The position numbers were made by a program, and so were the translations under genes. From contig NZ_OU015584.1 of the NCBI RefSeq assembly GCF_907165195.1, positions 2,490,978 to 2,554,977 on the forward strand: DNA of 64,000 bases, in the 5' to 3' direction. Below the pieces are notes generated by a model. The model searched no databases and was not told where the DNA came from. It saw nothing but the letters and a program-made list of their open reading frames with translations. This DNA comes from Parvicella tangerina (GTDB lineage Bacteria; Bacteroidota; Bacteroidia; Flavobacteriales_D; Parvicellaceae). This document shows, one piece after another, positions 1 to 64,000 of the stretch; the stretch's first letter is position 1; each line of letters begins with the position of its first letter.

Positions 1-58
1 CTGGACTATCATAGCTCTTTAAACAGAGAAGGGCAAATATAATACCAAGTTGAGTGAA

Positions 59-592
59 TCATCCATTTTGACGATGCTCCAATTCAGCCTTTTTTTCTTT
101 TTTCCGGATATTAGCTCTAAACTTATTCCAATTCAGCAAGAATAATAGAATTGAGATCAGCGCAAACGCAAGAATCGTCCACCAAGAAATGGAACTTGGG
201 TCTTCACCATTCATTGCGTCTCCATTAATAAAAAACCAGATTGCCATAGCAAGATTCGAAGCGGAAAACATGTAGAAACCAACTAAAAACCTTCGATACA
301 TCAAAATCACACCTACCAGTGAGATCAGGTGCAGTAGCACATAAACATAGAAATCCTGAGAAGACAGACTCGTACCCTCAAAAATATCGCCAAACATAGA
401 ACCTACTATAGGAATAAAGGCGAAAAATATGGTCATTAAAAGATCCCATCCAATGAAGAAAAAACACAAGATTTTTAAAAACATTGGTGGTTTTTGCTTC
501 CCAAGGACAATACGTTTCAACAACCTTAAATTTCTTTTGAGGATTGAAACTTCTCTTGCTTCGTTCGGGTTTGTTTTTTGTTCTGTACTCAT
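59..592 (-). CDS. Four-helix membrane protein, unknown function
   Basis: Encodes 177 aa with about four hydrophobic segments (near residues 38-64, 82-99, 103-122 and 137-155) and basic termini, so it is probably an inner-membrane protein. I do not recognise a named family. It is last in a run of minus-strand genes starting with upp, and its start codon overlaps the stop of the preceding gene by 4 bp (ATGA), which implies translational coupling. It shares with that neighbour a PP-x-x-LK-x-LC stretch before the first helix and an LMY-x-R...GFY motif before the third, so the two look like diverged tandem paralogues. Confidence 0.7.
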   Translation of the reverse strand: MSTEQKTNPNEAREVSILKRNLRLLKRIVLGKQKPPMFLKILCFFFIGWDLLMTIFFAFIPIVGSMFGDIFEGTSLSSQDFYVYVLLHLISLVGVILMYRRFLVGFYMFSASNLAMAIWFFINGDAMNGEDPSSISWWTILAFALISILLFLLNWNKFRANIRKKEKKAELEHRQNG

Positions 593-1161
593 CGATTCAA
601 ATATTTATACTGGGTAGTAAACAGGATCAAGTAAATCAACGGTGGTAATAGCACCAATTTATCATAAACGACCATTGCTCCAATCCCAAACATAGCAAAA
701 GGAACGATAACATACAACAACTGAAAAGCTCCGTAGATGTAAAATCCTCTTCTTATTCTAAAATACATTAATGCCGTACCCACCATGGCAAGCACATCGA
801 TAATCGTCCTATAGATAGATGCTAAGGCTAACTTCTCTATCCCTGCATCACTGATATCAATGTCGTTCTTTTCAAATCTGGCAAGTCTGGTTTCTAATTT
901 TTCCCAACCTGATTGATCGGCACTCTCCTTCAACTCTTCAATGCTTGAATAGGCAAAATAATCTTGAGTATCCATAACCAAGCAATAAATGAATCCCATA
1001 AAACTTAATATACAGAGTGCCTTTAAACTAGGGGGAACCTCTAACTTCAGTTCTTTTTTTGTACGATCCGAAGGACTTGATTTGCCAGAAGCTTTGTTCT
1101 TACCAGTCGTCTTTTTATTCGGTACGCTTCCCGGCTTCTTATTTTTCTTTCTCTTTGCCAT
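589..1161 (-). CDS. Membrane protein with Lys-rich N-terminus, paralogue of the downstream gene
   Basis: Encodes 190 aa. The first 40 residues are very rich in Lys, Ser and Thr and probably form a disordered cytoplasmic tail. Hydrophobic segments follow at about 46-63, 118-134, 141-160 and 165-183, with an acidic loop of about 50 residues after the first. The spacing is 2 bp after the upstream gene and a 4-bp overlap with the downstream gene, so it sits inside an operon. Shared motifs around the first and third helices suggest the downstream gene arose by duplication. No function can be assigned. Confidence 0.7.
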   Translation of the reverse strand: MAKRKKNKKPGSVPNKKTTGKNKASGKSSPSDRTKKELKLEVPPSLKALCILSFMGFIYCLVMDTQDYFAYSSIEELKESADQSGWEKLETRLARFEKNDIDISDAGIEKLALASIYRTIIDVLAMVGTALMYFRIRRGFYIYGAFQLLYVIVPFAMFGIGAMVVYDKLVLLPPLIYLILFTTQYKYLNR

Positions 1162-1163
1162 TC

Positions 1164-1631
1164 TTACAGCGCAAAGATAAGTTTATTCCCAAATGTCAGC
1201 GCAATCGCAACAACGATAATCGTTGCGTTGGCAATAAGGTAAGCCGAACTTTTATTACCATAGAATTTCGCAATTACAATCGCTCCGATGGGTATGGACA
1301 TGAACATGAGTCCAACAGATGATAACACGTACAACCCCATTTTTGACCTTGATATTCTTACGACTAGTTTATTGAGACGAGTAAAGTTTCTTTTTCGTTT
1401 CTTTTTTCCAGCGAGAATTGCTTTTAGACGTTTCTCTTTTGCACGCAACATAAAATACTCTGCAAACCAATAGAATAAATTAAAGCCAAATAGAGCTCCT
1501 GCGATCATTGGTAGCAGAACATCCCAATGTGAAAGGTCCAAATCCTTGTACCATCCGTAAATAATTGTTGGAACAAAAAGGAACTTTACAATCCCAAGGA
1601 AAAATGACCAAAGAAAAACATCCCAATACAT
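1164..1631 (-). CDS. Four-helix membrane protein with basic central loop, unknown
   Basis: Encodes 155 aa with predicted helices near 5-26, 37-58, 98-122 and 129-152. The loop at 64-97 is strongly basic, placing it in the cytoplasm by the positive-inside rule. It lies 9 bp after the upp stop codon and 2 bp before the next gene, so it is probably co-transcribed with upp. I see no catalytic motif and recognise no family. Nothing in the sequence links it directly to uracil salvage. Confidence 0.65.
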   Translation of the reverse strand: MYWDVFLWSFFLGIVKFLFVPTIIYGWYKDLDLSHWDVLLPMIAGALFGFNLFYWFAEYFMLRAKEKRLKAILAGKKKRKRNFTRLNKLVVRISRSKMGLYVLSSVGLMFMSIPIGAIVIAKFYGNKSSAYLIANATIIVVAIALTFGNKLIFAL

Positions 1632-1640
1632 GAAACAAAG

Positions 1641-2294
1641 TTAGTCTTCCTTACTCCCAAATGCCAAATCTCCAGCATCTCCTAAACCAGGAACAATATA
1701 CGATTGAGCTGTCATTTCATCATCTATGGCACCCACCCATATTGTTGTATTTTCTGGAAGGTTTCTTTTGACATACTCTACCCCTTCTGCACTAGCAATC
1801 ACGCAAGAAACATGAACATGCTTCGGTTTACCTTTACGCAAAAGTGCTTTATAAGCCAAGACCATTGACATTCCACTAGCCAACATGGGGTCCGTAAGCA
1901 CAACTGTTTTTCCTTCTAAAGAAGGACTGGACATGTACTCCACTTCTACTTCAAATTCATCAGCTGTTGTATGCTTTCGATAAGCAGATATAAAGCAATT
2001 ATCAGCACTATCAAAATAGTTTAAAAATCCTTGATGAAGTGGAAGACCTGCTCGAAGTATCGTGGCAATTACGGGGTGTTCAGCAACCAAATTGGATGGA
2101 GCAACTCCCAACGGACTGTAAATATCTTCACTCTTGTAGTCCAGAACTTTACTAAGCTCATAGGCATTAATTTCTCCAAGACGCTCAAGGTTTCTTCTAA
2201 AACGCATCCGATCCTGCTGCACTTTTAGATCTCTCAATTGTGCAAGAAAATTGTTGTAAAGGCTGTTACTTTCTGAAAAATTAATGACTTTCAT
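1641..2294 (-). CDS. upp: Uracil phosphoribosyltransferase
   Basis: Pyrimidine salvage enzyme converting uracil and PRPP to UMP and pyrophosphate in the cytoplasm. The 217-aa product has the usual length. The PRPP-binding loop reads DPMLASGMS (residues 135-143), where the common form is DPMLATGGS. The C-terminus has the family's YIVPGLGDAGD uracil-binding signature, and the RAGLP stretch near residue 81 also fits. The ATG start matches family length. It heads a minus-strand group with three membrane-protein genes, the first 9 bp downstream. The Met in the PRPP loop is slightly unusual but should not abolish activity. Confidence 0.93.
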   Translation of the reverse strand: MKVINFSESNSLYNNFLAQLRDLKVQQDRMRFRRNLERLGEINAYELSKVLDYKSEDIYSPLGVAPSNLVAEHPVIATILRAGLPLHQGFLNYFDSADNCFISAYRKHTTADEFEVEVEYMSSPSLEGKTVVLTDPMLASGMSMVLAYKALLRKGKPKHVHVSCVIASAEGVEYVKRNLPENTTIWVGAIDDEMTAQSYIVPGLGDAGDLAFGSKED

Positions 2295-2363
2295 TTCTAG
2301 GAATAATAGGTACTGTGCGAAGTAACAAAAAAAATCACGATTGTCCTATGATGCAGATCATTG

Positions 2364-3422
2364 TTATTCGTAAACCACCTGAATAACGTAATGTACACTT
2401 CCTTTTTTTCCTTTATAATCAGCAGGTTGCCAATCTGGAAAGTTTTCGAATATTTCAGTTAGCTTAAGACAAAGTTGCTTATGATTGCATTTCACCACAT
2501 TGACATTTTCAACACGCCCTTTATGATCTACTTCAAAAGAAACCTTCGCTTCCATTTTCTTTTCGATCTTCTTCAATAAGGTATCTGCTTCAAGCAGCGT
2601 TTCTAAGTGCAAATAAAAGTCCTTATTCCCCCCTTTATAGGACGGCATTCCTTCAGGATCAAACTCATAACCACCAATTGGTCCGGCAAAAGATTTTGTT
2701 TGACCAACTTTGTACGCGGAGGCATAACCACTTTCCACTGCTATTGACTGTCTGTAGTCTAGAGATACCGTAAAGTCAAAATCATCTTCTTTGTCAACGT
2801 TGATCTTAGAATTATCTATCATCGTGACACTTTGAGGCAACGAATCCTCTTTGGTAAAAGTATTTTGTTCAGCTATATCACTTTTATCCTTCTCTTTTTT
2901 ATTCTTCTGGCCAATCTCTATTTTTTCCTCAGGCTTTTCTTCAATATATTCGATGGCCAATTCAGGAGTTTCCTCATCACGGTTTACGTAATAAAACGTA
3001 TCCATAACTACTTCCTTATGATAGGTCTCTGGTGTGACAATACTGGTATCGATTGCAACCATATCTTGTTGAGTATTGGCAACATTTTCTTCCTGTTGAG
3101 CGGTATCATTAAAGTTATTTCTTTGATGGTATTGAAACCAAACTGAACCAACTATAAGTACAGTAATTACCGCTGTAGCTCCTCCTAATTTCACCCACTT
3201 ACTTCCATTCAGCCCTTTCTGAACACGTTTTAAACTGTTGTAACTTATCTGTTCAATTTTATCGAGATCTGCTAAAGTCAGTTCGTCTAAAAGGTCTTTG
3301 AACTCTGGGTTTCTTTGCAAAAAAAAGTCAAACGCTTGCTCTTCACTTGAACTTAGACTGTCCGTTACGTATTTCCTAAGCAGCGATAATTCAAAAGACG
3401 TTATTCCTGTATTACCTTTCAA
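2364..3422 (-). CDS. Anti-sigma-like membrane protein with TonB-like C-terminus
   Basis: Encodes 352 aa. A cytoplasmic N-terminus (about 1-75, similar in layout to zinc-free anti-sigma domains) is followed by one transmembrane helix near 79-97, a long acidic linker rich in Glu, Lys and Asp, and a C-terminal domain (about 288-352) with the pattern VSFEVDHKGRVENVNVV, typical of TonB-type C-terminal folds. It overlaps the upstream ECF sigma factor gene by 11 bp, the classic arrangement for a sigma/anti-sigma pair. The likely role is to hold the sigma factor at the membrane and release it on an envelope signal. This is inferred from architecture and context. Confidence 0.7.
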   Translation of the reverse strand: MKGNTGITSFELSLLRKYVTDSLSSSEEQAFDFFLQRNPEFKDLLDELTLADLDKIEQISYNSLKRVQKGLNGSKWVKLGGATAVITVLIVGSVWFQYHQRNNFNDTAQQEENVANTQQDMVAIDTSIVTPETYHKEVVMDTFYYVNRDEETPELAIEYIEEKPEEKIEIGQKNKKEKDKSDIAEQNTFTKEDSLPQSVTMIDNSKINVDKEDDFDFTVSLDYRQSIAVESGYASAYKVGQTKSFAGPIGGYEFDPEGMPSYKGGNKDFYLHLETLLEADTLLKKIEKKMEAKVSFEVDHKGRVENVNVVKCNHKQLCLKLTEIFENFPDWQPADYKGKKGSVHYVIQVVYE

Positions 3423-3978
3423 TGTTCTCCTTTTGTTTTTCCATCCAAATTCTAATATTTCTTTTGCCGTTCTGAATATGACTCTTGACTTTTTTTAGGT
3501 CTAACTCAGTGACTTCTTCTATTTCCTTATAACTCTGCTGTTTCAAATAAAAAAGCTCAATGCACATTCGCTGATCATCTTTTAATTGCTTAATCGCCTT
3601 TTCAAGGAGGTCTAAATCACCTTCAAGAATCAACTTATCAGTAAGGTCTTCTTCTTTTCTCGTTTCCACAAAGTGATTCAAACTTTTTTCATCATCCGTC
3701 AAAACAGTTCCTTCTCTACGCAATTGGTTCAACTTTTTGTAGCAATGGTTTCTTGTAACTGTGAATAACCAGCCATTCAAGTTTTCAATCTTATGCTTGA
3801 GCAGGTCGCGCTTAAGTACCTCAAACACCTCAACAGCGGCATCTTCTGCATCTTCTATTCGGTCCATGTACTTAAAACAAACGGTAGATATCATTACTGA
3901 CTTTCGCTGATACAGTTCTCCTAAATAATTGAGGTCTTCGGAATTACGGTAAGCATTGACCAGTTCTTTCTCTGACAT
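3412..3978 (-). CDS. ECF-type RNA polymerase sigma factor
   Basis: Encodes 188 aa with region 2 (FKYMDRIEDAEDAAVEVFE and GWLFTVTRNHCYKKL) and region 4 (DDQRMCIELFYLKQQSYKEI followed by KVKSHIQNGKRNIR), the normal two-domain ECF layout. I chose the ATG at 3978, which begins MSEKELV. The frame is open upstream to a GTG at 4026, but those 16 extra residues are hydrophobic and not typical of the family. It is followed by, and overlaps by 11 bp, a membrane-anchored candidate anti-sigma factor. It is divergent from htpG. The regulon cannot be read from this window. Confidence 0.85.
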   Translation of the reverse strand: MSEKELVNAYRNSEDLNYLGELYQRKSVMISTVCFKYMDRIEDAEDAAVEVFEVLKRDLLKHKIENLNGWLFTVTRNHCYKKLNQLRREGTVLTDDEKSLNHFVETRKEEDLTDKLILEGDLDLLEKAIKQLKDDQRMCIELFYLKQQSYKEIEEVTELDLKKVKSHIQNGKRNIRIWMEKQKENIER

Positions 3979-4211
3979 TTTTTTTAGGTTCCTGAAGGAA
4001 AAGATATGTAATAAAAAATGGATCACTGCTTCTAAGGTAATGAATTCAGTTAAAGCTTAATTTTTAAAATGATTAATTGATGATTGTTGTTCACCAAACT
4101 TCTGATTTGTCATTTTTTCAGATGGAAAAGACAATATTTTGTCACATTGGCAGCAAATTGTCCGTGGCACATCCTTTGACCATCACGGAATCGGAACAAA
4201 AAATTAAAGCT

Positions 4212-6101
4212 ATGCAACAAGGAACCATTAATATTCAGACGGAAAATATTTTTCCGATTATTAAAAAATTCTTGTACTCAGATACAGAGATCTTTTTGAG
4301 AGAGTTGGTATCAAATGCTGTCGATGCCTCTCAAAAATTGCGAACACTTTCAAAAACAGGTGAATTCAATCAGGAAATAAAAGACCTTAGGGTTGAAGTT
4401 ATTCTAGACAAGGATGCAAAAACGATCACCGTAAGAGATAATGGTATTGGAATGACTGCTGACGAAGTAGAGAAATACATTAATCAAATTGCCTTTTCTG
4501 GAGCGAAAGAGTTTGCTGAGAAGTACAAAGATAAAGATGCCAATGCCATGATTGGGGCTTTTGGTCTAGGTTTTTACTCCGCTTTTATGGTCTCAGAAAA
4601 AGTTAGGATCCAGACGTTGTCTTATCAAGATGGAGCCAAGGCAGTTGAATGGGAAAGCGATGGATCTCCCCAGTTCTCCATGAAAGAGATAGAAAAAAAT
4701 GAAAGGGGAACCGATATCATTCTTCATATTGCAGAAGATTCAACGGAATTTCTGGAAGAAGCTAGACTTAACGAGATCTTGAGTAAATACTGCAAGTTCT
4801 TGCCGATTGAGATCAAATTTGGAACAAGAAAAACTTTCGTAGAAGATCCAAGTGGAGAGAAAGATGAGAATGGCAATGTTAAGAAAATCGAGAAAGAGAT
4901 TGACAACATCATTAATAACACCTCTCCTGCATGGAATAAAACTCCGGCTGATTTAACCGAAGAAGATTACAAAAACTTCTACAATGAACTTTATCCGTTT
5001 ACGGAAGATCCGTTATTTCATATCCACTTGAACGTGGATTACCCATTTAATCTGACTGGGATTCTTTACTTCCCAAGACTAAAAAACAACATGGAAGTGC
5101 AGAAGAACAAGATTCAGCTGTATTCCAACCAAGTCTTTATCACGGATAATGTAGAAAATATTGTTCCTGACTTCCTGAATCTATTGCATGGGGTAATCGA
5201 CTCACCAGATATACCGTTAAATGTATCCAGATCTTACTTGCAAGCGGATAGTAATGTAAAGAAGATCTCTAATCACATTAACAAGAAGGTTGCTGATAAG
5301 TTGAACCAGATGTTTAAAGATGACAGAGAAGACTTTCAGTCTAAATGGGATGATATAGAAGTGTTCATTCAATACGGAATGCTTAGTGATGATAAGTTCT
5401 ACGACAGATCGGAGAAGTTTGCGCTATTGAAGAATACGAAAGATGAGTACTTCACTTTTGAAGAGTATAAAGAGAAGATCAAAGCAGCTCAAACAGATAA
5501 GAACGATAAGTTAGTTTGCCTGTACACGCACAGTGCAGACGCTCATCATGCATTGATTGAAAATGCTAACGACCGTGGATATGATGTTTTAGTAATGGAT
5601 AGTCCGTTGGCAAGTCATTACATTCAAAAGTTAGAAGGGAAACTAAACGTTTCATTCGCAAGAGTTGATGCGGATACGTTGGATAAATTAATCCAAAAAG
5701 ACGAAGAAATTCCATCAAAATTAAGCGAGAAGGAGCAAGAAAATCTGAAGCCTATTTTTGAGGGTAATGTCAACAAAGAAAAGTATGTGGTTCAATTTGA
5801 AAGCTTAAGTGAAACAGAAAAACCAGTTCAGATTACCCAAAGTGAGTTTATGCGTAGAATGAAAGAGCAACAAGCACTAGGTGGCGGTGGAATGCACATG
5901 ATGGGTTCTTTGCCTGAGATGTATAACCTGGTGGTCAACAGCAATCATCCTTTAATCTCAAAAATACTGGGAGAAAAGAATGAGGAAAAGCAGAAAGACC
6001 TGACCAAACAAGCTATTGATTTAGCGATGCTTTCAAACGGACTTCTCCAAGGTGAAGAATTGACTAAATTCATCAATCGAAGTCTTGAACTAATTGATTA
6101 A
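4212..6101 (+). CDS. htpG: Molecular chaperone HtpG (Hsp90 family)
   Basis: ATP-dependent cytosolic chaperone of the Hsp90 family. From the chosen ATG the product is 629 aa, the usual HtpG length, starting MQQGTINIQTENIFPII. The GHKL ATP-binding motifs are present: ELVSNAVDA, VRDNGIGM and the GAFGLGFYSAF lid segment. The middle domain has LPLNVSRSYLQ-type sequence (here IPLNVSRSYLQ). The frame is open to an ATG at 4077, but the extra 45 residues are unlike the family. A strong hairpin terminator follows directly, so it is probably monocistronic. It is transcribed divergently from the ECF sigma gene. Confidence 0.95.
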   Translation: MQQGTINIQTENIFPIIKKFLYSDTEIFLRELVSNAVDASQKLRTLSKTGEFNQEIKDLRVEVILDKDAKTITVRDNGIGMTADEVEKYINQIAFSGAKEFAEKYKDKDANAMIGAFGLGFYSAFMVSEKVRIQTLSYQDGAKAVEWESDGSPQFSMKEIEKNERGTDIILHIAEDSTEFLEEARLNEILSKYCKFLPIEIKFGTRKTFVEDPSGEKDENGNVKKIEKEIDNIINNTSPAWNKTPADLTEEDYKNFYNELYPFTEDPLFHIHLNVDYPFNLTGILYFPRLKNNMEVQKNKIQLYSNQVFITDNVENIVPDFLNLLHGVIDSPDIPLNVSRSYLQADSNVKKISNHINKKVADKLNQMFKDDREDFQSKWDDIEVFIQYGMLSDDKFYDRSEKFALLKNTKDEYFTFEEYKEKIKAAQTDKNDKLVCLYTHSADAHHALIENANDRGYDVLVMDSPLASHYIQKLEGKLNVSFARVDADTLDKLIQKDEEIPSKLSEKEQENLKPIFEGNVNKEKYVVQFESLSETEKPVQITQSEFMRRMKEQQALGGGGMHMMGSLPEMYNLVVNSNHPLISKILGEKNEEKQKDLTKQAIDLAMLSNGLLQGEELTKFINRSLELID

Positions 6102-6108
6102 AATGAAT

Positions 6109-6134
6109 GAGGGGATAACTCCCCTCTTTTACTT
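6109..6134 (+). terminator. Rho-independent terminator after htpG
   Basis: GAGGGG, a 6-base loop, then CCCCTC followed by TTTTACTTTTTT. The perfect 6-bp GC-rich stem with a T tract lies 8 bp after the htpG stop and faces the convergent gene ending at 6151. Confidence 0.85.
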
Positions 6135-6150
6135 TTTTAGCCTGACCTAC

Positions 6151-6576
6151 TTAATAGGTTAAACTGTTTTTTGAAATAACTGCTTTGTTTCCTTTTACTT
6201 CGATGGTCCAGTTATCATCGAAAATTCGGGGAAGGTACCGTTGATAAAGTTTGAGACGTCTGGTGGGGAATTCAGCATCTTCATCAGCTCTTGGTTCTCC
6301 AACAAACTCATAGGTATTGATATTGGGATGAAGTTCTTTATAGTGATTAAAGATCTTGACAATAGTTGTCATCACACGAAATGCTTCACCTTTGTTTGTT
6401 AAAGAATACTCCTCTCCTTCAAACTCCTCGTTGGTTACTCCAAAAGCAATTGATACGTGAAGTAGATTATCCTTCTTACGGGCAAACCTCACTTCATAAT
6501 CCAAGCCACTATCTGTGGTAAACATAAATACATTTCCAGATGGAATGCTTGGATACTCAATTTCGTATGGAGTCAT
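6151..6576 (-). CDS. Small conserved-looking protein, unknown function
   Basis: Encodes 141 aa from the ATG at 6576 (MTPYEIEYPSIP). The frame extends to a TTG at 6591, but a consensus -7 box covers that position, so translation must begin at 6576 or at the ATG at 6582. No signal peptide or membrane helix is seen. The sequence mixes beta-rich stretches (VFMFTTDSGLDYEVRFARK) with a helical centre (KGEAFRVMTTIVKIFNHYKE) and looks like a soluble globular protein. I do not recognise the family. It is convergent with htpG and divergent from the J-protein gene. Confidence 0.65.
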   Translation of the reverse strand: MTPYEIEYPSIPSGNVFMFTTDSGLDYEVRFARKKDNLLHVSIAFGVTNEEFEGEEYSLTNKGEAFRVMTTIVKIFNHYKELHPNINTYEFVGEPRADEDAEFPTRRLKLYQRYLPRIFDDNWTIEVKGNKAVISKNSLTY

Positions 6577-6588
6577 TGACATAAGAAA

Positions 6589-6596
6589 CAAAAGTA
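6589..6596 (-). promoter_or_regulatory. Bacteroidota -7 promoter box (TACTTTTG)
   Basis: Exact match to TAnnTTTG on the minus strand, 6 bp before the ATG at 6582 and 12 bp before the ATG at 6576. It fixes the start of the downstream gene by excluding the upstream TTG. No clear -33 TTG was found at the expected distance. Confidence 0.5.
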
Positions 6597-6625
6597 ATAT
6601 TTCTATTAAGATAACAAATTAAAAA

Positions 6626-7435
6626 ATGACTAAGTCAATGCAATTAATTTTTGGAACCAACAGTATCATTTTTGCCCTCGTTGGACTTTTTCTAGCACGA
6701 GGACATTGGATGGGTGCTGTAATTGGTTTTCTGATTGGGAGCTACGTTGATCGTATGAAGGTAGTGGCTCAAAAAAGTCGCAATGAATACCGTAAAACAG
6801 GCAATCAATCTTCTTATGAAGACTTTGTCAGACAGCAATTTCAACGTAGGCAATACTCCCCCAGTCAGTTTTCAAGTGCATTATTAATTCTATCGGCAGA
6901 AGTTATGAAAGCTGATGGGAAAGTACTGAAATCAGAATTAGACTTTGTCAAAAAGTTCCTTGTGCAGCAATTCGGAAGAGACTATGCTCCTAAGTATTTG
7001 CAAGAGTTAAGAGGTTACTTAAATCAATCGAGTAATTTGGAACAAACCTGTGCTAGTTTCCGAAATTTCATTCCACCGCAGCAGAAACAAATCCTTATTC
7101 AATACCTTTTCGGAATTGCCCAAAGCGATGGAAATGTCAGCAATACTGAACTCAATGTGATTCAACGAATTGCTGGGTTACTTGGTTTACGCCAGTATGA
7201 ATTTGACCAATTGAAGTCCATGTTTTGGAAGGACTCTGCTGATGCTTACAAGACGCTTGGGTTAAACAAATCCGCCAGTGATTCCGAGATCAAAACAGCC
7301 TACCGAAAACTAGCTAGAGAGCATCACCCAGACAAAGTAGCTTCTTTGGGAGAGCAATATCAAAAAGCAGCCAAAGAGAAATTTCAAAAAATTCAAGAAG
7401 CATACGAAACGATCAAGAAGGAACGGGGATTATAA
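6626..7435 (+). CDS. DjlA-like membrane-anchored TerB/J-domain co-chaperone
   Basis: Encodes 269 aa with the three-part DjlA layout: an N-terminal hydrophobic anchor (about 8-38), a central TerB-like helical domain (about 80-200, with two acidic ADGKV/SDGNV repeats), and a C-terminal J domain (about 207-269) containing the HPD tripeptide in REHHPDK. J domains stimulate the ATPase of DnaK, so this protein probably recruits DnaK to the membrane. The ATG start leaves a short 5' region shared with a divergent gene. It ends at a bidirectional terminator shared with lpdA. Confidence 0.85.
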   Translation: MTKSMQLIFGTNSIIFALVGLFLARGHWMGAVIGFLIGSYVDRMKVVAQKSRNEYRKTGNQSSYEDFVRQQFQRRQYSPSQFSSALLILSAEVMKADGKVLKSELDFVKKFLVQQFGRDYAPKYLQELRGYLNQSSNLEQTCASFRNFIPPQQKQILIQYLFGIAQSDGNVSNTELNVIQRIAGLLGLRQYEFDQLKSMFWKDSADAYKTLGLNKSASDSEIKTAYRKLAREHHPDKVASLGEQYQKAAKEKFQKIQEAYETIKKERGL

Positions 7436-7458
7436 CCCTACGTCAACTCATTAAAATT

Positions 7459-7493
7459 AAAAAGGAGCTACCCATTTGGACAGCTCCTTTTTT
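7459..7493. terminator. Bidirectional terminator between J-protein gene and lpdA
   Basis: AAAAAGGAGCT, a 13-base loop, then AGCTCCTTTTTT. The A-flanked and T-flanked perfect stem can terminate transcription from both sides, which suits the convergent genes ending at 7435 and 7513. Confidence 0.85.
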
Positions 7494-7512
7494 GCTTTTA
7501 CGTCTTAAATGC

Positions 7513-8901
7513 TTAAATATGAATCACTTCATCATAAGCAGCAGCAGCTGCTTCCATTACTGCTTCGCTCATTGTTGGGTGTGGGTGAATAGTCTTCACC
7601 AACTCCATTCCAGTAGTTTCCAGTTTACGAACTGCAACGATCTCGGCAATCATCTCTGTCACATTAGCACCAATCATGTGACCTCCTAGAAGCTCACCAT
7701 ATTTGGCATCAAAAATCAACTTAATGAATCCATCATTCGTACCAGCAGCACTTGCTTTCCCAGAAGCGGAGAATGGGAACTTTCCAACCTTAACCTCATA
7801 ACCAGCTTCCTTGGCAGCTTTTTCTGTCATACCAACAGAAGCTACTTCTGGAGAGCAGTACGTACATCCTGGAATATTTCCGTAATCAATAGCTTCTGGA
7901 TGATGACCAGCGATCTTCTCTACACAGGTAATTCCTTCCGCAGAAGCAACGTGTGCTAAAGCTGGACCAGGTGTGATATCTCCAATAGCATAGTATCCTG
8001 GGATATTCGTTTCGTAGTATTCGTTAACCAATACTTTCCCTTTATCTGTTACGATTCCAACATCTTCCAACCCAATTCCTTGAATATTTGTCTCGATACC
8101 AACAGCAGAAAGCACCACATCACATTCAATGACCTCTTCTCCTTTCTTAGTTTTTACAGAAACTTTACATCCTTTTCCTTTGGTATCTACCGACTCAACT
8201 GAGGAGTTGGTCATCACTTTCATTCCTTGTTTTTTGAAAGATCTTTCCAATTGCTTAGAAACTTCTTCATCTTCAACAGGAACAATATTTGGCATATATT
8301 CTACAATGGTTACCTCTGTTCCCATTGCATTGTAGAAATAAGCAAACTCAACTCCAATAGCCCCAGAACCAACTACTACCATTTTCTTAGGTTGTGTTGG
8401 TAAAGACATCGCCTCTCTATAGCCTATAATCTTCTTTCCGTCTTGAGGAAGGTTCGGTAATTGTCTTGATCTCGCTCCAGTAGCGATAATAATGTGCTTT
8501 GCGCTATATTCTGTAGTTTTTCCTTTATCATCAGTGACATCGATCTTTTTCCCAGGCTTCACTTTCCCTGTTCCCATGATCACATCGATCTTATTCTTTT
8601 TCATTAAGAACTGTACTCCCCCACTCATTTTCTCAGCAACCCCTCTTGATCTTTTCACGACAGCGCTAAAGTCCGCTTTGGGGTCCTTTACCGATAATCC
8701 ATAATCTTCCGCATGCTGAAGGTATTCGAAAACATTCGCGCTTTTCAATAACGCTTTGGTTGGGATACATCCCCAGTTCAAACAAATTCCTCCAAGTGCC
8801 TCTTTCTCAATAACCGCAGTCTTCAGTCCTAATTGTGACGCACGGATAGCCGTTACGTATCCTCCAGGACCACTACCTAATACAATAACATCGTAGTTCA
8901 T
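7513..8901 (-). CDS. lpdA: Dihydrolipoyl dehydrogenase (E3)
   Basis: FAD-dependent enzyme that reoxidises dihydrolipoamide with NAD+ in the 2-oxoacid dehydrogenase and glycine cleavage complexes. The 462-aa product shows the N-terminal FAD motif GSGPGGYVTAIRAS, the redox-active disulfide CLNWGC, a second Rossmann motif VVGSGAIGVEFA, the AIGDI FAD segment and the C-terminal catalytic HPHPTMSE. Length is typical. It is a single gene here, with no E1 or E2 nearby, so it may serve several complexes. A candidate promoter lies at 8924-8954 and a shared terminator lies downstream. Confidence 0.95.
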   Translation of the reverse strand: MNYDVIVLGSGPGGYVTAIRASQLGLKTAVIEKEALGGICLNWGCIPTKALLKSANVFEYLQHAEDYGLSVKDPKADFSAVVKRSRGVAEKMSGGVQFLMKKNKIDVIMGTGKVKPGKKIDVTDDKGKTTEYSAKHIIIATGARSRQLPNLPQDGKKIIGYREAMSLPTQPKKMVVVGSGAIGVEFAYFYNAMGTEVTIVEYMPNIVPVEDEEVSKQLERSFKKQGMKVMTNSSVESVDTKGKGCKVSVKTKKGEEVIECDVVLSAVGIETNIQGIGLEDVGIVTDKGKVLVNEYYETNIPGYYAIGDITPGPALAHVASAEGITCVEKIAGHHPEAIDYGNIPGCTYCSPEVASVGMTEKAAKEAGYEVKVGKFPFSASGKASAAGTNDGFIKLIFDAKYGELLGGHMIGANVTEMIAEIVAVRKLETTGMELVKTIHPHPTMSEAVMEAAAAAYDEVIHI

Positions 8902-8923
8902 ATAAGTAAGTTTATTTATTTCT

Positions 8924-8954
8924 AAAATGTAGGGACGAAGGTAATAAAAAACAA
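8924..8954 (-). promoter_or_regulatory. Candidate lpdA promoter, TTG-N20-TACATTTT
   Basis: On the minus strand TTG, then 20 bases, then TACATTTT, seven of eight matches to TAnnTTTG, with the 17-23 bp spacing usual for Bacteroidota. It ends 22 bp before the lpdA ATG. Confidence 0.45.
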
Positions 8955-9073
8955 CGTTGAGCGACAGGGATGATTTGTGAAACTATTTCATTATTTCTTA
9001 GGATGCCAAGATGACAGTATTTTTTGAATGGTATTACTTTTGAACACAGGGAGGCAACTCTCAATGTAATCGG

Positions 9074-9081
9074 TATATTTG
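9074..9081 (+). promoter_or_regulatory. Candidate trxA -7 box (TATATTTG)
   Basis: Exact TAnnTTTG match 37 bp before the trxA ATG. I see no TTG at the standard -33 distance, so the call rests on the -7 element and position. Confidence 0.45.
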
Positions 9082-9118
9082 GGACAGGAAAATATTATTA
9101 ATTTAAATAGATAACGTA

Positions 9119-9433
9119 ATGGCATTAGAATTTACAGAAGCGAACTTCGCTGAGTTGACAAGTACAGACAAACCTGTTTTAGTTGATTTCTGGGCTCCAT
9201 GGTGTGGACCTTGTAAAATGGTTGGACCTCACGTAGAAGCTTTATACACAGAATTTGAAGGAAAAGCATTGGTAGGAAAAGTGAATGTGGATGACCACGG
9301 TGCTTTGGCTGCTAAATTTGGGGTAAGAAACATCCCAACATTAGTAGTTCTCAAGAATGGTGAAGTAGTTGAAAAAGTGGTTGGTGCAGTTTCTAAAGAT
9401 GTTTTGTCTGAGAAACTTTCAGCACACGTATAA
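9119..9433 (+). CDS. trxA: Thioredoxin
   Basis: Small cytosolic protein-disulfide reductase. The 104-aa product has the FWAPWCGPCKM active site, the conserved KVNVDDHGALAAKFGVRNIPTL segment with the cis-Pro, and the GEVVEKVVGA helix start. Length is standard. No signal peptide is present, so it is cytoplasmic. It has its own candidate promoter and a bidirectional terminator just downstream. It is divergent from lpdA. Confidence 0.96.
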   Translation: MALEFTEANFAELTSTDKPVLVDFWAPWCGPCKMVGPHVEALYTEFEGKALVGKVNVDDHGALAAKFGVRNIPTLVVLKNGEVVEKVVGAVSKDVLSEKLSAHV

Positions 9434-9451
9434 TCTATACAGTATTTAACG

Positions 9452-9485
9452 AAAAAGGCTTCTGTCAATGATAGAAGCCTTTTTT
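9452..9485. terminator. Bidirectional terminator after trxA
   Basis: AAAAAGGCTTCT, a 9-base loop, then AGAAGCCTTTTTT. The perfect stem with A and T flanks lies between convergent genes ending at 9433 and 9502. Confidence 0.85.
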
Positions 9486-9501
9486 ATTTTCTAAACGTTT
9501 T

Positions 9502-9762
9502 TTACTTCGTAGCAGCCCACTTTCTAATTTCTGTTCTGAACCATTCGTCTGCTGCATCAGTCCAGTTATAGTTATCTCTCACATACGCAATGGTGTCCTT
9601 TTCGATATCCGTGTAGGTATTTCCATCCTTAACCGCTTCCAATAACTTTCTTGCGTCATCAACTGACAGTCTTCCGTCTCCAGCTCCCGCTGTTAACTTA
9701 TCTGCCAGTTCAAGGATTTCTGCATCGTACTTCTTTCCGTTAATTGTTTTGTAGTAACTCAT
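9502..9762 (-). CDS. Small acidic helical protein, unknown
   Basis: Encodes 86 aa beginning MSYYKTINGKKYDAEILELA. The sequence GAGDGRLSVDDARKLLEAV looks like an EF-hand-type loop followed by a helix, but I cannot show metal binding. There is no signal peptide. It ends with a Trp-rich helix (WTDAADEWFRTEIRKWAA). It is monocistronic and convergent with trxA. I believe I have seen similar short proteins in other bacteria, but I know of no assigned function. Confidence 0.75.
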   Translation of the reverse strand: MSYYKTINGKKYDAEILELADKLTAGAGDGRLSVDDARKLLEAVKDGNTYTDIEKDTIAYVRDNYNWTDAADEWFRTEIRKWAATK

Positions 9763-9834
9763 TTTATCGCTTTTAAAATTAATATTCTTCTAACTAATCA
9801 ACTATGAAATTTGATCGTTAAACATTCAATAAAA

Positions 9835-10497
9835 TCATTTTTGAATATTCAAAGACAGACCAATATTCAGATAAAATCCAATACTATTGAACTTATAATT
9901 CTTTAAAGGTTGTCCCTGAAAAACCTCTTGATGTTCCTCATTTATAATCACATCCTTTAAGGTCATCGGATTGTTTACAATTCCTAACTTTACAAACAAT
10001 CCAAATAGCTTCTTCTCTCCAAAGTAAAAGTTGTTGGTCAGTCCGTAGTTCTGGTAAATGCCTGTAGCATAAATGGTAGCCGTACTGGTACTATCTTCAA
10101 AACCAGAAACAAAGTCAAATACTCCAATCGTCCCTCCAACACTCAATCGATATCCAGGTTTGTCAACAATGTCGTATCTCAACCCAATTCCTAGCCGATT
10201 GGATGAAATATAATTTGCATCACTAATTGTGGTACTATCTTCTTCTCCCAGCAGATAACGATGAAATTGATACTCAAGATTTACATTCACACGATTATGA
10301 AAATAATAGCCAACCATACCATTTGCATTCCAACTGGCACCTGTACTATTACCAAATCCTTGACTACTCTGCATCCGATATCCATTGAGGCCAGAACCAC
10401 CTTCGAACGTAAAGTTTCCTTTAGTCTCGGTTTGAGAAACCCCAAAAACTCCAATCAATAATAAACAAACAATTAACCCTAATTTCTTAGCGCCCAT
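9835..10497 (-). CDS. Outer-membrane beta-barrel-like protein
   Basis: Encodes 220 aa from the ATG at 10497. The start MGAKKLGLIVCLLLIGVFGVSQ is a signal peptide ending at a typical SQ-TE cleavage region. The open frame extends upstream to 10536, but that would bury the signal. The mature part alternates polar and hydrophobic residues with aromatic strand ends (RVNVNLEYQFHRYLL, RLGIGLRYDI, NSIGFYLNIGLSLNI), as in small outer-membrane porins. It overlaps the preceding lipoprotein gene by 11 bp, so the two are probably an operon. The substrate or role is unknown. Confidence 0.75.
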   Translation of the reverse strand: MGAKKLGLIVCLLLIGVFGVSQTETKGNFTFEGGSGLNGYRMQSSQGFGNSTGASWNANGMVGYYFHNRVNVNLEYQFHRYLLGEEDSTTISDANYISSNRLGIGLRYDIVDKPGYRLSVGGTIGVFDFVSGFEDSTSTATIYATGIYQNYGLTNNFYFGEKKLFGLFVKLGIVNNPMTLKDVIINEEHQEVFQGQPLKNYKFNSIGFYLNIGLSLNIQK

Positions 10498-11359
10498 ATT
10501 CATCATAATAATCTTCATAATAAGATTCATATTCATAGATCAGCCCAATATTCTTCACCTCAAGATCGGTGAGTACATCTCTAATATCAACTCCCATTGG
10601 CATATACCATTTCTTTTCTTCAAACTCATATCGCCAATCCTTGTTCTTAAACGAGTAACCATGACGAGCATAGATCTCATTTCTAATGTACCCCAATGTC
10701 CACTCATCCTGATTCATTAAAAAATCATCAGACAATGCTTTCGTTGAACCTTCATATTTTCCAGCTGAAGCATCGTACTCCCATGCCCTTTTCTTCAAGA
10801 TATAGTCTTTCTCTGAATTCCCAGTTGTTTTGAAAGGTGTCCAATGTCCACTGATCGCCTTTTTGTCTAAATCAATTGTAAACTCGAAGGTACCATCGTA
10901 TTGATTCGTGCCTGGCTCATCCATTTTAGCATGCAATACATTCGATCCATCATCTGCGATGGTTCCTGTGATTTTTCTAAAGTTACCAGCACACACGGAA
11001 TACCCCTCAATCTGATCACCATCAATACTGGACAAGGTTACATTGATCATATTCTTACCAAACTTGCCCACCCAGTGACCGTAGATCTCCTGATTTCGCG
11101 CTGAGTTATCTGCCTCCATCGAAGCCATCATATTCTCAATCATTACTTGATCTTCTGATTTAGCCCCTCCTTTGTGAACAATACTGGCAATCAAATCCTC
11201 TTCCACAGCGGCACCTGCTCCTTCTTCGGTGGCCACATCACCTGCTTCAACAGCTTCGGTCTCTTGAGTACTCGATTCTTCTTCTTTTTTTTGTTCTCCT
11301 TCTCCGCATGAAACCATCATGAAAGAGACTGCTAACAGGGATAATAATGTTTTTTTCAT
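10487..11359 (-). CDS. Lipoprotein with YARHG domain
   Basis: Encodes 290 aa. The N-terminus MKKTLLSLLAVSFMMVSCG is a lipoprotein signal with Cys at residue 18 as the lipidation site. An acidic, low-complexity linker (about 25-60) follows. A central beta-rich region has the HWVGKFGKNMINVTL pattern. The C-terminal part (about 215-270) has EIYARHGYSF, the hallmark of the YARHG domain, which is extracellular and of unknown function. It precedes and overlaps an outer-membrane barrel gene by 11 bp, so both may act at the cell surface. A consensus -7 box lies 23 bp upstream. Confidence 0.8.
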   Translation of the reverse strand: MKKTLLSLLAVSFMMVSCGEGEQKKEEESSTQETEAVEAGDVATEEGAGAAVEEDLIASIVHKGGAKSEDQVMIENMMASMEADNSARNQEIYGHWVGKFGKNMINVTLSSIDGDQIEGYSVCAGNFRKITGTIADDGSNVLHAKMDEPGTNQYDGTFEFTIDLDKKAISGHWTPFKTTGNSEKDYILKKRAWEYDASAGKYEGSTKALSDDFLMNQDEWTLGYIRNEIYARHGYSFKNKDWRYEFEEKKWYMPMGVDIRDVLTDLEVKNIGLIYEYESYYEDYYDEYGR

Positions 11360-11382
11360 CTTTTTCGTCTTATTGTATCATT

Positions 11383-11390
11383 CAAATTTA
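11383..11390 (-). promoter_or_regulatory. -7 box (TAAATTTG) for the YARHG lipoprotein
   Basis: Exact TAnnTTTG match on the minus strand, 23 bp before the lipoprotein ATG. It shares a short intergenic region with a divergent -7 box at 11431. Confidence 0.5.
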
Positions 11391-11430
11391 AGCAATTAGT
11401 TGATATGCGCTAAAATATGCAAGGATTAAC

Positions 11431-11438
11431 TATTTTTG
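11431..11438 (+). promoter_or_regulatory. -7 box (TATTTTTG), only 4 bp before a GTG start
   Basis: Exact TAnnTTTG match. The following gene starts with GTG at 11443, leaving 4 bp between box and codon, so the transcript would start at or next to the start codon (leaderless). The same 4-bp spacing is seen at uvrB and at the rhomboid gene. Confidence 0.5.
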
Positions 11439-11442
11439 AAGT

Positions 11443-12150
11443 GTGAGCATCGGTAAAATAATTATCAGCATCTTAGGTCTATCCATTCTGGCATTTTTGG
11501 GATATTTCATGCTATTGATAACGCTAGATTACTTTCCCATCAGCGAGAAAGTTGGTTTTCTTAGAATTAAACAGTGGGTATTTCGAAAATATCCCGGTGC
11601 AGAATCTACGATCTGGTTTACCGCATTTTACATTCATGTAGCCAGTAGTATGTTCGTTTTACTAGCAGGATTCACGCAGTTCTTTAAGATTTTCTACAAG
11701 AATAAGATTCATCGATACATGGGTGTTATTTATGTATTAGTTACACTTGTTCTTTCTGCACCAAGTGGTTTCTACATGGGTATTTATGCAAACGGAGGAA
11801 TCTGGAGTCAGGTAAGTTTTATCACCTTAAGTATTCTCTGGTGGGGAACTACGTTTATGGGATATCGAAAAGCCAGAAAAAAGGAATATGACATTCATAG
11901 AAAATGGATGATCATCAGTTATGCTCTGGCGTTATCTGCATTGACACTTCGAGCCTGGAAGTTTGGCATTACTAATTGGACAGATCTCAACATGAAACCT
12001 ATGGATTTATATAGGTTGGTAGCATGGATTGGATGGGTGCCCAACTTCATATTAGCTCTAGTCATTATTAGTGTTAAGAATAAATCAAATATCACGACAA
12101 TTAAATATGATCATGAAACATCATCCAACAAAACTAGTTCTGTTTATTAG
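11443..12150 (+). CDS. DUF2306-type multi-helix membrane protein
   Basis: Encodes 235 aa starting at GTG (MSIGKIIISILGLS). Six or seven hydrophobic segments are visible, with the conserved HRYMGVIYV and HRKWMIISYALALSALTLR motifs that suggest the DUF2306 family of predicted membrane proteins. His residues in these motifs may bind a cofactor, but that is not established. It overlaps the next gene by 38 bp and begins a three-gene plus-strand run ending with a HutD-like gene. Confidence 0.72.
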   Translation: MSIGKIIISILGLSILAFLGYFMLLITLDYFPISEKVGFLRIKQWVFRKYPGAESTIWFTAFYIHVASSMFVLLAGFTQFFKIFYKNKIHRYMGVIYVLVTLVLSAPSGFYMGIYANGGIWSQVSFITLSILWWGTTFMGYRKARKKEYDIHRKWMIISYALALSALTLRAWKFGITNWTDLNMKPMDLYRLVAWIGWVPNFILALVIISVKNKSNITTIKYDHETSSNKTSSVY

Positions 12151-12631
12151 TTTTAGTCTACTCTTAGTTAATTGTAAAGAATCTCGAAATGACCATCCGT
12201 CCTCAAAACCTATATCAGGAGAAAACACTGAAGAAGACAACTATTATGAGTCTGATGACAATGGACTTCAAGATGAATTCGAAGCATTGATGAAAGAGAA
12301 GAACTTCTCATTTAAATGTGTTGACAATTGTGAAAATGGAGGCATTAGTGATGAGAATATTATCTATTTGGGGAAAGAGTTTTTTCAGGAACAAGTTGTT
12401 GTCAGTGACTCTAACATATATGTTCAATACCGGTTTATTGATGATTGTTGCATCATCTACGGTGGAGATTACACCTTAAATGGAGGTGTACTTTATTTGG
12501 AACATTATTCGTTGTTCCCTGAAGCTTGCGATTGTTATTGCGAATATGAGTATGCTTTTACAATTCCTAACAAAATAGGTTACCGAAACCTAAAGGTATT
12601 TATTAATGGAGCAGAAATCCAACAACAATGA
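12113..12631 (+). CDS. Putative lipoprotein, unknown function
   Basis: Encodes 172 aa from the ATG at 12113. MKHHPTKLVLFISFSLLLVNC is a lipoprotein signal ending at Cys21. The alternative ATG at 12107 adds only two residues. The mature part starts with an acidic linker and contains eight or more Cys residues (FKCVDNCENG, DDCCIIYG, EACDCYCEYEY), so disulfides or metal binding are possible. It overlaps the upstream gene by 38 bp and the downstream gene by 4 bp (ATGA). Family not recognised. Confidence 0.7.
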   Translation: MKHHPTKLVLFISFSLLLVNCKESRNDHPSSKPISGENTEEDNYYESDDNGLQDEFEALMKEKNFSFKCVDNCENGGISDENIIYLGKEFFQEQVVVSDSNIYVQYRFIDDCCIIYGGDYTLNGGVLYLEHYSLFPEACDCYCEYEYAFTIPNKIGYRNLKVFINGAEIQQQ

Positions 12632-13119
12632 ACTACAAAATCATACAACCTAAGGACTTTAAAACCTCTCACTGGTCCGGTGGAACAACTACTGAGTTAT
12701 ATATTTACCCTGAGGGTTCAGACTTTAAGTCGAGAGAATTTGACTTCAGACTAAGTATTGCTACCATCATCATCAATGAATCCGACTTCACACCTCTTCC
12801 TGGAGTTGACAGGACATTACTGTTATTAGAAGGCGAACTCGAACTGATCCACGAAGGACATCATAGCACTACACTAAAACCTTTAGAACAAGACAGTTTC
12901 AGCGGAAGCTGGCAAACCAAATGTATCGGAAAAGGGAAGGACTTTAATTTGATGACACAGAAATGCAATGGAACAATTAGTGTCGTTAAGAATGATACAG
13001 TGATCGAACCTGACTCAGAGCACACCTGTATTTATGCTTTGAATGGAGATGCTAGAGTCAATGGAATTAGTCTGAAGGAAGGAAGTTTGATGGTGGTTAA
13101 AAAGAGTAAAAAGGGATAA
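12628..13119 (+). CDS. HutD/Ves family cupin-like protein
   Basis: Encodes 163 aa. The WSGGTTTELYIYPEGSDF segment, the FRLSIATI strand and ESDFTPLPGVDRTLLLLEG are close to the HutD/Ves family, a bicupin-like fold. HutD is often near histidine utilisation genes and its role is regulatory or unknown; no hut genes occur here. It is shorter than some members at the C-terminus. Its start overlaps the upstream lipoprotein by 4 bp, and its end overlaps the degraded convergent gene by 23 bp. Confidence 0.8.
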   Translation: MNYKIIQPKDFKTSHWSGGTTTELYIYPEGSDFKSREFDFRLSIATIIINESDFTPLPGVDRTLLLLEGELELIHEGHHSTTLKPLEQDSFSGSWQTKCIGKGKDFNLMTQKCNGTISVVKNDTVIEPDSEHTCIYALNGDARVNGISLKEGSLMVVKKSKKG

Positions 13120-13515
13120 CAAACTCCGCCCCATATAATATAATTCCTCCTTTCGGACTTAAACCAAAAGTTAAAACCGTATCAATCCCGTTTTCATATG
13201 TTATGGGGAGTTTCACACTAAATACACCTTGATCTGAATGTAAAAACTCTATTGAATCCTTTTCATATTGGGAAAAAAGTCATAATCCTTTTTTGTATAA
13301 AGTTCTACACCTTCTTCGGGAAAAGTTTCAATTTTCATTTTTTTAATATTCCAACTTTCAATTTCATAAATGTATGAATATGCTTTCATCCAAATGTCAA
13401 CCTGATTACGATAAAATAGTTTATTTCTTGTTATCATTTTATCATAAAATCTGTTCGTTTGACCAAAAATGGAAAAACTGAGGAAAAGAAAGACTACTAA
13501 GTATATTGTCTTCAT
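13097..13515 (-). pseudogene. Frameshifted secreted protein gene
   Basis: An 88-codon ORF (13249-13515) starts with a signal peptide, MKTIYLVVFLFLSFSIFGQ. It stops soon after a run of six T (minus strand) near 13271-13276. Just before its stop, the -1 frame opens and continues for about 50 codons (QYEKDSIEFLHSDQGVFSVK... to GGIILYGAEFVIPFYSF) and ends at 13097. Restoring one T gives a continuous product of about 139 aa. It is either a recent single-base deletion, a phase-variable tract or a sequencing error. The last 23 bp overlap the hutD-like gene. Confidence 0.6.
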
Positions 13516-13613
13516 AGAAATCTTGGTTTTTTACTTTTTTAGCCCTCATTTTATTTGTCTATATCATGCCGATATTGTTCCCTATACTTTACATTAAGTT
13601 AGCAATTATTGAT

Positions 13614-14222
13614 CTACTTATCCTTGTCCAAAACATTGACTAACTTACCTTGCTGATACAGTTCTTCTCTAATAATTATTCCCAAATTATTCCGATAATA
13701 CCATGTGCCATTTTTTTTATTTTGATAATAATGACCATCCGAGATCAGTTTATTGTCATAAAACTCATAAACGAGGGTTCCTAAAGAGTCATTTTGTACA
13801 CAATAAAATTTTGTCTTGCTTTCTAAATCTTCATTGTAGGAATAACCTACAATCATTGTAGGGATTGGATGACCTTTATACTTAGATGTATCAACCGCAG
13901 GAATAGAGTGTACCGTTAAATTTGGAAAAGGGTTGGAGATAAGTATTACTTCATCATTGAGAATAATTGTATCAATATGAGAAAACCAAAAACCAATACT
14001 CTTCCCATATTCGTTTTGACTAAATTCATAGAGTTTACCACTTTCCCCCAAAATTACAAAGTTATAAGACGAACTATCTGAAGAATAAGATTCTTTTGAG
14101 TAATATTGATTGAATAACGACCTATCAATATCTCCGTTGAGCGTAGTTATTTTTATTTCAAACTGACTGAAACTACTTAAATACAAAAATGTGAGTATGA
14201 AATATATCAAAAGTTTCTGCAT
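13614..14222 (-). CDS. Secreted protein with MORN-like C-terminus
   Basis: Encodes 202 aa from the ATG at 14222 (MQKLLIYFILTFLYLSSFSQ), a clear signal peptide. The frame is open upstream to 14351, but that segment lies inside the preceding gene. The C-terminal part has YEFYDNKLISDGHYYQNKKN and GTWYYRNNLGIIIREELYQ, which resemble the G-x-W-x-Y pattern of MORN/YwqK-type repeats. It begins 1 bp after the stop of the RHS-OmpA gene, so it is probably translated from the same mRNA. Its function is unknown; a binding or partner role for the upstream protein is a guess. Confidence 0.65.
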   Translation of the reverse strand: MQKLLIYFILTFLYLSSFSQFEIKITTLNGDIDRSLFNQYYSKESYSSDSSSYNFVILGESGKLYEFSQNEYGKSIGFWFSHIDTIILNDEVILISNPFPNLTVHSIPAVDTSKYKGHPIPTMIVGYSYNEDLESKTKFYCVQNDSLGTLVYEFYDNKLISDGHYYQNKKNGTWYYRNNLGIIIREELYQQGKLVNVLDKDK

Positions 14223-14223
14223 A

Positions 14224-15381
14224 TTAATTAACTTCATAAGTGATTTCAACCTTTCTTTCATTTCCAACATCCGTTGAAGTTCCTTGTCCTTTGCCTTCAG
14301 CCTCAGTTCGACCTTCTCCTGAACTATTGATTTTCCCTTGAATCTCTTCATCTGATAATCCTGCTGCCCTAAGATTTTCCGTTATCGCATCAATAACACT
14401 TTGAACTCTGGCATCAGATAACTGTTTGTTGTAATCTGCACCACCTAACATAGATGTATGTCCTGTAATTTTAACAGATAATTCGGGATTCTCTAACAGG
14501 TCATTTGATATTTGATCTATAATTGGCAAGTCTGCATCACTTAACTCAGAAATATCTGTTCCAAAATAGACAACAGCATTTGTAAAAGTGTAAGTATCTT
14601 GCCAACCATTAAAATTAATATAAGTAGGATTATTTGATGAATTAGGATATGTGGCTTGGATGGGCATACCTCTATTAGAAGGACTTCTGAAAGCTGTTTG
14701 ATCCATTGATTCTTTTAGTGTAACATTTGTTTGATTTCCTCCTTTATTATTGGCACCAAGTACTGCGTCTTGTCTTGATTGATAAACAGTAAGTCTGGCT
14801 ACTTCAAACCTAGATTCTATTATATTAGGATCAAAAGCTTGTTGCTCAGAGTGGCTATAGACCCCATTTACATTAATATCAGCTTTTCTATTTGGATCTG
14901 TTCTGTTTGGGTCACTACTATTTGATACTCTATCTTTAATAACATTATAGTTCATAGTAATAAACAGGCTATATCCATTACCCGTTGCTGTCCAATTCCG
15001 ATTAATAATATACTCTTCCAAACCATCCAAGTCGATTGCCGCAATCGGTTTGTTTCCAGCAAATTGATAGGGGGAATAATGCGGAAAATTTACAGCTATT
15101 GGATCACGACTTAGAAATCTACTCACCAAATAACCTTCAGGCATAGCTTCAGCCTTTATCACATCTTCAGAAACAAAACAATCAATCTTCATTTCAACCG
15201 TATTGAACATAACTGTACCTATTCGCCTAATCGTATCATTTGGAAAAAACTCATCGTATTCACCGTTAGACAGGGTTAATACCTCAACATCTTTGCCAAT
15301 TTCTTTGAATGGGTTTGGATAGTCTTGACCAAATACAGAATAGACAATACAGAAACTTAAAATTAGGGCTAAATTTTTCAT
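14224..15381 (-). CDS. Orphan RHS-core protein with OmpA-like C-terminal domain
   Basis: Encodes 385 aa with a signal peptide (MKNLALILSFCIVYSVFGQ). Around residues 85-125 is the RHS-associated core end: FLSRDPIAVNFPHYSPYQFA then GNKPIAAIDLDGLEE. All upstream RHS/YD repeats are missing. After a variable region, the C-terminus (about 265-385) is OmpA-like, with the KITGHTSMLGGADYNKQLSD and RVQSVIDAI motifs that bind peptidoglycan in that family. In full RHS proteins the position after this core holds the variable toxin. It lies 18 bp after a lipoprotein gene and 1 bp before a secreted-protein gene. It could be a truncated RHS gene that became an independent envelope protein. Confidence 0.75.
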   Translation of the reverse strand: MKNLALILSFCIVYSVFGQDYPNPFKEIGKDVEVLTLSNGEYDEFFPNDTIRRIGTVMFNTVEMKIDCFVSEDVIKAEAMPEGYLVSRFLSRDPIAVNFPHYSPYQFAGNKPIAAIDLDGLEEYIINRNWTATGNGYSLFITMNYNVIKDRVSNSSDPNRTDPNRKADINVNGVYSHSEQQAFDPNIIESRFEVARLTVYQSRQDAVLGANNKGGNQTNVTLKESMDQTAFRSPSNRGMPIQATYPNSSNNPTYINFNGWQDTYTFTNAVVYFGTDISELSDADLPIIDQISNDLLENPELSVKITGHTSMLGGADYNKQLSDARVQSVIDAITENLRAAGLSDEEIQGKINSSGEGRTEAEGKGQGTSTDVGNERKVEITYEVN

Positions 15382-15399
15382 GGTTTTGGGCAGTTATTA

Positions 15400-16038
15400 T
15401 TAATTAGAGTTTAGAGAATCGTATAGGTCTTTTTCAAATTGCTTTGGATCGTCTAAAGGATAAAATGAATCTATTTTAATTGTTTCACAGGCATAAGAAT
15501 CACTCAAATTACAAATCAAGTTTGAATAGTAATTGTGAATAATATCTACCTTCTGAATAGTATCTTTTAGGTCAATTTCAATAGCATAATTTCCAATATG
15601 ATAATAAACCCAAAATATGCCGGATTCAACTGAAACATGGTAGGATTGACAAGGCTCACTACCGACTTCAATAGTCTCTAAATCTGAAAGCACCCCTACA
15701 ATACCTTGTGTATTCAAAGCAGTTTTTAATTCCTCAATATTACCACTCTCATAATCTAACTCCGCTGAATTGATCCAGACTGATCCAAATTCATTTTGAA
15801 GCAAAATAAAATCAGTTGAGGCACTTCCTTTTACGTCTAATGTACTATTAACAAAAAAATAGCTACTATCAAACGCAAATAAGTTTGAATCTTTTGAATA
15901 AAAGATATTACAGGATGATGACTTGACACAGACTATGGCATACTCATTATCAGTTTCAGAGGGATTAGTATCAAACTCCTCATTTTCAGAACAACTCGCT
16001 AAACTGAAGCCAATTAATATATATATCAAATATCTCAT
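15400..16038 (-). CDS. Putative lipoprotein, paralogue of the next upstream gene
   Basis: Encodes 212 aa from the ATG at 16038, giving MRYLIYILIGFSLASC, a lipoprotein signal with Cys16. The frame extends to 16095 but without a sensible N-terminus. It shares with the gene at 16168-16803 the patterns CVKSSSCNIFYSKDS / CLHSKNCFKVMFKDS and DFILLQ / DFIMLQ at matching places, so the two are diverged paralogues. It lies 18 bp upstream of the RHS-OmpA gene and is probably co-transcribed with it. Family and function unknown. Confidence 0.68.
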   Translation of the reverse strand: MRYLIYILIGFSLASCSENEEFDTNPSETDNEYAIVCVKSSSCNIFYSKDSNLFAFDSSYFFVNSTLDVKGSASTDFILLQNEFGSVWINSAELDYESGNIEELKTALNTQGIVGVLSDLETIEVGSEPCQSYHVSVESGIFWVYYHIGNYAIEIDLKDTIQKVDIIHNYYSNLICNLSDSYACETIKIDSFYPLDDPKQFEKDLYDSLNSN

Positions 16039-16167
16039 ATTACTTATTCCAAAATTAATTATCAGAACCTCGTTCAGCCTTATTCCGTTCATCATTATCC
16101 GAAGGTCTATTGCTTACAAATTTTCAGTTCTTTCTTTGGTCAAACATAACACTCATCTATCAAGAAA

Positions 16168-16803
16168 TTATTTTATTCTTTTAACATTTATATTGTCCAG
16201 CATTTTCATTAGATAACTTGTATCCTGAACACTGTTTACGCGATAACTTGAAGCAATTAACTTTAGAAATGTAGAATCATCGACAAACGTATATCGAGAA
16301 ATATATGTTCCACTCGGCAAGGTATCATCATCCTCATTATTCATGATAAATGTTAGTTCATCTTTTTCATAAATCCCGTAACGTATTAATTCACCCTCAA
16401 CATAATCTGGAGCTAATTTTATTCCCTTTGCTAAAAATTCAATTTGTTCTTGATCTAAGTCATATCTTTCGAAATAATCAAAAGATAATTGTAACATTAT
16501 AAAATCTTGACCAGAGGCATACAAGCCCGCTGGAATTTGTTCTTTTGATACTTGAATTGAACTATAAATGGCACGTTCAGAATATTCAGGAATGAATAGG
16601 TAACTCAAACCGAAACTATCTTTAAACATCACCTTGAAACAGTTTTTAGAATGTAAACAAATTGTATCACTTTTTAAAAAGTCTTGAGTCTCAATCTCGT
16701 CTACACAACCAGAGCTCTCCTCAACTTCTGGTTGCTCAACATTAGGGGAACAAGAAACAGTCAAAACGATAAAAATCAGACTAATGATTTGTCCTAGCTT
16801 CAT
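16168..16803 (-). CDS. Putative lipoprotein, paralogue of the next downstream gene
   Basis: Encodes 211 aa from the ATG at 16803, giving MKLGQIISLIFIVLTVSC with Cys18 as lipidation site. Other in-frame ATGs at 16827 and 16854 add charged residues before the hydrophobic segment and are less likely. An acidic linker follows the Cys. It shares short motifs with the 15400-16038 product. The C-terminus has VNSVQDTSYLMKMLDNINVKRIK. It probably belongs to the same accessory islet as the RHS-OmpA operon, 129 bp downstream. Confidence 0.66.
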   Translation of the reverse strand: MKLGQIISLIFIVLTVSCSPNVEQPEVEESSGCVDEIETQDFLKSDTICLHSKNCFKVMFKDSFGLSYLFIPEYSERAIYSSIQVSKEQIPAGLYASGQDFIMLQLSFDYFERYDLDQEQIEFLAKGIKLAPDYVEGELIRYGIYEKDELTFIMNNEDDDTLPSGTYISRYTFVDDSTFLKLIASSYRVNSVQDTSYLMKMLDNINVKRIK

Positions 16804-16966
16804 TTCTACGATCAATTCTTTCTTCATTTTTCCTATAATTGTCAGTTGGAGCATTTGTGTAAAGCTTCAGCATAATGTTTACCACTAGAGTTTAAAGTTA
16901 ACTGATAGTTTATTAACTTGAAAGCATGCTTTCAAGGAATAATTAAAACCTTAAAAAGTAAACAAA

Positions 16967-17329
16967 ATGGCAAGACCAGGAAGACCAAAGAAAAAGACAG
17001 CTGAAGCAGTTGTTAAAGACATCAAAAGACAAACACGTAGAAAGTTTAATGCAGAAGAAAAGATCCGTATTGTTCTAGAAGGACTCAAGGGAGAAGAATC
17101 TGTTGCTGAAATATGCAGAAGAGAAAGCATTGCTCCAGCTCTATATTACAAATGGAGTAAAGACTTCTTAGAAGCAGGAAAGAAGCGTTTAAATGGGGAT
17201 ACAGATCGCGAAGCAAACACCACAGAGGTTAATGAGCTTCGTAAAGAGTCTGACAATCTGAAAATGCTTGTAGCTGAACAGGCTCTTAGGATAAGAGTGT
17301 TAAAAAAAGACTTGAATGGTCTTACATAA
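16967..17329 (+). CDS. IS3-family OrfA (transposase DNA-binding subunit), OrfB missing
   Basis: Encodes 120 aa. It has an AT-hook-like start (MARPGRPKKK), then RRKFNAEEKIRIVLEGLKGE and the helix-turn-helix ESVAEICRRESIAPALYYKW, then a leucine-zipper tail ending VLKKDLNGL. This is the usual OrfA of IS3-family elements. Normally OrfB (DDE integrase) follows in a -1 frame, but only 47 bp separate it from uvrB and no OrfB sequence is visible. It is therefore an IS remnant, or an OrfA kept as a DNA-binding protein. It marks the right edge of the 13-17 kb islet. Confidence 0.85.
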   Translation: MARPGRPKKKTAEAVVKDIKRQTRRKFNAEEKIRIVLEGLKGEESVAEICRRESIAPALYYKWSKDFLEAGKKRLNGDTDREANTTEVNELRKESDNLKMLVAEQALRIRVLKKDLNGLT

Positions 17330-17376
17330 AGTTCAGGAAGTATATGCACTTTAGTCAATAAGAAAGCACATTAAAA

Positions 17377-19404
17377 TTAATCCTCCTTCTCCTCAAACCG
17401 TTCAACCAACAACTTCTTCAAGGCAAACATTTCGTCTCTTAAGGCAGCTGCTTCCATGAAATTCTCTCTTTTCGCTTCATACGCCATTTTTGATTGGATA
17501 CTGTCTATTGCTTTTTCCAACTCATCACGCCCCATGTATTGGACCACAGGGTCAGCAGCAATTCCAACTTCTGTATCAATCATGTAAGGCACCTCAGTTG
17601 GATGAATTTTATGCGATTTCAAAATATTTGATTTTGATTTCTTTAGAGGAGTTGGAACCATACCGTGCTCTTCGTTGTAGGCGATTTGTTTTGCTCGTCT
17701 ACGATTCGTTTCATCAATCGTCTTCTGCATTGAATTCGTAATACGATCTGCATACATGATCACTAAACCATTCACGTTACGAGCTGCTCTACCCACAGTT
17801 TGCACCAATGATCTCTCCGAACGTAAGAATCCTTCTTTGTCAGCATCCAAGATCGCCACTAAGGATACTTCAGGAAGATCAAGTCCTTCTCTCAATAAGT
17901 TGACCCCTATCAAGACATCAAACAATCCATTTCTTAGGTCAGATAGGATTTCTACCCTTTCCAACGTATCGATATCTGAGTGAATGTATCTACTTCTCAA
18001 CCCCAATTTTGTAAAGTAAGCGTCTACTTCTTCTGCCATTCGTTTGGTTAGTGTTGTGATCAAGATTCTCTCATCACGATCAATCACTGTATTGATCTCT
18101 CCGATCAAGTCATCAATTTGATTCAAAGACGGTCGGACCTCAATTACAGGATCCAATAATCCCGTTGGACGAATTAACTGCTCTACTATTATTCCCTCAC
18201 TCTTCTCTAGCTCATAATCAGCAGGTGTTGCACTTACGTAGATGGTCTGACCAATTATTCCTTCAAATTCTTCAAACTTTAACGGACGGTTATCTAATGC
18301 TGATGGCAACCTAAAACCATGCTCCACGAGGTTAATCTTTCTTGATCGGTCTCCACCATACATGGCTTTGATCTGAGAAACCGTGACATGACTCTCATCA
18401 ATCACCATCACAAAATCATCCGGAAAGTAGTCTAGCAAGCAGAAGGGCCTTGCGCCCACATCTCTGCCATCAAAGTATCTCGAGTAATTCTCAATACCAC
18501 TGCAGTAGCCCAACTCTCGCATCATTTCCAAATCGAGCTCTACCCTACTTTGTAATCTTTTTGCCTCCAAATGCTTTCCTACATCTTTTAAGTAATCCAA
18601 TTGTATCTCAAGATCTTTCTGGATCTTAAACGCTGCTTCTTGAACTGTGTCATTGCTTGTCACAAAGATGTTGGCTGGGTAGATCGAATACTCATCAAAC
18701 TCTGAGTACACCTCATTCGTCAAAGGGTCAAAAGTCGAGATATTATCAATCTCATCTCCCCAAAACTCTATGCGACATGCGACATCGATATACGCTAAGT
18801 AAATGTCTACCGTATCTCCATTCACTCGAAATGTTCCTCTTGTAAAATCACCAGTGGTCCTTGCATAGAGATTTTCCACCAATCGATGCAAAAACTGGTT
18901 TCTTCCCACCGTCTGACCTTTATTGATGAATGTTACACCATTTTTAAAGTCCTCTGGATTTCCCATACCATAGATACACGATACGGAAGAGACTACAATA
19001 ACATCTTTTCTTCCAGATAGCAAAGCAGAGGTACAACTTAACCGTAACTTTTCAATCTCATCATTGATGGAAAGATCCTTCTCAATGTAGGTGTCCGTAA
19101 CGGGTAAATACGCTTCTGGCTGATAGTAATCGTAATAAGAAACAAAATACTCTACCGCATTATCCGGAAAAAACATTTTGAACTCGGAGTAAAGCTGCGC
19201 TGCCAATGTTTTGTTGTGAGAGAGAATCAACGTAGGCCGATTGACCTCTTTAATCACATTGGCAATCGTAAAGGTCTTCCCCGAACCAGTAACCCCTAAT
19301 AGCACCTGGCTCTCCACACCATCTTTAAGTCCTTGGGCTAATTCCTTAATGGCTTGAGGTTGATCTCCTGTTGGAGAAAAGTCCGATACGAGTTTAAATT
19401 CCAT
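17377..19404 (-). CDS. uvrB: UvrABC excinuclease subunit B
   Basis: Nucleotide excision repair damage-verification helicase. The 675-aa product matches the family length. Visible are the N-terminal FSPTGDQPQAI, Walker A GVTGSGKTFT, the beta-hairpin region around YYDYYQPEAY, the DESHVTVSQI Walker B, helicase motifs including GINLLREGLD-type sequence (here GVNLLREGLDLPE) and QTVGRAARN, and a C-terminal UVR motif (MAYEAKRENFMEAAALRDEM) that contacts UvrA and UvrC. A -7 box lies 4 bp upstream of the ATG, so the mRNA is probably leaderless. No uvrA or uvrC is in the window. Confidence 0.97.
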   Translation of the reverse strand: MEFKLVSDFSPTGDQPQAIKELAQGLKDGVESQVLLGVTGSGKTFTIANVIKEVNRPTLILSHNKTLAAQLYSEFKMFFPDNAVEYFVSYYDYYQPEAYLPVTDTYIEKDLSINDEIEKLRLSCTSALLSGRKDVIVVSSVSCIYGMGNPEDFKNGVTFINKGQTVGRNQFLHRLVENLYARTTGDFTRGTFRVNGDTVDIYLAYIDVACRIEFWGDEIDNISTFDPLTNEVYSEFDEYSIYPANIFVTSNDTVQEAAFKIQKDLEIQLDYLKDVGKHLEAKRLQSRVELDLEMMRELGYCSGIENYSRYFDGRDVGARPFCLLDYFPDDFVMVIDESHVTVSQIKAMYGGDRSRKINLVEHGFRLPSALDNRPLKFEEFEGIIGQTIYVSATPADYELEKSEGIIVEQLIRPTGLLDPVIEVRPSLNQIDDLIGEINTVIDRDERILITTLTKRMAEEVDAYFTKLGLRSRYIHSDIDTLERVEILSDLRNGLFDVLIGVNLLREGLDLPEVSLVAILDADKEGFLRSERSLVQTVGRAARNVNGLVIMYADRITNSMQKTIDETNRRRAKQIAYNEEHGMVPTPLKKSKSNILKSHKIHPTEVPYMIDTEVGIAADPVVQYMGRDELEKAIDSIQSKMAYEAKRENFMEAAALRDEMFALKKLLVERFEEKED

Positions 19405-19408
19405 GCTG

Positions 19409-19416
19409 CAAAGTTA
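19409..19416 (-). promoter_or_regulatory. uvrB -7 box (TAACTTTG), 4 bp before ATG
   Basis: Exact TAnnTTTG match on the minus strand. Only 4 bp separate it from the uvrB ATG at 19404, so transcription would begin at about the start codon. No LexA-like operator was recognised. Confidence 0.55.
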
Positions 19417-19436
19417 CTCAATTTGAAAATTAAAGT

Positions 19437-19520
19437 GTCATGCTGAGCCATAGAGAAGCATCTCCTTATCTTGGACAACAAACTCCCAAACAGGAGACGC
19501 TTCGCAAACTCAGCGTGACA
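19437..19520. repeat. Imperfect inverted repeat of the GTCATSCTGAG family
   Basis: GTCATGCTGAG at the left end pairs with CTCAGCGTGAC at the right end (one mismatch), and inner arms AGCATCTCC and GGAGACGCT also pair with one mismatch. Single-arm copies of the same motif occur at 36676, 37501 and 49186. It sits between divergent uvrB and serC. Confidence 0.6.
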
Positions 19521-19592
19521 AGGTTGTCGAACTTATATTTGTTAACAGAACTTTAAGAATTTCAACACTATCGAAAATACCTTTCTAATTAT

Positions 19593-19622
19593 TTGAAGAT
19601 TGTCGAATAATGCTGAACTTTG
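19593..19622 (+). promoter_or_regulatory. Candidate serC promoter, TTG-N19-GAACTTTG
   Basis: TTG at 19593, 19 bases, then GAACTTTG (seven of eight to TAnnTTTG). It ends 30 bp before the serC ATG, a plausible leader. It lies after the TTG at 19620 only partly, so that upstream TTG is not a likely translation start. Confidence 0.4.
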
Positions 19623-19652
19623 TTCTACAAAACAACAATTATGGAAGCAACT

Positions 19653-20723
19653 ATGGCTAAAGTTCACAATTACAGTGCAGGACCTTGTATCCTACCTCAG
19701 GAAGTTTTTGAAGAAGCTTCAAAAGCAGTTTTAAATTTCGATAATCTTGGGTTATCCATCCTCGAAATTTCACACCGAAGTAAAAACTTCGTTGCAGTGA
19801 TGGAAGAAGCTAGAAGTTTAGTAAAAGAACTCTTAAATGTGCCGGATGGTTACACCGTGCTATTTCTTCAGGGAGGAGCGAGTACAGGTTTCTTGATGTC
19901 GGCTTATAACATGATGAGAGAAAATAAAAAAGGGGGGTATTTGAATACAGGTGCATGGGCAAAGAAAGCCATGAAAGAAGGAAACTTCATGGGAAAAGCT
20001 GTTGAAGTAGCTTCAAGTGCAGACAAGAACTACAGTTATATTCCAAAAGGATATTCAATCCCTTCAGACATTGATTATTTACATTACACTTCAAACAACA
20101 CGATTGCTGGAACACAGTTCAAAGCGGTACCAGAAACGAATGTTCCATTGGTATGTGACATGAGTTCTGATATTTTCTCGAAAGAGATCGATGTTTCAAA
20201 ATTCGATATTATTTACGCGGGTGCTCAAAAGAACATGGGACCTGCAGGAACTACGTTATACATCGTTAAAGATGAAATCCTAGGAAAATCAAGCGTACCT
20301 GTTCCAACTATGTTAGATTTGAAAACGCATGCAGACAAAGACTCCATGTTCAACACGCCTCCTGTGTATCCAGTATACGTCTCGATGCTAAACCTAAGAT
20401 GGTTGAAGAAAAATGGTGGAGTTGCTGCTATCGAAAAAGTAAACAATGCAAAGGCGGAGTTGCTTTATGCTGAAATTGATAGAAACCCTCTTTTCAAAGG
20501 GACAACAGCAGTTGAGGACAGAAGTAATATGAACGTTACCTTTGTACTGAACGATGAAGGTTTGACTGATAAGTTCAATGAACTATTGGCAAATGCTAAC
20601 ATCAGCGGATTGAAAGGACACCGTTCAGTAGGTGGATTCAGAGCTTCTATGTACAATGCTTTACCTTTATCAAGTGTTCAAGTCTTAGTAGATACAATGC
20701 AGGAATTAGAAAAGATTTCATAG
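19653..20723 (+). CDS. serC: Phosphoserine aminotransferase
   Basis: PLP enzyme converting 3-phosphohydroxypyruvate and glutamate to phosphoserine in serine synthesis (also used in pyridoxine synthesis in some bacteria). From the ATG at 19653 the product is 356 aa and starts MAKVHNYSAGPCILP, as in the family. The PLP-binding Lys lies in YAGAQKNMGPAGTT, and the phosphate-binding GGAST motif is near the N-terminus. An ATG at 19641 would add four residues. It is 28 bp upstream of serA, so the two form a serine-biosynthesis operon. Confidence 0.95.
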   Translation: MAKVHNYSAGPCILPQEVFEEASKAVLNFDNLGLSILEISHRSKNFVAVMEEARSLVKELLNVPDGYTVLFLQGGASTGFLMSAYNMMRENKKGGYLNTGAWAKKAMKEGNFMGKAVEVASSADKNYSYIPKGYSIPSDIDYLHYTSNNTIAGTQFKAVPETNVPLVCDMSSDIFSKEIDVSKFDIIYAGAQKNMGPAGTTLYIVKDEILGKSSVPVPTMLDLKTHADKDSMFNTPPVYPVYVSMLNLRWLKKNGGVAAIEKVNNAKAELLYAEIDRNPLFKGTTAVEDRSNMNVTFVLNDEGLTDKFNELLANANISGLKGHRSVGGFRASMYNALPLSSVQVLVDTMQELEKIS

Positions 20724-20751
20724 AAATAAGAAATTAGAGAAAAAAGAAAGT

Positions 20752-21714
20752 ATGAAAGTTTTAGCAAACGATGGTGTCTCAGCTTCTGGGATCGAAAAAT
20801 TAGAAGCAAATGGATTTACAGTAGTTACTGAGAAAGTAGCTCAAGATCAATTGATTGATGCAATCAACAATGAAGGGTACGAAGTACTTTTGGTGAGAAG
20901 TGCTACAACTGTCCGTAAAGACTTGATTGATGCTTGTCCAGGGTTGAAGATGATTGGACGAGGTGGGGTTGGTATGGACAATATTGATGTAGAATACGCT
21001 AGATCAAAAGGAATCAATGTATTCAACACACCAGGAGCATCTTCATTGGCAGTTGCAGAGTTGGTAATGGCCATGTTGTTCGATATCTCCAGATTTACTT
21101 ATGATGCTAACCTCAATATGCCTAGCAACGGAGCTTCTGAATTCAAAGCATTAAAGAAAAAGTATGGTAAAGGAGTGGAATTAAGAGGCAAAACAATCGG
21201 AATCATTGGATTCGGAAGAATTGGTCAATACACAGCTAAATATGCTTTGGGATGCGGAATGAACGTTGTTGCGTTCGATCCTTTTGTAAACGAAGCTACT
21301 ATTCCTGTTGAAGTTGGAGGACAAACTGTTGAAGTAAAAGTGAACCCTACCGATATGGATACACTTTTGGCTTCTTCTGATTATATTTCATTGCACATCC
21401 CAATGCCAGCGGATAAAAAAGCAGTTATTGGGGCTGCTGAATTCGCTAAAATGAAAGATGGTGTTAGAATTGTTAACGCTGCCAGAGGTGGTGTGATCGA
21501 TGAAGACGCGTTGATCGCAGCTCTAGATAGTGGTAAAGTTGCTGCGGCAGGATTAGATGTTTACGTAGGTGAACCCACTCCAAGAGAAGATCTATTGAAG
21601 CATGCAAAAACAGCTTGTACTCCACACATCGGAGCTGCTACTGTTGAAGCTCAAGACAGAATCGGAACTGAGATTGCGGATAATATTTTGGCGCACTATA
21701 ATGTGACAGTTTAA
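20752..21714 (+). CDS. serA: D-3-phosphoglycerate dehydrogenase, short form
   Basis: Catalyses NAD-dependent oxidation of 3-phosphoglycerate, the first step of serine synthesis. The 320-aa product has the NAD-binding GIIGFGRIGQ motif, the family signature IVNAARGGVIDEDAL with the catalytic Arg, and the catalytic His in CTPHIGAAT. It lacks the C-terminal ACT domain used for serine feedback in longer forms, so regulation by serine is probably different. It follows serC by 28 bp and ends at a clear terminator. Other 2-hydroxyacid dehydrogenases look alike, but pairing with serC supports this call. Confidence 0.93.
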   Translation: MKVLANDGVSASGIEKLEANGFTVVTEKVAQDQLIDAINNEGYEVLLVRSATTVRKDLIDACPGLKMIGRGGVGMDNIDVEYARSKGINVFNTPGASSLAVAELVMAMLFDISRFTYDANLNMPSNGASEFKALKKKYGKGVELRGKTIGIIGFGRIGQYTAKYALGCGMNVVAFDPFVNEATIPVEVGGQTVEVKVNPTDMDTLLASSDYISLHIPMPADKKAVIGAAEFAKMKDGVRIVNAARGGVIDEDALIAALDSGKVAAAGLDVYVGEPTPREDLLKHAKTACTPHIGAATVEAQDRIGTEIADNILAHYNVTV

Positions 21715-21736
21715 TCCAATTTCAAAGTGAATTATG

Positions 21737-21765
21737 GCCCACTTGTTAATTCAGGTGGGCTTTTT
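21737..21765 (+). terminator. Terminator after serA
   Basis: GCCCACTT, a short loop, AGGTGGGC and then TTTTTC. It is a GC-rich stem plus T tract 22 bp after the serA stop. Confidence 0.8.
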
Positions 21766-21846
21766 CATTTAGCCTATTTGTGTAATCCTTCCAAAAAAAC
21801 TAGCTTTACCAGCCCCAAAATGAATTGGGAAGATCGTCAGTAAATT

Positions 21847-22749
21847 ATGAAAGTTAAGGAAATCATTATCTGTCCAAGTTGCAAAAGTGATCAATTGGAT
21901 GTTCAAGACAAACAATTAACATGTAATAGTTGCGGTGACCGATATGATAATATTCAGGGCAAACCTTTCTTACTTGCCAAAGAGTCTGATATAAGAGATA
22001 GTTTCAGGAAAATATTAAAGAATAAAGTAGAACAAAAGACGAAAGAAATGTCTTTTAATAATTACTTCCCCAGTCCAAGAATCTGGAGTAAGAAGTCTCT
22101 TCGACTTTTAAACAAGTTGATCAAGGAGAATGATCCGAGGAAAGGAAAAAAACTATTGAACATGGGTTCTGGTTCTGAAAAAGTCTATGAAAACCTTTAC
22201 AGGGAAATAGATAATGACATCATTAGAATTGGACTTCCACATAAGGGTAAAATTGATATTTACGGTGATGCCATGAACATGCCAATCAAATCAGAGAGTA
22301 TTGACCTGGCAGTTTCTTCCTCTGTATTTGAACATATAAAGGACCCCGAACTTGCTGCAAGCGAATTAGGACGAATTTGTAAAAAAGGTGGCGAAATTTA
22401 TGTTGAAATTCCGTTTTTAAGAGGGTATCACATGGAACCAATCGATTACCAAAGATATACCATATCTGGAATTGAAGAGCTTTTTAAAAGGCATGGTTTC
22501 GAATTGATCGAAAAAGGAGTATGCTCTGGCACATTTAATGCCTTAATCCTCATTTGGCTGGACTTTGTTAGGTCAATCTCCCCTCCTGGATTCAAAAAGA
22601 TATCCCGTTTCTTTTTTTCATGGACCACTCATCCATTCAAGTATTTGGATCGCCTGTTTGAAAACACTAAATGGAATAATTATCTGGCATGCAACTTTTA
22701 TTACCACGGCAAGAAAATTGAGACAAATTCAACGGAAAAAGTATCTTAG
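21847..22749 (+). CDS. Class I SAM-dependent methyltransferase with zinc-ribbon start
   Basis: Encodes 300 aa. Residues 1-40 form a two-CxxC zinc ribbon (CPSCKSD... CNSCGDRYD), as in Trm112-like N-termini. The methyltransferase core follows: motif I LLNMGSGSEKV, the acidic DAMNMPIKSESIDLAVSSSV loop and the FEHIKDPELAASELGRICKKG helix. The second half of motif I differs from the usual GxGxG. The C-terminal third has aromatic, partly hydrophobic segments. The substrate cannot be read. It stands between serA and a FemAB-like gene. Confidence 0.8.
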   Translation: MKVKEIIICPSCKSDQLDVQDKQLTCNSCGDRYDNIQGKPFLLAKESDIRDSFRKILKNKVEQKTKEMSFNNYFPSPRIWSKKSLRLLNKLIKENDPRKGKKLLNMGSGSEKVYENLYREIDNDIIRIGLPHKGKIDIYGDAMNMPIKSESIDLAVSSSVFEHIKDPELAASELGRICKKGGEIYVEIPFLRGYHMEPIDYQRYTISGIEELFKRHGFELIEKGVCSGTFNALILIWLDFVRSISPPGFKKISRFFFSWTTHPFKYLDRLFENTKWNNYLACNFYYHGKKIETNSTEKVS

Positions 22750-22798
22750 TCCTAGTCCTTTTAAAAGGAACAGCCATTCTCATTTCATCCTCATTCCA

Positions 22799-22806
22799 TA
22801 GCTTTG
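22799..22806 (+). promoter_or_regulatory. -7 box (TAGCTTTG) before the FemAB-like gene
   Basis: Exact TAnnTTTG match ending 13 bp before the ATG at 22820. It suggests the FemAB-like gene has its own promoter rather than depending on the methyltransferase gene. Confidence 0.5.
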
Positions 22807-22819
22807 CACAAAAAAAGTA

Positions 22820-23926
22820 ATGATCTGTACACTTCAAGCCAAAGAAATTGAAGAACTCACCACTACGAATATTTTGCCGCAAACCCCATTCTGGGGAAGG
22901 ATAAAACAAGAACAAGGGTTTACACCCAAAGCTTTTGAGCTCTACGTATCTAAAGACTTGCTCATCCACTCTACCAATTCAACTGCTCAACTAGTAGATG
23001 ACCTCTTGATTTTGATCAAATACCTAGACAATGACCACTGTTTTGCCTATGTGCCTTATGGTCCAAAGCTGGAACCCACTCTCGAAAATCAAGGCGTATT
23101 TTTAGAAACGCTCTCAGAATCCTTGAGGCCTCACCTTCCCCAGAACTGTGTTTTTGTTAGGTATGACCTAATGTGGCAGAATCCTTGGGCAACAGAAGAC
23201 GACTACTTTGATGCATCTGGAAACTGGAAAGGAGCTCCTGAGCATCGAATACAAGAATACCGAGTCAACTTCAAAACGAACTATGGCAAACTCAGAAAAA
23301 GTGTATCGGACTCGCTCCCTAAAAACACGTTCTTCCTTGATCTTTCTCTATCCGAAAAAGAACTACTTGGAAATATGCGGTATAATACCCGATACAATGT
23401 AAGAAGAGCGCTTAAAAATGGTATTACCGTCAAAGAGTATGGAGTAGATCATATTGCTAAATGGCACGAACTTTACATCGACACTGCCTACCGTCATGAC
23501 ATGCCACTACTCGGGGAAGACTACTTTAAGCAAATTCTACTGAATCAAGACAACAGTAAGAACGGTGTGACCATTAAAATGTTAATGGCAGAACTGAATG
23601 GAGAATTTTTGGCTTCCATGTTTCTGGTACTATCTGGCAAAAGAGCGAATTATTTATACGGAGCATCTGCTTCTAGCAAAAAGCAACTTATGGCTAGCTA
23701 TGCATTACAATGGGAATCCATCAAAATAGCTAAAGCTTATGGTTGCACAGAATATGACATGTTTGGTTCTGCGCCAAACTTAAAAAAGAATCATCCTTTG
23801 CATGGCGTTCATGTCTACAAGAAAGGATTTGGTGGCAACCTTTATCACAGAATGGGATGCTGGGATTATCTGTTGGATGACAGTCTCTACCCTATTTTTC
23901 AGCGACAAGAAATGAAACAAGACTAA
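22820..23926 (+). CDS. FemAB/FemX-like acyltransferase (GNAT superfamily)
   Basis: Encodes 368 aa. The layout fits FemAB-type proteins: two GNAT-like halves, with the MRYNTRYNVRRALKNGI stretch (about 190-206) that is characteristic of the family, and a C-terminal YDMFGSAPNLKKNHPLHGVH followed by YKKGFGGNLYHRMG. FemX-type enzymes transfer an amino acid from aminoacyl-tRNA to lipid II or peptidoglycan. Members in Bacteroidota without this role are known, so the exact substrate is open. There is no signal peptide; it is cytoplasmic. Confidence 0.83.
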   Translation: MICTLQAKEIEELTTTNILPQTPFWGRIKQEQGFTPKAFELYVSKDLLIHSTNSTAQLVDDLLILIKYLDNDHCFAYVPYGPKLEPTLENQGVFLETLSESLRPHLPQNCVFVRYDLMWQNPWATEDDYFDASGNWKGAPEHRIQEYRVNFKTNYGKLRKSVSDSLPKNTFFLDLSLSEKELLGNMRYNTRYNVRRALKNGITVKEYGVDHIAKWHELYIDTAYRHDMPLLGEDYFKQILLNQDNSKNGVTIKMLMAELNGEFLASMFLVLSGKRANYLYGASASSKKQLMASYALQWESIKIAKAYGCTEYDMFGSAPNLKKNHPLHGVHVYKKGFGGNLYHRMGCWDYLLDDSLYPIFQRQEMKQD

Positions 23927-23944
23927 GTTGAATTGTAAAACAAC

Positions 23945-23971
23945 AAAGGCCTATCGAAAAAGATAGACCTT
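23945..23971. terminator. Hairpin between convergent genes
   Basis: AAGGCCTATC, loop GAAAAA, then GATAGACCTT: a 10-bp stem with one mismatch. There is no T tract, so termination is only likely from its place between the FemAB-like gene and the convergent T9SS gene. Confidence 0.45.
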
Positions 23972-24008
23972 GAGTTGGTTATACCAAAAGCAGACAAGTA
24001 GTCAGTGC

Positions 24009-25883
24009 TTAACGTTTGATTAACTTAAGTGTTTTACTACTTGAAAGCATCTCCAATTTTAGAAAGTAAACTCCAGCTGAGTAAGAACTTAAATCAATCG
24101 TGGTGTTGGCTGAGTTTATCGCTCCACTCAGAATGATTTCTCCCGACAAGTTAACCACCTCATAAGAAGCAGGTTTCATGTGTTCCGCACGTACAGAAAA
24201 TACTCCGTTAGTTGGGTTGGGATAGATACCGACATTAATATACTCTTCTTGCACAGTAGAAAAAGTAGCACAGTCTTCGCTAAAGCTGGTAGTTGCATCA
24301 ATATTAGTCCAATTTGCTGTGCTATAAGCAGCATCATCCACCTCAATACAGGCTAAGTCTGGGTTTTGTTTTGTGTATGGACTGCCGGTAAAGTTTGTGT
24401 TGTTTCCATTTGCAAGATTCAACGCTGTCAGTTCATTGTCAAAACAATTCAGCTGAACTAAGGAGGTATTAGGACTCAAGTCAAGAGTTGCAAGTAAATT
24501 TTCAGAACAATTCAAAACCTCTAATGCAGTATTATTACTGAGGTTTAGATTGGTTAATTGATTTTTTGCACAATTCACTAACGTTAAAGCAGTGTTGTTA
24601 CTCAAATCGATGGAGGTTAGTTGGTTAGTTGAACATTCTAATTGCGTCAAAGAAGTGAATGCTTCTATACCAGTAAGATCTGAAATATTCTCATTTGAGG
24701 AATGCATAGTACCTGAAAAAGAACTCGCTTCCGCGCAATCTATTTCCGTATCTCCATTCGTATTGATAGTAGGATCTCCTACTAAATCAGCTTTAAAATT
24801 GGCGTCAGGAATATTCACGATACAGTTACAGGCTTCACTGAAGTTTGCAGTAGCGTCAATATCACTATTCCAGTTATTCATACTGTAAATGACATCATCT
24901 ACTTGTACACATGATAACCCTGAATTATTTATAGCACTAAAATTAGAGAAGTTTGAGTTGTTTCCATTTGCCACATTTAACTCTGTTAAAGCATTACCAT
25001 TAACCTCAAGATTATTTAAGTTTGAGTTATTAGTTATATCCAGAATTGTTAAAGAATTACTATTACATTCAAGGTGGGCTAGGTTTGTCAAACCTGAAAC
25101 ATCAATTGACGAAACCAGATTTGCTGAAAACCATATAGTCGTTAAGGCACTGTTATTAGACAGGTCTAAACTGGTTAAAGAATTCTGAGTAAGATTTGCA
25201 AACTCAAGACTCGTAAGACTACTTAAGTCAATCGAGGGTAAATTATTGTTTTGACTCTGTAGTGTAAGTAAATTTGAATTATTAAACGCTACAGAAGTTA
25301 AAAGATTATTATAGCATTCAAGATTCTCAAGGCTTGAATTCGTGCTAACATCTAAGGCCGTCAATTGATTATCATTACAAACCAAACTGGTAAGACTAGC
25401 ACAATTACTAACATTTAAAGATGTTAGTTGGTTTTGTTTACAGTCTAAACTTTCTAATGCACTCAGTCCGGAAACATCTAATGAAGTAAACCCATTATCA
25501 TAAGCGACAATATTGGTCAAGGTATTATTTGTTCCGAAAGTAATGGACGTAAATTGCGAACCGTTATTACGACAATTGAAGTATGTCAACGCTGTATTAT
25601 TACTCAGATCTAAGGAAGTAAGCTGGTTCTGATGACAGTACAGATAATCAATATTTACAAATTCCTCAATCCCCGTCATATCAGCGATACCCATATTACC
25701 ACAATTGATGGTTCCTGTGTAGGCCTGTGCTTCACTCACCTGTATTTCAGAATCACTATTTGTATTTATTGCTGAGTTTCCGACCAAATACGCCTTAAAG
25801 TTCGCATCTGGAATGTTCACATTTTGAGCAATTGCACCAAATGTGCTTCCTATTAGTAATGTTGCTAGTAGTTGTCTTTTCAT
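24009..25883 (-). CDS. T9SS-exported leucine-rich-repeat protein
   Basis: Encodes 624 aa with signal peptide MKRQLLATLLIGSTFGAIAQ. Two long modules each begin NIPDANFKA.LVG and run into repeats of the form LxSLDLSNNTALTxLxCxxNQ (about 21-23 residues). The first module has many repeats, the second fewer. The C-terminus has YPNPTNGVFSV and ends GVYFLKLEMLSSSKTLKLIKR, the T9SS type A sorting domain. The protein is therefore secreted or surface-anchored through the type IX system. The LRR part probably binds other proteins or glycans. The two modules look like an internal duplication. Confidence 0.9.
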   Translation of the reverse strand: MKRQLLATLLIGSTFGAIAQNVNIPDANFKAYLVGNSAINTNSDSEIQVSEAQAYTGTINCGNMGIADMTGIEEFVNIDYLYCHQNQLTSLDLSNNTALTYFNCRNNGSQFTSITFGTNNTLTNIVAYDNGFTSLDVSGLSALESLDCKQNQLTSLNVSNCASLTSLVCNDNQLTALDVSTNSSLENLECYNNLLTSVAFNNSNLLTLQSQNNNLPSIDLSSLTSLEFANLTQNSLTSLDLSNNSALTTIWFSANLVSSIDVSGLTNLAHLECNSNSLTILDITNNSNLNNLEVNGNALTELNVANGNNSNFSNFSAINNSGLSCVQVDDVIYSMNNWNSDIDATANFSEACNCIVNIPDANFKADLVGDPTINTNGDTEIDCAEASSFSGTMHSSNENISDLTGIEAFTSLTQLECSTNQLTSIDLSNNTALTLVNCAKNQLTNLNLSNNTALEVLNCSENLLATLDLSPNTSLVQLNCFDNELTALNLANGNNTNFTGSPYTKQNPDLACIEVDDAAYSTANWTNIDATTSFSEDCATFSTVQEEYINVGIYPNPTNGVFSVRAEHMKPASYEVVNLSGEIILSGAINSANTTIDLSSYSAGVYFLKLEMLSSSKTLKLIKR

Positions 25884-25913
25884 CTTGTCAAGTTTGTTAT
25901 TTATTGTTTTACC

Positions 25914-26870
25914 TTACTTAATTTCTAATTCGCCATTACATTTAGAATTTGCTGAATACACTAAGTCAGCCTTTCCATCTGCTATGGCACCTGTTTCTTC
26001 GGGCCCACGAGTTGAATAGTACACGTTGATATCACAACTAAACTTTTTAGATTGACCATTCTCAATAGTTGTAGCTCCGTGGCCATCACCCACAAGTCGA
26101 ATTGAGTGACCGCTGTTATTAACTATCTTAACCAGTGATTTCTGAGCGTTTTCATAATTCTTATTATTCTGTAAAATCGCCTGACCTTCTTCCGATTCCC
26201 AGAAAGCATCGTTATAACCATTGATTTCTGCCAGTACTTTTTTCTTATTCTCCAGTCTTTTCTGGATCAAAGCTGAATTTTCCTTTTGCCAGGTGGGTAA
26301 AAGTTCTGCTTGCTTAGCAAATGCTTTGTCTAGATAAGTTTTCAGGGTAGCATAATGATCCGCCTGCTTCATTAGTTTTTTTGCCTTAAAAGATGCTTTA
26401 ACGGCTTGTGCTCCACTCACCTCTCCAGCGCGCAACACTTTGTCGATTACGAAATCATCTTTACTGTTCCACTCTAGAACATACACCCATTCTCCTAGAA
26501 ATACAATGCGGTCTTCGTTGAACCGCTCAATCACATCATACTTTTCAATCATTTCTTGATTTCCCTCATATCTTGCTCTTACAAATGTTGCTGGAAAAGC
26601 TTCTTCATCTGGCACATACATTCCTGGAGTAAGGCTAGATCCCTTTCTCAGAAAGTCAAACTTGAGATAATCTCCTCTAAATGAAGATTTTTCGATTGTG
26701 TAATGATCTGCACAACATCCATTGAACGAATACTCATTTCCTCCTTCATGTTCGATCACGTATTTTGCAAAAGTAGTTTCAGAAAGGTTCTTGAGTTTGG
26801 TAACTTGGTCTTCCTGGGCAAAATAAGTAGTCCCTAGCAATGTCAATAGCAGTAGCGTTAGTCTTTTCAT
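25914..26870 (-). CDS. Secreted protein of unknown function
   Basis: Encodes 318 aa from the ATG at 26870, MKRLTLLLLTLLGTTYFAQ, a signal peptide. The frame is open to 26912, but that would put charged residues first. The middle has a helical segment rich in Lys and Glu (KQAELLPTWQKENSALIQKR), and the C-terminus has a beta-rich region (GHSIRLVGDGHGATTIENGQ). No family recognised. It lies between a LytTR regulator and the LRR gene, 30 bp from the latter, so the two could be co-transcribed. Confidence 0.65.
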   Translation of the reverse strand: MKRLTLLLLTLLGTTYFAQEDQVTKLKNLSETTFAKYVIEHEGGNEYSFNGCCADHYTIEKSSFRGDYLKFDFLRKGSSLTPGMYVPDEEAFPATFVRARYEGNQEMIEKYDVIERFNEDRIVFLGEWVYVLEWNSKDDFVIDKVLRAGEVSGAQAVKASFKAKKLMKQADHYATLKTYLDKAFAKQAELLPTWQKENSALIQKRLENKKKVLAEINGYNDAFWESEEGQAILQNNKNYENAQKSLVKIVNNSGHSIRLVGDGHGATTIENGQSKKFSCDINVYYSTRGPEETGAIADGKADLVYSANSKCNGELEIK

Positions 26871-26986
26871 CTTTTTATTTGCTAAGATGATTTTATCGAC
26901 AGGGATACTCAATTAAACTTTACGAGGAGCCATTTTTTTTTCCGAATGTGTTCGACCTGCTCCAAAAACATATAAGACAAGGAAAA

Positions 26987-27727
26987 TTAAGATGCTATCA
27001 GCTCATCAAATTTAGACTTATATTGTTTAGACAGTTTAGCCGTAATATCACCTTCCAGATTAATCTTTAACTGACTTTTGGAATAGCTCTTCACTGCCCC
27101 CATATTGATCAACCAACTTCGATGAATTCTTAAGAACTTTTCATATTCTGCAAGTTCCTTCTCTAGTTGACTGAGGTTTTTACTGATCGTTACTTCATTA
27201 TTCTCCTTCAGATAGATGGTCGTATATGCTCGTTTTGCCTCCAAAGCAATGATATCGTTGATCTGTAAATGGTACGTATATCCTTTATCTACATATTTTA
27301 TCTTGTGCTCTGATGCTCTCAGCTGCTCAGCCAAACTAACGAGTTGCTCCTTGTAGTTGCTGATGAGTACGGCATGCTTGACTTTAGACACTGCTCCCTT
27401 TAACTTTTCAATCTCAATAGGCTTTAAGATGTAATCAATAGCAGCTACTTCAAATGCTTTTAAAGCATATTTATCATAAGCCGTAACAAACACGATCTGA
27501 AAATCGATCTCATCAAAAAAATCAACCAGTTCATAGCCCGCATAATTGGGCATTTCTACATCTAAGAAAATAAGGTGAGGACGATGTTTTCGAATACTTA
27601 CAACAGCGGACTCTACATCTGCGCATCGGTCAACAACTTCTACGTCTGTGCAGAATTTATTCAAGAGTTCAAATAAGATCTCTCTACCACTGAGTTCATC
27701 GTCTACTATAATCGTTCTTAACTGCAT
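26987..27727 (-). CDS. LytTR-type response regulator
   Basis: Encodes 246 aa. The receiver domain has the acidic pair DD at residues 9-10, the phospho-acceptor Asp56 in LIFLDVEMP, and VFVTAYDKYALKAFE with the conserved Thr and Lys. The C-terminal LytTR DNA-binding domain (about 140-243) has YTYHLQINDIIALEAKRAYT and FLRIHRSWLINM. The partner is the kinase gene 74 bp upstream. Such pairs in Bacteroidota often control envelope or carbohydrate genes; the target is unknown. Loss of one part is not seen. Confidence 0.92.
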   Translation of the reverse strand: MQLRTIIVDDELSGREILFELLNKFCTDVEVVDRCADVESAVVSIRKHRPHLIFLDVEMPNYAGYELVDFFDEIDFQIVFVTAYDKYALKAFEVAAIDYILKPIEIEKLKGAVSKVKHAVLISNYKEQLVSLAEQLRASEHKIKYVDKGYTYHLQINDIIALEAKRAYTTIYLKENNEVTISKNLSQLEKELAEYEKFLRIHRSWLINMGAVKSYSKSQLKINLEGDITAKLSKQYKSKFDELIAS

Positions 27728-27801
27728 ATTGTCTGCCTAAATAGTATGCTATTTATCCTGGTGCAAATTTTCTTTACGAGTACCTTCTTTTTTTTCCGAA
27801 A

Positions 27802-30735
27802 TCACCTATAGGGTATTCGTATAGTTACCCGTGTCGTGAATTCCTCTTCATTTTCTGCATTCAAATCTTCATAACTGAACCCTATTTGCTGATGATAACT
27901 CTTCGCCAATAGTTCAAACCGATTTTCTATTGCTAACGTGGAGAACGACTTATGATTTCCTCTTTGTCGAGCTCTTATTTCTTTCGCCTTTTTCCTCCCT
28001 ATTCCATTGTCTTCTACCCTACAGATCAGTACTTCCTTCAGTTCAAATTGTACTCGAAGTCTTTTCTGTCCGTTTTTATGTAAAAGTCCATGAACCAGTG
28101 CATTTTCAATGAATGGTTGAATGAGCATTGGAGGAATTTGAATATCTCGTGTATTCATTTCTAAGATCTCATAAGTAAAACTCTCCGGAAAACGCAACTT
28201 CTCCAAATCGAGGTAAATATCCAAAAGCTTTATTTCCTCCCGAAGGCTTATGGTATCCTCCTCGGAATAATCCAGCGTATTCCTTACCAACCCAGCAAAT
28301 CTATTGATGTAAGAATATGCATTTTCATTATCCCCTTTGATCACCAGATGTTGAATGGAATTTAAAAGATTGAAAATAAAGTGCGGGTTCATTTGTGAAC
28401 GAATCGCAGCGATCTTTGATTTATACACTTCTTTTTGAAGTTCCTGCTTTTGTTGTTTGAGTTCATTCTGACGCCTCAATTCACTGTATCTATATTTTGC
28501 TACAACCGCTGCGATAATAAGTATGACGGAGAAAATGACCAACCAAAACCACCACTTATCTAAGAGGTGCTTATCAATTATAAAAGAAATACGCTTTACT
28601 TCTGAAGTAACACCATCTTCGTTGATGGTTCTTAATTCAAAGATATATGTTCCAGGTGCTAAATTAGAAAGTCGCACCTCATTGGAGCTTCGCGGAGCAG
28701 TCAACCAATCCCCTCCTGAAATGCGATACTCATAACTTATTTGTTCCTTTCCCCGAATAGCATTTGTTCTAAACGAAAAGGTCAGGCTATTTTCGTTATA
28801 CGCCAAGTCATAATGATCCTTTAAGGGTAAACGCTTATCTAATAACCGAATCTCTTCTATAAATAGTTCAGGAGGTCTGTTATTGATAAAATCATAGTTA
28901 CAATTTAAGAACTGAAATTGGTTTTCTGTTAACAAAAATAAACTATCCGCTTCACAAAACATCATCATCACTTTACCTGATAGCAATCCATCCGTTTCAT
29001 CAATTACGTTAACTGTCGCAGTTGGGATATGCAATCGGTAGATCTCATTCTTACCAGCTAAATAAATCAGGTCTTTATTTTGAGCGATGCTACTCACCGT
29101 TGCTGGAAGTTTGTAAGACGTTATCAGTTGACCTCCTTCAAATTTTAGCAACTCACTATTATTCGTAGCTATCCAAACACCCACTTCTGTATCTGTCATC
29201 AGAGCCGTAGCAATAACGGGCTGCCCTTGCTGTTTTAATACTACTGGTTCGTCAGAAGTGCTGTAGTAATAAACACCATCGATGTAATCAATATACAATT
29301 GTTGTGCATCTCTAGTCTGCACCACTTTATTACACCTTACATTACGAATCACATACCTATGCGGAACATCTGAGGATGACGCCTGAGAACTTTTCAACTG
29401 ATAAACCACCTCTTTCCAGTCTATCGGAGAACGATCAAACGTTGCTAACATGGCAACATCGGCTCGAGTTAATACGACATGATTGTCATCTATGAATTGA
29501 GCATTCTTAAAATATCCGAGTTTACTTACTACAAACTTCTTCTCTTTGACTGAATAAGCTTCTTCCTGATTATTGAACAATACCAAATCGTTGATCGGGT
29601 CATAATTCAGAAATCCTTGAAAGTCTATATTTTCAGCGATTAGTTCTTGCTTGTGGTAGGGAAAATCACATGCATAAAAATCATTGTTGACATCAACATA
29701 ATACATCGTTCCCTGGTTAGTTACAACAGCCGCTCGTAAACCTTGCTGAGAGATAGTGTTGTGTTGAAACGTTCTATTCGGAATAATGTATATACCATTC
29801 TCAAGTGTTCCTATCCATACATTGCCCTCCCTATCTTTCAAACAGGTAGAAGCATTAACATTCCTGATTATTGTCTCGCGATTATTGGGAGAATCAATCG
29901 CTACCGCTTCTACCCCATTCTTCTTGAGTAAAAAGAACTCATTATCGATAACCTGAGTCGTATTGAGCGAATAGACTTCGCCCATTTCTATGAGAAGTGC
30001 ATCCTCACGATCCAAATTAAGTACCCCTAATCTATCTGACTTAAAATAAGTGTAATAACAAGCATCAGCTGTACTGATTACCTGATTTTTACTTGGTGTT
30101 TCTGCCACGAGTCCAAGAAGTTTACGGACAAAAGTTCCATTTGAGAGGTTAAGCGTAAACCTGACAATTTCTTCTTGTTGAGTTGCCGGAATTACCTGAT
30201 GCGTAACCAATTCCATTTCGTAGTCAACCACCTTTCCTGAGACAATACGAGTACATCCGTCTTGCTTCCAAAACTCTTTAGTCTGCTTTTGACCAATGTG
30301 GTGATGATGTAATATACCTGACTCTGCCAAGAAATAATACACCTCATCCTGCCCTACTGGAAAGTAATCTACAATTAGCTGAGGGCTATTGGGTTGTTCA
30401 AGAGCAGTGTATATGGAATCATTTTCTAGATAAAATAATTGACCTCCAAAGTTCGCATACCACACTCTACCCAGTGGGTCAACTTTTATATTACTGCACG
30501 CTTTACCGTAGCCCTTAACCGAATAATACTCAAACTCATGTCCATCAAAATAAACGAGTCCTGAATTCGTACCGATCCAAAAGTCTCCATCCTGATTTTG
30601 AACAATATCATAAATCGTGTTTTCCTCAAAACCATAAAGATCATTAAAGCTATACGAGTTACAAGCTGACTGAGCCGCAGACTTGATGCCCAATAAAACG
30701 AATAGCAATATGTATATGAAATTCCTCAGCAACAT
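27802..30735 (-). CDS. Propeller-type sensor histidine kinase (LytS-like)
   Basis: Encodes 977 aa from the ATG at 30735 (MLLRNFIYILLFVLLGIKSAAQ, a signal peptide). A large periplasmic part has repeats like GDFWIGTNSGLVYFDG and GNVWIGTLENGIYIIPN (two-component regulator propeller), then a Y_Y_Y-type Ig domain (EYRISGGDWLTAP ... APGTYIFELRTINEDG), one transmembrane helix, a coiled coil, and a LytS-type kinase. The kinase has MNPHFIFNLLNSIQ with the His codon at 28381-28383, IPPMLIQPFIENALVHG, and VEDNGIGRKKA. It lies 74 bp before the LytTR regulator, so they form a two-component system. Confidence 0.92.
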   Translation of the reverse strand: MLLRNFIYILLFVLLGIKSAAQSACNSYSFNDLYGFEENTIYDIVQNQDGDFWIGTNSGLVYFDGHEFEYYSVKGYGKACSNIKVDPLGRVWYANFGGQLFYLENDSIYTALEQPNSPQLIVDYFPVGQDEVYYFLAESGILHHHHIGQKQTKEFWKQDGCTRIVSGKVVDYEMELVTHQVIPATQQEEIVRFTLNLSNGTFVRKLLGLVAETPSKNQVISTADACYYTYFKSDRLGVLNLDREDALLIEMGEVYSLNTTQVIDNEFFLLKKNGVEAVAIDSPNNRETIIRNVNASTCLKDREGNVWIGTLENGIYIIPNRTFQHNTISQQGLRAAVVTNQGTMYYVDVNNDFYACDFPYHKQELIAENIDFQGFLNYDPINDLVLFNNQEEAYSVKEKKFVVSKLGYFKNAQFIDDNHVVLTRADVAMLATFDRSPIDWKEVVYQLKSSQASSSDVPHRYVIRNVRCNKVVQTRDAQQLYIDYIDGVYYYSTSDEPVVLKQQGQPVIATALMTDTEVGVWIATNNSELLKFEGGQLITSYKLPATVSSIAQNKDLIYLAGKNEIYRLHIPTATVNVIDETDGLLSGKVMMMFCEADSLFLLTENQFQFLNCNYDFINNRPPELFIEEIRLLDKRLPLKDHYDLAYNENSLTFSFRTNAIRGKEQISYEYRISGGDWLTAPRSSNEVRLSNLAPGTYIFELRTINEDGVTSEVKRISFIIDKHLLDKWWFWLVIFSVILIIAAVVAKYRYSELRRQNELKQQKQELQKEVYKSKIAAIRSQMNPHFIFNLLNSIQHLVIKGDNENAYSYINRFAGLVRNTLDYSEEDTISLREEIKLLDIYLDLEKLRFPESFTYEILEMNTRDIQIPPMLIQPFIENALVHGLLHKNGQKRLRVQFELKEVLICRVEDNGIGRKKAKEIRARQRGNHKSFSTLAIENRFELLAKSYHQQIGFSYEDLNAENEEEFTTRVTIRIPYR

Positions 30736-30875
30736 TTGAAGTTCAATTCGAAAACCAGCGGCATAAATAATAAAAAACTGATCGGATTCCAACTGAATGA
30801 AAGAGATCTCCGTTGAACCAATTTAATATACGCTCATCTAAAACTGCTACCCATTTAGCGTTTTTTAAAATCACT

Positions 30876-30883
30876 TAACTTTG
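30876..30883 (+). promoter_or_regulatory. -7 box (TAACTTTG)
   Basis: Exact TAnnTTTG match 30 bp before the lipoprotein ATG at 30914, giving a leader of about 25 bases. It lies in the region divergent from the kinase gene. Confidence 0.5.
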
Positions 30884-30913
30884 CACCACTACTTTTACTA
30901 AACACTTAATATC

Positions 30914-31294
30914 ATGAAAAAACTAACCTATTTGTTTGTTTTAGTCGCGGCTTTTGTACTTACTGCTTGCAGCGGTTCAGACACCTACCGGGGCGACTGG
31001 AAAGTTCTCGATCCGGATGGCAGACATTACGACCTCCATTTTGATGCAAAAACATTCTCCTTTACCCCAGAAGACGGTGAAACGGAAACGCATGAATATA
31101 CCCAAAACTCCGTAAGCATTAAAAACTCCATTGAGACCTATGGTATCAAAGTAGATGACGGTAAAAACTTCCAGATCACCTTCCCAATACCTGACGATGA
31201 AAGCAAAGGAGCAATTCTAGACGCTAACGGTAAAGTCATCTATACCATAGGTAGAGAAGACTATGTGGAGTATGAAGAGTTATACGAGCTGTAG
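30914..31294 (+). CDS. Small lipoprotein
   Basis: Encodes 126 aa with lipoprotein signal MKKLTYLFVLVAAFVLTAC (Cys19). The mature domain has a short beta-strand pattern (YRGDWKVLDPDGRHYDLHFD, KNFQITFPIPDDESKG), compatible with a small lipocalin-like or beta-sandwich fold. There are no catalytic motifs. It stands alone with its own candidate promoter. Function unknown. Confidence 0.78.
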   Translation: MKKLTYLFVLVAAFVLTACSGSDTYRGDWKVLDPDGRHYDLHFDAKTFSFTPEDGETETHEYTQNSVSIKNSIETYGIKVDDGKNFQITFPIPDDESKGAILDANGKVIYTIGREDYVEYEELYEL

Positions 31295-31383
31295 TGTATC
31301 GGGAGTCTAATAGTTCTTGAGGTACTTAGTATAGTTTCTTTAAGTAGATAAACGCTTTTACTTTCGAAACCTATTCAGAGAGT

Positions 31384-31391
31384 TATCTTTG
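31384..31391 (+). promoter_or_regulatory. -7 box (TATCTTTG)
   Basis: Exact TAnnTTTG match. It overlaps the TTG at 31389 that begins the open frame, so translation must start further down, at the GTG at 31410. Confidence 0.55.
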
Positions 31392-31409
31392 CATCAAATC
31401 ATTCGACTT

Positions 31410-32069
31410 GTGAAAAACTTTATTAAAACTCATTTATCGCTAGCAGTTGCTTTAATCGCCTTATTATCATGTGAATCGACTCAAACAACTGATCCTTCAG
31501 AAACTATTGCTGAACAATCTTACCTGCCGTTAATAGAAACTTTTGAAACAAACGATCTAAAATGGATTCAGGAAAACACGGAGCACCATTTTCTTGAAGT
31601 TGATAATGGAGTTTACTTAATCCAGGCAAAAGACTCCACAAGACAAACAAGTACTGCACCTTATATCAATGACTACTTGTCTGAATTAAACGAGAAGTTC
31701 AGTGTTAAAATTAACTTCAATATGTTGCACAGAGATGTTGACTTTTGGTCAAGAGCTGGCCTGATGATAACATGCGCTTCCAAAGAATATAAAGCCTTTA
31801 TTTCAAATGAACGTAAGGTAATTGTCACTGAGCATGATTATAATGACGAGGGAGAGTTTATAATTTTTGAAGATGTGATCGAAGAAGATGTCATGAATCA
31901 AGAGATTGAACTTGAGCTACAGATTGATGGCTATAAAGGGGAAGTGTTGATTAATGAATTTGGCCTAGGCGATTTTGAACTCCAATCAAAGAGCGTTGAT
32001 GGTATTCGTATTTTCACCTCTGCACTAACGTCTATTGAAGTTTACGAGTTCTCTGTTACTAACCTCTGA
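31410..32069 (+). CDS. Lipoprotein with concanavalin-like domain (possible)
   Basis: Encodes 219 aa from a GTG at 31410: (M)KNFIKTHLSLAVALIALLSC, a lipoprotein signal. The upstream TTG lies in a promoter box. The mature sequence has the strand order and the FWSRAGLMITCASKEY motif of DUF1349/regucalcin-like or concanavalin A-like sugar-binding domains, and a second sheet ending GIRIFTSALTSIEVYEF. The family call is tentative. It is followed 115 bp later by a membrane-protein gene. Confidence 0.62.
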   Translation: MKNFIKTHLSLAVALIALLSCESTQTTDPSETIAEQSYLPLIETFETNDLKWIQENTEHHFLEVDNGVYLIQAKDSTRQTSTAPYINDYLSELNEKFSVKINFNMLHRDVDFWSRAGLMITCASKEYKAFISNERKVIVTEHDYNDEGEFIIFEDVIEEDVMNQEIELELQIDGYKGEVLINEFGLGDFELQSKSVDGIRIFTSALTSIEVYEFSVTNL

Positions 32070-32184
32070 AGGGAATAAAGACTAAAACCTGTTACAAATA
32101 GATAAAAAGCCCAAAATATCCCAAGGTTTTTACACCACCCTGATCATCTCCATAATTCTCTACATCATAGTTGAGGCTATCTAC

Positions 32185-32724
32185 GTGATCAATAATTTTC
32201 ACCCGCAGGTCTTTAAGTTTAATCAAGATACATTCATTTACCTCGTTTATTCAACTGCAATTGCCGGCTTGTTCATGGCCATTTGCGTGATTATCTATCA
32301 CCGTAAAAGAAGGTTCACCCTGCCCATGATTCTTTATGCTTGCCTAAACGTAATGATTATCGGACAATTCATTGTCTATCTAGACTTTTTGTGGAACGGA
32401 TATAGTGATGAAGCGATGGAAATATTCATTTACCTTATACAAAGTAGTCTTGTCATAAGTGCTATGTACGGCATATCCCTTTTCTTTATAACAACGAAAT
32501 TCTCCTACCTCCTTAAAATCAACGGTGGAATATTATTTCTTGCTGCGCTCTGCTCAATTTACGTTACCACTTATTATGACAGTCTCTTATTAGACCCGGA
32601 TATTGCTTTTTTGGATGAAATGGCAAGGTACCTCGGATCAAGTGCTGGTTTATTTTTACTCATTTTTCTTGTGTTTGAAAAAAATCAAAGCAATCAACAC
32701 CATGAATATTTACTGGATAGCTGA
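32185..32724 (+). CDS. Membrane protein, unknown; N-terminal helix lies upstream of the first usual start
   Basis: From the GTG at 32185 the product is 179 aa with about four helices (for example YLVYSTAIAGLFMAICVIIY). The same frame is open upstream to 32086 and encodes a further plausible helix, FYTTLIISIILYIIVEAIYV, preceded by the basic stretch DKKPK. No ATG, GTG or TTG occurs in that extension; the only near-canonical codon is CTG at 32089. The true protein is therefore probably about 30 residues longer, with an unusual start. Family not recognised. Confidence 0.58.
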   Translation: MINNFHPQVFKFNQDTFIYLVYSTAIAGLFMAICVIIYHRKRRFTLPMILYACLNVMIIGQFIVYLDFLWNGYSDEAMEIFIYLIQSSLVISAMYGISLFFITTKFSYLLKINGGILFLAALCSIYVTTYYDSLLLDPDIAFLDEMARYLGSSAGLFLLIFLVFEKNQSNQHHEYLLDS

Positions 32725-32746
32725 ACGGATTATTGTCACTCAGCGT

Positions 32747-34750
32747 CTACAACCTAAACCCAATCACACACACATCATCCACCTGTTCATAGTCTCCCAT
32801 CCAGGTATCAAAAGAGTGCGCCAACTCCTGCTTTTGATTCTCCAAAGAAGCTTCCGCCATGTCAAGGAGTAACTTCTTAAACGGCTTATACATCAGCTTT
32901 TTACCCTTGTGACCACCAAACTGATCCGCATAACCATCCGTAAACAGGTAATAAGTATCTCCTTCATAAACAGGAATGTTATGACAGGTAAATGGGGTCA
33001 TATCCTCGTGCAGACCGATAGGCTTCTTATCACCTTTGATCTCGATCAAAGAATAACTATCTCCAACAATAGTCTTTCTATCTTCTAGTTCTTTTTGACT
33101 CAAGTGCTCGTTCTTACGGATAATCCAAAGCGGATTGTTCGCCCCTACAAAGAGTAATTCATCCCGATCCTTATTCAGTCGGCATAACGCAATATCCATT
33201 CCATCCTTGATATCGTGACCACTTTTCGAGAACGTCTCAATCACAATCTCCCGGGTATGCTGCAAGACATTTTCTGGGGACAGTTTACTGAACTCATACA
33301 AAGAACGATTCAGCGCATTGTTACACACAAAACTCACCATAGCTCCCGGCACGCCATGCCCCGTACAATCTGCCGCAGCGATGAAATCATACTTCTCATG
33401 ATTCTCAAACCAATAGAAGTCACCACTCACCACATCCTTCGGTCTAAAGAGCACAAAACTCTCCGCCAGGTGTGCTGTGATCTCCGCCTCCTTAGGTAAT
33501 ACCGCATTCTGCAAACGCTTGGAATAGTTAATACTGTCTTGAATCGATTTGTGCGTAGACTCAATCACCTTATTCTTCTCCACCAACTCCCGGGTACGTT
33601 CCGCCACTTTTTCTTCCAGCGTATCATGAGACTGCTTCAATTCAGCCATCATATCATTGAAGTGGATCGCCAGATCCGTTACCTCATTATTTCCAATCAC
33701 CGGAACCTTCGTACCCAAATCTCCCCCTCTAATCACATCCATCTTTTCCAGCAAAATACTTATCGGTTTAGCAATCACCTTAGCCCGCCACAAAATCAAC
33801 AACGAAATCGGAATGATAATAAACAGCAGCAATAAGCCAAACAGCTTCACTTCTGCAGATACCAACTCCAACTCTCGCTCATTGTTATATTTCACCCGTA
33901 TCACATAATCATCTTGCAAAGCAGAATCATCCAGCTCCAATTGCATGAATAAGGTTGTTCTGGTCACGCCATCATCTACATACGCTTTCTTGAATTCAGC
34001 ATTATTCTCCAGTGCCGTCTTCGCCTCCTGCATTTGCTCATCAGTAAGCATGTGCCCCTGATAATTGATAAACTTATCCATACCAAAGTACAGCGAGATC
34101 GTGTCAATATCACGATACTTATCCGCTATCGAGTTCAACTTCTGCGTAAACAGTTCCACAACATTCTCAGAGTACGTGTCATACAACCCCAACTCCACCA
34201 CGTATTGCTTATCCAAGGTAGATTGATACGTATACTTTTTCGGACGTTTAGTTGACATTTCCAAACTGATCCGATCTTCCACAAACGTCCCCACTTCCCA
34301 AACATGATTAAAGTGATTCACAAAGAACTCTCCAAACGAAAAGAAGTCCAATCCAAGATCCTCTTCGTAGGTAGTATTCACAATCACCCCCTTCTTATTC
34401 ACGATGTAAATATCCTGATCCTCCGTCATCCCAATCACCTTTCTTAACTCTTTCAAGTCAGTAGATTCAATATCCTTTGTATCCGCAAAAATGTGATTCA
34501 CCAACGTATCACTAAAGTACTCCGCCTGCGTACTGAGCTTGTGCTCAAACTCAGAAACTGTGTTATCAAAGAACACCACAAAGTCTTTCAATTCCGCCTT
34601 AACCTGATCCAGATGCTCCTGTCGGTTCTCGTGAATTTCCTTCTTTTTTTGCCAGAAATTATACAAGCTGATTCCCCCAATGATCAACATCACCGGGATC
34701 AAAATAGTGACCAGTAACTGCCTGAATATGGTGTTTCTTCGCTTCAACAA
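32747..34750 (-). CDS. Membrane SpoIIE-type protein phosphatase with HAMP domain
   Basis: Encodes 667 aa. One N-terminal helix (about 11-30), a periplasmic sensor region (about 35-300), a second helix (about 305-325), a HAMP domain (KVIAKPISILLEKMDVIRGG), a coiled coil with AERTRELVEKN, and a C-terminal SpoIIE/PP2C phosphatase. The phosphatase has VSGDFYWFENH, AADCTGHGVPGAMVSFV, DGMDIALCRL and LFTDGYADQFGG, with the metal-binding Asp residues present. Such proteins dephosphorylate anti-sigma-factor antagonists or other phosphoproteins. No partner-switch gene is next to it. The upstream region holds hairpins and repeat arrays. Confidence 0.9.
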   Translation of the reverse strand: MLKRRNTIFRQLLVTILIPVMLIIGGISLYNFWQKKKEIHENRQEHLDQVKAELKDFVVFFDNTVSEFEHKLSTQAEYFSDTLVNHIFADTKDIESTDLKELRKVIGMTEDQDIYIVNKKGVIVNTTYEEDLGLDFFSFGEFFVNHFNHVWEVGTFVEDRISLEMSTKRPKKYTYQSTLDKQYVVELGLYDTYSENVVELFTQKLNSIADKYRDIDTISLYFGMDKFINYQGHMLTDEQMQEAKTALENNAEFKKAYVDDGVTRTTLFMQLELDDSALQDDYVIRVKYNNERELELVSAEVKLFGLLLLFIIIPISLLILWRAKVIAKPISILLEKMDVIRGGDLGTKVPVIGNNEVTDLAIHFNDMMAELKQSHDTLEEKVAERTRELVEKNKVIESTHKSIQDSINYSKRLQNAVLPKEAEITAHLAESFVLFRPKDVVSGDFYWFENHEKYDFIAAADCTGHGVPGAMVSFVCNNALNRSLYEFSKLSPENVLQHTREIVIETFSKSGHDIKDGMDIALCRLNKDRDELLFVGANNPLWIIRKNEHLSQKELEDRKTIVGDSYSLIEIKGDKKPIGLHEDMTPFTCHNIPVYEGDTYYLFTDGYADQFGGHKGKKLMYKPFKKLLLDMAEASLENQKQELAHSFDTWMGDYEQVDDVCVIGFRL

Positions 34751-35051
34751 CTGTAGAATTAAGGTTAAAAATAACCATTAATCACGAGGAAGAGCAATTA
34801 TTGTTCCGCTTATTTTATCAGGTGAATAGTTAACAATGTGCACAGATATATTATTCTCAACCAATCCAACTCCAAATCGCAACCTCCAGATGAATTAAAC
34901 ATAAAACCATTTAAGATTTGGCTGTGACCGCAACTTGCTCCGCCAAGTTTACGGTCGGGTCATCCGCTCCTACTCCTCACCGCCAACTGGCGGCTGCGGG
35001 GTAACCGCTACTCCCCCTCAGAGAAACAATCCAACTATCCCCCTCATTCCC
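34751..35051. other. Gene-free stretch upstream of the phosphatase gene, with two hairpins
   Basis: No credible coding sequence. Two inverted repeats are visible: GACCG/CGGTC with inner AACTTG/CAAGTT (34926-34956), and CCGCCA, a 2-base loop, TGGCGG (34980-34993). They lie 5' of the phosphatase gene, so they could be regulatory RNA structure or REP-like elements. Confidence 0.5.
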
Positions 35052-35184
35052 TAACAACTGAGCGCTAAGAACTAAGAGCTAAAAACTAAGCGCTCATAAC
35101 TATCAAGTATCAACTATCAACTGTCAAATATCAATTATCAATTATCAAATATCAAATATCAACTGTCAATTATCAACTGTCAAA
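35052..35184. repeat. Heptanucleotide tandem array, 19 units
   Basis: Nineteen 7-bp units in perfect phase without any insertion. The first seven are variable (TAACAAC, TGAGCGC, TAAGAAC, TAAGAGC, TAAAAAC, TAAGCGC, TCATAAC); the last twelve follow T(A/G)TCAAN (TATCAAC, TGTCAAA, TATCAAT and similar). It is not coding and lies between genes. Confidence 0.85.
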
Positions 35185-35222
35185 TCGTATTATCGTTCGT
35201 CCTTCAATCGTTAATCCACCAT

Positions 35223-35376
35223 CCAGCGTCCAAAGTCAAGCATCCAACGTCAAGCATCCAGCATCCAGCATCCAGCGTCAAGCGTCAAGCGTCAAGCGTC
35301 CAGCATCCAGCGTCCAGCGTCCAGCGTCCAGCATCCAGCGTCCAGCGTCCAGCGTCCAGCGTCAAACATCCAACGT
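35223..35376. repeat. Heptanucleotide tandem array, 22 units of CCAGCRT type
   Basis: Twenty-two uninterrupted 7-bp units, mostly CCAGCGT, CCAGCAT, CAAGCGT and CCAACGT. The array ends 11 bp before the stop codon of the minus-strand gene at 35388. A 38-bp spacer with ATCGTTCGTCCTTCAATCG separates it from the first array. Confidence 0.88.
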
Positions 35377-35387
35377 CTAAATCAAAA

Positions 35388-36047
35388 TCAAACCACCCTC
35401 ACCCACTCCTGTTCATACTCCCCATCAAAGTAATTAGTGATCACCACCACCACTTGGTCTTCTTGCAAAGCAATCGGCACCTTAATATTCTGCAGATGAT
35501 CCTCAGGATACACAGTAAACTCGATAATATCTACTGCTTGCATATTCACATCCGCTTTAAACTTGTCTTTATACTTCCTTACTTTGGGCAGTGTACCGAT
35601 CAAGATCTTAATACGTGCCTCACGCTCAATTGCTGTGTCACAGCCCAAGATAATATCATCATCATGGAGACCTGCAGATATTGGCGGAAGCGTTTCCTTA
35701 AAGTTGAGCACCAGGCCTTTTACATGCTTTCTGATCTCCTGAAGGGGTAGATCCTCAATATCATGAGATAGAAGAACCTGACTAATTCTACTATAGAGTT
35801 TATTATGTGATTTGTAATCCGTTTTTTGGGCATACTCCTTTCCCATTCTATAAATTGCTGTAGCAAACGCATTCACCACCTTTAGATACTCATATCGATT
35901 GCGATGCCCCTCATAACAAGCATCTTCTTTTAATCGCTTGCTCATGTCAGCACGTTTTGTTCGAACAATAGTCCTTCCATTTCTTTTAAAAAAGACCACA
36001 TCTCCCAATTTACCATTCAAGTTCGCTATGCTTCTGACCTTTGCCAT
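35388..36047 (-). CDS. Unknown protein between heptad arrays
   Basis: Encodes 219 aa from the ATG at 36047 (MAKVRSIANLNGKLGDVVFF). The frame extends to 36089, but that N-terminus looks random. The first 45 residues, with LGDVVFFKRNGRTIVRTKR, recall short Bacteroidota proteins that share a GK-x-GD-x-VF...NG...VR pattern, but I cannot name a function. The C-terminus has alternating strands (VVVVITNYFDGEYEQEWVRVV). No signal or membrane helix. It is flanked by heptad arrays and has 11-bp direct repeats upstream, which is notable. Confidence 0.65.
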   Translation of the reverse strand: MAKVRSIANLNGKLGDVVFFKRNGRTIVRTKRADMSKRLKEDACYEGHRNRYEYLKVVNAFATAIYRMGKEYAQKTDYKSHNKLYSRISQVLLSHDIEDLPLQEIRKHVKGLVLNFKETLPPISAGLHDDDIILGCDTAIEREARIKILIGTLPKVRKYKDKFKADVNMQAVDIIEFTVYPEDHLQNIKVPIALQEDQVVVVITNYFDGEYEQEWVRVV

Positions 36048-36105
36048 ACTAGGTAAAAGACAACTATTGTTCCAAATTGACAAACACACGCATAATATGC
36101 CGCAT

Positions 36106-36149
36106 CACATAGGGGTCACATAGGGGTCATGAAGGTATCACATAGGTCT
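36106..36149. repeat. 11-bp direct repeats upstream of the 35388-36047 gene
   Basis: CACATAGGGGT occurs twice back to back (36106-36127), then one degenerate unit and CACATAGGTCT. The 11-bp period is about one helical turn, as in operator arrays. They lie 59 bp upstream of the gene start, so they could be a regulator-binding site. Confidence 0.55.
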
Positions 36150-36288
36150 CCCGCCATCCCTTAAAGCACCAACAACAGTACAACATACCCACCTTTATAG
36201 CACAAATACACGCCAACCATACGCCAAACACTCGACAAAACAACCAACTATACAACTGAAAAACTAAAGAACACAACAATATCATCCC

Positions 36289-36667
36289 TCAGCCATCAAC
36301 CATCAACCGTTTAGCGTCCAACATCAACCATCCAACAAATCGTTTAATCGTTCGTCCTTAAATCGTTAATCCAATATCAAATGTCAATTATCAACTGTCA
36401 ACTATACAACTATCAATTATCAAATGTCAACCGTCTAGCGTCCAACATCAACCATCCAACAAATCCTTTAATCGTTTGTCCTTCAATCGTTAATCCAATA
36501 TCAACTGTCAATTATCAACTGTCAACTGTCAAATATCAATTATCAAATGTCAATTATCAAATATCAACTATCAACTATACAACTATCAATTATCAAATGT
36601 CAATTATCAACTGTCAATTATCAGATGTCAACCGTCTAGCGTCCAACATCCAACGTCCAGCGTCCAA
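36289..36667. repeat. Second heptad-repeat region with a 124-bp higher-order repeat
   Basis: Long runs of TATCAAN and TGTCAAN heptads, mixed with CGTCCAA/CATCAAC heptads and the spacer type AATCGTTNGTCCTTNAATCG. A segment of about 97 bp starting at 36307 recurs at 36431 with few differences, so the period is 124 bp. One-base insertions (TATACAAC) break the phase in two places. It is non-coding. Confidence 0.8.
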
Positions 36668-36675
36668 ACCCACCT

Positions 36676-36712
36676 GTCATCCTGAGTGCAGTGCAACGCA
36701 ATGAAGGATCTC
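36676..36712. repeat. GTCATCCTGAG...GGATCTCC element
   Basis: GTCATCCTGAGTGCAGTG followed by GAAGGATCTCC. The same start and end recur at 37501-37539, and start-only copies are at 19437 and 49186. It is a dispersed non-coding element. Confidence 0.6.
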
Positions 36713-36760
36713 CTACTTAGAAGCACATTGCTCAACTTCAGAAAACCCAACCAAAACATC

Positions 36761-36798
36761 CCCCCTCCTCCGAGGAGGGGGTTAGGGGGTGGTAAACC
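36761..36798. repeat. REP-like palindrome followed by GGGGGTGGTAAACC
   Basis: Arms CCCCCTCCTC and GAGGAGGGGG around a single C form a 21-bp palindrome, then TTAGGGGGTGGTAAACC. Four further complete copies are at 37444, 37587, 48657 and 49284, and a truncated one at 41904, all in the same orientation. A related tail, CACTGCGTGAGGG...GGTGGTAAACC, follows at 36861-36890. Confidence 0.8.
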
Positions 36799-36932
36799 GC
36801 AATAACCTAATCCCCCCACCGATCAGCACTCTCCCCAACCGTAAGGAAAACCTGTCAAGCCACTGCGTGAGGGTCAGGGGGTGGTAAACCAACCCAAAAA
36901 AACACTAACTTTAGTCCTCAACTTATGAACTT

Positions 36933-37433
36933 ATGAAAAGTCACGAAGAAATAGTTACACGATTAGCCCAATACCGCAATCACACCATCAACATTACTCC
37001 CACTAATGGCAAATCGGTCACGGAGATGTTGTTAAAGCATTGGAAGGAACTAAAAACTTTTATCATTCGCTATGAAGGAATCTCCGACCCAGACCTCACC
37101 CATGTATTCCATCGTCAGGAGTTCCCACATGATCCAAAGGGAGAAGCTTTTCTAAAACATATTGATTACCACAACTACGTTTTCAAACAAGAAGACTTTA
37201 ATTTCCGAATGGGTTATGCCAGCTCTTATGGCCCCTACTCCTCGACTCCCTTGTCGGTGAGGTTTGAGTTGAATTATTACCACAGCGGTGAACACCAATT
37301 TGGCATAACCGATCGCCTATCGGGAGAGAAAAACCTCATCCATCAGCTTGAATTAAGCTCCATGGATCACACAAAAGAAGAATTAACGCAATTAGCAAAT
37401 CAATTGTTAGGGATTCTTAAAAAATCTATGTAA
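36933..37433 (+). CDS. Hypothetical protein between REP-like elements
   Basis: Encodes 166 aa, MKSHEEIVTRLAQYRNHTIN. There is no signal or transmembrane segment. It has an aromatic-rich middle (YHNYVFKQEDFNFRMGYASS) and a helical C-terminus (MDHTKEELTQLANQLLGILKK). I recognise no family. It is isolated between two REP-like palindromes, and an imperfect -7 box TAACTTTA lies 20 bp upstream. Even codon flow and a clean start and stop support a real gene. Confidence 0.6.
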   Translation: MKSHEEIVTRLAQYRNHTINITPTNGKSVTEMLLKHWKELKTFIIRYEGISDPDLTHVFHRQEFPHDPKGEAFLKHIDYHNYVFKQEDFNFRMGYASSYGPYSSTPLSVRFELNYYHSGEHQFGITDRLSGEKNLIHQLELSSMDHTKEELTQLANQLLGILKKSM

Positions 37434-37443
37434 CCAAATCCTC

Positions 37444-37481
37444 CCCCCTCCTCCGAGGAGGGGGTTAGGGGGTGGTAAACC
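37444..37481. repeat. REP-like palindrome copy 2
   Basis: CCCCCTCCTC, C, GAGGAGGGGG followed by TTAGGGGGTGGTAAACC, identical in layout to the copy at 36761. It starts 11 bp after the stop of the preceding gene, so it could also act as a transcription terminator. Confidence 0.8.
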
Positions 37482-37500
37482 ACAATAACCTAATCCCACC

Positions 37501-37539
37501 TATCACCCTGAGCGAAGCACAGCGCAGCGAAGGATCTCC
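37501..37539. repeat. Dispersed CCTGAGCGAAG...GGATCTCC element
   Basis: ATCACCCTGAGCGAAGCAC then GCGAAGGATCTCC. It is the second complete copy of the element at 36676. Confidence 0.6.
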
Positions 37540-37586
37540 CCAATGGGAGCACATGACATACATTCAGAAAACCCTACCAAATCATC

Positions 37587-37624
37587 CCCCCTCCTTCGAG
37601 GAGGGGGTTAGGGGGTGGTAAACC
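37587..37624. repeat. REP-like palindrome copy 3
   Basis: CCCCCTCCT, TCG, AGGAGGGGG followed by TTAGGGGGTGGTAAACC. A CACTGCGTGAGGG-type tail copy follows at about 37687-37716. The region 37434-37805 holds only these repeats. Confidence 0.78.
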
Positions 37625-37805
37625 ACAACATCCTAATCCCCCCAACTATCAGCACTCTCCCCAACCTTAAGGAAAACCCGTCACGCCACTGCGTGAGGGC
37701 TAGGGGGTGGTAAACCACAAACAACCCAAGCACCCCCACCTAGAAACACATTACATACCTTCAGGAGATGCAATTGTATCGAGAACAACCATCCAATAAT
37801 AAAAA

Positions 37806-37813
37806 TATCTTTG
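37806..37813 (+). promoter_or_regulatory. -7 box (TATCTTTG), 4 bp before ATG
   Basis: Exact TAnnTTTG match, with 4 bp before the rhomboid ATG at 37818, the same spacing as at uvrB and at 11443, so the mRNA is probably leaderless. Confidence 0.55.
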
Positions 37814-37817
37814 TTCC

Positions 37818-39347
37818 ATGAGCCAATCATCCTTCTGGAATAAAAAGCTATTTTTCTTTAAACCGGTGTTACTAACCACACTGGTTCTAGGAGCACTCTA
37901 CAGCCTAATTTATTACAGTATTTTCATTATTGGCGAAAACAACTGGTTCAAAGAACAACTCTGGTATTTTTGGTTTCCCGGCACACTTCCCATAATTCCA
38001 ATGGCTTTTATTGCTTGGAAATACTCCAAAGCATATACCTTTTCCAACTCAAGATTTGGTGCGATCGACATTTTCTTTGTTACCACTGCTTTTGCGGGTC
38101 TATTCACTGGATTAAGTGCTAACCTGATCCATAACCTATCCATGACGCAGCAAACCGTCCACTCACCTTCTGAAATAATCAACAGCGATGCAGATTATCT
38201 ACAACTCAATGAGATCAAGGTTATCCCTATATACTTTAGACACACCTCCTACTCCACTAGTTTTAAACGATACGGACCGGATGACATCATCGTAAAAGTC
38301 TATCTGGCAGCTCCTATAGCGACAAGAAATGACACCTCTTTTTTCTATTTTAAGTCCTACCGAAAAAACATTGGTAACCCAAGCAATCATCAAGTCGAGC
38401 TAGCAACAGGATTATTACAAAACAGCGCTGAAGCTGACTTTAAAGCGATAACGGAACTCAACGGACAGTGGACATACCGTAATAGGAATACCTGGGCACA
38501 AGAAGATCTGGTAAAACTGATCCATAAAAACGACCCGTATAAAAACCACACCGTTATCATGCTGGAAGACGTAAAAACGTCTAAAGCATTCAGTAGCTCA
38601 AGCCTGATCTGGCCATTCATACCGCTTATAGGACAGTTCATCTTTTTCTTAGTGGCCTTCTCCAAAAAAACCGAGTTTCATACCAAAATAGCTGATAAGA
38701 TTAATGAGAACCCGTTTCATATAGGTGAAAAAGAGCTCCAAAACTACCAGAAATCACTGAGTAATGGTAAGATCACCATAGGTTATGCGAGCCTTTGTCT
38801 AATCATTTTTCTATCCATGATTTTGCTGGGTGCTGATCCAATGAACATTGGTAATGATTACACGAATCTATGGAGCTTAGGGAGAAAAACTACCGAAAAA
38901 GGTCAATACTGGCAGTTCTTCACCTATGCATTTGTGCACGCCAACCTGATCCATATCTTCATGAATACCTTGGTCATTTTACTACTTGGAGTAATGTTAG
39001 AGAGCGTACTCAAATGGCGACTAACGTTGCTGCTACTGATTGTTGGAATGATAGGTTCTGGAATGGTATCTTATTACATGAATTATGATATTGGCAATGC
39101 CTCTGTAGGAGCCAGCGGTGCAGGCATGGCCTTGGGAGGAGCTGTTTTAGGACTCTACCTGCATAAGGAACTACGTTCAGAATTAACTGCAATTCTAATC
39201 GTTTCTTTGATCTTTACCGTCCCCACCCTACTTTTCGGCTTTTCGATCCTGGTAGATAATTGGGCGCATATTGGTGGAGTGATGGTTGGAATCGTCTTCG
39301 GTGCGGTGGCTGGGATTTGGTTAAAGTCCAAGCCTATAAATGGATAA
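37818..39347 (+). CDS. Rhomboid-family intramembrane serine protease
   Basis: Encodes 509 aa. The first half has about three hydrophobic segments and a soluble domain of unknown role. The second half is the rhomboid core: FVHANLIHIFMNTLVILLLG, the catalytic Ser in NASVGASGAGMALGG, and the catalytic His in NWAHIGGVMVG. Rhomboids cut membrane proteins inside the bilayer. At 509 aa it is longer than minimal rhomboids (about 200 aa) because of the extra N-terminal domain. It is monocistronic, with a consensus -7 box. Confidence 0.88.
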   Translation: MSQSSFWNKKLFFFKPVLLTTLVLGALYSLIYYSIFIIGENNWFKEQLWYFWFPGTLPIIPMAFIAWKYSKAYTFSNSRFGAIDIFFVTTAFAGLFTGLSANLIHNLSMTQQTVHSPSEIINSDADYLQLNEIKVIPIYFRHTSYSTSFKRYGPDDIIVKVYLAAPIATRNDTSFFYFKSYRKNIGNPSNHQVELATGLLQNSAEADFKAITELNGQWTYRNRNTWAQEDLVKLIHKNDPYKNHTVIMLEDVKTSKAFSSSSLIWPFIPLIGQFIFFLVAFSKKTEFHTKIADKINENPFHIGEKELQNYQKSLSNGKITIGYASLCLIIFLSMILLGADPMNIGNDYTNLWSLGRKTTEKGQYWQFFTYAFVHANLIHIFMNTLVILLLGVMLESVLKWRLTLLLLIVGMIGSGMVSYYMNYDIGNASVGASGAGMALGGAVLGLYLHKELRSELTAILIVSLIFTVPTLLFGFSILVDNWAHIGGVMVGIVFGAVAGIWLKSKPING

Positions 39348-39432
39348 ACAATTCACTCGGTAGAATGGGAATGAGTTGAAATGTGGTTTAGTTAAACTAA
39401 CACCTGTTATCCAATAGCTTCCATCGTTTCAC

Positions 39433-40149
39433 TCACTCCTTTACCTTATACAACTTCCCGTAGATCGCTTCTTTCTTATCGGCAGAGATATAGCACTCAT
39501 AATAGTCGGCTGTGTTATTGGTGATCTTCACATAAAGTGTATCTACACCGTATTGACGTAATGAATCCACCAGATAGTATTCCGCACTATTTATCCATCC
39601 AATCTTATGTTTCAAACTGGTTCCGTCATACGGGTCATATTCGATCTGGTAATCTTCAAACCTCTCAAAGTAATAATTATCTGTCTTGAAATTTCCAACT
39701 TTTAAATCTTCAGTATCTCCCGTATACGTTGCTATCTCTTGAAAATCAACTGCATCAAATGGATTGTTAGGATCGGTCGCAATTCCTACCTGAAACAACG
39801 TAATTACGAGAAAATTAAACACCATAAAAACTAAATAACTCCCCCTAAAACTCTTCCATATTCGCTCCTTGTAGGTACGCTCTTTGTTCATTAACAGGGC
39901 TATAAGGGCCCCAACCCCAAACGATATTAGTATTCCCAATACGGGTAAGCCATATACCAACACCACATAGATTACTTGCTCATACCAGAGAGCCACTTTA
40001 AATCCTACGGGGATCAAACTATGGTAGAGATAAGCAATAAGTGTCAACACTAGTAATACCGCGATAGCGATGATCGTAGCTTTCTTGCGCTTTGAAGTTC
40101 GCTTTGCTTCAAAGAGGTCTCCGGTTATTTCGGTGTCTAGGTTTTGCAT
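39433..40149 (-). CDS. Membrane protein with three helices, unknown
   Basis: Encodes 238 aa. The N-terminus MQNLDTEITGDLFEAKRTSKRKK is cytoplasmic, followed by helices at about 28-46, 63-87 and 98-120, then a C-terminal soluble domain of about 110 residues with YFERFEDYQIEYDPYDG. It is convergent with the rhomboid gene and divergent from the lipoprotein gene at 40276. I recognise no family. Confidence 0.68.
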   Translation of the reverse strand: MQNLDTEITGDLFEAKRTSKRKKATIIAIAVLLVLTLIAYLYHSLIPVGFKVALWYEQVIYVVLVYGLPVLGILISFGVGALIALLMNKERTYKERIWKSFRGSYLVFMVFNFLVITLFQVGIATDPNNPFDAVDFQEIATYTGDTEDLKVGNFKTDNYYFERFEDYQIEYDPYDGTSLKHKIGWINSAEYYLVDSLRQYGVDTLYVKITNNTADYYECYISADKKEAIYGKLYKVKE

Positions 40150-40275
40150 GAAGGTAAATATAAGTAAAAGGAGTAGATGAGTTCCGTTCTTCTGTCAAAG
40201 AATCCTTTACCTAAACAACTAACAAAATCTGTATCGACTTACTAATTGGATCGTTTTAATTATTAAATTGTAGGG

Positions 40276-41703
40276 ATGAAATTATCACAACTGTTTATAA
40301 GCGTTTTATTCGTGGCTTTCGGCATATCTTGTGCGGATAACGATGTTAGCGCTGATTCTGAACCGGTGAATTCTGAAGAGAACGCAAAGAAAGAAGTTAT
40401 TAGTGTAGAAAGCATAGATGAAATAGTAGATTTATTGGCGCCTGAATCGCAATCGTTTGCTGTTATTCCGAATGAGGAATGTTTTATCAAGTGTGCAGAA
40501 GGCACTTCAATCTACGTGCCCGCTTTTACGTTTGTCTTTGCCGATGGGAGTCCGGTTGAAAATATGATCACGTTGGAAGTAAAAGAATGCTATTCACTCT
40601 CAACTATTCTTGCCGAAGACTTACAGACTCGATCGGGTGACGAAATCTTAGAAACAGGCGGCATGTTAAATATTACTGCTTCTTCGGAGGGGAAACCGTT
40701 GGATATAGCACAAGGACAATCCATGGTTGTGGCTATGCCTAAAAATGGACAGACCTCAAATATGGATCTTTTCTACGATCAACATAGTACTAGTGGCATG
40801 GATTGGATTCAAGCAAGTGAGTACAACATCAACAACGCTAATAATCTCAATGCAAAAGGACCAAATGATATTAAAAGTTCGTCATTGGAGGATATTGAAA
40901 AGTACTACTCATATCAATTCAAAGTCAGTGAGTATTCAGTGACCCTAAGAGATTTAATTCTGGAAGGAACTGATATTACTCTCTTAGAATACTTTGAAAA
41001 TGGAAAATATACCTCAGAAAGTGATGCCAAGCTATTTCAAGAAAATGGGTGGCGAGTAGAATATGACTTTCACATCGATGATTCGGGTGCACGTTATGAT
41101 TATGCTCAGGATGTTGGGGAGTATTCAGTGCCCTCAGAAAAAGCATATAATATCCTTTTGAAGTATTTAAAAGAAGCTCCTCGATTTATATTTTCTTCAG
41201 CTAAGAATCTGCATCACACAATTCCATATTCGTTTGGTATTCGAGCAACAAAAAAAATAGACAAAGAAGCCTATAAAAAAGCCATCTACAGTAAGTATAG
41301 TAAAAACAAAAGCGATGCCATCGCTAAAATGGGAATCGATGAGCTAGACAACTTTGTATTTGCCGTTGCAGACTTGGGCTGGATCAATTGTGATCGCTTT
41401 TGGGATTTAGATGTGGAAAAAACTGATTATTTAGTGAAAGTTGAACAACCTGAAAATGCTAAAGTAGTTGCCGTTTTTAAGGACATTAAAAGCGTAATGA
41501 ATGGACATGTAGAAAATGGATTAGTAGTCTTTGATAATTTACCGATGGGGCAAGCAATTAATGTTATTAGTATTAATCTCCAAGATGGCAAACCAAAGCT
41601 TTGTGTGCAACCTACTACGGTAGATGGTAACACCCTCGAATTAGCCAATTACAAAAGTTTTTCATTAGACGAGTTGGAGCAAGTGATCAATGGGGCGTTT
41701 TGA
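40276..41703 (+). CDS. Lipoprotein of a Bacteroidota-specific family
   Basis: Encodes 475 aa with lipoprotein signal MKLSQLFISVLFVAFGISC (Cys19). An acidic linker follows. A domain starting near residue 70 has IYVPAFTFVFADGSPVENMI, LEVKECYSLSTILAEDLQT and LETGGMLNITASSEGKPL, a pattern I know from surface lipoproteins of Bacteroidota, without a defined function. It ends near a GC-rich hairpin. Confidence 0.72.
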   Translation: MKLSQLFISVLFVAFGISCADNDVSADSEPVNSEENAKKEVISVESIDEIVDLLAPESQSFAVIPNEECFIKCAEGTSIYVPAFTFVFADGSPVENMITLEVKECYSLSTILAEDLQTRSGDEILETGGMLNITASSEGKPLDIAQGQSMVVAMPKNGQTSNMDLFYDQHSTSGMDWIQASEYNINNANNLNAKGPNDIKSSSLEDIEKYYSYQFKVSEYSVTLRDLILEGTDITLLEYFENGKYTSESDAKLFQENGWRVEYDFHIDDSGARYDYAQDVGEYSVPSEKAYNILLKYLKEAPRFIFSSAKNLHHTIPYSFGIRATKKIDKEAYKKAIYSKYSKNKSDAIAKMGIDELDNFVFAVADLGWINCDRFWDLDVEKTDYLVKVEQPENAKVVAVFKDIKSVMNGHVENGLVVFDNLPMGQAINVISINLQDGKPKLCVQPTTVDGNTLELANYKSFSLDELEQVINGAF

Positions 41704-42095
41704 TCAAACTCCTTGAACAGTATCAGGAATTGTATGGAGCCCCCTCCGCCTGCGGCACCTCCCCTCCATGCCATTCGGCAGGCAGGCGAAGGGGAGGACT
41801 TTTAATGCGGGAGTTGTGGGGAGCTATCGCACATATCACACGACTTTAGGAGACGCTTCCTCCGTTCCAAAGTTTCGGAATCGGAGTCAGCACACCAAAA
41901 CATCCCCCCTCCTTCGAGGATAGCCTGTCACGCCACTGCGTGAGGGTTAGGGGGCGGTAAACCACAATAACCTAATCCCCCAACCTTAAGGAAAACCCGT
42001 CACGCCACTGCGTGAGGGCCAGAGGGGGGTAAACCACAACAACCCACTCTCCCCAACCTAGAAACACATTACATACCTTCAAGAAATACTAAATC
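41704..42095. other. Repeat-filled intergenic region
   Basis: No gene. It contains a hairpin (CCTCCCCT at 41758-41765 and AGGGGAGG at 41790-41797), the left copy of a 63-bp direct repeat (41851-41913), a truncated REP-like palindrome (from 41904), and two CACTGCGTGAGGG-type tails (about 41934-41963 and 42005-42035). Confidence 0.65.
41851..41913. repeat. 63-bp perfect direct repeat, left copy
   Basis: Starts AGACGCTTCCTCCGTTCCAA and ends in CATCCCCCCTCCT. It is identical over 63 bp to 48603-48665 in the same orientation. The two copies bracket the 2112-aa gene. Confidence 0.85.
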
Positions 42096-45000
42096 TTATA
42101 AATTAACCACCTTAATAAGCGGAGAACTTTGATCATCAGCAACAATGCGCAAAAAGTAAATACCCCTTTCTTCTTCGTGGAGGTTGATTTGCTCCATTTG
42201 ATGATCAATAACTTCTCTTGTAACCAGATTTCCAACACCATCATAAACGATAATCTCTCCATTGATTAACCCATCAAATTCCAAAAAGACAGTTCCATTT
42301 GTGGGGTTGGGATAAACGTTAACATTTCTCCCTGCTAGATCTACCTTCATCCAATTAACAACGTAAACATCAGAGATAAACGAACAATTATTCGAATCCG
42401 TGATAGCTACCGTGTAATCAGCATCTTGCTGAGGTGTGTAAGTTTGATCATTTGCTCCTGCTATACTACTTCCATCCTGGTACCATTGATAAGTGACATA
42501 GGTAGTGGTCGCCAAGTCTCCACCGTTAAGACTTATCGTTGGCGTATTATCCGGGAAAACCACAATATCTACCCAATCAGTATCAGAAATACACCCATTA
42601 TCCTCTGCATACAATCCGTAGGTTCCTGATTGATTGACATATTGAACGGTTTGACTTCCCACTAAACTGCCATTCAAGATCCAATTGTTGTTCATACCAT
42701 AAGACGATTCCAGTGCAACAGAATCATAACTGCAAATAGAATCATTGGGCTGGTATGAGATCAGTGCTATAGGGGTAGTTCCGAAAAACAACTCAACAGA
42801 ATCAGCTCCAACGCATGATCCTGTAATGGTTTGAACACTGTACCAACCGGGTTGATTAACAATTAATGTATCATTCGTAGATAATAAACTACCTGATTCA
42901 AACCATGAAGCATTGGATGTGGTGGTTACTAACAATAGAGAATCGCTGGTGCAGTTAACTGTACCTAGGGGTGCATTCAGGTCTGGGATCACATTAGGTA
43001 GGACCTCAATTTCGACAAAATCTGTATCAGAAACACATCCTCCCTGCGTATGGAGCAGACCATACTCACCACTTCCCGTTACGGTGGTGTTCAACGATGA
43101 GCCAACAACTCCCCCATTATAAAGCCAGGTTATACCTGTAGCATTCGAGGCCGTGAGGGTCAAGTTCTCTCCATCACAAATGGTGTCATTTCCATTCACT
43201 ACAATGTTCGGTACTGGGGGACTAGTCACACTCACATACACAGAATCAGGATCGACACACTGGTTCATGGCGTCTACGGCAACATGCCACCCAATCGTAT
43301 TGGCATAAACAGAATCGTTAGTAGCAATATTTACTCCAGATAGGTACCACTCACCACCAACTGCATCACTCACCAAAAGAGTAGAATCTCCTGCACAGAA
43401 ATTAGAAGACTGAGGAGTTGAGATATTCACATTCCCTCCTGCAGAAGCAAATACGGTTACTGTATCTGTCGATGCCGGACAACCCGGACTCTGAACATAA
43501 AGCACGTACTCTCCAAATTGATTATACTGCACTGTTAGACTTTGGTTATTGTTTAAATAGGTGCCATTTCTTGTCCAATAACAGCTTAGGGTAGTATCTG
43601 AGATCAAATCAACAGTCATGGAGAAGTCCCCACTACAGATGGCTACCCCATCAGGTGTTAAAATATTAGCTTGGTGGTACGGGTAAATCGTTATCGCGTA
43701 TTCCTTAGAACTGGTACAATTCAATGAATCCATCTGCAAGGTATACGTTCCCGTTTGATTTAATTGGATAGAATCGTTATTAGAAACGTAGTTACCGTCA
43801 AATAACCATATAGCAGTGCTATTCACATTGGTATCCATAATCAGGTAATTGTTGTCACTATTCAGTTCACAAAAATTGAGGGGTGTGGAAGTCCAATTTG
43901 GACTAGGCAACAAGGTCACTGCAATAGAGGTGTCTATCACACATGGACTTGGCCAGGCTCCATGAACAGATACATCTACTGTGTAATCTCCATCAGCTGA
44001 GAAACTGATCTGATTGGTATTATTATTCGTGCCATTATAAACGGTTCCATTCCAAGGACGAGTAACCTCCCAATAAGAACTAATATTCTCTGTGCTTATT
44101 GTTTCCAGTGTTTGAACTCCCGATCCACAAACCGTATCTGGAGGAAAATCATAGGTCACAACCGGAGGAGTATGAATGTAGTAATTTAAATTGGTGGTTG
44201 TTCCGCATTGCCCATTTGGTGAATACGCTGTTACTGCGATCGAACCATCTGAAGTAGCCATAAAAACTGTAGTATCCGCAACATCACCATTTCCCCAAGC
44301 CAATGAAGCTCCATTCGTATTTGCTGTGAGTCTTATGGAATCTCCCAGACAAAAATCATCTACATATCCTGGGCCAACATTGGGGTATTCTTCATGTTGT
44401 GAATAGTACACCGTATCCGTCCAGCAGTTTCCATTTCCATTAATGAGGGATACATAAAGTTGATTGTACCAAAGCGTAGGTTCGTTCAGATTAGGACCGT
44501 AAAGACCATAATCATCCCAATAGAATTGTTCTGCTGTAGTGCTCACTAATGTTAGGTCTAGCATTTGCCCTTCACAAACTGCAGATCCTGGATTTTCAAC
44601 TAACGTTGCTGTTGGCTTTGGAAGTTGTGTGATTTTCACGGAAGAGTCAGTTCCGCATCCGTATTCGTTGTAATAAGTAAAGGTAAAAGTGGAATCCCCC
44701 GTTGGGCTCAAGTTAGGGTATAAGGGCTTGTAACTTGTGCCCATGACCGTATCTCCATCCCACCACACAGTGTATGCAGCATCTGGTATTCTCAAACCTC
44801 CTGCATTATCATCAAAACAGACGGTATCGGTAATATCTTTCGCATAATTCGGAGCATCACTTACAATAACATTTCGCGTGAACGTCCCTCCTACTCCAAG
44901 CGCATTACTTACCGTAAGTGATATTTCATACAGTCCAGTTGTATCGAAGGTCATAAACGTATTTTGCCCAGATGAATCATCAATGGTTCCTCCATTTGCT

Positions 45001-48000
45001 GACCATGCAAAACTTGTTGGATTATTCGTTCCTGATCCATTCAAAAAGAGTGTATCTCCTCCACATATCACATCGGCAAAGAAATAGGCGGATGATAAAG
45101 AATCATTGATATCTAAACCGATACAGTTTGGATCTACATTCAGAATTATGCTATTATCTGCCTTAGTAGCTGGGTTGTTTAATGCTGTACTCCCCCCAAT
45201 CGTAATATCACTTTTATATGGGTGAGTCAGCAAAAGCCTATCCCCCACGCGATGAAGTTGATTAAAATGATAACCAGCATTTCCCAAGCCAGAAGTATGA
45301 TCATAGATTAGTTCATAATTTGCAAATTGGTTAGCACTGTCACATGTAAATGCATAGTAACCATAATTGGTGTTCGCTATTAACGGTAATCCTTCTGATT
45401 GAACAGTGGCATCTAACTTTCCGGCCAGCAAGTATAGCTGACCGTCTTTATAGTCGAAGCCTTTGATGTAGGAAGCCTTATCACTTTTAAATGTTCTGGC
45501 CCAATCTTCTTGACCTGAAGCAGTGTACTTTGCGATGATGATATCCTCATGAACCGATCCCGAAGAATAATAGTCTGAAAACGTTTGATTGGCAAACACA
45601 ATATCATCTCTGAAGTAACCTGCAAAATACATGTTACCTACTTCATCTATGATCAGTCTTTTCAATACTGCAATACCGCCAGGAGTGGTTATCTGATCGG
45701 AGGTAAATAATAAGTTGCCGTTCAGATCATACTTTCTATACTCAAAGTTGTTTCCCGTTACCATATAAATGGTGTCATTGTAGATCTCAAGATCTTCACA
45801 ATAACCAACTGGCACTTCTAACCATACTACGTTTCCATCCACATCAATTTTAGCTATTCCAAAATGACCGCTTACATAAGTATTTCCTTGACTGTCTTGA
45901 TCAATCCCCATATTCTGGGTAGTATAGTGCAGTGAGAATGTAGTTGTCCAGACTTCCTTACCTGTGGAATCAAATTTACTGAGCATTACAGCATCAGCAC
46001 CAGACCCTCCAGACGCATCTCCATTTGATAAGGTGACCGATTTATCCGATGAAGTAATCCGCACGCTATCTGCATAATAAGTTGGTAACTGATAGGCTAC
46101 AAATACATTGTGATTTGCATCTGTAAAAATGCTCGCAATATCTATATCCCCACCCGTAGAAGGGGTATCATCATCTTCATAAATCTCTACTAGCACATCC
46201 CACTTCGTTTTTCCTTTGGGTGAAAATCGTGTTAAATGATACCGTGTGTATGACTGATCAATTTCAGGATTAACATACGTTATTGTATCCTCCATGTTAT
46301 TGATGTTCATGTAATAAGACTCATCATCTGTTTCTAACAACGAAATGAAGCTACCATCCTCATACGCCTGAAAAGCCTTCACGCCAGACCTAAACACTCT
46401 AGCCGAATCTGCCAGTACCACAAACGCGCAGGAATCGTCTGCCAATGTAGGGACGATCTTTACCTGACCTTGAAGCGAGTCTTTACATCCAATACTGGAG
46501 GTTCCTATCAGTTCTACATTTTGATACCCTAAAGAACTAAACGTCACTGCACCGGGAGCCGCTCCAGAAAAAGTAGATGGAGAACCATTCTCAAAAGACC
46601 ATTCATAATTATAACCTCCTTGAACACTCGTATTGAAGAAATTAACAGGCTCACCCACCTCTTGCATTTGGAAATCCTGATTAAAGTGAACCAAAGGAAC
46701 GTGAACGTCAATTGTAAAATCAGTGTTACTCATCGCACAACCAGTTAAACCAATTGCGTTTATTTGTACCTCTGCGGTATCTGCAAGTGCATCTGTTTGA
46801 AGAGAGATACTTCCTCCTGTTCCCAGCAACGTATCACTTCTTGGGTTGCCATTGATCATGAGGTAATAGCTCACACCATTGGCACTTGAGGGTAGCTGCA
46901 CCTGCGTACTGTCTCCCGAACAAATCGGATTCTGCAATAGACTGTGGGTTACAGGAGCTGGCGTCATGTTGTAAGCATCAAAATAAATGGTGTCATAGTT
47001 TGTTCCACATCCCGTCACCTCTTTATAACCGATCAACTGAAAGGTTTGCGTGGTACCTACAGCACCTGTATTAAACGTAAAGCTACCTCCGAAATTCCCA
47101 GTAACCGTAGCACTAACTTGCGTCCCGGCCTGATTCTCTAACCAGTAGGTCACCCCATTTTGCGAAGCATCTAACTCCACTAATGTACTCTCATTATAGC
47201 AAAGTGAATCTTCTTGAATGGATCCGCTCATTGGAATCGCCAGCGACTCATAAAGTGATAGGTTGGTCGATGCTGCATCTGTGTTTGTTCCATCGCTCAC
47301 GATCAACTCTACATCGTGAGACATCCCTCCTGTAGAGAATGTAGTGGTATAATTGTAGGTTGTAGCTACCAGGTTTCCATCCACATACCATTCAAACGAC
47401 AAGGATGGATCAGAATAATTCTCAAAGGTGATCAACGAATCTTCGCACGCCACACCATCTATGCCAAATGCTGCCACTGGAAGGTATCCAGTTGTACTAC
47501 CAGTTGTTTTATAGATTTCCCCATCATTACCACAAGCATAACCATTATTCGTTGTATTCATGTGGATTGCGTTTACGGGCTTCGCAGTTGGAAAATACCC
47601 CCAATGACTACCACCACTCGTGGTTCTGTAGATGCCACCATCACTAACCACATATCCTGTAGTAGCAGATAAGAACTGTACATCATTCAGGTCGTCTGTA
47701 AGATTGATCGTATTACTTATGTCTTGCCAAGTGGTTCCCCCGTCCACTGTTTTAAGCAATGTTTTGTACTCCCCTACTGCATAGCCAACACTACTTGTTG
47801 GAAAGTGAATTGCGCGCAGGTAAACACCAGGATCTGTATATACCTGAGACCAGCTAGTACCGCCATCTGTAGTTTTCCATATTCCGTTTGTACCGGCAAC
47901 AAATCCCGTTGTTTGATCCAGAAACCAGATATCTTCAAGCTCTTCAAATCCCACTTGTGCGATCAGCCCCCAGTTAGCGCCACTGTTAATCGTTTTAAGC

Positions 48001-48434
48001 ACTTTTCCATTACTTCCTGCTGTGTATCCTACTGTGCTGTTAATAAACTGCATCGACTCTACATCTCTAGGCCAATTTCCTACTCCGCTGGTATAAGCCA
48101 TGTCCCAATCACTTAAACCAGCATCATTAGTAGACAAAATTATTTCATCATTAGAAAGCAGGAACGGACCTGTAATTAAACCATCTGTACTGTTAAAGAA
48201 ATGCATTCCTTTCACCTGACCCGTCATTTGGGTCCCCACATAATTAATGTTTCTCGAGTTCCAGGTAGCACCGTTGTCATAAGAAACGTAGATGCGCTGA
48301 GTACCTCCAGCCACTACGATAGCCCCATTGTCTTGTATACTATGTAAGTCATTAACCGATACTGAAGAGTTTGTCCATTGACCGTAAGTTACCATTACTG
48401 CGAGGGTAGGTATTAATAGAAGTAATGTTCTCAT
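42096..48434 (-). CDS. Giant T9SS-exported multidomain surface protein
   Basis: Encodes 2112 aa with signal peptide MRTLLLLIPTLAVMVTYGQ. Residues about 30-325 are Ycf48/BNR-like propeller repeats (ISYDNGATW, KTTDGGTSWSQVY, KTVDGGTTWQDIS). PKD-like domains follow near 330-400 and 590-670. A second propeller region (about 680-1060) has FDSTGKEVWTTTFS and GNTYVSGHFGIAKID repeats. From about 1100 to 2010 are many Ig/PKD-like repeats with the pair G-x-Y-x-x-x...C-x-S-x-D. The C-terminus has NVYPNPTNGTVFLEFDG and GIYFLRIVADD, the T9SS sorting domain. It is probably an adhesin or gliding-related surface protein. It is flanked by 63-bp direct repeats. Confidence 0.9.
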   Translation of the reverse strand: MRTLLLLIPTLAVMVTYGQWTNSSVSVNDLHSIQDNGAIVVAGGTQRIYVSYDNGATWNSRNINYVGTQMTGQVKGMHFFNSTDGLITGPFLLSNDEIILSTNDAGLSDWDMAYTSGVGNWPRDVESMQFINSTVGYTAGSNGKVLKTINSGANWGLIAQVGFEELEDIWFLDQTTGFVAGTNGIWKTTDGGTSWSQVYTDPGVYLRAIHFPTSSVGYAVGEYKTLLKTVDGGTTWQDISNTINLTDDLNDVQFLSATTGYVVSDGGIYRTTSGGSHWGYFPTAKPVNAIHMNTTNNGYACGNDGEIYKTTGSTTGYLPVAAFGIDGVACEDSLITFENYSDPSLSFEWYVDGNLVATTYNYTTTFSTGGMSHDVELIVSDGTNTDAASTNLSLYESLAIPMSGSIQEDSLCYNESTLVELDASQNGVTYWLENQAGTQVSATVTGNFGGSFTFNTGAVGTTQTFQLIGYKEVTGCGTNYDTIYFDAYNMTPAPVTHSLLQNPICSGDSTQVQLPSSANGVSYYLMINGNPRSDTLLGTGGSISLQTDALADTAEVQINAIGLTGCAMSNTDFTIDVHVPLVHFNQDFQMQEVGEPVNFFNTSVQGGYNYEWSFENGSPSTFSGAAPGAVTFSSLGYQNVELIGTSSIGCKDSLQGQVKIVPTLADDSCAFVVLADSARVFRSGVKAFQAYEDGSFISLLETDDESYYMNINNMEDTITYVNPEIDQSYTRYHLTRFSPKGKTKWDVLVEIYEDDDTPSTGGDIDIASIFTDANHNVFVAYQLPTYYADSVRITSSDKSVTLSNGDASGGSGADAVMLSKFDSTGKEVWTTTFSLHYTTQNMGIDQDSQGNTYVSGHFGIAKIDVDGNVVWLEVPVGYCEDLEIYNDTIYMVTGNNFEYRKYDLNGNLLFTSDQITTPGGIAVLKRLIIDEVGNMYFAGYFRDDIVFANQTFSDYYSSGSVHEDIIIAKYTASGQEDWARTFKSDKASYIKGFDYKDGQLYLLAGKLDATVQSEGLPLIANTNYGYYAFTCDSANQFANYELIYDHTSGLGNAGYHFNQLHRVGDRLLLTHPYKSDITIGGSTALNNPATKADNSIILNVDPNCIGLDINDSLSSAYFFADVICGGDTLFLNGSGTNNPTSFAWSANGGTIDDSSGQNTFMTFDTTGLYEISLTVSNALGVGGTFTRNVIVSDAPNYAKDITDTVCFDDNAGGLRIPDAAYTVWWDGDTVMGTSYKPLYPNLSPTGDSTFTFTYYNEYGCGTDSSVKITQLPKPTATLVENPGSAVCEGQMLDLTLVSTTAEQFYWDDYGLYGPNLNEPTLWYNQLYVSLINGNGNCWTDTVYYSQHEEYPNVGPGYVDDFCLGDSIRLTANTNGASLAWGNGDVADTTVFMATSDGSIAVTAYSPNGQCGTTTNLNYYIHTPPVVTYDFPPDTVCGSGVQTLETISTENISSYWEVTRPWNGTVYNGTNNNTNQISFSADGDYTVDVSVHGAWPSPCVIDTSIAVTLLPSPNWTSTPLNFCELNSDNNYLIMDTNVNSTAIWLFDGNYVSNNDSIQLNQTGTYTLQMDSLNCTSSKEYAITIYPYHQANILTPDGVAICSGDFSMTVDLISDTTLSCYWTRNGTYLNNNQSLTVQYNQFGEYVLYVQSPGCPASTDTVTVFASAGGNVNISTPQSSNFCAGDSTLLVSDAVGGEWYLSGVNIATNDSVYANTIGWHVAVDAMNQCVDPDSVYVSVTSPPVPNIVVNGNDTICDGENLTLTASNATGITWLYNGGVVGSSLNTTVTGSGEYGLLHTQGGCVSDTDFVEIEVLPNVIPDLNAPLGTVNCTSDSLLLVTTTSNASWFESGSLLSTNDTLIVNQPGWYSVQTITGSCVGADSVELFFGTTPIALISYQPNDSICSYDSVALESSYGMNNNWILNGSLVGSQTVQYVNQSGTYGLYAEDNGCISDTDWVDIVVFPDNTPTISLNGGDLATTTYVTYQWYQDGSSIAGANDQTYTPQQDADYTVAITDSNNCSFISDVYVVNWMKVDLAGRNVNVYPNPTNGTVFLEFDGLINGEIIVYDGVGNLVTREVIDHQMEQINLHEEERGIYFLRIVADDQSSPLIKVVNL

Positions 48435-48602
48435 TTTGTCTGATTTTCTGCAATTTACAAAAAATGTTTTGAGATGAACATATCAGACTTTCAGTATTGA
48501 GCAAGAGAAAAGTGTTATCCCTCTTACGAGGTGGGATCAGGGAGATCGTAAACTTTAATACCCCATTATCTTCCACTTAGTAGCGCACTACTTGTCTTCA
48601 GA

Positions 48603-48665
48603 AGACGCTTCCTCCGTTCCAAAGTTTCGGAATCGGAGTCAGCACACCAAAACATCCCCCCTCCT
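48603..48665. repeat. 63-bp perfect direct repeat, right copy
   Basis: Identical to 41851-41913, same orientation. The match stops at the REP-like palindrome, which is complete here and truncated in the left copy. Confidence 0.85.
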
Positions 48666-48694
48666 CCGAGGAGGGGGCTAGGGGGTGGTAAACC
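48657..48694. repeat. REP-like palindrome copy 4
   Basis: CCCCCTCCTC, C, GAGGAGGGGG followed by CTAGGGGGTGGTAAACC. It overlaps the end of the right 63-bp repeat. Confidence 0.78.
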
Positions 48695-48775
48695 ACAACA
48701 ACCTAATCCCCCCAACCTTAAGGAAAACCTGTCACGCCACTGCGTGAGGGCTAGGGGGTGGTAAACCCACACAAC

Positions 48776-49144
48776 CTAATCATTATTAAAACTACTCTTA
48801 ATTTGTTCCAGAACTACATCCACCCCATTAAACACATCTTCATTCTCGAACCTGATCACTTTAATCCCCTGATCATTTAGAAACTGCGTTCTTCTCTTAT
48901 CTCTTTCCTGCCCCTCTCTGGTAAAATGAGGCTCACCATCCAGTTCAATAGCTAGTTTTTCTTCGTTGCAGTAAAAGTCCACAACATAATATCCTATACT
49001 AAACTGTCTTCTGAATTTCCTACCAGCAAGTTGTTTCCCCTTTAAAAATTTCCATAATGCCTCCTCGGCTGGAGTTGCGTTATTTCGAAGACGTTGCCTA
49101 AGTTCTTTTAGTGCTGATTTGTTGTTTACAAAGTCATTGCTCAT
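48776..49144 (-). CDS. DUF559 (Vsr-like) endonuclease-fold protein
   Basis: Encodes 122 aa. The N-terminal ALKELRQRLRNNATPAEEAL and LWKFLKGKQLAGRKFRRQF then YVVDFYCNEEKLAIELDGEPHF are typical of the DUF559 family, which has a Vsr/PD-(D/E)xK nuclease fold. The acidic residues D (VVDFYC) and E (AIELDG) are in place. Its length is usual. Members often travel on mobile elements next to integrons or restriction genes; here it is among REP-like repeats. The cellular role is unknown. Confidence 0.86.
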   Translation of the reverse strand: MSNDFVNNKSALKELRQRLRNNATPAEEALWKFLKGKQLAGRKFRRQFSIGYYVVDFYCNEEKLAIELDGEPHFTREGQERDKRRTQFLNDQGIKVIRFENEDVFNGVDVVLEQIKSSFNND

Positions 49145-49385
49145 CGAATGAAGGTAGTTTAGTGAGTAGTAGCAGTTTAAATATAGTCATTCTGAGCGAA
49201 ATGAGTGAGGTTTTAAACTGACTTGAGAAGATTGATGTAGTTTACCCCTCCCTCACTGCATCCCCCTCTTGAAAACCAAACATCCCCCTCCTTCGAGGAG
49301 GGGGCCAGGGGGTGGTAAACCACAACAACCCAATTCCCCCCAAAACGTAACAACTTTACGTCCCTCCTATCTTACCTTCACCTTC
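49145..49385. repeat. Intergenic stretch with repeats
   Basis: No gene. A GTCATTCTGAGCGAAATGAG element starts at 49186, and the fifth complete REP-like palindrome, with GGTAAACC tail, is at 49284-49321. Confidence 0.7.
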
Positions 49386-49607
49386 ATGAACACCCAACAA
49401 TACATCCAGCACGAACGAAAGTGGCTTTTTAAGGCCATGCACCTCATGCTCAATGAAGAAGCCACAAAAACACTTTCCCCGGCAGAAAGAATACGCTACA
49501 GAGAACTAATAGAACGCGTCATAGAAGGAGAACTAGACTTCCTGATCGAAGCACCAGAAGAGTATAAAGAGTTGTACGAAGGGGATGTATTGAGGGTAAT
49601 TAAGTGA
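49386..49607 (+). CDS. Small charged protein, unknown
   Basis: Encodes 73 aa from the ATG at 49386 (MNTQQYIQHERKWLFKAMHL). The frame is open from 49269 but that part translates a repeat. The product is helical, very rich in Glu and Lys (EAPEEYKELYEGDVLRVI), with no signal. Family not recognised. The sudden end of repeat-like sequence at its ATG supports the chosen start. Confidence 0.55.
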   Translation: MNTQQYIQHERKWLFKAMHLMLNEEATKTLSPAERIRYRELIERVIEGELDFLIEAPEEYKELYEGDVLRVIK

Positions 49608-49679
49608 CCATTAAAAGAATCATCTTGAAATTTTAATCTCAAAATTTCAGTATACCATCTGAATTAAACTATTGTATTC

Positions 49680-50177
49680 ATGAAAACACTTTACAACACA
49701 CCAATCATTGAATATTTTTTCAAAACACTATCAGCCTTAGCAACCGGCTTCTTTCTCAGCACTTTCGTAAAACCCTATTCCCCCATTACTTTTGAAGTTC
49801 CAGGAATAGTAACGCTTTGTATACTTGTTGCATTTGCTTTAGGTTTTTCATACGTAACCGCAACAAACAATATAAAACACACAGTTACCCGAATTAAACT
49901 TACAACAGTATTGATACCTCCAATAATTTCCTTTGGAATGGTTTGCCTCAGTCCTATTTTATACTTTTTTTTACCCGGTTTTGATGATCAGGATCTTTTC
50001 AGATTCTGCTTATTATTCATCCCAATGAGTGCGTATTTCATGTTTCTTTACAAATTGTTTAAGTACCTGAAAAAACATCCTGAAGAAGCTCAAGAACACG
50101 ATAAATATGCTAACGTCATCGCAAACCTCACCTACACGCTGGCAGTATATTTTGGATTCTTTCTAAACTTAGGTTAA
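49680..50177 (+). CDS. Membrane protein with four helices, unknown
   Basis: Encodes 165 aa with helices at about 15-33, 38-58, 76-98 and 108-125, plus a C-terminal hydrophobic end (NLTYTLAVYFGFFLNLG). The basic loop after residue 125 (KLFKYLKKHPEEAQEHDKYA) is probably cytoplasmic. No family recognised. It is followed by a 292-bp region without a gene. Confidence 0.62.
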   Translation: MKTLYNTPIIEYFFKTLSALATGFFLSTFVKPYSPITFEVPGIVTLCILVAFALGFSYVTATNNIKHTVTRIKLTTVLIPPIISFGMVCLSPILYFFLPGFDDQDLFRFCLLFIPMSAYFMFLYKLFKYLKKHPEEAQEHDKYANVIANLTYTLAVYFGFFLNLG

Positions 50178-50469
50178 TAACAAACAAGATCATTTATAGT
50201 CTTACTAACCAAAAGCATTTATCAGTGAAGTATCGAGAAGAAACCAGGTGATTATTGATCTTTTGACAAACACCCAAACAAGTAGTTATACGCTTTTTAT
50301 ACACGTATTTATACCCTTTTTTATAACCCGCCATATTCATATATTTGTCACTCAATATTCACTATGTCTGAAATTAATTGTTTGTCTTTTGTAAATGTGC
50401 CATGATTTCATAAATATGAATTATCACTTCTATTATAATTCGACAAAATATCTAATATTTCTACTAAAT

Positions 50470-52590
50470 ATGAAAAAAACATTAGCCCTCCTCCTGATTA
50501 TTTTCATAACACCTTGTTATATTTTTTCTATAGAAAACGAACCCGCTGATAAAGACACTCCAAAAAAAATTGGAAGACCCGTTGATACAGTGATCACATA
50601 CGATTTGTATTCAGGAGAAATCTCTCAGAAAATGCCTTTTGATGTCCCTTTCCTACTAAAAGGAAAAGCACCTGCAGATGTGAAAAAAATAGAAATTTAT
50701 TACATCGAAAAATGGAGAGTAAAATCAACACTGAGTGAAACCAATAATGATACCAACATAACCGGAGATCATGTTACCATTCTTAAAGCATTAGACACCG
50801 CAACAAAAGAAGTTGCCTATTCAAATAATTTCAAGACAATAAAGAAACGTGCAAATGATGAACATTGGCATTATTCACAGTGGGAAAGGAACAACCACCT
50901 TTTGAAGACAGATAAAAGTGCAGATGATTATTTTTTCATACCTATTGATCCACTTAAAGCGAATCGTTCATATCTATTTTACACCAAAATAACCTATAAA
51001 CTGAAAGATTCAAAACTGGATAATCAGGTAATAGACTTATTCAAAAACGAAATCAATAAGTACATTCCAAACGATCTTCAAAATCAAGTTTGGGCAATTA
51101 CGTTGAGTAGCCTATCTAACAATCCAAAAGGAATTGAAACAAAAAAAGAGCTTTGGAAAGATCAGGTTAACAAAACCCTCACAGACAACTCTGAAAAAAT
51201 CTATAATGGAGTGAGCAAACAACTCAAGAGCTATGTTAAATACGAATATGGTTTAACCCCGGAAGAAACCAAACTAAAACAAAAACTTGAGGAAATCATT
51301 GGAGTTGATGACCTGGTAAAAGTTCTGGAGCTAAGTAGAAACCGATATCTTTCAAGCTATAATATTCAGGAGCTAAACAGCAGTGTCTCTTTTAATCAGG
51401 AACCTGAGCTTCTTGATGCGCTGATTGAAGCAAAAGTTACGGAGGCTGTTAAGCTTTATAAAGAACTTAATTTCCTATCTCTCCACTCCATGGTCACACA
51501 GAGATACTTAACTGGTCAGGCAAATATCACAACCAAAAAACATATTCAAAATTTTAATACGATTGAGAACGTCAGCACGGTAGACTCACTCATATCAAAC
51601 TTAATGATCTTACACCAAAAAGTAGCATCTCTTAAACAGTTGATTGACGCCCACCTTGGAGGTGACAAAGCTTACATGTATATGGATCCGGAAGGATACA
51701 AACAACTCTCAGAAAAAATCGTAACGGAAAAAGCCAAACCTAAAGACGAACAGGACAAGGAAAAAATCAATCAACTGGAAAAACAATTGACTGATAACCA
51801 AACAGCAGCAAAGGCTAAGCTTAAAACAGCCTCCAAAGTTTATGATAATATTGCTCTAAACATTAATACAACCATATCACTTTTGTACAATTATCGAGAA
51901 GATGTATTTCTAGTTTCCTCGTTCTGGCAAAATAAACTAAATAGCTTATTCTTCGAACTTGAACAAACAGAAGGCATAAAAGAAGCATTCCAAAAATCAA
52001 CAACTGCTAACTTCATGACGAGATCAGAGTATTATATGTCTGCTGATTTTGGCTTTGCTCACATGACTTTACCCAACCACCTTGGAACAGATAATTTACG
52101 TACTATTCAACCTTACATGGGTATCAACTTTAACCTGTTTCCCATTAACAGACAGGCTCATTATTCAGTCTTTTCTCCAAAAATTATGGGACGAAACGTA
52201 ATCCTAAATGTACTCAAAGGAACTTCTATCGTTGTTGGTCTCACCAGCAGAAACATCGCTATGGATCTATATGAAGATCCAGACGCTACTTCAATAAAGG
52301 GGCTTTGGGGAGCAACAACCGGAGTCAATAGCACAAGCACATTTAATGCTAACATGATGTTACTATCTGGTCTTGCCCTTAGACTTGGAGACTTTGTTCG
52401 ACTCGGATTTGGAACATCCTGGTATCGATACCGGGTTTCTTATGACCCTTTAGATTACGACCAATACAGACTAAAAAACAGCTTCTATGTATCACTTTCC
52501 TTAGACCTGGATGTAAAACATGTGGTTAAAGATGTGATTGGACCTCAATTATTTGGTAACCTATTTAATAAAACCGGATCAGATGACTAA
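50470..52590 (+). CDS. Secreted protein with beta-barrel-like C-terminus, unknown
   Basis: Encodes 706 aa from the ATG at 50470 (MKKTLALLLIIFITPCYIFS, a signal peptide). The frame is open to 50395, but that N-terminus has no signal. The middle (about 170-500) is helical and rich in Lys and Glu, with coiled-coil-like QLEKQLTDNQTAAKAKLKTA. The C-terminus (about 530-690) has amphipathic strands (YYMSADFGFAHMT, RTIQPYMGINFNLFPI, LSGLALRLGDFVRLGFGTSW, NSFYVSLSLDLDV) suggesting an outer-membrane barrel. It overlaps the next lipoprotein gene by 8 bp. Function unknown. Confidence 0.7.
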   Translation: MKKTLALLLIIFITPCYIFSIENEPADKDTPKKIGRPVDTVITYDLYSGEISQKMPFDVPFLLKGKAPADVKKIEIYYIEKWRVKSTLSETNNDTNITGDHVTILKALDTATKEVAYSNNFKTIKKRANDEHWHYSQWERNNHLLKTDKSADDYFFIPIDPLKANRSYLFYTKITYKLKDSKLDNQVIDLFKNEINKYIPNDLQNQVWAITLSSLSNNPKGIETKKELWKDQVNKTLTDNSEKIYNGVSKQLKSYVKYEYGLTPEETKLKQKLEEIIGVDDLVKVLELSRNRYLSSYNIQELNSSVSFNQEPELLDALIEAKVTEAVKLYKELNFLSLHSMVTQRYLTGQANITTKKHIQNFNTIENVSTVDSLISNLMILHQKVASLKQLIDAHLGGDKAYMYMDPEGYKQLSEKIVTEKAKPKDEQDKEKINQLEKQLTDNQTAAKAKLKTASKVYDNIALNINTTISLLYNYREDVFLVSSFWQNKLNSLFFELEQTEGIKEAFQKSTTANFMTRSEYYMSADFGFAHMTLPNHLGTDNLRTIQPYMGINFNLFPINRQAHYSVFSPKIMGRNVILNVLKGTSIVVGLTSRNIAMDLYEDPDATSIKGLWGATTGVNSTSTFNANMMLLSGLALRLGDFVRLGFGTSWYRYRVSYDPLDYDQYRLKNSFYVSLSLDLDVKHVVKDVIGPQLFGNLFNKTGSDD

Positions 52591-53935
52591 CGCAAATAAA
52601 CTACTTACTATACTATTGATGACAGCCGTCATCTCAATCGTTTTAAACGCTTGTGACAAAACAGTTTCATTCCCTGCTGTTGATGTGATTGAAATTGAAT
52701 TAACAAACCCTGGAGATACCAATTTCGTGATCAATCAGGGGAACAATATTCCCTTTACAGTTAAGCTCAATAAGTTCAACCCCAATGTTACAATTAGCCT
52801 TGAGGTGATAAACGGAAAAATAGATGGTAAAACCAGTATTAAGAACATTCCTTTGCCCGATAGCGAAACGCCAGAAATAGAAAAGACGGTTATCCCGGAT
52901 AACGTCTCCGGTGAATGCATTATCACAGCTTCAATAGACGGCTCAGAATACCAGGCAAAGAAAACCATTGATCTGGTCAAACCTTCCACAGATGATATTT
53001 TAAACATTACTTTTAATCAAACCACTTTAAACATTAACACATCAGAAGAAGTGAATTTTGAAGTATTTCTAAATAAGGATTACCCGGAGAGAAAGGTGAA
53101 CATAATTTATGCTGGTGGTAAAGTTGATGGATTAAACAGCCCTGTGAATAATGTAGAAATAAACACTACAGATGGCTTGTGGCAAGGAACTTTCAAAGTG
53201 GATTCTAACATGAGTGAAGGTGTATACCCATTTTCTGTAGAGACAGTTGATGGAGAGTACACGAAACAAGTAAGTCTTATCCTCAGTAAAAGTGATGCTT
53301 CAGATGTCCTGAATCTTTCGGTTCAAACAGTTGGGCCATACCTGGCAGATAATTCCTCTTCAGTAAATATCGTAGCGACAGTGACTGATCATACTGCATC
53401 TATGATAACTTTTACCATAAATAAAGGGACTTTCTCTGATGGTTCACAAACTAAATCAGTGGCTATTGTTGGAGGAATTGCAAATATCTCTTTAATACCG
53501 AGTCAAACCCCTGAAGAGCACATTATTTCTGCAACACTAACCAATCCCGCTTACAATACCTCTGTTTCAATCACCACAGACCGGGCTTACCCGGAATCAG
53601 CAAACCTCACAACATCCAGTTGGTCTTTAGATTCATCAGCCATATCCCTTTCAAATGCGATAACTTTCAACTATCAACTAGGAAGAAATACAGGCAAAGT
53701 TTCTACCGGTCATTTAGTTACCGCAGAAGCATTCCAAATGAATGGGGGGACAAAAGTAAATTTCGGCACCTTCTATAATGCTCCTCTTTTTACAGATGCT
53801 AATGAGAAAGTGAGTAGCTCTTATTTTGCTTCTCCTGGTTTAGATCCTAACCTCCCTCTGATCATCGTATTCAATACCGACACACACTCAGGAACACTAA
53901 GTGACACCTTGAATATTGACATCCTGAGCCAGTAG
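52583..53935 (+). CDS. Lipoprotein with repeated Ig-like domains
   Basis: Encodes 450 aa from the ATG at 52583 (MTNANKLLTILLMTAVISIV then LNAC), a lipoprotein signal with Cys at residue 24. About four Ig-like domains follow, each near 90 residues (FTVKLNKFNPNVTISLEVINGKIDG and FEVFLNKDYPERKVNIIYAGGKVDG are clearly homologous repeats). It overlaps the barrel-like upstream gene by 8 bp, which suggests the two proteins work together at the outer membrane. Function unknown. Confidence 0.72.
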   Translation: MTNANKLLTILLMTAVISIVLNACDKTVSFPAVDVIEIELTNPGDTNFVINQGNNIPFTVKLNKFNPNVTISLEVINGKIDGKTSIKNIPLPDSETPEIEKTVIPDNVSGECIITASIDGSEYQAKKTIDLVKPSTDDILNITFNQTTLNINTSEEVNFEVFLNKDYPERKVNIIYAGGKVDGLNSPVNNVEINTTDGLWQGTFKVDSNMSEGVYPFSVETVDGEYTKQVSLILSKSDASDVLNLSVQTVGPYLADNSSSVNIVATVTDHTASMITFTINKGTFSDGSQTKSVAIVGGIANISLIPSQTPEEHIISATLTNPAYNTSVSITTDRAYPESANLTTSSWSLDSSAISLSNAITFNYQLGRNTGKVSTGHLVTAEAFQMNGGTKVNFGTFYNAPLFTDANEKVSSSYFASPGLDPNLPLIIVFNTDTHSGTLSDTLNIDILSQ

Positions 53936-53950
53936 AGCTGATGACCAGAT

Positions 53951-55021
53951 CTAGTATAAGAGGGTATCAATTTGGGTATCTGTAATCCTTATGGACATGC
54001 CAATAGGCGTTTCAAAAATTTTGGTAAAGTCAATGGCTGTCAAGTCCAGTTCCATGATTTCCCCATCCGGAGTGATTGTTGTTCTGCTTGTACCGCATTT
54101 ATCTTTTACCTGATCCTGAAATGATGGATCATCATGGGTTACATCATCAGGAATACCCAGGGAAGCACAGAAATCATCAACCGTAAATCCAGTGGGCATC
54201 TGAATTCTTGCATGATGAATATTCATCCCATACCTTTTGCTTTTAGCTTGCTTTAATTCAGTAAAATCACACCTTAACAACGTGGCATTTTCAAAACTAG
54301 TTTCAAAAACTGAACATCCTATCAATTCACAATCAACCAAATCAGCTTTAATAAAGTGAGAACCAGATAGATTTATCCCAGTGTAGACAACCTTCTTAAG
54401 CTGAGATGAATCAAAGTTCATTCCTTCTGAATAACCATTAAACTTCACTTTATGCAAATTGGCATGACTAAAGTTTGCCCCCTTAAAATTAACATTTGGA
54501 AAATCTTCATTTGCAATGTACACCCCACTTAAATTAGCTCTTGTCAGGTCGATTACTTCTCCCTTATGTCTTTTTTCGCATAGCTCAAAGTATTCCAGCA
54601 AAGCACTAGCTTTAAGTTTTGACAAATAGGTTGTCCGTCCCGGACGGAATAAAATTTCGATCAGCTCTGTCTCTCGCTGTGTATCAAATTGCTGCTCCTG
54701 AATATTTATTTGACGCTGAATAAGCTCGTTTTGTTCAACAATCTTAGCATTTTGCTGACTCATCAAACCTGTTTGAATAAATAAGGTGATGATGGTTGCA
54801 ATCGCTATCAGCGTACTTCCAATTGCAATTCCCGGTGATGAAAAGAAAAAATTATAGGCCAGTGCTAAAATAGCAGCACGTCTACGTCTATCCCCTTTTT
54901 CATACCGCTGGTAGTTCCTCAGCGAAGAAAAAAATCGGTGTTCTTGCTCAACCAACCTTGCCTCGAGTTCGAGAATCTTTTCTTCTAGTTCGGCTTTGTT
55001 TGATTCATTCTGATCGCTCAT
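53951..55021 (-). CDS. Membrane-anchored pentapeptide-repeat protein
   Basis: Encodes 356 aa. It begins with a coiled coil (about 8-40, ELEEKILELEARLVEQEH), followed by basic sequence, one or two hydrophobic segments (about 48-85), another coiled coil with QRQINIQEQQFDTQRE, and then pentapeptide repeats from about 155 to 260 (ANLSGVYIANEDF, VNFKGANFSHANLHKVKF, INLSGSHFIKADLVDCELIG). The remaining 90 residues are unique. Pentapeptide proteins form a right-handed beta-helix and often mimic DNA or bind proteins. It is 168 bp downstream of the defence operon, on the same strand; it may belong to it. Confidence 0.76.
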   Translation of the reverse strand: MSDQNESNKAELEEKILELEARLVEQEHRFFSSLRNYQRYEKGDRRRRAAILALAYNFFFSSPGIAIGSTLIAIATIITLFIQTGLMSQQNAKIVEQNELIQRQINIQEQQFDTQRETELIEILFRPGRTTYLSKLKASALLEYFELCEKRHKGEVIDLTRANLSGVYIANEDFPNVNFKGANFSHANLHKVKFNGYSEGMNFDSSQLKKVVYTGINLSGSHFIKADLVDCELIGCSVFETSFENATLLRCDFTELKQAKSKRYGMNIHHARIQMPTGFTVDDFCASLGIPDDVTHDDPSFQDQVKDKCGTSRTTITPDGEIMELDLTAIDFTKIFETPIGMSIRITDTQIDTLLY

Positions 55022-55189
55022 TGAATTATTCTTTACTTTTTTATAGTGACTTATTACTCTTCTAAGACCTCTTTCGCATCATGCAGGTGATCTTCCAAAA
55101 GGGTAATAAAAGACAAAGAGGTTTTGGAGAAATTAATCATTGGATCACCAAAACTTAGGTTTAACATCAAACATCCTAACTGCTTTATC

Positions 55190-55915
55190 TCAATTCTTTC
55201 TCATTACGGGGTATTCCATACAAGTCTCACCATGCGAAGACTCGCCAGAAAAATGACAGAACTGTTCAGGATAATCATAATTATGATATTGAGCCCAGGC
55301 TTGATAAGCTTCAAGAGATAATGGTTTGGATATATTGAAAGGAATAGGCTTTCCTGTTCTGATGCAATAACCATAATGCTTCTTATCAAACTTTCTTTCT
55401 ACAAATCCTAATGCTTTTTCTGTATACTTCTTAGGATTAATACGTTCTGTAATGGTTTCTACTATTCCGTATTGTAAATCTTGAATTCTTCTTCGTTCTG
55501 ATCGCTTATAAATTCGTTCAATTTCAGCTTTTACCTTATTGTAGTTATCCTCGTCTTGCTTCACACCAAATAAAACCCCCATTTCGAAATTATGGTTAAT
55601 GCTAAACTCATGTAGGTTCATGGTGCTAATAATGGCTTCATCCTCATTAAGATAACACTTTGCATGCAAATTCTCAATATATCTAACTTCCAAGTTTCTG
55701 ATCTGAGAAAGCTTATTGACCTCTTGTTGTTTCAATTCGGCTTTACTATAGATCAAAACAATCCTTACCCCCTTTGAGGAAGCTTCTTTCAATCCGTCTA
55801 AATGCTCTTTACTGATATAATAGTAAGGACTTAGGATAAGCAATTCCTTATTCGCTTCCTCTATTACGTCAGTAATCTTTTGTACTAAACCTTTATTTCG
55901 TAGAAATTTTGCCAT
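55190..55915 (-). CDS. Phospholipase D-family protein with Cys-rich C-terminus
   Basis: Encodes 241 aa. The HKD-like motif is HAKCYLNEDEAIISTMN (His84, Lys86, Asp92, Asn100), with one more residue between Lys and Asp than the classic pattern. Only one HKD is present, so it should dimerise as single-HKD nucleases do. The last 60 residues have GYCIRTGKPIPFN and FCHFSGESSHGETC, a possible zinc-binding tail. Single-HKD proteins are nucleases or nickases in several defence systems. It is 2 bp after the preceding HNH gene, so it is part of the same operon. Confidence 0.8.
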   Translation of the reverse strand: MAKFLRNKGLVQKITDVIEEANKELLILSPYYYISKEHLDGLKEASSKGVRIVLIYSKAELKQQEVNKLSQIRNLEVRYIENLHAKCYLNEDEAIISTMNLHEFSINHNFEMGVLFGVKQDEDNYNKVKAEIERIYKRSERRRIQDLQYGIVETITERINPKKYTEKALGFVERKFDKKHYGYCIRTGKPIPFNISKPLSLEAYQAWAQYHNYDYPEQFCHFSGESSHGETCMEYPVMRKN

Positions 55916-55917
55916 TA

Positions 55918-56973
55918 TTACTTTTTCTTCAACTGCCTTACTAATTCCTGTGTAAAACTCAATTTCCTTGCATCTGGCATAGACAAGAACTCTTTTGGTA
56001 ACAATCCTATTTTATTCATACCCTTAATAACTTTAACCAAAGCTCTCAAGTCATCATCACTTCGAATTGAATTTATATTTCTCATTACTCTATTTGGCTT
56101 AGGAAAGAACACCCATCTTCCCTTCCTGAATAACCAAAAATTAAAGGAAACACCGAACCTATCATCATTATTTTTCAAAAAACGTATGTCATACATTTGA
56201 ATTCCTTTTCTTAACAAATCTACCTTAATTCCAAATATATCTCTTTCCTTCATCCATGAGTTAAATTCATCTATAGGGGTTAGTTTGTACTCATATGATT
56301 TGTATTCTGTAGAGATTTTATCACCTTCCTTCCTAATTCTAACTGGATCAACGCATAACTCTCTGTACATATGAGAATAATGTTCATAAATATCTAGATA
56401 ATAATCTTCATGAAATACTCTTTTGCAATCTTCAATAGTTGGTTGAGCCTTTAGGAATAGCGCTAAAAAATCTGTCTCATCATTAAGGAATTTAGAAAAA
56501 TGCTGGTCGAAATCAACTTGTTCTGGAAACTCTTTCCCTTTGCTATTTCGAGTACCTAAATGACTCTCAATTCGTTCCAACGACTCTAAGATTATCTGTA
56601 AAGAAGATTCTACAGATTTCATTTGTTTTTCACTGAGATCAAAAGCATTCGTAAATTGCCCTTCATGCTCTCTTTTCATTTGAAGAACTTTATCTGTATC
56701 ATACTCAAATTCATCATTATCTATTAACGAATGATGATTTCGACAAAGTACAATGAGGTTATCTTCCTTCCTTCTATCCTCATTGGTTAATTTATCATTA
56801 AACCGAGCTCCAGTTTCTTTTACTGCGGATATATGACATACTTCTGCTAGAAATGTATCAGCCTGAAATAAAGAATGTGAGCATCCTGGAAAAGCACATT
56901 GATTTCCTGTCTTAGAAAACAAAAACCGAATGGTTTCTTTAGTTGGCTCTAATCTTTTGGGTGTTTCAATCAT
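55918..56973 (-). CDS. HNH endonuclease-like protein
   Basis: Encodes 351 aa. The HNH core is near the N-terminus: QCAFPGC (Cys26, Cys31), EVCHIS (Cys46, His47), then RRKEDNLIVLCRNHHSLID (Asn72, Cys77, His80, His81), a zinc-bound HNH with all key residues. The remaining 260 residues have no recognised domain and may be a sensor or target-recognition part (FLKNNDDRFGVSFNFWLFRK). The spacing is 1 bp from the PtuB-like gene and 2 bp from the PLD gene. This second HNH is not homologous in layout to the first. Confidence 0.82.
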   Translation of the reverse strand: MIETPKRLEPTKETIRFLFSKTGNQCAFPGCSHSLFQADTFLAEVCHISAVKETGARFNDKLTNEDRRKEDNLIVLCRNHHSLIDNDEFEYDTDKVLQMKREHEGQFTNAFDLSEKQMKSVESSLQIILESLERIESHLGTRNSKGKEFPEQVDFDQHFSKFLNDETDFLALFLKAQPTIEDCKRVFHEDYYLDIYEHYSHMYRELCVDPVRIRKEGDKISTEYKSYEYKLTPIDEFNSWMKERDIFGIKVDLLRKGIQMYDIRFLKNNDDRFGVSFNFWLFRKGRWVFFPKPNRVMRNINSIRSDDDLRALVKVIKGMNKIGLLPKEFLSMPDARKLSFTQELVRQLKKK

Positions 56974-56974
56974 A

Positions 56975-58132
56975 CTAACTAAACTCTTTCAACACACTCG
57001 ATGCTATGTCTTTTGTCATTTTGGAGAATGGTCTCAATTTAAACTCTTCTTCCGTGAAATAGTTGCAAAAAACTAACCTATAGGCTTCAGATTCAGTCAA
57101 CCCTAATTTAGGAAATGTGTTTTGAATTGATTCAATGTACTTATCAGATGTCATATGTTTTTTTCTAACAATCTCAGCAACTTGATCAGCATGTTCGGAA
57201 TACACTTTTTGCAGCTCAAACAATTTTATATTCCCCTCGACCTTCTTTCTCAATAAATTATCATTCAATGGCCCATTATACTTAATTGATATGCTCATCT
57301 TTTCATTTTTCCCTATTGAGGCTTTGTAGTTCATTGGCCAGTACTCAAATACCATCAATTGGTGATTTTTATTCTCTTCGTAAGGAGATAAATGTGTATA
57401 ATAACTGACTTTTTGAGCATCTTTTAAATCTGAATTACACACATAACAAGAGGGGATTAAATTATAAAAAGATAATTGTAACCATGGCTCCTTACTTTGT
57501 GGAATAAAATGATCTAGCTGTGGTCTCGTCACATGCTTACTCCCAAACATTATTGTATTCGTATATACTCTGTTGCAGTAAGGGCAAGTTTTAAGATTTA
57601 ATAGCTTCGCTAACTTATATGGATTCCATCCTCCAGGTTTTCTATTATCTCGAAAATCTTCATATGAGAATATATATTTTCTAATTGGATTGAGAAGTTG
57701 AAGCTCTTTATTTAAGTATTCTAGATAAATCATCTTGCTACTATATGGTTTTGAAAACTTAAATTCTAATAAATCCCCAACCACAATATTTAATTCGTTA
57801 AGAGCTTTTTTTAGACTTTTAAAATCTCTGAGGTTGATCTGCCAATTTGAAACATTTCCAAGTAGAAAATATTGATTCTGTTTTTTTATCTTAACGGTGA
57901 GTACAGAGCTTAACAACATCCGTATTGTTGAATGTTTCAGATTATGACCAGTTTTAAGCCTTTTTATAACAGCCTCGTTTCTTTTCTCTATGAGATGAAT
58001 TTGGCTAATTTCATAAACTAAATCTATTATATCAGAATATACTGCAATCCTATTTCTAACAACCGTTGTCAGAGATTCGACATGCTTTTTTAGAGCCTTT
58101 TTATATTCTACGGTCTCCGCTAAACCAATCAT
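56975..58132 (-). CDS. PtuB-like HNH endonuclease
   Basis: Encodes 385 aa. A central HNH domain with two zinc-knuckle pairs: KTCPYCNRVY (Cys183, Cys186), QLDHFIPQS (Asp207, His208), FYNLIPSCYVCN (Asn224, Cys229, Cys232). This matches the HNH protein (PtuB) of Septu systems and of Septu-linked retrons, which cuts DNA or RNA after activation by an ATPase partner. The long helical N-terminus (1-170) is larger than in short PtuB forms. It overlaps the ATPase gene by 4 bp (ATGA), as in ptuAB pairs. Confidence 0.82.
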   Translation of the reverse strand: MIGLAETVEYKKALKKHVESLTTVVRNRIAVYSDIIDLVYEISQIHLIEKRNEAVIKRLKTGHNLKHSTIRMLLSSVLTVKIKKQNQYFLLGNVSNWQINLRDFKSLKKALNELNIVVGDLLEFKFSKPYSSKMIYLEYLNKELQLLNPIRKYIFSYEDFRDNRKPGGWNPYKLAKLLNLKTCPYCNRVYTNTIMFGSKHVTRPQLDHFIPQSKEPWLQLSFYNLIPSCYVCNSDLKDAQKVSYYTHLSPYEENKNHQLMVFEYWPMNYKASIGKNEKMSISIKYNGPLNDNLLRKKVEGNIKLFELQKVYSEHADQVAEIVRKKHMTSDKYIESIQNTFPKLGLTESEAYRLVFCNYFTEEEFKLRPFSKMTKDIASSVLKEFS

Positions 58133-61100
58133 GATTGTTGTTCCAGTTTTCTAATCTGCTCTTTGTAATAATCTATTTGCTTTTGCTTGTCAACTTGATC
58201 TGGAAAGATATAACCAAACATAGACAGCAATTTAGATTTTACTAGCTCATCTCCTATTAGACCAATTATTTGCTTTACATATGCCACTTCAGTGTCTGTA
58301 GCTTCCAATGGCTTGTCATCTTCCAGTAAGGATTTCCATTTTCCCATCAATTGAATCACCTTATTAATTTCTTTTTTCGAGAACTCACCAATATAGCCTG
58401 AAGAAAGAAAGAAGTCATTAGCTAGTAAATCATGGATATTTGCTCCAAAAGTTTCATGATTCTCAATATCTTTTGGTTTGCCCTTTTCCAACCTTAACAC
58501 AAAATCCTTAGGAATATCTGACAAAATGAACGGAGAGTGAGTAGCTAAACAAATGTTAATCGCATCTATTTCAGGTAGATTCACTCTTTTTATTGCTCGA
58601 AGTAGTTCTAATACATACTTCTGCTGCATTTCTGGATGGTAGTATAATTCAATTTCATCGAGAATTATATTAATAAAATTATAGTGAATCTTCTGTTTAC
58701 TTTCTATTACGGAATTCAAGTTTCTTAGATGATAAACGATTGAATTTGTTGAATAAATTATTTGTTTTTCACCAGAGCTCATGAACTTCATTGAACTTAC
58801 ATTTCCATTATCCAATTCTTTGACGAAAATCTCATATTTGTAAATTGGTGGTGGAATTAATTCTATTGGCTTGATGTTTTTTCCGATAAGATTTTCGAAT
58901 TCATGATTCTCAACACCCAAAAGTACTCCTAGCTCTTTTTCACGAGGCCAAACGTCTGGATACTTAAAATAATTGATGGTTTGATAAAACTTATCAGTAA
59001 TATGACTATGATATTCATATATCTCATTTAGAACCTTACTTAATCCATCATTATTGAAGTGAACTAATTCCTGGTTAAACCAGTCCTTATCTTCGTAATA
59101 ATTCAATGCAATTCTTATCACCTTTCTAATTAGGTAATTTCGTGCTAGGTTTAATATATCTGGGTCTGATATATTAGTTTCAATCACAGCAAATTTCGCA
59201 ACAATTTTATCCCATATCTCTTGCCTATGTATTTCCGTCAAACTGTCAAATGATACTTCCTTTCCTTCCTTATTATAAAAAAGTACCTTGTTTTTATCCT
59301 TGTTTAGTTTTAAGTGAATCGCTGAGGCTTTCTTGCCCTCTGTTAATAAATGATTCGAATCTTCAGGGTCTGTATTGGCTGGTTCTAATAAATTGGCTAC
59401 AAGTCTATCGAACGCTAGTTTATTTTCGATGTTAATATCAATTACCCCATTCTTTCTCATAGGGTTAATAACAATAGGAGTTTGATAACCATCATTCTTA
59501 TAAAATAATCCGTTGATCCATCCTCCTAATTCAATTTCATTTAATCCATAAATTGAATAATTTACGACTACGGAATAGAAGAACTCTCTCAAGTCTGCAT
59601 ACTTAAACTTTGTCTTACTGTTTTTTTTATGTAGCTTAAATTTATTTTTCCCACCTGACACAAAAGACTCTAAATAAATTGTACCTTCTTTTACTGTGAT
59701 CTTCTTTATTTTTCCGAATTGCATATAATATAACTCTGCGTACAATCCTTCCAGCATCCTTAAGTTCTTTGCGCCAAGTTTGTCTTTAAAGCCAAAAGCA
59801 ATATTATTCACGATTCCAAAAAACAACTCCAGTAACGTACTTTTCCCTGATCCATTTTTACCTACAATTGCTGTAATATTGATTGGCTTCCCTTCCTTAT
59901 CCGTATAAATTCGCCTATCATGTTCTGGAAAGTACTGTATGATTTCATTATTGACTTGAAAACATTGCTCAAAATGATAAACCGTACCATTTTCAACTTC
60001 AGGCTTCAACACTTTTAGTAACTTATCTTTAGATTTAAAGTGAGGTCTTATAGCTATAATTTTGAATGAGGTGCTTAAGTTTGAATCTTCTTTACTTTGC
60101 GATTCTATTACTTGGTTTTCTTTTTCAGCTTGAATAATTGATGATTCATCATTTGCTTTCTCAAACTGTGTATAATCTTCAGCAGGAAGGGAATATTTTA
60201 CAACTTCACGGTTTTCTGCAATTATCTCTTGTATTGCTTTAGAATAAACTACTACATTTTTCTTTTCAGCAATGAATTGATACGACACAAAAGTTAATTC
60301 TCTTAGAAGTCCTTTATGTCCATATAGGTGATCTTTCCGATAATCAGCAATATATTTTTGATAAGTCTTTTCTAATTTTCTTATTAATCCTTTGTAAGTA
60401 TTATAACTCTTTGGTTCTGATTCTATAACCCTTCGACTTACTAACAATGTTCTAACATTTTCATCTAGCGGTAGAAAGTTATCCGAATTAATGTAGTACA
60501 ATAACATTGTAAAAGAAGACATATTTATGCCATACCAGTCATGAAATATTGTATAGTTCTTATTATCTAGTCCTCTTACTCCACCTTCGCATAAACCAGA
60601 AAAAAAATTCCATATTGCAAATTGTTGAGCCTCTTCACGGGCAATCAGAATTTTAACGACATCTGGCGTAGGACATCCTGCAAAAACAATTTCCTTCTGA
60701 ATCTCATTTACTCCCAGCAAACGCAAGTATAAGTTCAATCTGTTTTTTCGTTTTTCGTAGGATAACTTAGATGCATTAATCGAAAAATAAACATGAGATG
60801 GATCTAAACTCCACACCCCATAAGATTCTGAGAATTTATTTATCCATGGATTCAACTCCTTGAAATCTTCATTTTGAATACAATTTTCATAAAATTGTCT
60901 ACCAGATTGCTCTTTGTGATTTTTATAAAATCTACTCAATCCTGAAGTCAATTCTTCAAAACATACATTCCAGTTTACGAAATGTCTCTCGTAGACATCA
61001 GTGTGCTGTTCGATTAATTCTTCAATCTTTTGCTGATCCCATATTTCAACAGTTGCTCTTCGAACATTCCTGACTCGACTTACGTAATCATCCTGGACTT

Positions 61101-61395
61101 TTGGCGATAATATACTAGGAACAATCACTATAAACCTATTTGGGTTTCTTTGACTATAAAATGAAGTCGTACGGCCAATTTCACTATTAAGTAGGTAAAA
61201 TTGATCTTGATCAAAACTCTTTAACTCAACAACGACCTTTAGTGATTCGCGTGAAGGACCATACCCTTGTTGAAGAACGTAGTCTTTAAAACTTGGTGCT
61301 TCGTCTAGGATTAATTTATACTTTCCAGAAGTATTTATTAAATCTGCTAAAAACTCTAGGAGTTTCCTTCGAGGGATATCTTTAAGGTAGTTCAT
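58129..61395 (-). CDS. PtuA-like SMC/ABC ATPase with nuclease-like N-terminus
   Basis: Encodes 1088 aa. Residues 1-145 look like a PD-(D/E)xK nuclease fold: Asp31, then VVVELKS (Glu57, Lys59), then strands FIVIVPSIL and ATVEIWD as in Mrr-like domains. Residues about 150-440 are unassigned. The ATPase follows: Walker A GKNGSGKST (512-520), ABC signature MSSGEKQ (870-876), Walker B INIILDE (907-912), H-loop His951 in LATHSPFILSDIP. The tail FGANIHDLLANDFF then GEFSKKEINKVI is typical of PtuA-like and related defence ATPases. It abuts the DUF3644 gene (0 bp) and overlaps the PtuB-like gene by 4 bp. Confidence 0.82.
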   Translation of the reverse strand: MNYLKDIPRRKLLEFLADLINTSGKYKLILDEAPSFKDYVLQQGYGPSRESLKVVVELKSFDQDQFYLLNSEIGRTTSFYSQRNPNRFIVIVPSILSPKVQDDYVSRVRNVRRATVEIWDQQKIEELIEQHTDVYERHFVNWNVCFEELTSGLSRFYKNHKEQSGRQFYENCIQNEDFKELNPWINKFSESYGVWSLDPSHVYFSINASKLSYEKRKNRLNLYLRLLGVNEIQKEIVFAGCPTPDVVKILIAREEAQQFAIWNFFSGLCEGGVRGLDNKNYTIFHDWYGINMSSFTMLLYYINSDNFLPLDENVRTLLVSRRVIESEPKSYNTYKGLIRKLEKTYQKYIADYRKDHLYGHKGLLRELTFVSYQFIAEKKNVVVYSKAIQEIIAENREVVKYSLPAEDYTQFEKANDESSIIQAEKENQVIESQSKEDSNLSTSFKIIAIRPHFKSKDKLLKVLKPEVENGTVYHFEQCFQVNNEIIQYFPEHDRRIYTDKEGKPINITAIVGKNGSGKSTLLELFFGIVNNIAFGFKDKLGAKNLRMLEGLYAELYYMQFGKIKKITVKEGTIYLESFVSGGKNKFKLHKKNSKTKFKYADLREFFYSVVVNYSIYGLNEIELGGWINGLFYKNDGYQTPIVINPMRKNGVIDINIENKLAFDRLVANLLEPANTDPEDSNHLLTEGKKASAIHLKLNKDKNKVLFYNKEGKEVSFDSLTEIHRQEIWDKIVAKFAVIETNISDPDILNLARNYLIRKVIRIALNYYEDKDWFNQELVHFNNDGLSKVLNEIYEYHSHITDKFYQTINYFKYPDVWPREKELGVLLGVENHEFENLIGKNIKPIELIPPPIYKYEIFVKELDNGNVSSMKFMSSGEKQIIYSTNSIVYHLRNLNSVIESKQKIHYNFINIILDEIELYYHPEMQQKYVLELLRAIKRVNLPEIDAINICLATHSPFILSDIPKDFVLRLEKGKPKDIENHETFGANIHDLLANDFFLSSGYIGEFSKKEINKVIQLMGKWKSLLEDDKPLEATDTEVAYVKQIIGLIGDELVKSKLLSMFGYIFPDQVDKQKQIDYYKEQIRKLEQQS

Positions 61396-62373
61396 TTACT
61401 TCTTCTTATACTGATTATCCAATTCCTTCCAAATATTCGTGTTATAAAATTGCTTTACTTGAGATTTTGGATTTTTAGGGTCTAGTTTTCTATTGTGACA
61501 CAATTTATCATTTGCCTTAACTTTTCTCATTACAGCGTGGAAGTTTGGATTCAATTTAAAATCAGAATATCTTTCTCTGCACATGTCTGTCACATCTTTA
61601 TAAGACAATGGAAATTTCTTAGTAATATCTTCTTCTGATAAACTAATTAACACTCCTTTTTCATCATATCTCATTCCTATACCAGCAAGAGTAGCCGTCT
61701 TCTTAAAACTAATATCGATTCCGATTGCCACATCGAAATTACGATCAGCCATATCTGCATCACTTACTTTCTTTTTAAGAAAGTTCAAATAGTTTTTTAC
61801 TTCATCAGTTAAGATTGCTTCAGACTCCACTTGTGAATCCACATATGCAAGAGGCATTAAGTAAAAATTATATTGAGACATGTCAATTCTTAGTTCCCAT
61901 TCTTTAATGAGATTCATGTAATTCTTGATACATGCAAAACCCAATTCCTGTATTTCTTTAGATATCTCATTTCCATTATGAAAATGAATTGCATTATCTC
62001 TTAGTTCCACTAGAGCTCTGATGCTATAACGCAAGTTCTCGTTTATAACATCTCCTTTATTTCTTAACCTAAGAATCGATTCTGGCAGGCCAATAGTCAT
62101 TGGATTGCCTGACCTGTTTAATTTTGGTGTAAACAATTTAGACTTGGTGCCATCCTTCTTTAATTTAGGTTCAAGTTGGTAAATGGATTTCATATTATAG
62201 CCTGATTTATTCAGTAACCTTGCCTTGAAAAGTAATTCCCAAGCGTTGATAGCTAATATTGAAAACGTTTCTTCACGATACTTAAAATCGGGCTTATTAT
62301 AGATTTCAATAGCAGACAGCATCGAACTTATCGATTTATCAAGTAAACTTTGATATGTCTTGTTAATTTTCAT
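61396..62373 (-). CDS. DUF3644 protein with HEPN-like R-x4-H motif
   Basis: Encodes 325 aa. The N-terminus matches DUF3644: KYREETFSILAINAWELLFKARLL. Residues 125-130 read RDNAIH, the R-x4-H signature of HEPN ribonucleases. A C-terminal segment after about 260 (DFKLNPNFHAVMRKVKAND and HNRKLDPKNPKSQVKQFYN) resembles a helix-turn-helix or RNA-binding module seen in the family. HEPN proteins are common toxins in defence systems, although the RNase role is not shown here. It abuts the ATPase gene without a gap and is next to the HsdS-like tail. Confidence 0.78.
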   Translation of the reverse strand: MKINKTYQSLLDKSISSMLSAIEIYNKPDFKYREETFSILAINAWELLFKARLLNKSGYNMKSIYQLEPKLKKDGTKSKLFTPKLNRSGNPMTIGLPESILRLRNKGDVINENLRYSIRALVELRDNAIHFHNGNEISKEIQELGFACIKNYMNLIKEWELRIDMSQYNFYLMPLAYVDSQVESEAILTDEVKNYLNFLKKKVSDADMADRNFDVAIGIDISFKKTATLAGIGMRYDEKGVLISLSEEDITKKFPLSYKDVTDMCRERYSDFKLNPNFHAVMRKVKANDKLCHNRKLDPKNPKSQVKQFYNTNIWKELDNQYKKK

Positions 62374-62463
62374 CTACTCCACCCTAACCTGCCCATTCAT
62401 CAACATCGGTAATAACCAATCCCGCAAACTGGAGAGGTGCTGGTTTTGTTTATTGTTATTCAT
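62374..62463 (-). pseudogene. 29-codon ORF resembling the C-terminus of HsdS
   Basis: On the minus strand an ATG at 62463, overlapping the helicase stop, opens MNNNKQNQHLSSLRDWLLPM followed by LMNGQVRVE and a stop at 62374, just before the DUF3644 start. The LRDWLLPMLMNGQV string is the characteristic last helix of many type I restriction specificity (HsdS) subunits. The rest of hsdS is absent. It is probably a relic of an hsdS gene, or a very small protein that keeps the tail. It fills the only gap in the operon. Confidence 0.6.
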
Positions 62464-64000
62464 GTAATACCCTTTCAAACTCACCAATTACTTTAAAATT
62501 CTTAAGTTCATCTTCCGTGAGTTCTATTGGTTTGTAATTATCGTCAGTAGACAATGGTTTCAAAACTATTTTAGCATGTTTCCAGCCATCCTCATTCTCA
62601 ACCTTAACACTTGTATATTCCTTAACGGTATACCCTGCTCCAAAGTCTGTATCATGTAGGTCGGCACTCTCTACTAGCACAATTTTTCCACTCCTACTTC
62701 CTCCGCCTGCTTTCTTGAACAAGCAAATAGAACCATTGGGAATGACTTTATTCATAGATTCTCCAATTACACGACAAGCAAACAACTGTTCCGAAGCTTG
62801 TACATGAGAAGGTACTTTAATCCAAGAAGACTCTTCCACTTTCTGCAAGTCACTAAAATCACCAGCTGCAGCCTGCAAATCATATAACGGCACACTATCT
62901 ACAAAAGGGTTGACTTGATCGTAATCATACAGCGGTATCACCTTTGTTTCTCTTTTGTAAGAGGCTATAACCTTTCTGAAATATTCTCGAAGGTTGTCAT
63001 CACATACATAAATATATGTTCCTCGAATACCTCTAAGCAAGATGGTTTTATAGATATTGATGATAAAATCTTTTAACTCTGCTGGATCTTTAATCGATTG
63101 CTTACCATTCTTATCGTAGTATTCTTTCTCTGAAATAATGATTTGATCGCTTTCCGGATCGTAACCAATCTCATTACCAAAAATGACACCTGTGTAATTT
63201 AGGTCATAGCCTTGTGTTGTGTGGATACAGCCTACTTCATTAATTGCATTTTCAGAGTTTACCCAATCTACAGCTATGCTATTCCATTGCAATCGAACTC
63301 CTTCAATTTCGATATCAAATTTTGATTTGTCTTTATTGGATACCCAAGGCCAAGAATAACCCGCAACTAGCCTAGATAATCCTACTTCATGATCACGTGC
63401 TTTGACTTCGCTAACCATATCTCGAAGTGAATCGAAAAGCACAAGTTCATAATCATTTGAACTAAACTTAGTGGGTCGTATCTCTTCAGAGCAACTCAAC
63501 AAATCACTAACGAAAGAGACATATCGATTCCCCCCTCTGACTCTGAATTGAGATTTCAATTTCTCTACTCTAGTGGAATTTGATTGCTTGAGAATATCGA
63601 AAGACTCTTTTAGAGCATCAGAGGGTTTGATGGATTGGTTCTCATCGTAAAACAAAACTGCCTTTTTCGATTGAATGTTCACCCAATCCAATTCACTACA
63701 TTTGGATTTATCCAACCCTAATTTCTCACACGCTTTATCAAAAGCTCCATAGTATGCGCCCAGATTAACCCTCCTTCTTAATCGGTGAGATTCATCAACT
63801 ATTACAATGTCGAATTTTTCTTTAGCTACCTCTGCTGGGCCAATAACCATTTTAGTCGTGAGCCCTTTGATATTTTTAAAGACTTTTTTCAAGGTCTTTC
63901 TGAACGATGCCATCGGAACAACAAGCGCCATCCTTGGATTAGGATATTGTTCTTTTAGCTTTCTGATCAATACTACCAACTCAGATTCCTCGATTCCAAA
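62456..64000 (-). CDS. DUF2075 helicase fused to LexA/S24-like peptidase (5' end outside window)
   Basis: Open to the window edge (the first visible codons read FGIEESE), so the N-terminus with Walker A is missing. Visible helicase parts: VIVDESHRL (Walker B), SQFRVRGGNRYV, EVGCIHTTQGYDLNYTGVIF and ILLRGIRGTYIYV, typical of DUF2075 superfamily 1 enzymes. The last 140 residues are S24-like. Counting from the codon at 63979, there is a possible cleavage site AAAG (370-373), Ser408 in RVIGESMNKVIPNGS, and Lys453 in GYTVKEYT, which match the Ser/Lys dyad of LexA and UmuD. The layout suggests a helicase that may self-cleave. It is the first visible gene of the operon. Confidence 0.83.
   Translation of the reverse strand, partial: FGIEESELVVLIRKLKEQYPNPRMALVVPMASFRKTLKKVFKNIKGLTTKMVIGPAEVAKEKFDIVIVDESHRLRRRVNLGAYYGAFDKACEKLGLDKSKCSELDWVNIQSKKAVLFYDENQSIKPSDALKESFDILKQSNSTRVEKLKSQFRVRGGNRYVSFVSDLLSCSEEIRPTKFSSNDYELVLFDSLRDMVSEVKARDHEVGLSRLVAGYSWPWVSNKDKSKFDIEIEGVRLQWNSIAVDWVNSENAINEVGCIHTTQGYDLNYTGVIFGNEIGYDPESDQIIISEKEYYDKNGKQSIKDPAELKDFIINIYKTILLRGIRGTYIYVCDDNLREYFRKVIASYKRETKVIPLYDYDQVNPFVDSVPLYDLQAAAGDFSDLQKVEESSWIKVPSHVQASEQLFACRVIGESMNKVIPNGSICLFKKAGGGSRSGKIVLVESADLHDTDFGAGYTVKEYTSVKVENEDGWKHAKIVLKPLSTDDNYKPIELTEDELKNFKVIGEFERVLHE

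Follow-up and report, generated by a model that had tools for sequence, protein, structure and literature searches.

The stretch of DNA analysed in our study, a window of 64,000 nucleotides from Parvicella tangerina (contig NZ_OU015584.1, positions 2,490,978 to 2,554,977), carries beside one of its genes a long tandem array of degenerate seven-base units, and the question raised by this locus is where such an array comes from. Heptad arrays have been described over decades, and the STRR heptanucleotide repeats of heterocystous cyanobacteria were reportedly described by Mazel in 1990. We know of no accepted origin for these arrays, nor of a function for the S23/IVP proteins, which are common. 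Should heptad ends and S23 genes belong to a single inserted unit, the mobility of that unit, the role of the S23 protein and the origin of the seven-base step become testable, and such insertion units may explain where many heptad repeats come from.

The array is a run of 325 bases at 35052-35376 in which three related unit types share a single phase (Table 1). Its lag-7 self-match reaches 33 of 35 positions, whereas 500 shuffles that preserved the dinucleotides of the surrounding 3 kb reached 24 at most, so that the arrays described in an earlier note, made from the letters alone, are real. Period 7 gives three segments in the window, whereas periods 4, 5, 6, 8, 9, 10, 11 and 13 give 0-1; period 12 also gives three, two of them inside the heptads. 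The earlier note had counted 19 units of mainly TRTCAAN type, which holds for 12 of them, while the first seven are of a third type. The 38-bp spacer that it placed between the arrays does separate the main types, but it keeps the heptad phase: the RTC core spans 35102 to 35221 (119 = 17 x 7), and the seven-base phase holds across 35052-35388. Since the spacer and its junction (query 130-214) are found again in this genome, ungapped and with 82-85% identity, at about 3.913-3.915 Mb, the spacer is not chance filler. The array ends, as had been stated, 11 bp from the stop of a minus-strand gene, which belongs to an unnamed family that we label MAK. This gene stands between the first array and a second one, array B, for which the claim of no insertions fails, although it is correct for the first: array B has indels and contains a 124-bp tandem duplication (36303-36553).

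Table 1. Features of the heptad array locus (positions in the window)
Feature	Position	Strand
7 heptads of a third type (TAAGAAC, TAAGAGC, TAAAAAC and others), in phase	35052..35100	+
12 heptads TRTCAAN (RTCAANT phase)	35101..35185	+
Spacer in heptad phase, found again with its junction at further array sites in the genome	35186..35222	+
22 heptads CCAGCRT (RTCMARC phase)	35223..35376	+
MAK gene (family unnamed; label from the N-terminus), 219 aa	35388..36047	-
Direct repeats of 11 bp (plus-strand sequence TCACATAGGGG) located upstream of the MAK gene	36101..36153	-
Array B, with unit types, spacer and direction as in the first array	36281..36672	+
Open frame of 107 aa composed of array B, read as a non-gene	36381..36704	+

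With tandem 7-bp units, several loci, an intergenic position and a self-match above chance, the window arrays belong to the known STRR/LSSR class of heptanucleotide arrays (LSSR: Mrazek 2007, as quoted in PMC4679880); they resemble it in their degenerate 7-bp unit and in their many intergenic loci per genome, and differ from it in their words. The part of PMC4679880 used here reports heptad repeats from Bacteroidetes and Cyanobacteria, and TAACTGA direct repeats (MacGregor 2015, PMC4679880) from Cyanobacteria, Bacteroidetes and Beggiatoaceae. The latter are also intergenic heptads, with 7-nt indels between strains, but are taken in that part of the paper as possible translation-control sites before start codons, with S23 unmentioned there.

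The genome, one contig of 3.98 Mb that is 99.8% complete, has about nine array sites, at approximately 0.19, 1.62, 2.33, 2.53 (the window), 2.56, 2.87, 3.16, 3.20 and 3.91 Mb; the sites outside the window, like array B, were absent from the earlier note. Seven of the nine adjoin either an S23 gene (2.33 and 2.87) or a MAK gene (a fragment at 0.19, and 1.62, 2.53, 2.56 and 3.91). The background in this genome is low, with two heptad segments in 270 kb of random stretches and a heptad segment within 300 bp of 4 of 185 genes. A search for further runs and a comparison with sister strains had been proposed in the earlier note: the arrays do recur at other sites of this genome, but a four-unit pattern with 74 matches here has 0-4 in three genomes of the same genus, and the arrays are therefore lineage-specific. 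The rhomboid gene, used as an anchor for the orthologous locus in sisters, gave only partial matches (27-38% identity, in five of ten genomes). Across the order, five-unit RTCMA arrays were identified in 13 of 150 genomes, against 6 of 150 for the reversed control pattern. Genome G042 is rich in heptad arrays, with many different words and 108 segments over 800 kb; these lie beside genes of many kinds, and 106 of its 535 genes have an array within 300 bp. Among the matches listed for G042, the array strand is mixed where GC skew is mostly positive and mostly minus where it is mostly negative.

Outside the window, several arrays adjoin PF05635/TIGR02436 genes, which encode the 23S rRNA intervening-sequence or four-helix-bundle protein (here S23; solved structures 2gsc and 2rld), a link that goes beyond what the earlier note expected. 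In 13 genomes of the order, picked for holding RTCMA arrays, an array was found within 300 bp of 26 of 51 S23 loci (51 of the 57 listed PF05635 places were used) but of only 1 of 24 ParE toxin loci drawn from the same genomes (Fisher 3e-5), and periods 5, 6, 8, 9, 10 and 11 gave 1-6 of the same 51 loci. The contrast holds both in six low-background genomes (10 of 26 S23 loci against 8 of 389 random genes; 5e-9) and in G042, where 7 of 8 S23 loci have an array. Because the 13 genomes had been chosen for their arrays, we also took 80 named S23 loci that were found by protein alone. A heptad array lies within 300 bp of 42 of these 80, against 1 of 80 at 300-900 bp and 1-4 of 80 for other periods within 300 bp; farther out, heptads occur in 10 (900-1500 bp) and 5 (1500-2100 bp). 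It is important to note that these 80 are the best-scoring of 575 loci, that close relatives such as several Chryseobacterium are among them and the counts are uncorrected for relatedness, and that S23 gene coordinates in the array and flank counts are domain matches and not whole open frames. One PF05635 protein (L074, 7190-7564) shows a weak match to the retroelement protein Avd (NCBIfam E 7e-4; Pfam bAvd 0.0095).

The flanks of S23 genes are, in addition, inverted copies of each other. For 126 of 131 S23 loci (three had no open frame found, L152, L282 and L286, and two had short flanks), the upstream flank matched the reversed downstream flank at a score of at least 15 in 87 loci, compared with 3.4% for flanks of mismatched loci, whereas direct similarity reached that score in 21; the inverted match was better than the direct one in 104 loci and worse in 19. 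The 87 inverted arms have a median length of 31 bp and a seven-base period, with a self-match of 0.615 at lag 7 that drops to 0.26-0.31 at lags 4-6 and 8-11, and the 41 arms at loci where no array had been detected still reach 0.541 at lag 7. G exceeds C in 36 of 45 upstream arrays, and C exceeds G in 46 of 53 downstream arrays. A shared unit profile with an AG core was upheld by arms withheld from its construction (1.47, where 200 permutations reached at most 1.18); the window units fit this profile no better than permuted columns do (P 0.11-0.64). In 64 of 126 loci, where 11.5 are expected, the cognate flanks gave the best of 11 RNA duplexes. As the two arms of a unit match each other and not the arms of other units, what is kept would be pairing and the seven-base step, rather than a fixed end sequence. 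The sense duplex is the more stable in 77 loci and the other in 48. Selection at the RNA level on the stems is unsupported, because G.U (94) and A.C (106) mismatches on the sense strand are about equally frequent (P 0.44).

Evidence of insertion comes from plasmids. S23 matches on plasmids are mostly cyanobacterial (39 records), and of 20 such loci 10 have inverted arms at a score of at least 15 and four have direct ones, with a null of 5.6%; their arms include runs of GGGAACA, AGTAGGG and GAGTCAG, a few with an eight-base step. Wherever annotated (18 of 20), the neighbours are protein genes, and not 23S rRNA; some of these S23 genes lie within CRISPR-cas sets, in the cas6/cas4 and cas10/cmr3 intervals (L437, L447 and L444). 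Relatives were searched for six loci, each of which gave records that hold the flanks with no S23 feature beneath the match, and such records were compared for four of the six. Against Aulosira and Fremyella, Trichormus carries an inserted unit of 420 bp with an 8-bp overlap; in Scytonema this same insertion measures 406 bp, its 5' arm being two heptads (14 bp) shorter. Nostoc ATCC 53789 pNsp_a, compared with pNsp_c and Nostoc C057, carries a 413-bp unit with a 5-bp overlap, and compared with Nostoc C052 its ends have no overlap; pNsp_c itself has a unit of about 500 bp, with a 3-bp overlap relative to C052 and none relative to C057. The ends are not clean between Trichormus and Nostoc C052 pC052_E. 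In Picosynechococcus 7003/7002 and Nostoc C052/C057 the empty site has neither gene nor arms and holds 32 or 36 bp of its own. An insertion common to Nostoc C052 and N. edaphicum has 3' arms that are one heptad apart, and at the same junction a third plasmid has inverted heptad arms with no open frame of 30 aa or more. An empty site with a target duplication is thus clean in two cases (5 and 8 bp), the others being without a clean duplication. The inserted unit is arm, gene and arm together. Across these comparisons the arms are thus present or absent along with the gene, vary in length by whole heptads and can persist where the gene is missing.

Inverted ends, short target duplications and gene-less copies are known from MITEs and other terminal-inverted-repeat elements. 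The S23 units are similar in their inverted ends, in their two short target duplications and in one gene-less copy, but their ends vary by locus and match only within a locus, and no transposase was seen in them, from which we infer that help with movement would come from the host or from another element. The parts of PMC4990558 used here describe in the 23S rRNA of Coxiella an intervening sequence in which an S23 open frame is flanked by terminal inverted repeats and preceded by two or three tandem heptamers, whose number depends on the strain; this is an independent precedent for heptads by an S23 gene, although the present units lie between protein genes and both of their arms are heptad arrays. 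The passages available from accounts of STRR and LSSR make no statement of inverted arrays that bracket S23 genes, as cyanobacterial S23 genes are bracketed here. Literature titles and abstract openings, with subscription papers mostly outside, revealed no link between S23 and inverted heptad arms, which is weak evidence of novelty. The arrays alone are of a known kind, and the new part is their company with S23 genes.

We therefore propose, with much more firmness than we grant to any reading of the window, that S23 units are small insertions whose ends are heptad arrays. A complete unit is about 0.41-0.5 kb long, consists of a heptad arm, an S23/PF05635 four-helix-bundle gene and the same heptads inverted, and lies between genes of an operon. 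The window arrays are no such unit in themselves: the gene between them is a MAK gene and not a PF05635 gene, no S23 relic was found in the window by tblastn with 123 queries (best E 0.014, elsewhere), and the two arrays are direct, both reading RTC on the plus strand, with no inverted partner found. For these reasons they are classed as heptanucleotide arrays and not as an S23 unit. They are nevertheless 78-89% identical over 45-78 bp to the array that adjoins the S23 gene at 2.331 Mb, and the reading that we rank highest, although we hold it tentatively, is that they are orphan, expanded end-arrays of the S23 unit class. They would then descend from the arms of such units, arms that had lost, or had never had, the gene between them and that afterwards may have grown by gain of units beside a gene of another family. 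Slightly more tentative is the general form of the proposal, by which S23 genes would be the single gene of widespread mobile units of about 0.4-0.5 kb with inverted heptanucleotide-array ends, and a considerable fraction of heptad arrays in Bacteroidota and Cyanobacteria, those of the window included, would be the ends or relics of such units. Further observations count against descent of the window arrays from S23 arms: their units do not fit the AG-core profile better than permuted columns, arrays of this genome adjoin MAK genes (4 of 10 intact ones) more often than S23 genes (only 2 of 9 with an array detected within 300 bp), and most arrays in G042 adjoin other genes. Inverted arms as a feature of all G042 genes are ruled out, because strong array pairs around single genes there are inverted in two cases and direct in five.

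The alternative that survives best, although we consider it somewhat unlikely, is that these are ordinary heptanucleotide repeats, chance duplications grown by slippage or unequal exchange in replication with no element involved, whose nearness to S23 and MAK genes reflects tolerant intergenic sites. According to the lines of Mrazek 2007 quoted in PMC4679880, LSSR with 7-nt units form the most frequent class in the majority of genomes, with slippage put forward to account for them; the tandem duplication within array B and the many kinds of genes beside the G042 arrays point the same way. The units themselves argue against it. Similarity between adjacent units does not exceed that obtained when their order is shuffled (P 0.59 and 0.29; unit similarity at lag 2 has P 0.019 in the 1.617 Mb array), and plain single-unit slippage does not predict this pattern. 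Positions 2, 3 and 5 of RTCMANN (T, C and A) are invariant in 12 of 12 TRTCAAN units, 22 of 22 CCAGCRT units and 31 of 31 units at 1.617 Mb, that is, in 65 of 65. The earlier note was thus right that the arrays are not simple slippage microsatellites, since homogenisation of neighbours is absent and three positions never vary; its statement that units vary within each family is true of some positions only, as in the 12 TRTCAAN units T, C, A, A and the final T are fixed and two positions vary, and in the 22 CCAGCRT units only four do. The empty sites and the sharp association with S23 genes under same-genome and within-locus controls also speak against ordinary repeats.

An invariant TC.A core with free positions between and no local homogenisation is what an array of binding sites would show, if a protein read the core every 7 bp and acted on the neighbouring genes or the nucleoid. 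A 7-bp period might, as the earlier note had raised, give non-canonical structure or protein binding; the core is compatible with binding but proves nothing, and we consider the binding-site explanation improbable, since the words differ among genomes and among loci of one genome, the arrays have no orientation bias relative to neighbouring genes (20 to 13 in tandem pairs), and there is no candidate protein.

It is doubtful, too, that the arrays serve as a cassette device in which homologous recombination between direct arrays excises, duplicates or swaps the MAK gene. Both the window gene and its paralogue at 3.914 Mb (L044, 6287-6991) lie between direct arrays that contain the same spacer, an array lies within 300 bp of 4 of 10 intact MAK genes in this genome, compared with 4 of 185 genes (Fisher 2e-4), and a truncated MAK copy with the same 11-mers exists at 0.189 Mb; however, at 49 MAK loci, this genome included, heptads were found upstream in five and downstream in five, and MAK genes outside this genome are mostly without them (49 of 50 loci entered this count, and the membership of L426 and L427 is doubtful). 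Rho-type termination or insulation through the C-rich, G-poor RTC strand, with TC every 7 nt, is so improbable that we reject it, because orientation bias is lacking: the C-rich strand is the coding strand in 20 tandem pairs and the other strand in 13, and convergent and divergent gene pairs are balanced.

The MAK family matched no Pfam, PHROG or NCBIfam family and was absent from the viral contigs searched; a PDB profile search for its fold gave one match (4p99, E 2.7e-8), in which no stretch passes alone and which was set aside. Several copies of an 11-bp direct repeat lie upstream of the start in 17 of 49 MAK loci and downstream in none of the 49, and the repeated word differs for each MAK gene (the window, L188, L183, L066, L193 and others). 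The truncated copy comprises part of the window MAK gene and its upstream region (189.4-189.8 kb; L043, about 4360-4800), is 87% identical over 270 bp and has a heptad array about 120 bp beyond it. A dispersed repeat of about 225 bp, 86-87% identical between copies, adjoins the arrays, with copies at 36667-36894 and 37495-37716 and in L195 (407-634), and a 21-bp near-palindrome, CCCCCTCCTCCGAGGAGGGGG, is present in three copies at 36761-36781, 37444-37464 and 37587-37607.

What the first reader, a model, noticed from the sequence alone, without database searches (positions are those of the whole stretch)
58129..61395. ATPase carries a PD-(D/E)xK-like domain and a 290-aa unassigned middle
Seen: D31, E57-x-K59 with the surrounding strand pattern N-terminal to a complete ABC/SMC ATPase (Walker A, signature, Walker B, H-loop). 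Known PtuA proteins are mostly just the ATPase, about 500-600 aa. Inference: this is a long PtuA variant that could itself cut DNA, with the HNH partner as a second nuclease.
Basis: partly seen in the sequence, partly recalled or inferred. Interest (0 to 1): 0.72.

Follow-up and report, generated by a model that had tools for sequence, protein, structure and literature searches.

The report
Septu-like ATPase with two DNA domains
This bacterial gene pair resembles the Septu anti-phage system, but its motor protein carries a DNA-cutting-type domain and, behind it, a domain folded like a DNA-repair base-flipper that is also found on McrB restriction enzymes, suggesting that the pair is switched on by unusual bases in invading DNA.

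Summary
In detail: 58129-61395 (-) encodes a 1088-aa ATPase followed, with a 4-nt overlap, by an HNH protein. The pair matches PADLOC candidate PDC-M62 (A 6.5e-44, B 2.5e-77), which one survey equates with Septu.

Residues 1-138 are a divergent Mrr-type PD-(D/E)xK domain. hhalign (97%, 7e-11) aligns E57-x-K59 with the Q-x-K of Mrr_cat domains on nSTAND3 ATPases. An AlphaFold model (pLDDT 62, two sequences) is closest to Avs4's N-terminus and restriction nucleases. D31/E57/K59 are kept in the only other carrier found (L065, 49% identical), but D31 is not at the usual Asp position, so cleavage is unproven.

The 'unassigned' middle is the larger find. It occurs in 25 of the 80 best homologous loci, mostly without the nuclease, and at the N-terminus of McrB-type GTPases (6 of 6 hits outside M62). 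Its model (pLDDT 88) matches HhH-GPD DNA glycosylases almost exclusively, and D311 aligns with their catalytic Asp. Each fold match is weak alone; sequence homology is below standard detection.

Best reading: a base-flipping DNA reader controls an ATPase-HNH effector, with an accessory nuclease in rare members. New variant of a known kind; mechanism inferred.

The parts
58129..61395 (-). PDC-M62A / PtuA-like ATPase, 1088 aa
   Evidence: ORF; PADLOC PDC-M62A 6.5e-44 over aa 505-1085, PtuA models 1e-14 partial
60982..61395 (-). Residues 1-138: divergent Mrr-type PD-(D/E)xK domain
   Evidence: hhalign 97%, E 7.1e-11, to N-terminal domains of nSTAND3 proteins whose N-termini match Pfam Mrr_cat above cut-off; AF2 model a-bbb-a-b-a-b; VIA top hits Avs4 N-terminus Z 8.1, FokI, EcoT38I, MspJI
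61303..61305 (-). D31, candidate acidic ligand (uncertain)
   Evidence: Conserved in L065; not at the Asp position of Mrr relatives
61219..61227 (-). E57-x-K59 of the nuclease motif
   Evidence: Conserved in L065; aligned with Q-x-K of Mrr-type relatives
60361..60972 (-). Residues 142-345: HhH-GPD (DNA glycosylase)-like domain shared with McrB N-termini
   Evidence: AF2 pLDDT 88; Foldseek and VIA hit lists almost only HhH-GPD glycosylases; profile hits six McrB-type proteins, E 1e-19 to 4e-9; D311 diagonal ranked first
60457..60465 (-). D311-x-N313, aligned with the catalytic Asp (and MutY Asn) of HhH-GPD glycosylases
   Evidence: D311 in 25/26 and N313 in 23/26 members
60076..60360 (-). Residues 346-440: helices then low-confidence linker
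   Evidence: AF2 per-residue confidence
58345..60075 (-). Residues 441-1017: ABC/SMC-type ATPase core
   Evidence: Pfam AAA_21/AAA_15; conserved Walker A, signature, Walker B, H-loop
59836..59862 (-). Walker A GKNGSGKST
58762..58779 (-). ABC signature SSGEKQ
58648..58665 (-). Walker B ILDEIE
58531..58545 (-). H-loop ATHSP
56975..58132 (-). HNH partner, PDC-M62B (PtuB-like), 385 aa, with CPYC / LDH / CYVCN motifs
   Evidence: PADLOC PDC-M62B 2.5e-77; Pfam HNH 2.2e-4; a homologue lies directly downstream in 24 of 25 middle-domain loci

Best explanation
This is a two-gene Septu-like defence system (PDC-M62). Its ATPase carries in front (i) a HhH-GPD-like, base-flipping DNA-reading domain of the kind also placed in front of McrB GTPases and (ii), in this genome and one other found, an Mrr-type PD-(D/E)xK nuclease domain. 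Proposed working: the HhH-GPD-like domain scans DNA and binds flipped-out modified or damaged bases in incoming phage DNA; binding changes the ATP-dependent dimer state of the ABC/SMC ATPase; this releases or positions the HNH partner, and in this variant also the fused PD-(D/E)xK domain, to cut nucleic acid. Shown by computation: gene order, domain content, domain sharing with McrB, motif conservation. Inferred: ligand, the order of events, whether the nuclease domain cuts, and whether the HNH cuts DNA or, as in studied E. coli Septu, tRNA.
For: M62A/M62B matches. HNH directly downstream in 24/25 loci. Middle domain conserved in 26 proteins and in six McrB-type proteins, including EVE-bearing ones, i.e. 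next to known modified-base readers (PMC7641849). HhH-GPD fold: nearly all of the top ~40 Foldseek hits (OGG1, MjOgg, MutY, MagIII, AlkA, EndoIII) and all top VIA hits (best Z 5.5, 153 residues) are of this superfamily. Helix-hairpin-helix then Asp at the same spacing as MutY/EndoIII, and the pre-stated Asp-on-Asp diagonal ranked 1st of 563, 425 and 555. N-terminal nuclease. It is the most conserved part between window and L065 (48.6%, against 46.5% ATPase and 42.6% middle). Both Walker and HNH motifs are needed for defence in E. coli Septu (PMC13096335).
Against: HhH-GPD homology is not detectable by hhalign (probability under 1%), Pfam or a PDB profile search. Single fold scores are weak (Foldseek E 0.04, Z 5.5), within the range where Z may mean only a common arrangement. 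In one search the absolute score does not exceed the shuffled maximum. The N-terminal model has pLDDT 62 from two sequences and the catalytic Asp is unplaced. No functional data exist for this pair. The HhH lysine is absent and the Asp is Asn in three of six McrB relatives, so a pure binding role cannot be told from catalysis.
Confidence: 0.5

Rival explanations
1. One reading: a long PtuA whose PD-(D/E)xK domain is the main new activity, so that two nucleases (PD-(D/E)xK and HNH) cut DNA, the middle being only a spacer or dimerisation region.
For: Nuclease-fold and E-x-K evidence; N-terminus strongly conserved with L065.
Against: The middle is the widely conserved part with its own invariant residues and occurs in McrB proteins; the nuclease is present in only 2 of 26 and its Asp is displaced.
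Confidence: 0.15
2. The middle domain is an active DNA glycosylase: it removes modified bases from phage DNA and the nuclease parts cut at the abasic sites.
For: Asp at the catalytic position in 25/26 and D-x-N as in MutY; stand-alone glycosylases do defend against T-even phages (PMC11078745, PMC13160076), though these belong to the uracil-glycosylase superfamily.
Against: No helix-hairpin-helix lysine; Asp to Asn in three McrB-side relatives; no activity data.
Confidence: 0.15
3. The N-terminal domain is a dead PD-(D/E)xK fold that only binds DNA or a partner, as in RPB5 (this can be true together with the best explanation).
For: Canonical Mrr Asp missing; RPB5 chains, which are not nucleases, match at Z 5.3-6.6.
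Against: E57 and K59 both conserved in L065 and aligned with the Q-x-K of relatives.
Confidence: 0.35
4. The middle is an unrelated helical DNA-binding domain whose resemblance to HhH-GPD is a common helical arrangement.
For: Weak single scores and no profile-level homology.
Against: The hit list is nearly pure for one superfamily and spans several of its families; the motif was predicted from sequence before the fold search and the Asp diagonal ranked first.
Confidence: 0.2

Closest known systems
PDC-M62 (PADLOC candidate system M62A + M62B)
   Same: Same ATPase core and HNH partner in adjacent genes
   Different: The matched PADLOC M62A models are 597-746 aa and match this protein only from residue 498 on; neither front domain is covered
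Septu (PtuA/PtuB), retron Ec78 PtuAB
   Same: ABC/SMC ATPase plus HNH nuclease
   Different: PtuA models are about 290-545 aa without front domains; NCBIfam PtuA scores 39.5 against a cut-off of 500
Avs4 and nSTAND3 proteins with an N-terminal Mrr nuclease (PADLOC PDC-S73)
   Same: N-terminal Mrr-type PD-(D/E)xK module on an ATPase
   Different: STAND NTPase rather than ABC/SMC; Asp position intact in PDC-S73 proteins
McrB-type GTPases of type IV restriction, with or without EVE
   Same: Share the middle domain at the N-terminus
   Different: AAA+ (AAA_5) motor instead of an ABC/SMC ATPase, and McrC rather than HNH partner in known systems
HhH-GPD DNA glycosylases (MutY, OGG1, EndoIII, MagIII)
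   Same: Predicted fold, hairpin-to-Asp spacing
   Different: No Lys, no sequence-level homology by standard search, fused to an ATPase

Membership tests
PDC-M62 | M62A and M62B matches in adjacent genes | tested here: met
   6.5e-44 and 2.5e-77, genes overlap by 4 nt
Septu (PtuA) | Above NCBIfam PtuA cut-off (500 bits) | tested here: not met
   39.5 bits
Septu (PtuAB) | ABC ATPase with Walker A/B plus HNH partner | tested here: met
Septu (PtuAB) | Anti-phage activity | not testable with these tools
   No experiment possible
Mrr-type PD-(D/E)xK nuclease | PD-(D/E)xK core topology | tested here: met
   AF2 order a-bbb-a-b-a-b, low confidence; VIA neighbours
Mrr-type PD-(D/E)xK nuclease | (E/Q)-x-K on the third strand | tested here: met
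   E57-L-K59 aligned with Q-x-K, conserved in L065
Mrr-type PD-(D/E)xK nuclease | Asp about 13 residues before (E/Q)xK, as in the nSTAND3 relatives | tested here: not met
   Position holds G44; the only conserved acid before E57 is D31, 26 residues before
Mrr-type PD-(D/E)xK nuclease | Match to Pfam Mrr_cat | tested here: not met
   No match up to E 10; linked only through nSTAND3 relatives
HhH-GPD superfamily | Fold | tested here: inconclusive
   Consistent but individually weak matches
HhH-GPD superfamily | Pfam HhH-GPD match | tested here: not met
   None of 26 members
HhH-GPD superfamily | Hairpin followed by catalytic Asp at fixed spacing | tested here: met
   S293/D311 spacing 18; diagonal rank 1
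McrB type IV restriction | AAA_5 GTPase motor | tested here: not met
   Motor is ABC/SMC type; only the N-terminal domain is shared

The most novel reading that the evidence does not exclude
The HhH-GPD-like domain is a base-excising or base-sensing trigger: a Septu-like ATPase-nuclease is activated by, or cuts at, modified or glycosylase-processed bases in phage DNA, and the same trigger is used by a large class of McrB systems.
Probability: 0.25. Interest if true: 0.82.

Novelty: new variant of a known kind. Interest (0 to 1): 0.62.

Why it matters
What switches Septu-type ATPases on is, to my knowledge, largely unknown. A domain with a known kind of ligand (a flipped DNA base), fused to the ATPase and shared with modification-dependent McrB enzymes, makes the trigger directly testable with phages that carry or lack modified bases. 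It would also give an N-terminal domain of McrB proteins that has no Pfam model a fold and a role, and show Mrr-type nuclease modules moving from STAND immune proteins onto Septu-like ATPases.

Tried and rejected
Single-sequence scans of genome contigs and viral contigs found nothing; the alignment scan worked. The N-terminal domain was not found in viral contigs or in other Bacteroidota genomes (247; 295, where the only other hit was partial and marginal, E 0.009). Middle domain: no match in plasmids or phages. Pfam and PDB sequence searches of both front domains gave only chance matches. hhalign of the middle with Nth/MutY alignments failed; only the pre-specified diagonal test was positive. 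BFVD gave no clear fold match for the middle. D38 was considered as the catalytic Asp because it lies near the start of strand 2, and set aside because L065 has Arg there. The N-terminal extension of L081 (about 117 aa) showed no similarity to the window's nuclease domain by BLAST. No paper found describes HhH-GPD domains in Septu or McrB; the library lacks most subscription journals. Three calls returned errors from wrong frames or handles.
Full report
What is there. The minus-strand ORF 58129-61395 encodes 1088 aa and begins directly at the end of an upstream DUF3644 gene (61396-62373). Its stop overlaps the start of an HNH gene (56975-58132) by four bases. Walker A (512-520), ABC signature (873-878), Walker B (911-916) and H-loop (951-955) are all present and conserved in homologues. 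PADLOC assigns the pair to PDC-M62 (A 6.5e-44, B 2.5e-77); PtuA/PtuB models match more weakly and in part, and NCBIfam's PtuA model scores 39.5 against a cut-off of 500. A survey of Bacillus cereus genomes found PDC-M62 calls that coincide with Septu calls (203 pairs; PMC11811056). So the pair itself is a known candidate kind.

Three lengths of one ATPase. Homologues fall into short forms (about 590-820 aa, ATPase only), medium forms (about 870-980 aa, beginning at window residue W142) and long forms. Of the 80 best genome-contig loci, 25 have the middle domain. Only L065 (Flavobacteriales MAG OFTM342, 1094 aa) has the window's N-terminal domain as well; L081 (Sulfurimonas MAG) has an unrelated-looking extension. 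The list is biased to the window's own architecture because it is ranked by similarity to it. The N-terminal domain was not found in viral contigs or in several hundred other Bacteroidota genomes.

N-terminal domain (1-138). The bare D...ExK motif is expected by chance (59% of shuffles). Real evidence: window and L065 both match, by tblastn at E 0.004-0.006, the N-terminus of a Rhizobium gallicum protein. That protein and two further relatives found consist of Pfam Mrr_cat plus nSTAND3 (PADLOC PDC-S73). Profile comparison gives 97% and 7e-11 over residues 48-143 and puts E57-x-K59 on Q-x-K. The AlphaFold model (two sequences, pLDDT 62) has the a-bbb-a-b-a-b order. Its closest structures are the N-terminus of Avs4 (Z 8.1, 3.9 A, 135 residues) and restriction nucleases (FokI, EcoT38I, BspD6I, MspJI), mixed with RPB5 and a viral RNA polymerase subunit at similar Z; Foldseek alone gave no significant hit. 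Between window and L065 this domain is the most conserved part (48.6% with no gaps), so it is probably under selection. Weak point: in the Mrr relatives the Asp stands 13 residues before QxK, whereas here that place is Gly. D31 is the only acid before E57 conserved in both carriers, 26 residues upstream, in a low-confidence loop. Cleavage is therefore plausible, not shown.

Middle domain (142-345). It is absent from Pfam but has strongly conserved residues in 26 proteins: W142, D198-P199, P242, R253, W262, G289, T296, L299, and D311 in 25/26. From the motif W-x-G-I...S-F-T...F-L-P-L-D-x-N I noted a resemblance to MutY's helix-hairpin-helix and catalytic Asp before any fold result. AlphaFold with 26 sequences gave pLDDT 88. 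Foldseek against the PDB then returned HhH-GPD glycosylases in all of its first 41 rows (OGG1, MjOgg, MutY, MagIII, AlkA-type, EndoIII; best E 0.04), and the top VIA rows are of the same superfamily (best Z 5.5, 4.6 A, 153 residues). Each single score is weak; the purity of the list and the prior prediction give it weight. Standard profile comparison fails. A pre-specified ungapped test, with D311 placed on the catalytic Asp of Bacteroidota MutY and Nth, ranked that diagonal first of 563, 425 and 555, although the score itself does not exceed the maximum from shuffled columns. I call this HhH-GPD-like: probable, not proven.

The same domain in McrB. A profile of the middle domain found six other proteins in 247 Bacteroidota genomes (E 1e-19 to 4e-9). 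They look McrB-type by their GPPGTGKTY / FITFHQNYSYEDFI motifs (the sixth, L198, only by a shorter stretch), and some have an EVE domain. EVE domains are readers of modified bases, and EVE-McrB is the commonest defence fusion of EVE (PMC7641849). In three of six McrB-side sequences compared the Asp is Asn, which speaks for a reading rather than an excising role on that side; in the M62A proteins it is nearly invariant.

Context. The HNH gene follows directly in 24 of 25 middle-domain loci, and six of these loci hold type I R-M-like genes; L065 has a whole HsdR-M-S-like operon in front. The window stretch from about 55 to 62 kb has GC about 0.32-0.33 against mostly 0.36-0.43 in the 30 kb before it and carries several other defence-type genes, so it looks like an acquired defence island.

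How it probably works. In E. coli Septu both Walker and HNH residues are needed for defence, and the system cleaves tRNA-Tyr (PMC13096335; see also PMC11555353, abstract). I propose that in the M62 medium and long forms the HhH-GPD-like domain supplies the trigger: it scans DNA and holds a flipped modified or damaged base, the ATPase changes state, and the HNH partner acts. In this genome and L065 a Mrr-type nuclease has been added at the front, presumably to cut the recognised DNA itself. Steps shown: domains, their order, conservation, sharing with McrB. Steps inferred: ligand, switching, cleavage, and the nature of the HNH substrate.

Verdict. The novelty lies elsewhere: the middle domain links Septu-like ATPases to modification-dependent McrB systems and to the DNA-glycosylase fold. 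No paper describing this was found in the library, which lacks most subscription journals.

Noticed in passing
61396-62373 (-): DUF3644 protein, PADLOC PDC-S19 (4.5e-128), ends with no gap before the ATPase start; probably the same transcript.
   Followed up: partly
62456-64000 (-): SLFN group 3 helicase domain with a C-terminal S24 (LexA-type) peptidase domain, running past the window end.
   Followed up: no
55918-56973 (-): HNH_2 protein whose first 130 aa match PDC-M68A, CBASS HNH effectors and SduA models.
   Followed up: no
55190-55915 (-): PLD-family nuclease (DrmC-like); a homologue (7e-38) lies near another middle-domain M62 pair in L069 at about 13395.
   Followed up: partly
53951-55021 (-): Pentapeptide-repeat protein with a likely transmembrane stretch next to the defence genes.
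   Followed up: no
L081:664-8363: In a Sulfurimonas MAG the M62 pair sits between genes that look like sbcD and sbcC (read from sequence only).
   Followed up: no
L065:7187-7921 and 12347-12937: Two further small ORFs with E-x-K motifs (IEFKHK, IEVKSA) flank the pair inside a type I R-M locus; no significant Pfam match.
   Followed up: no
L193, L194, L195, L196, L197, L198: McrB-type proteins whose N-terminal domain is homologous to the middle domain and has no Pfam model.
   Followed up: yes
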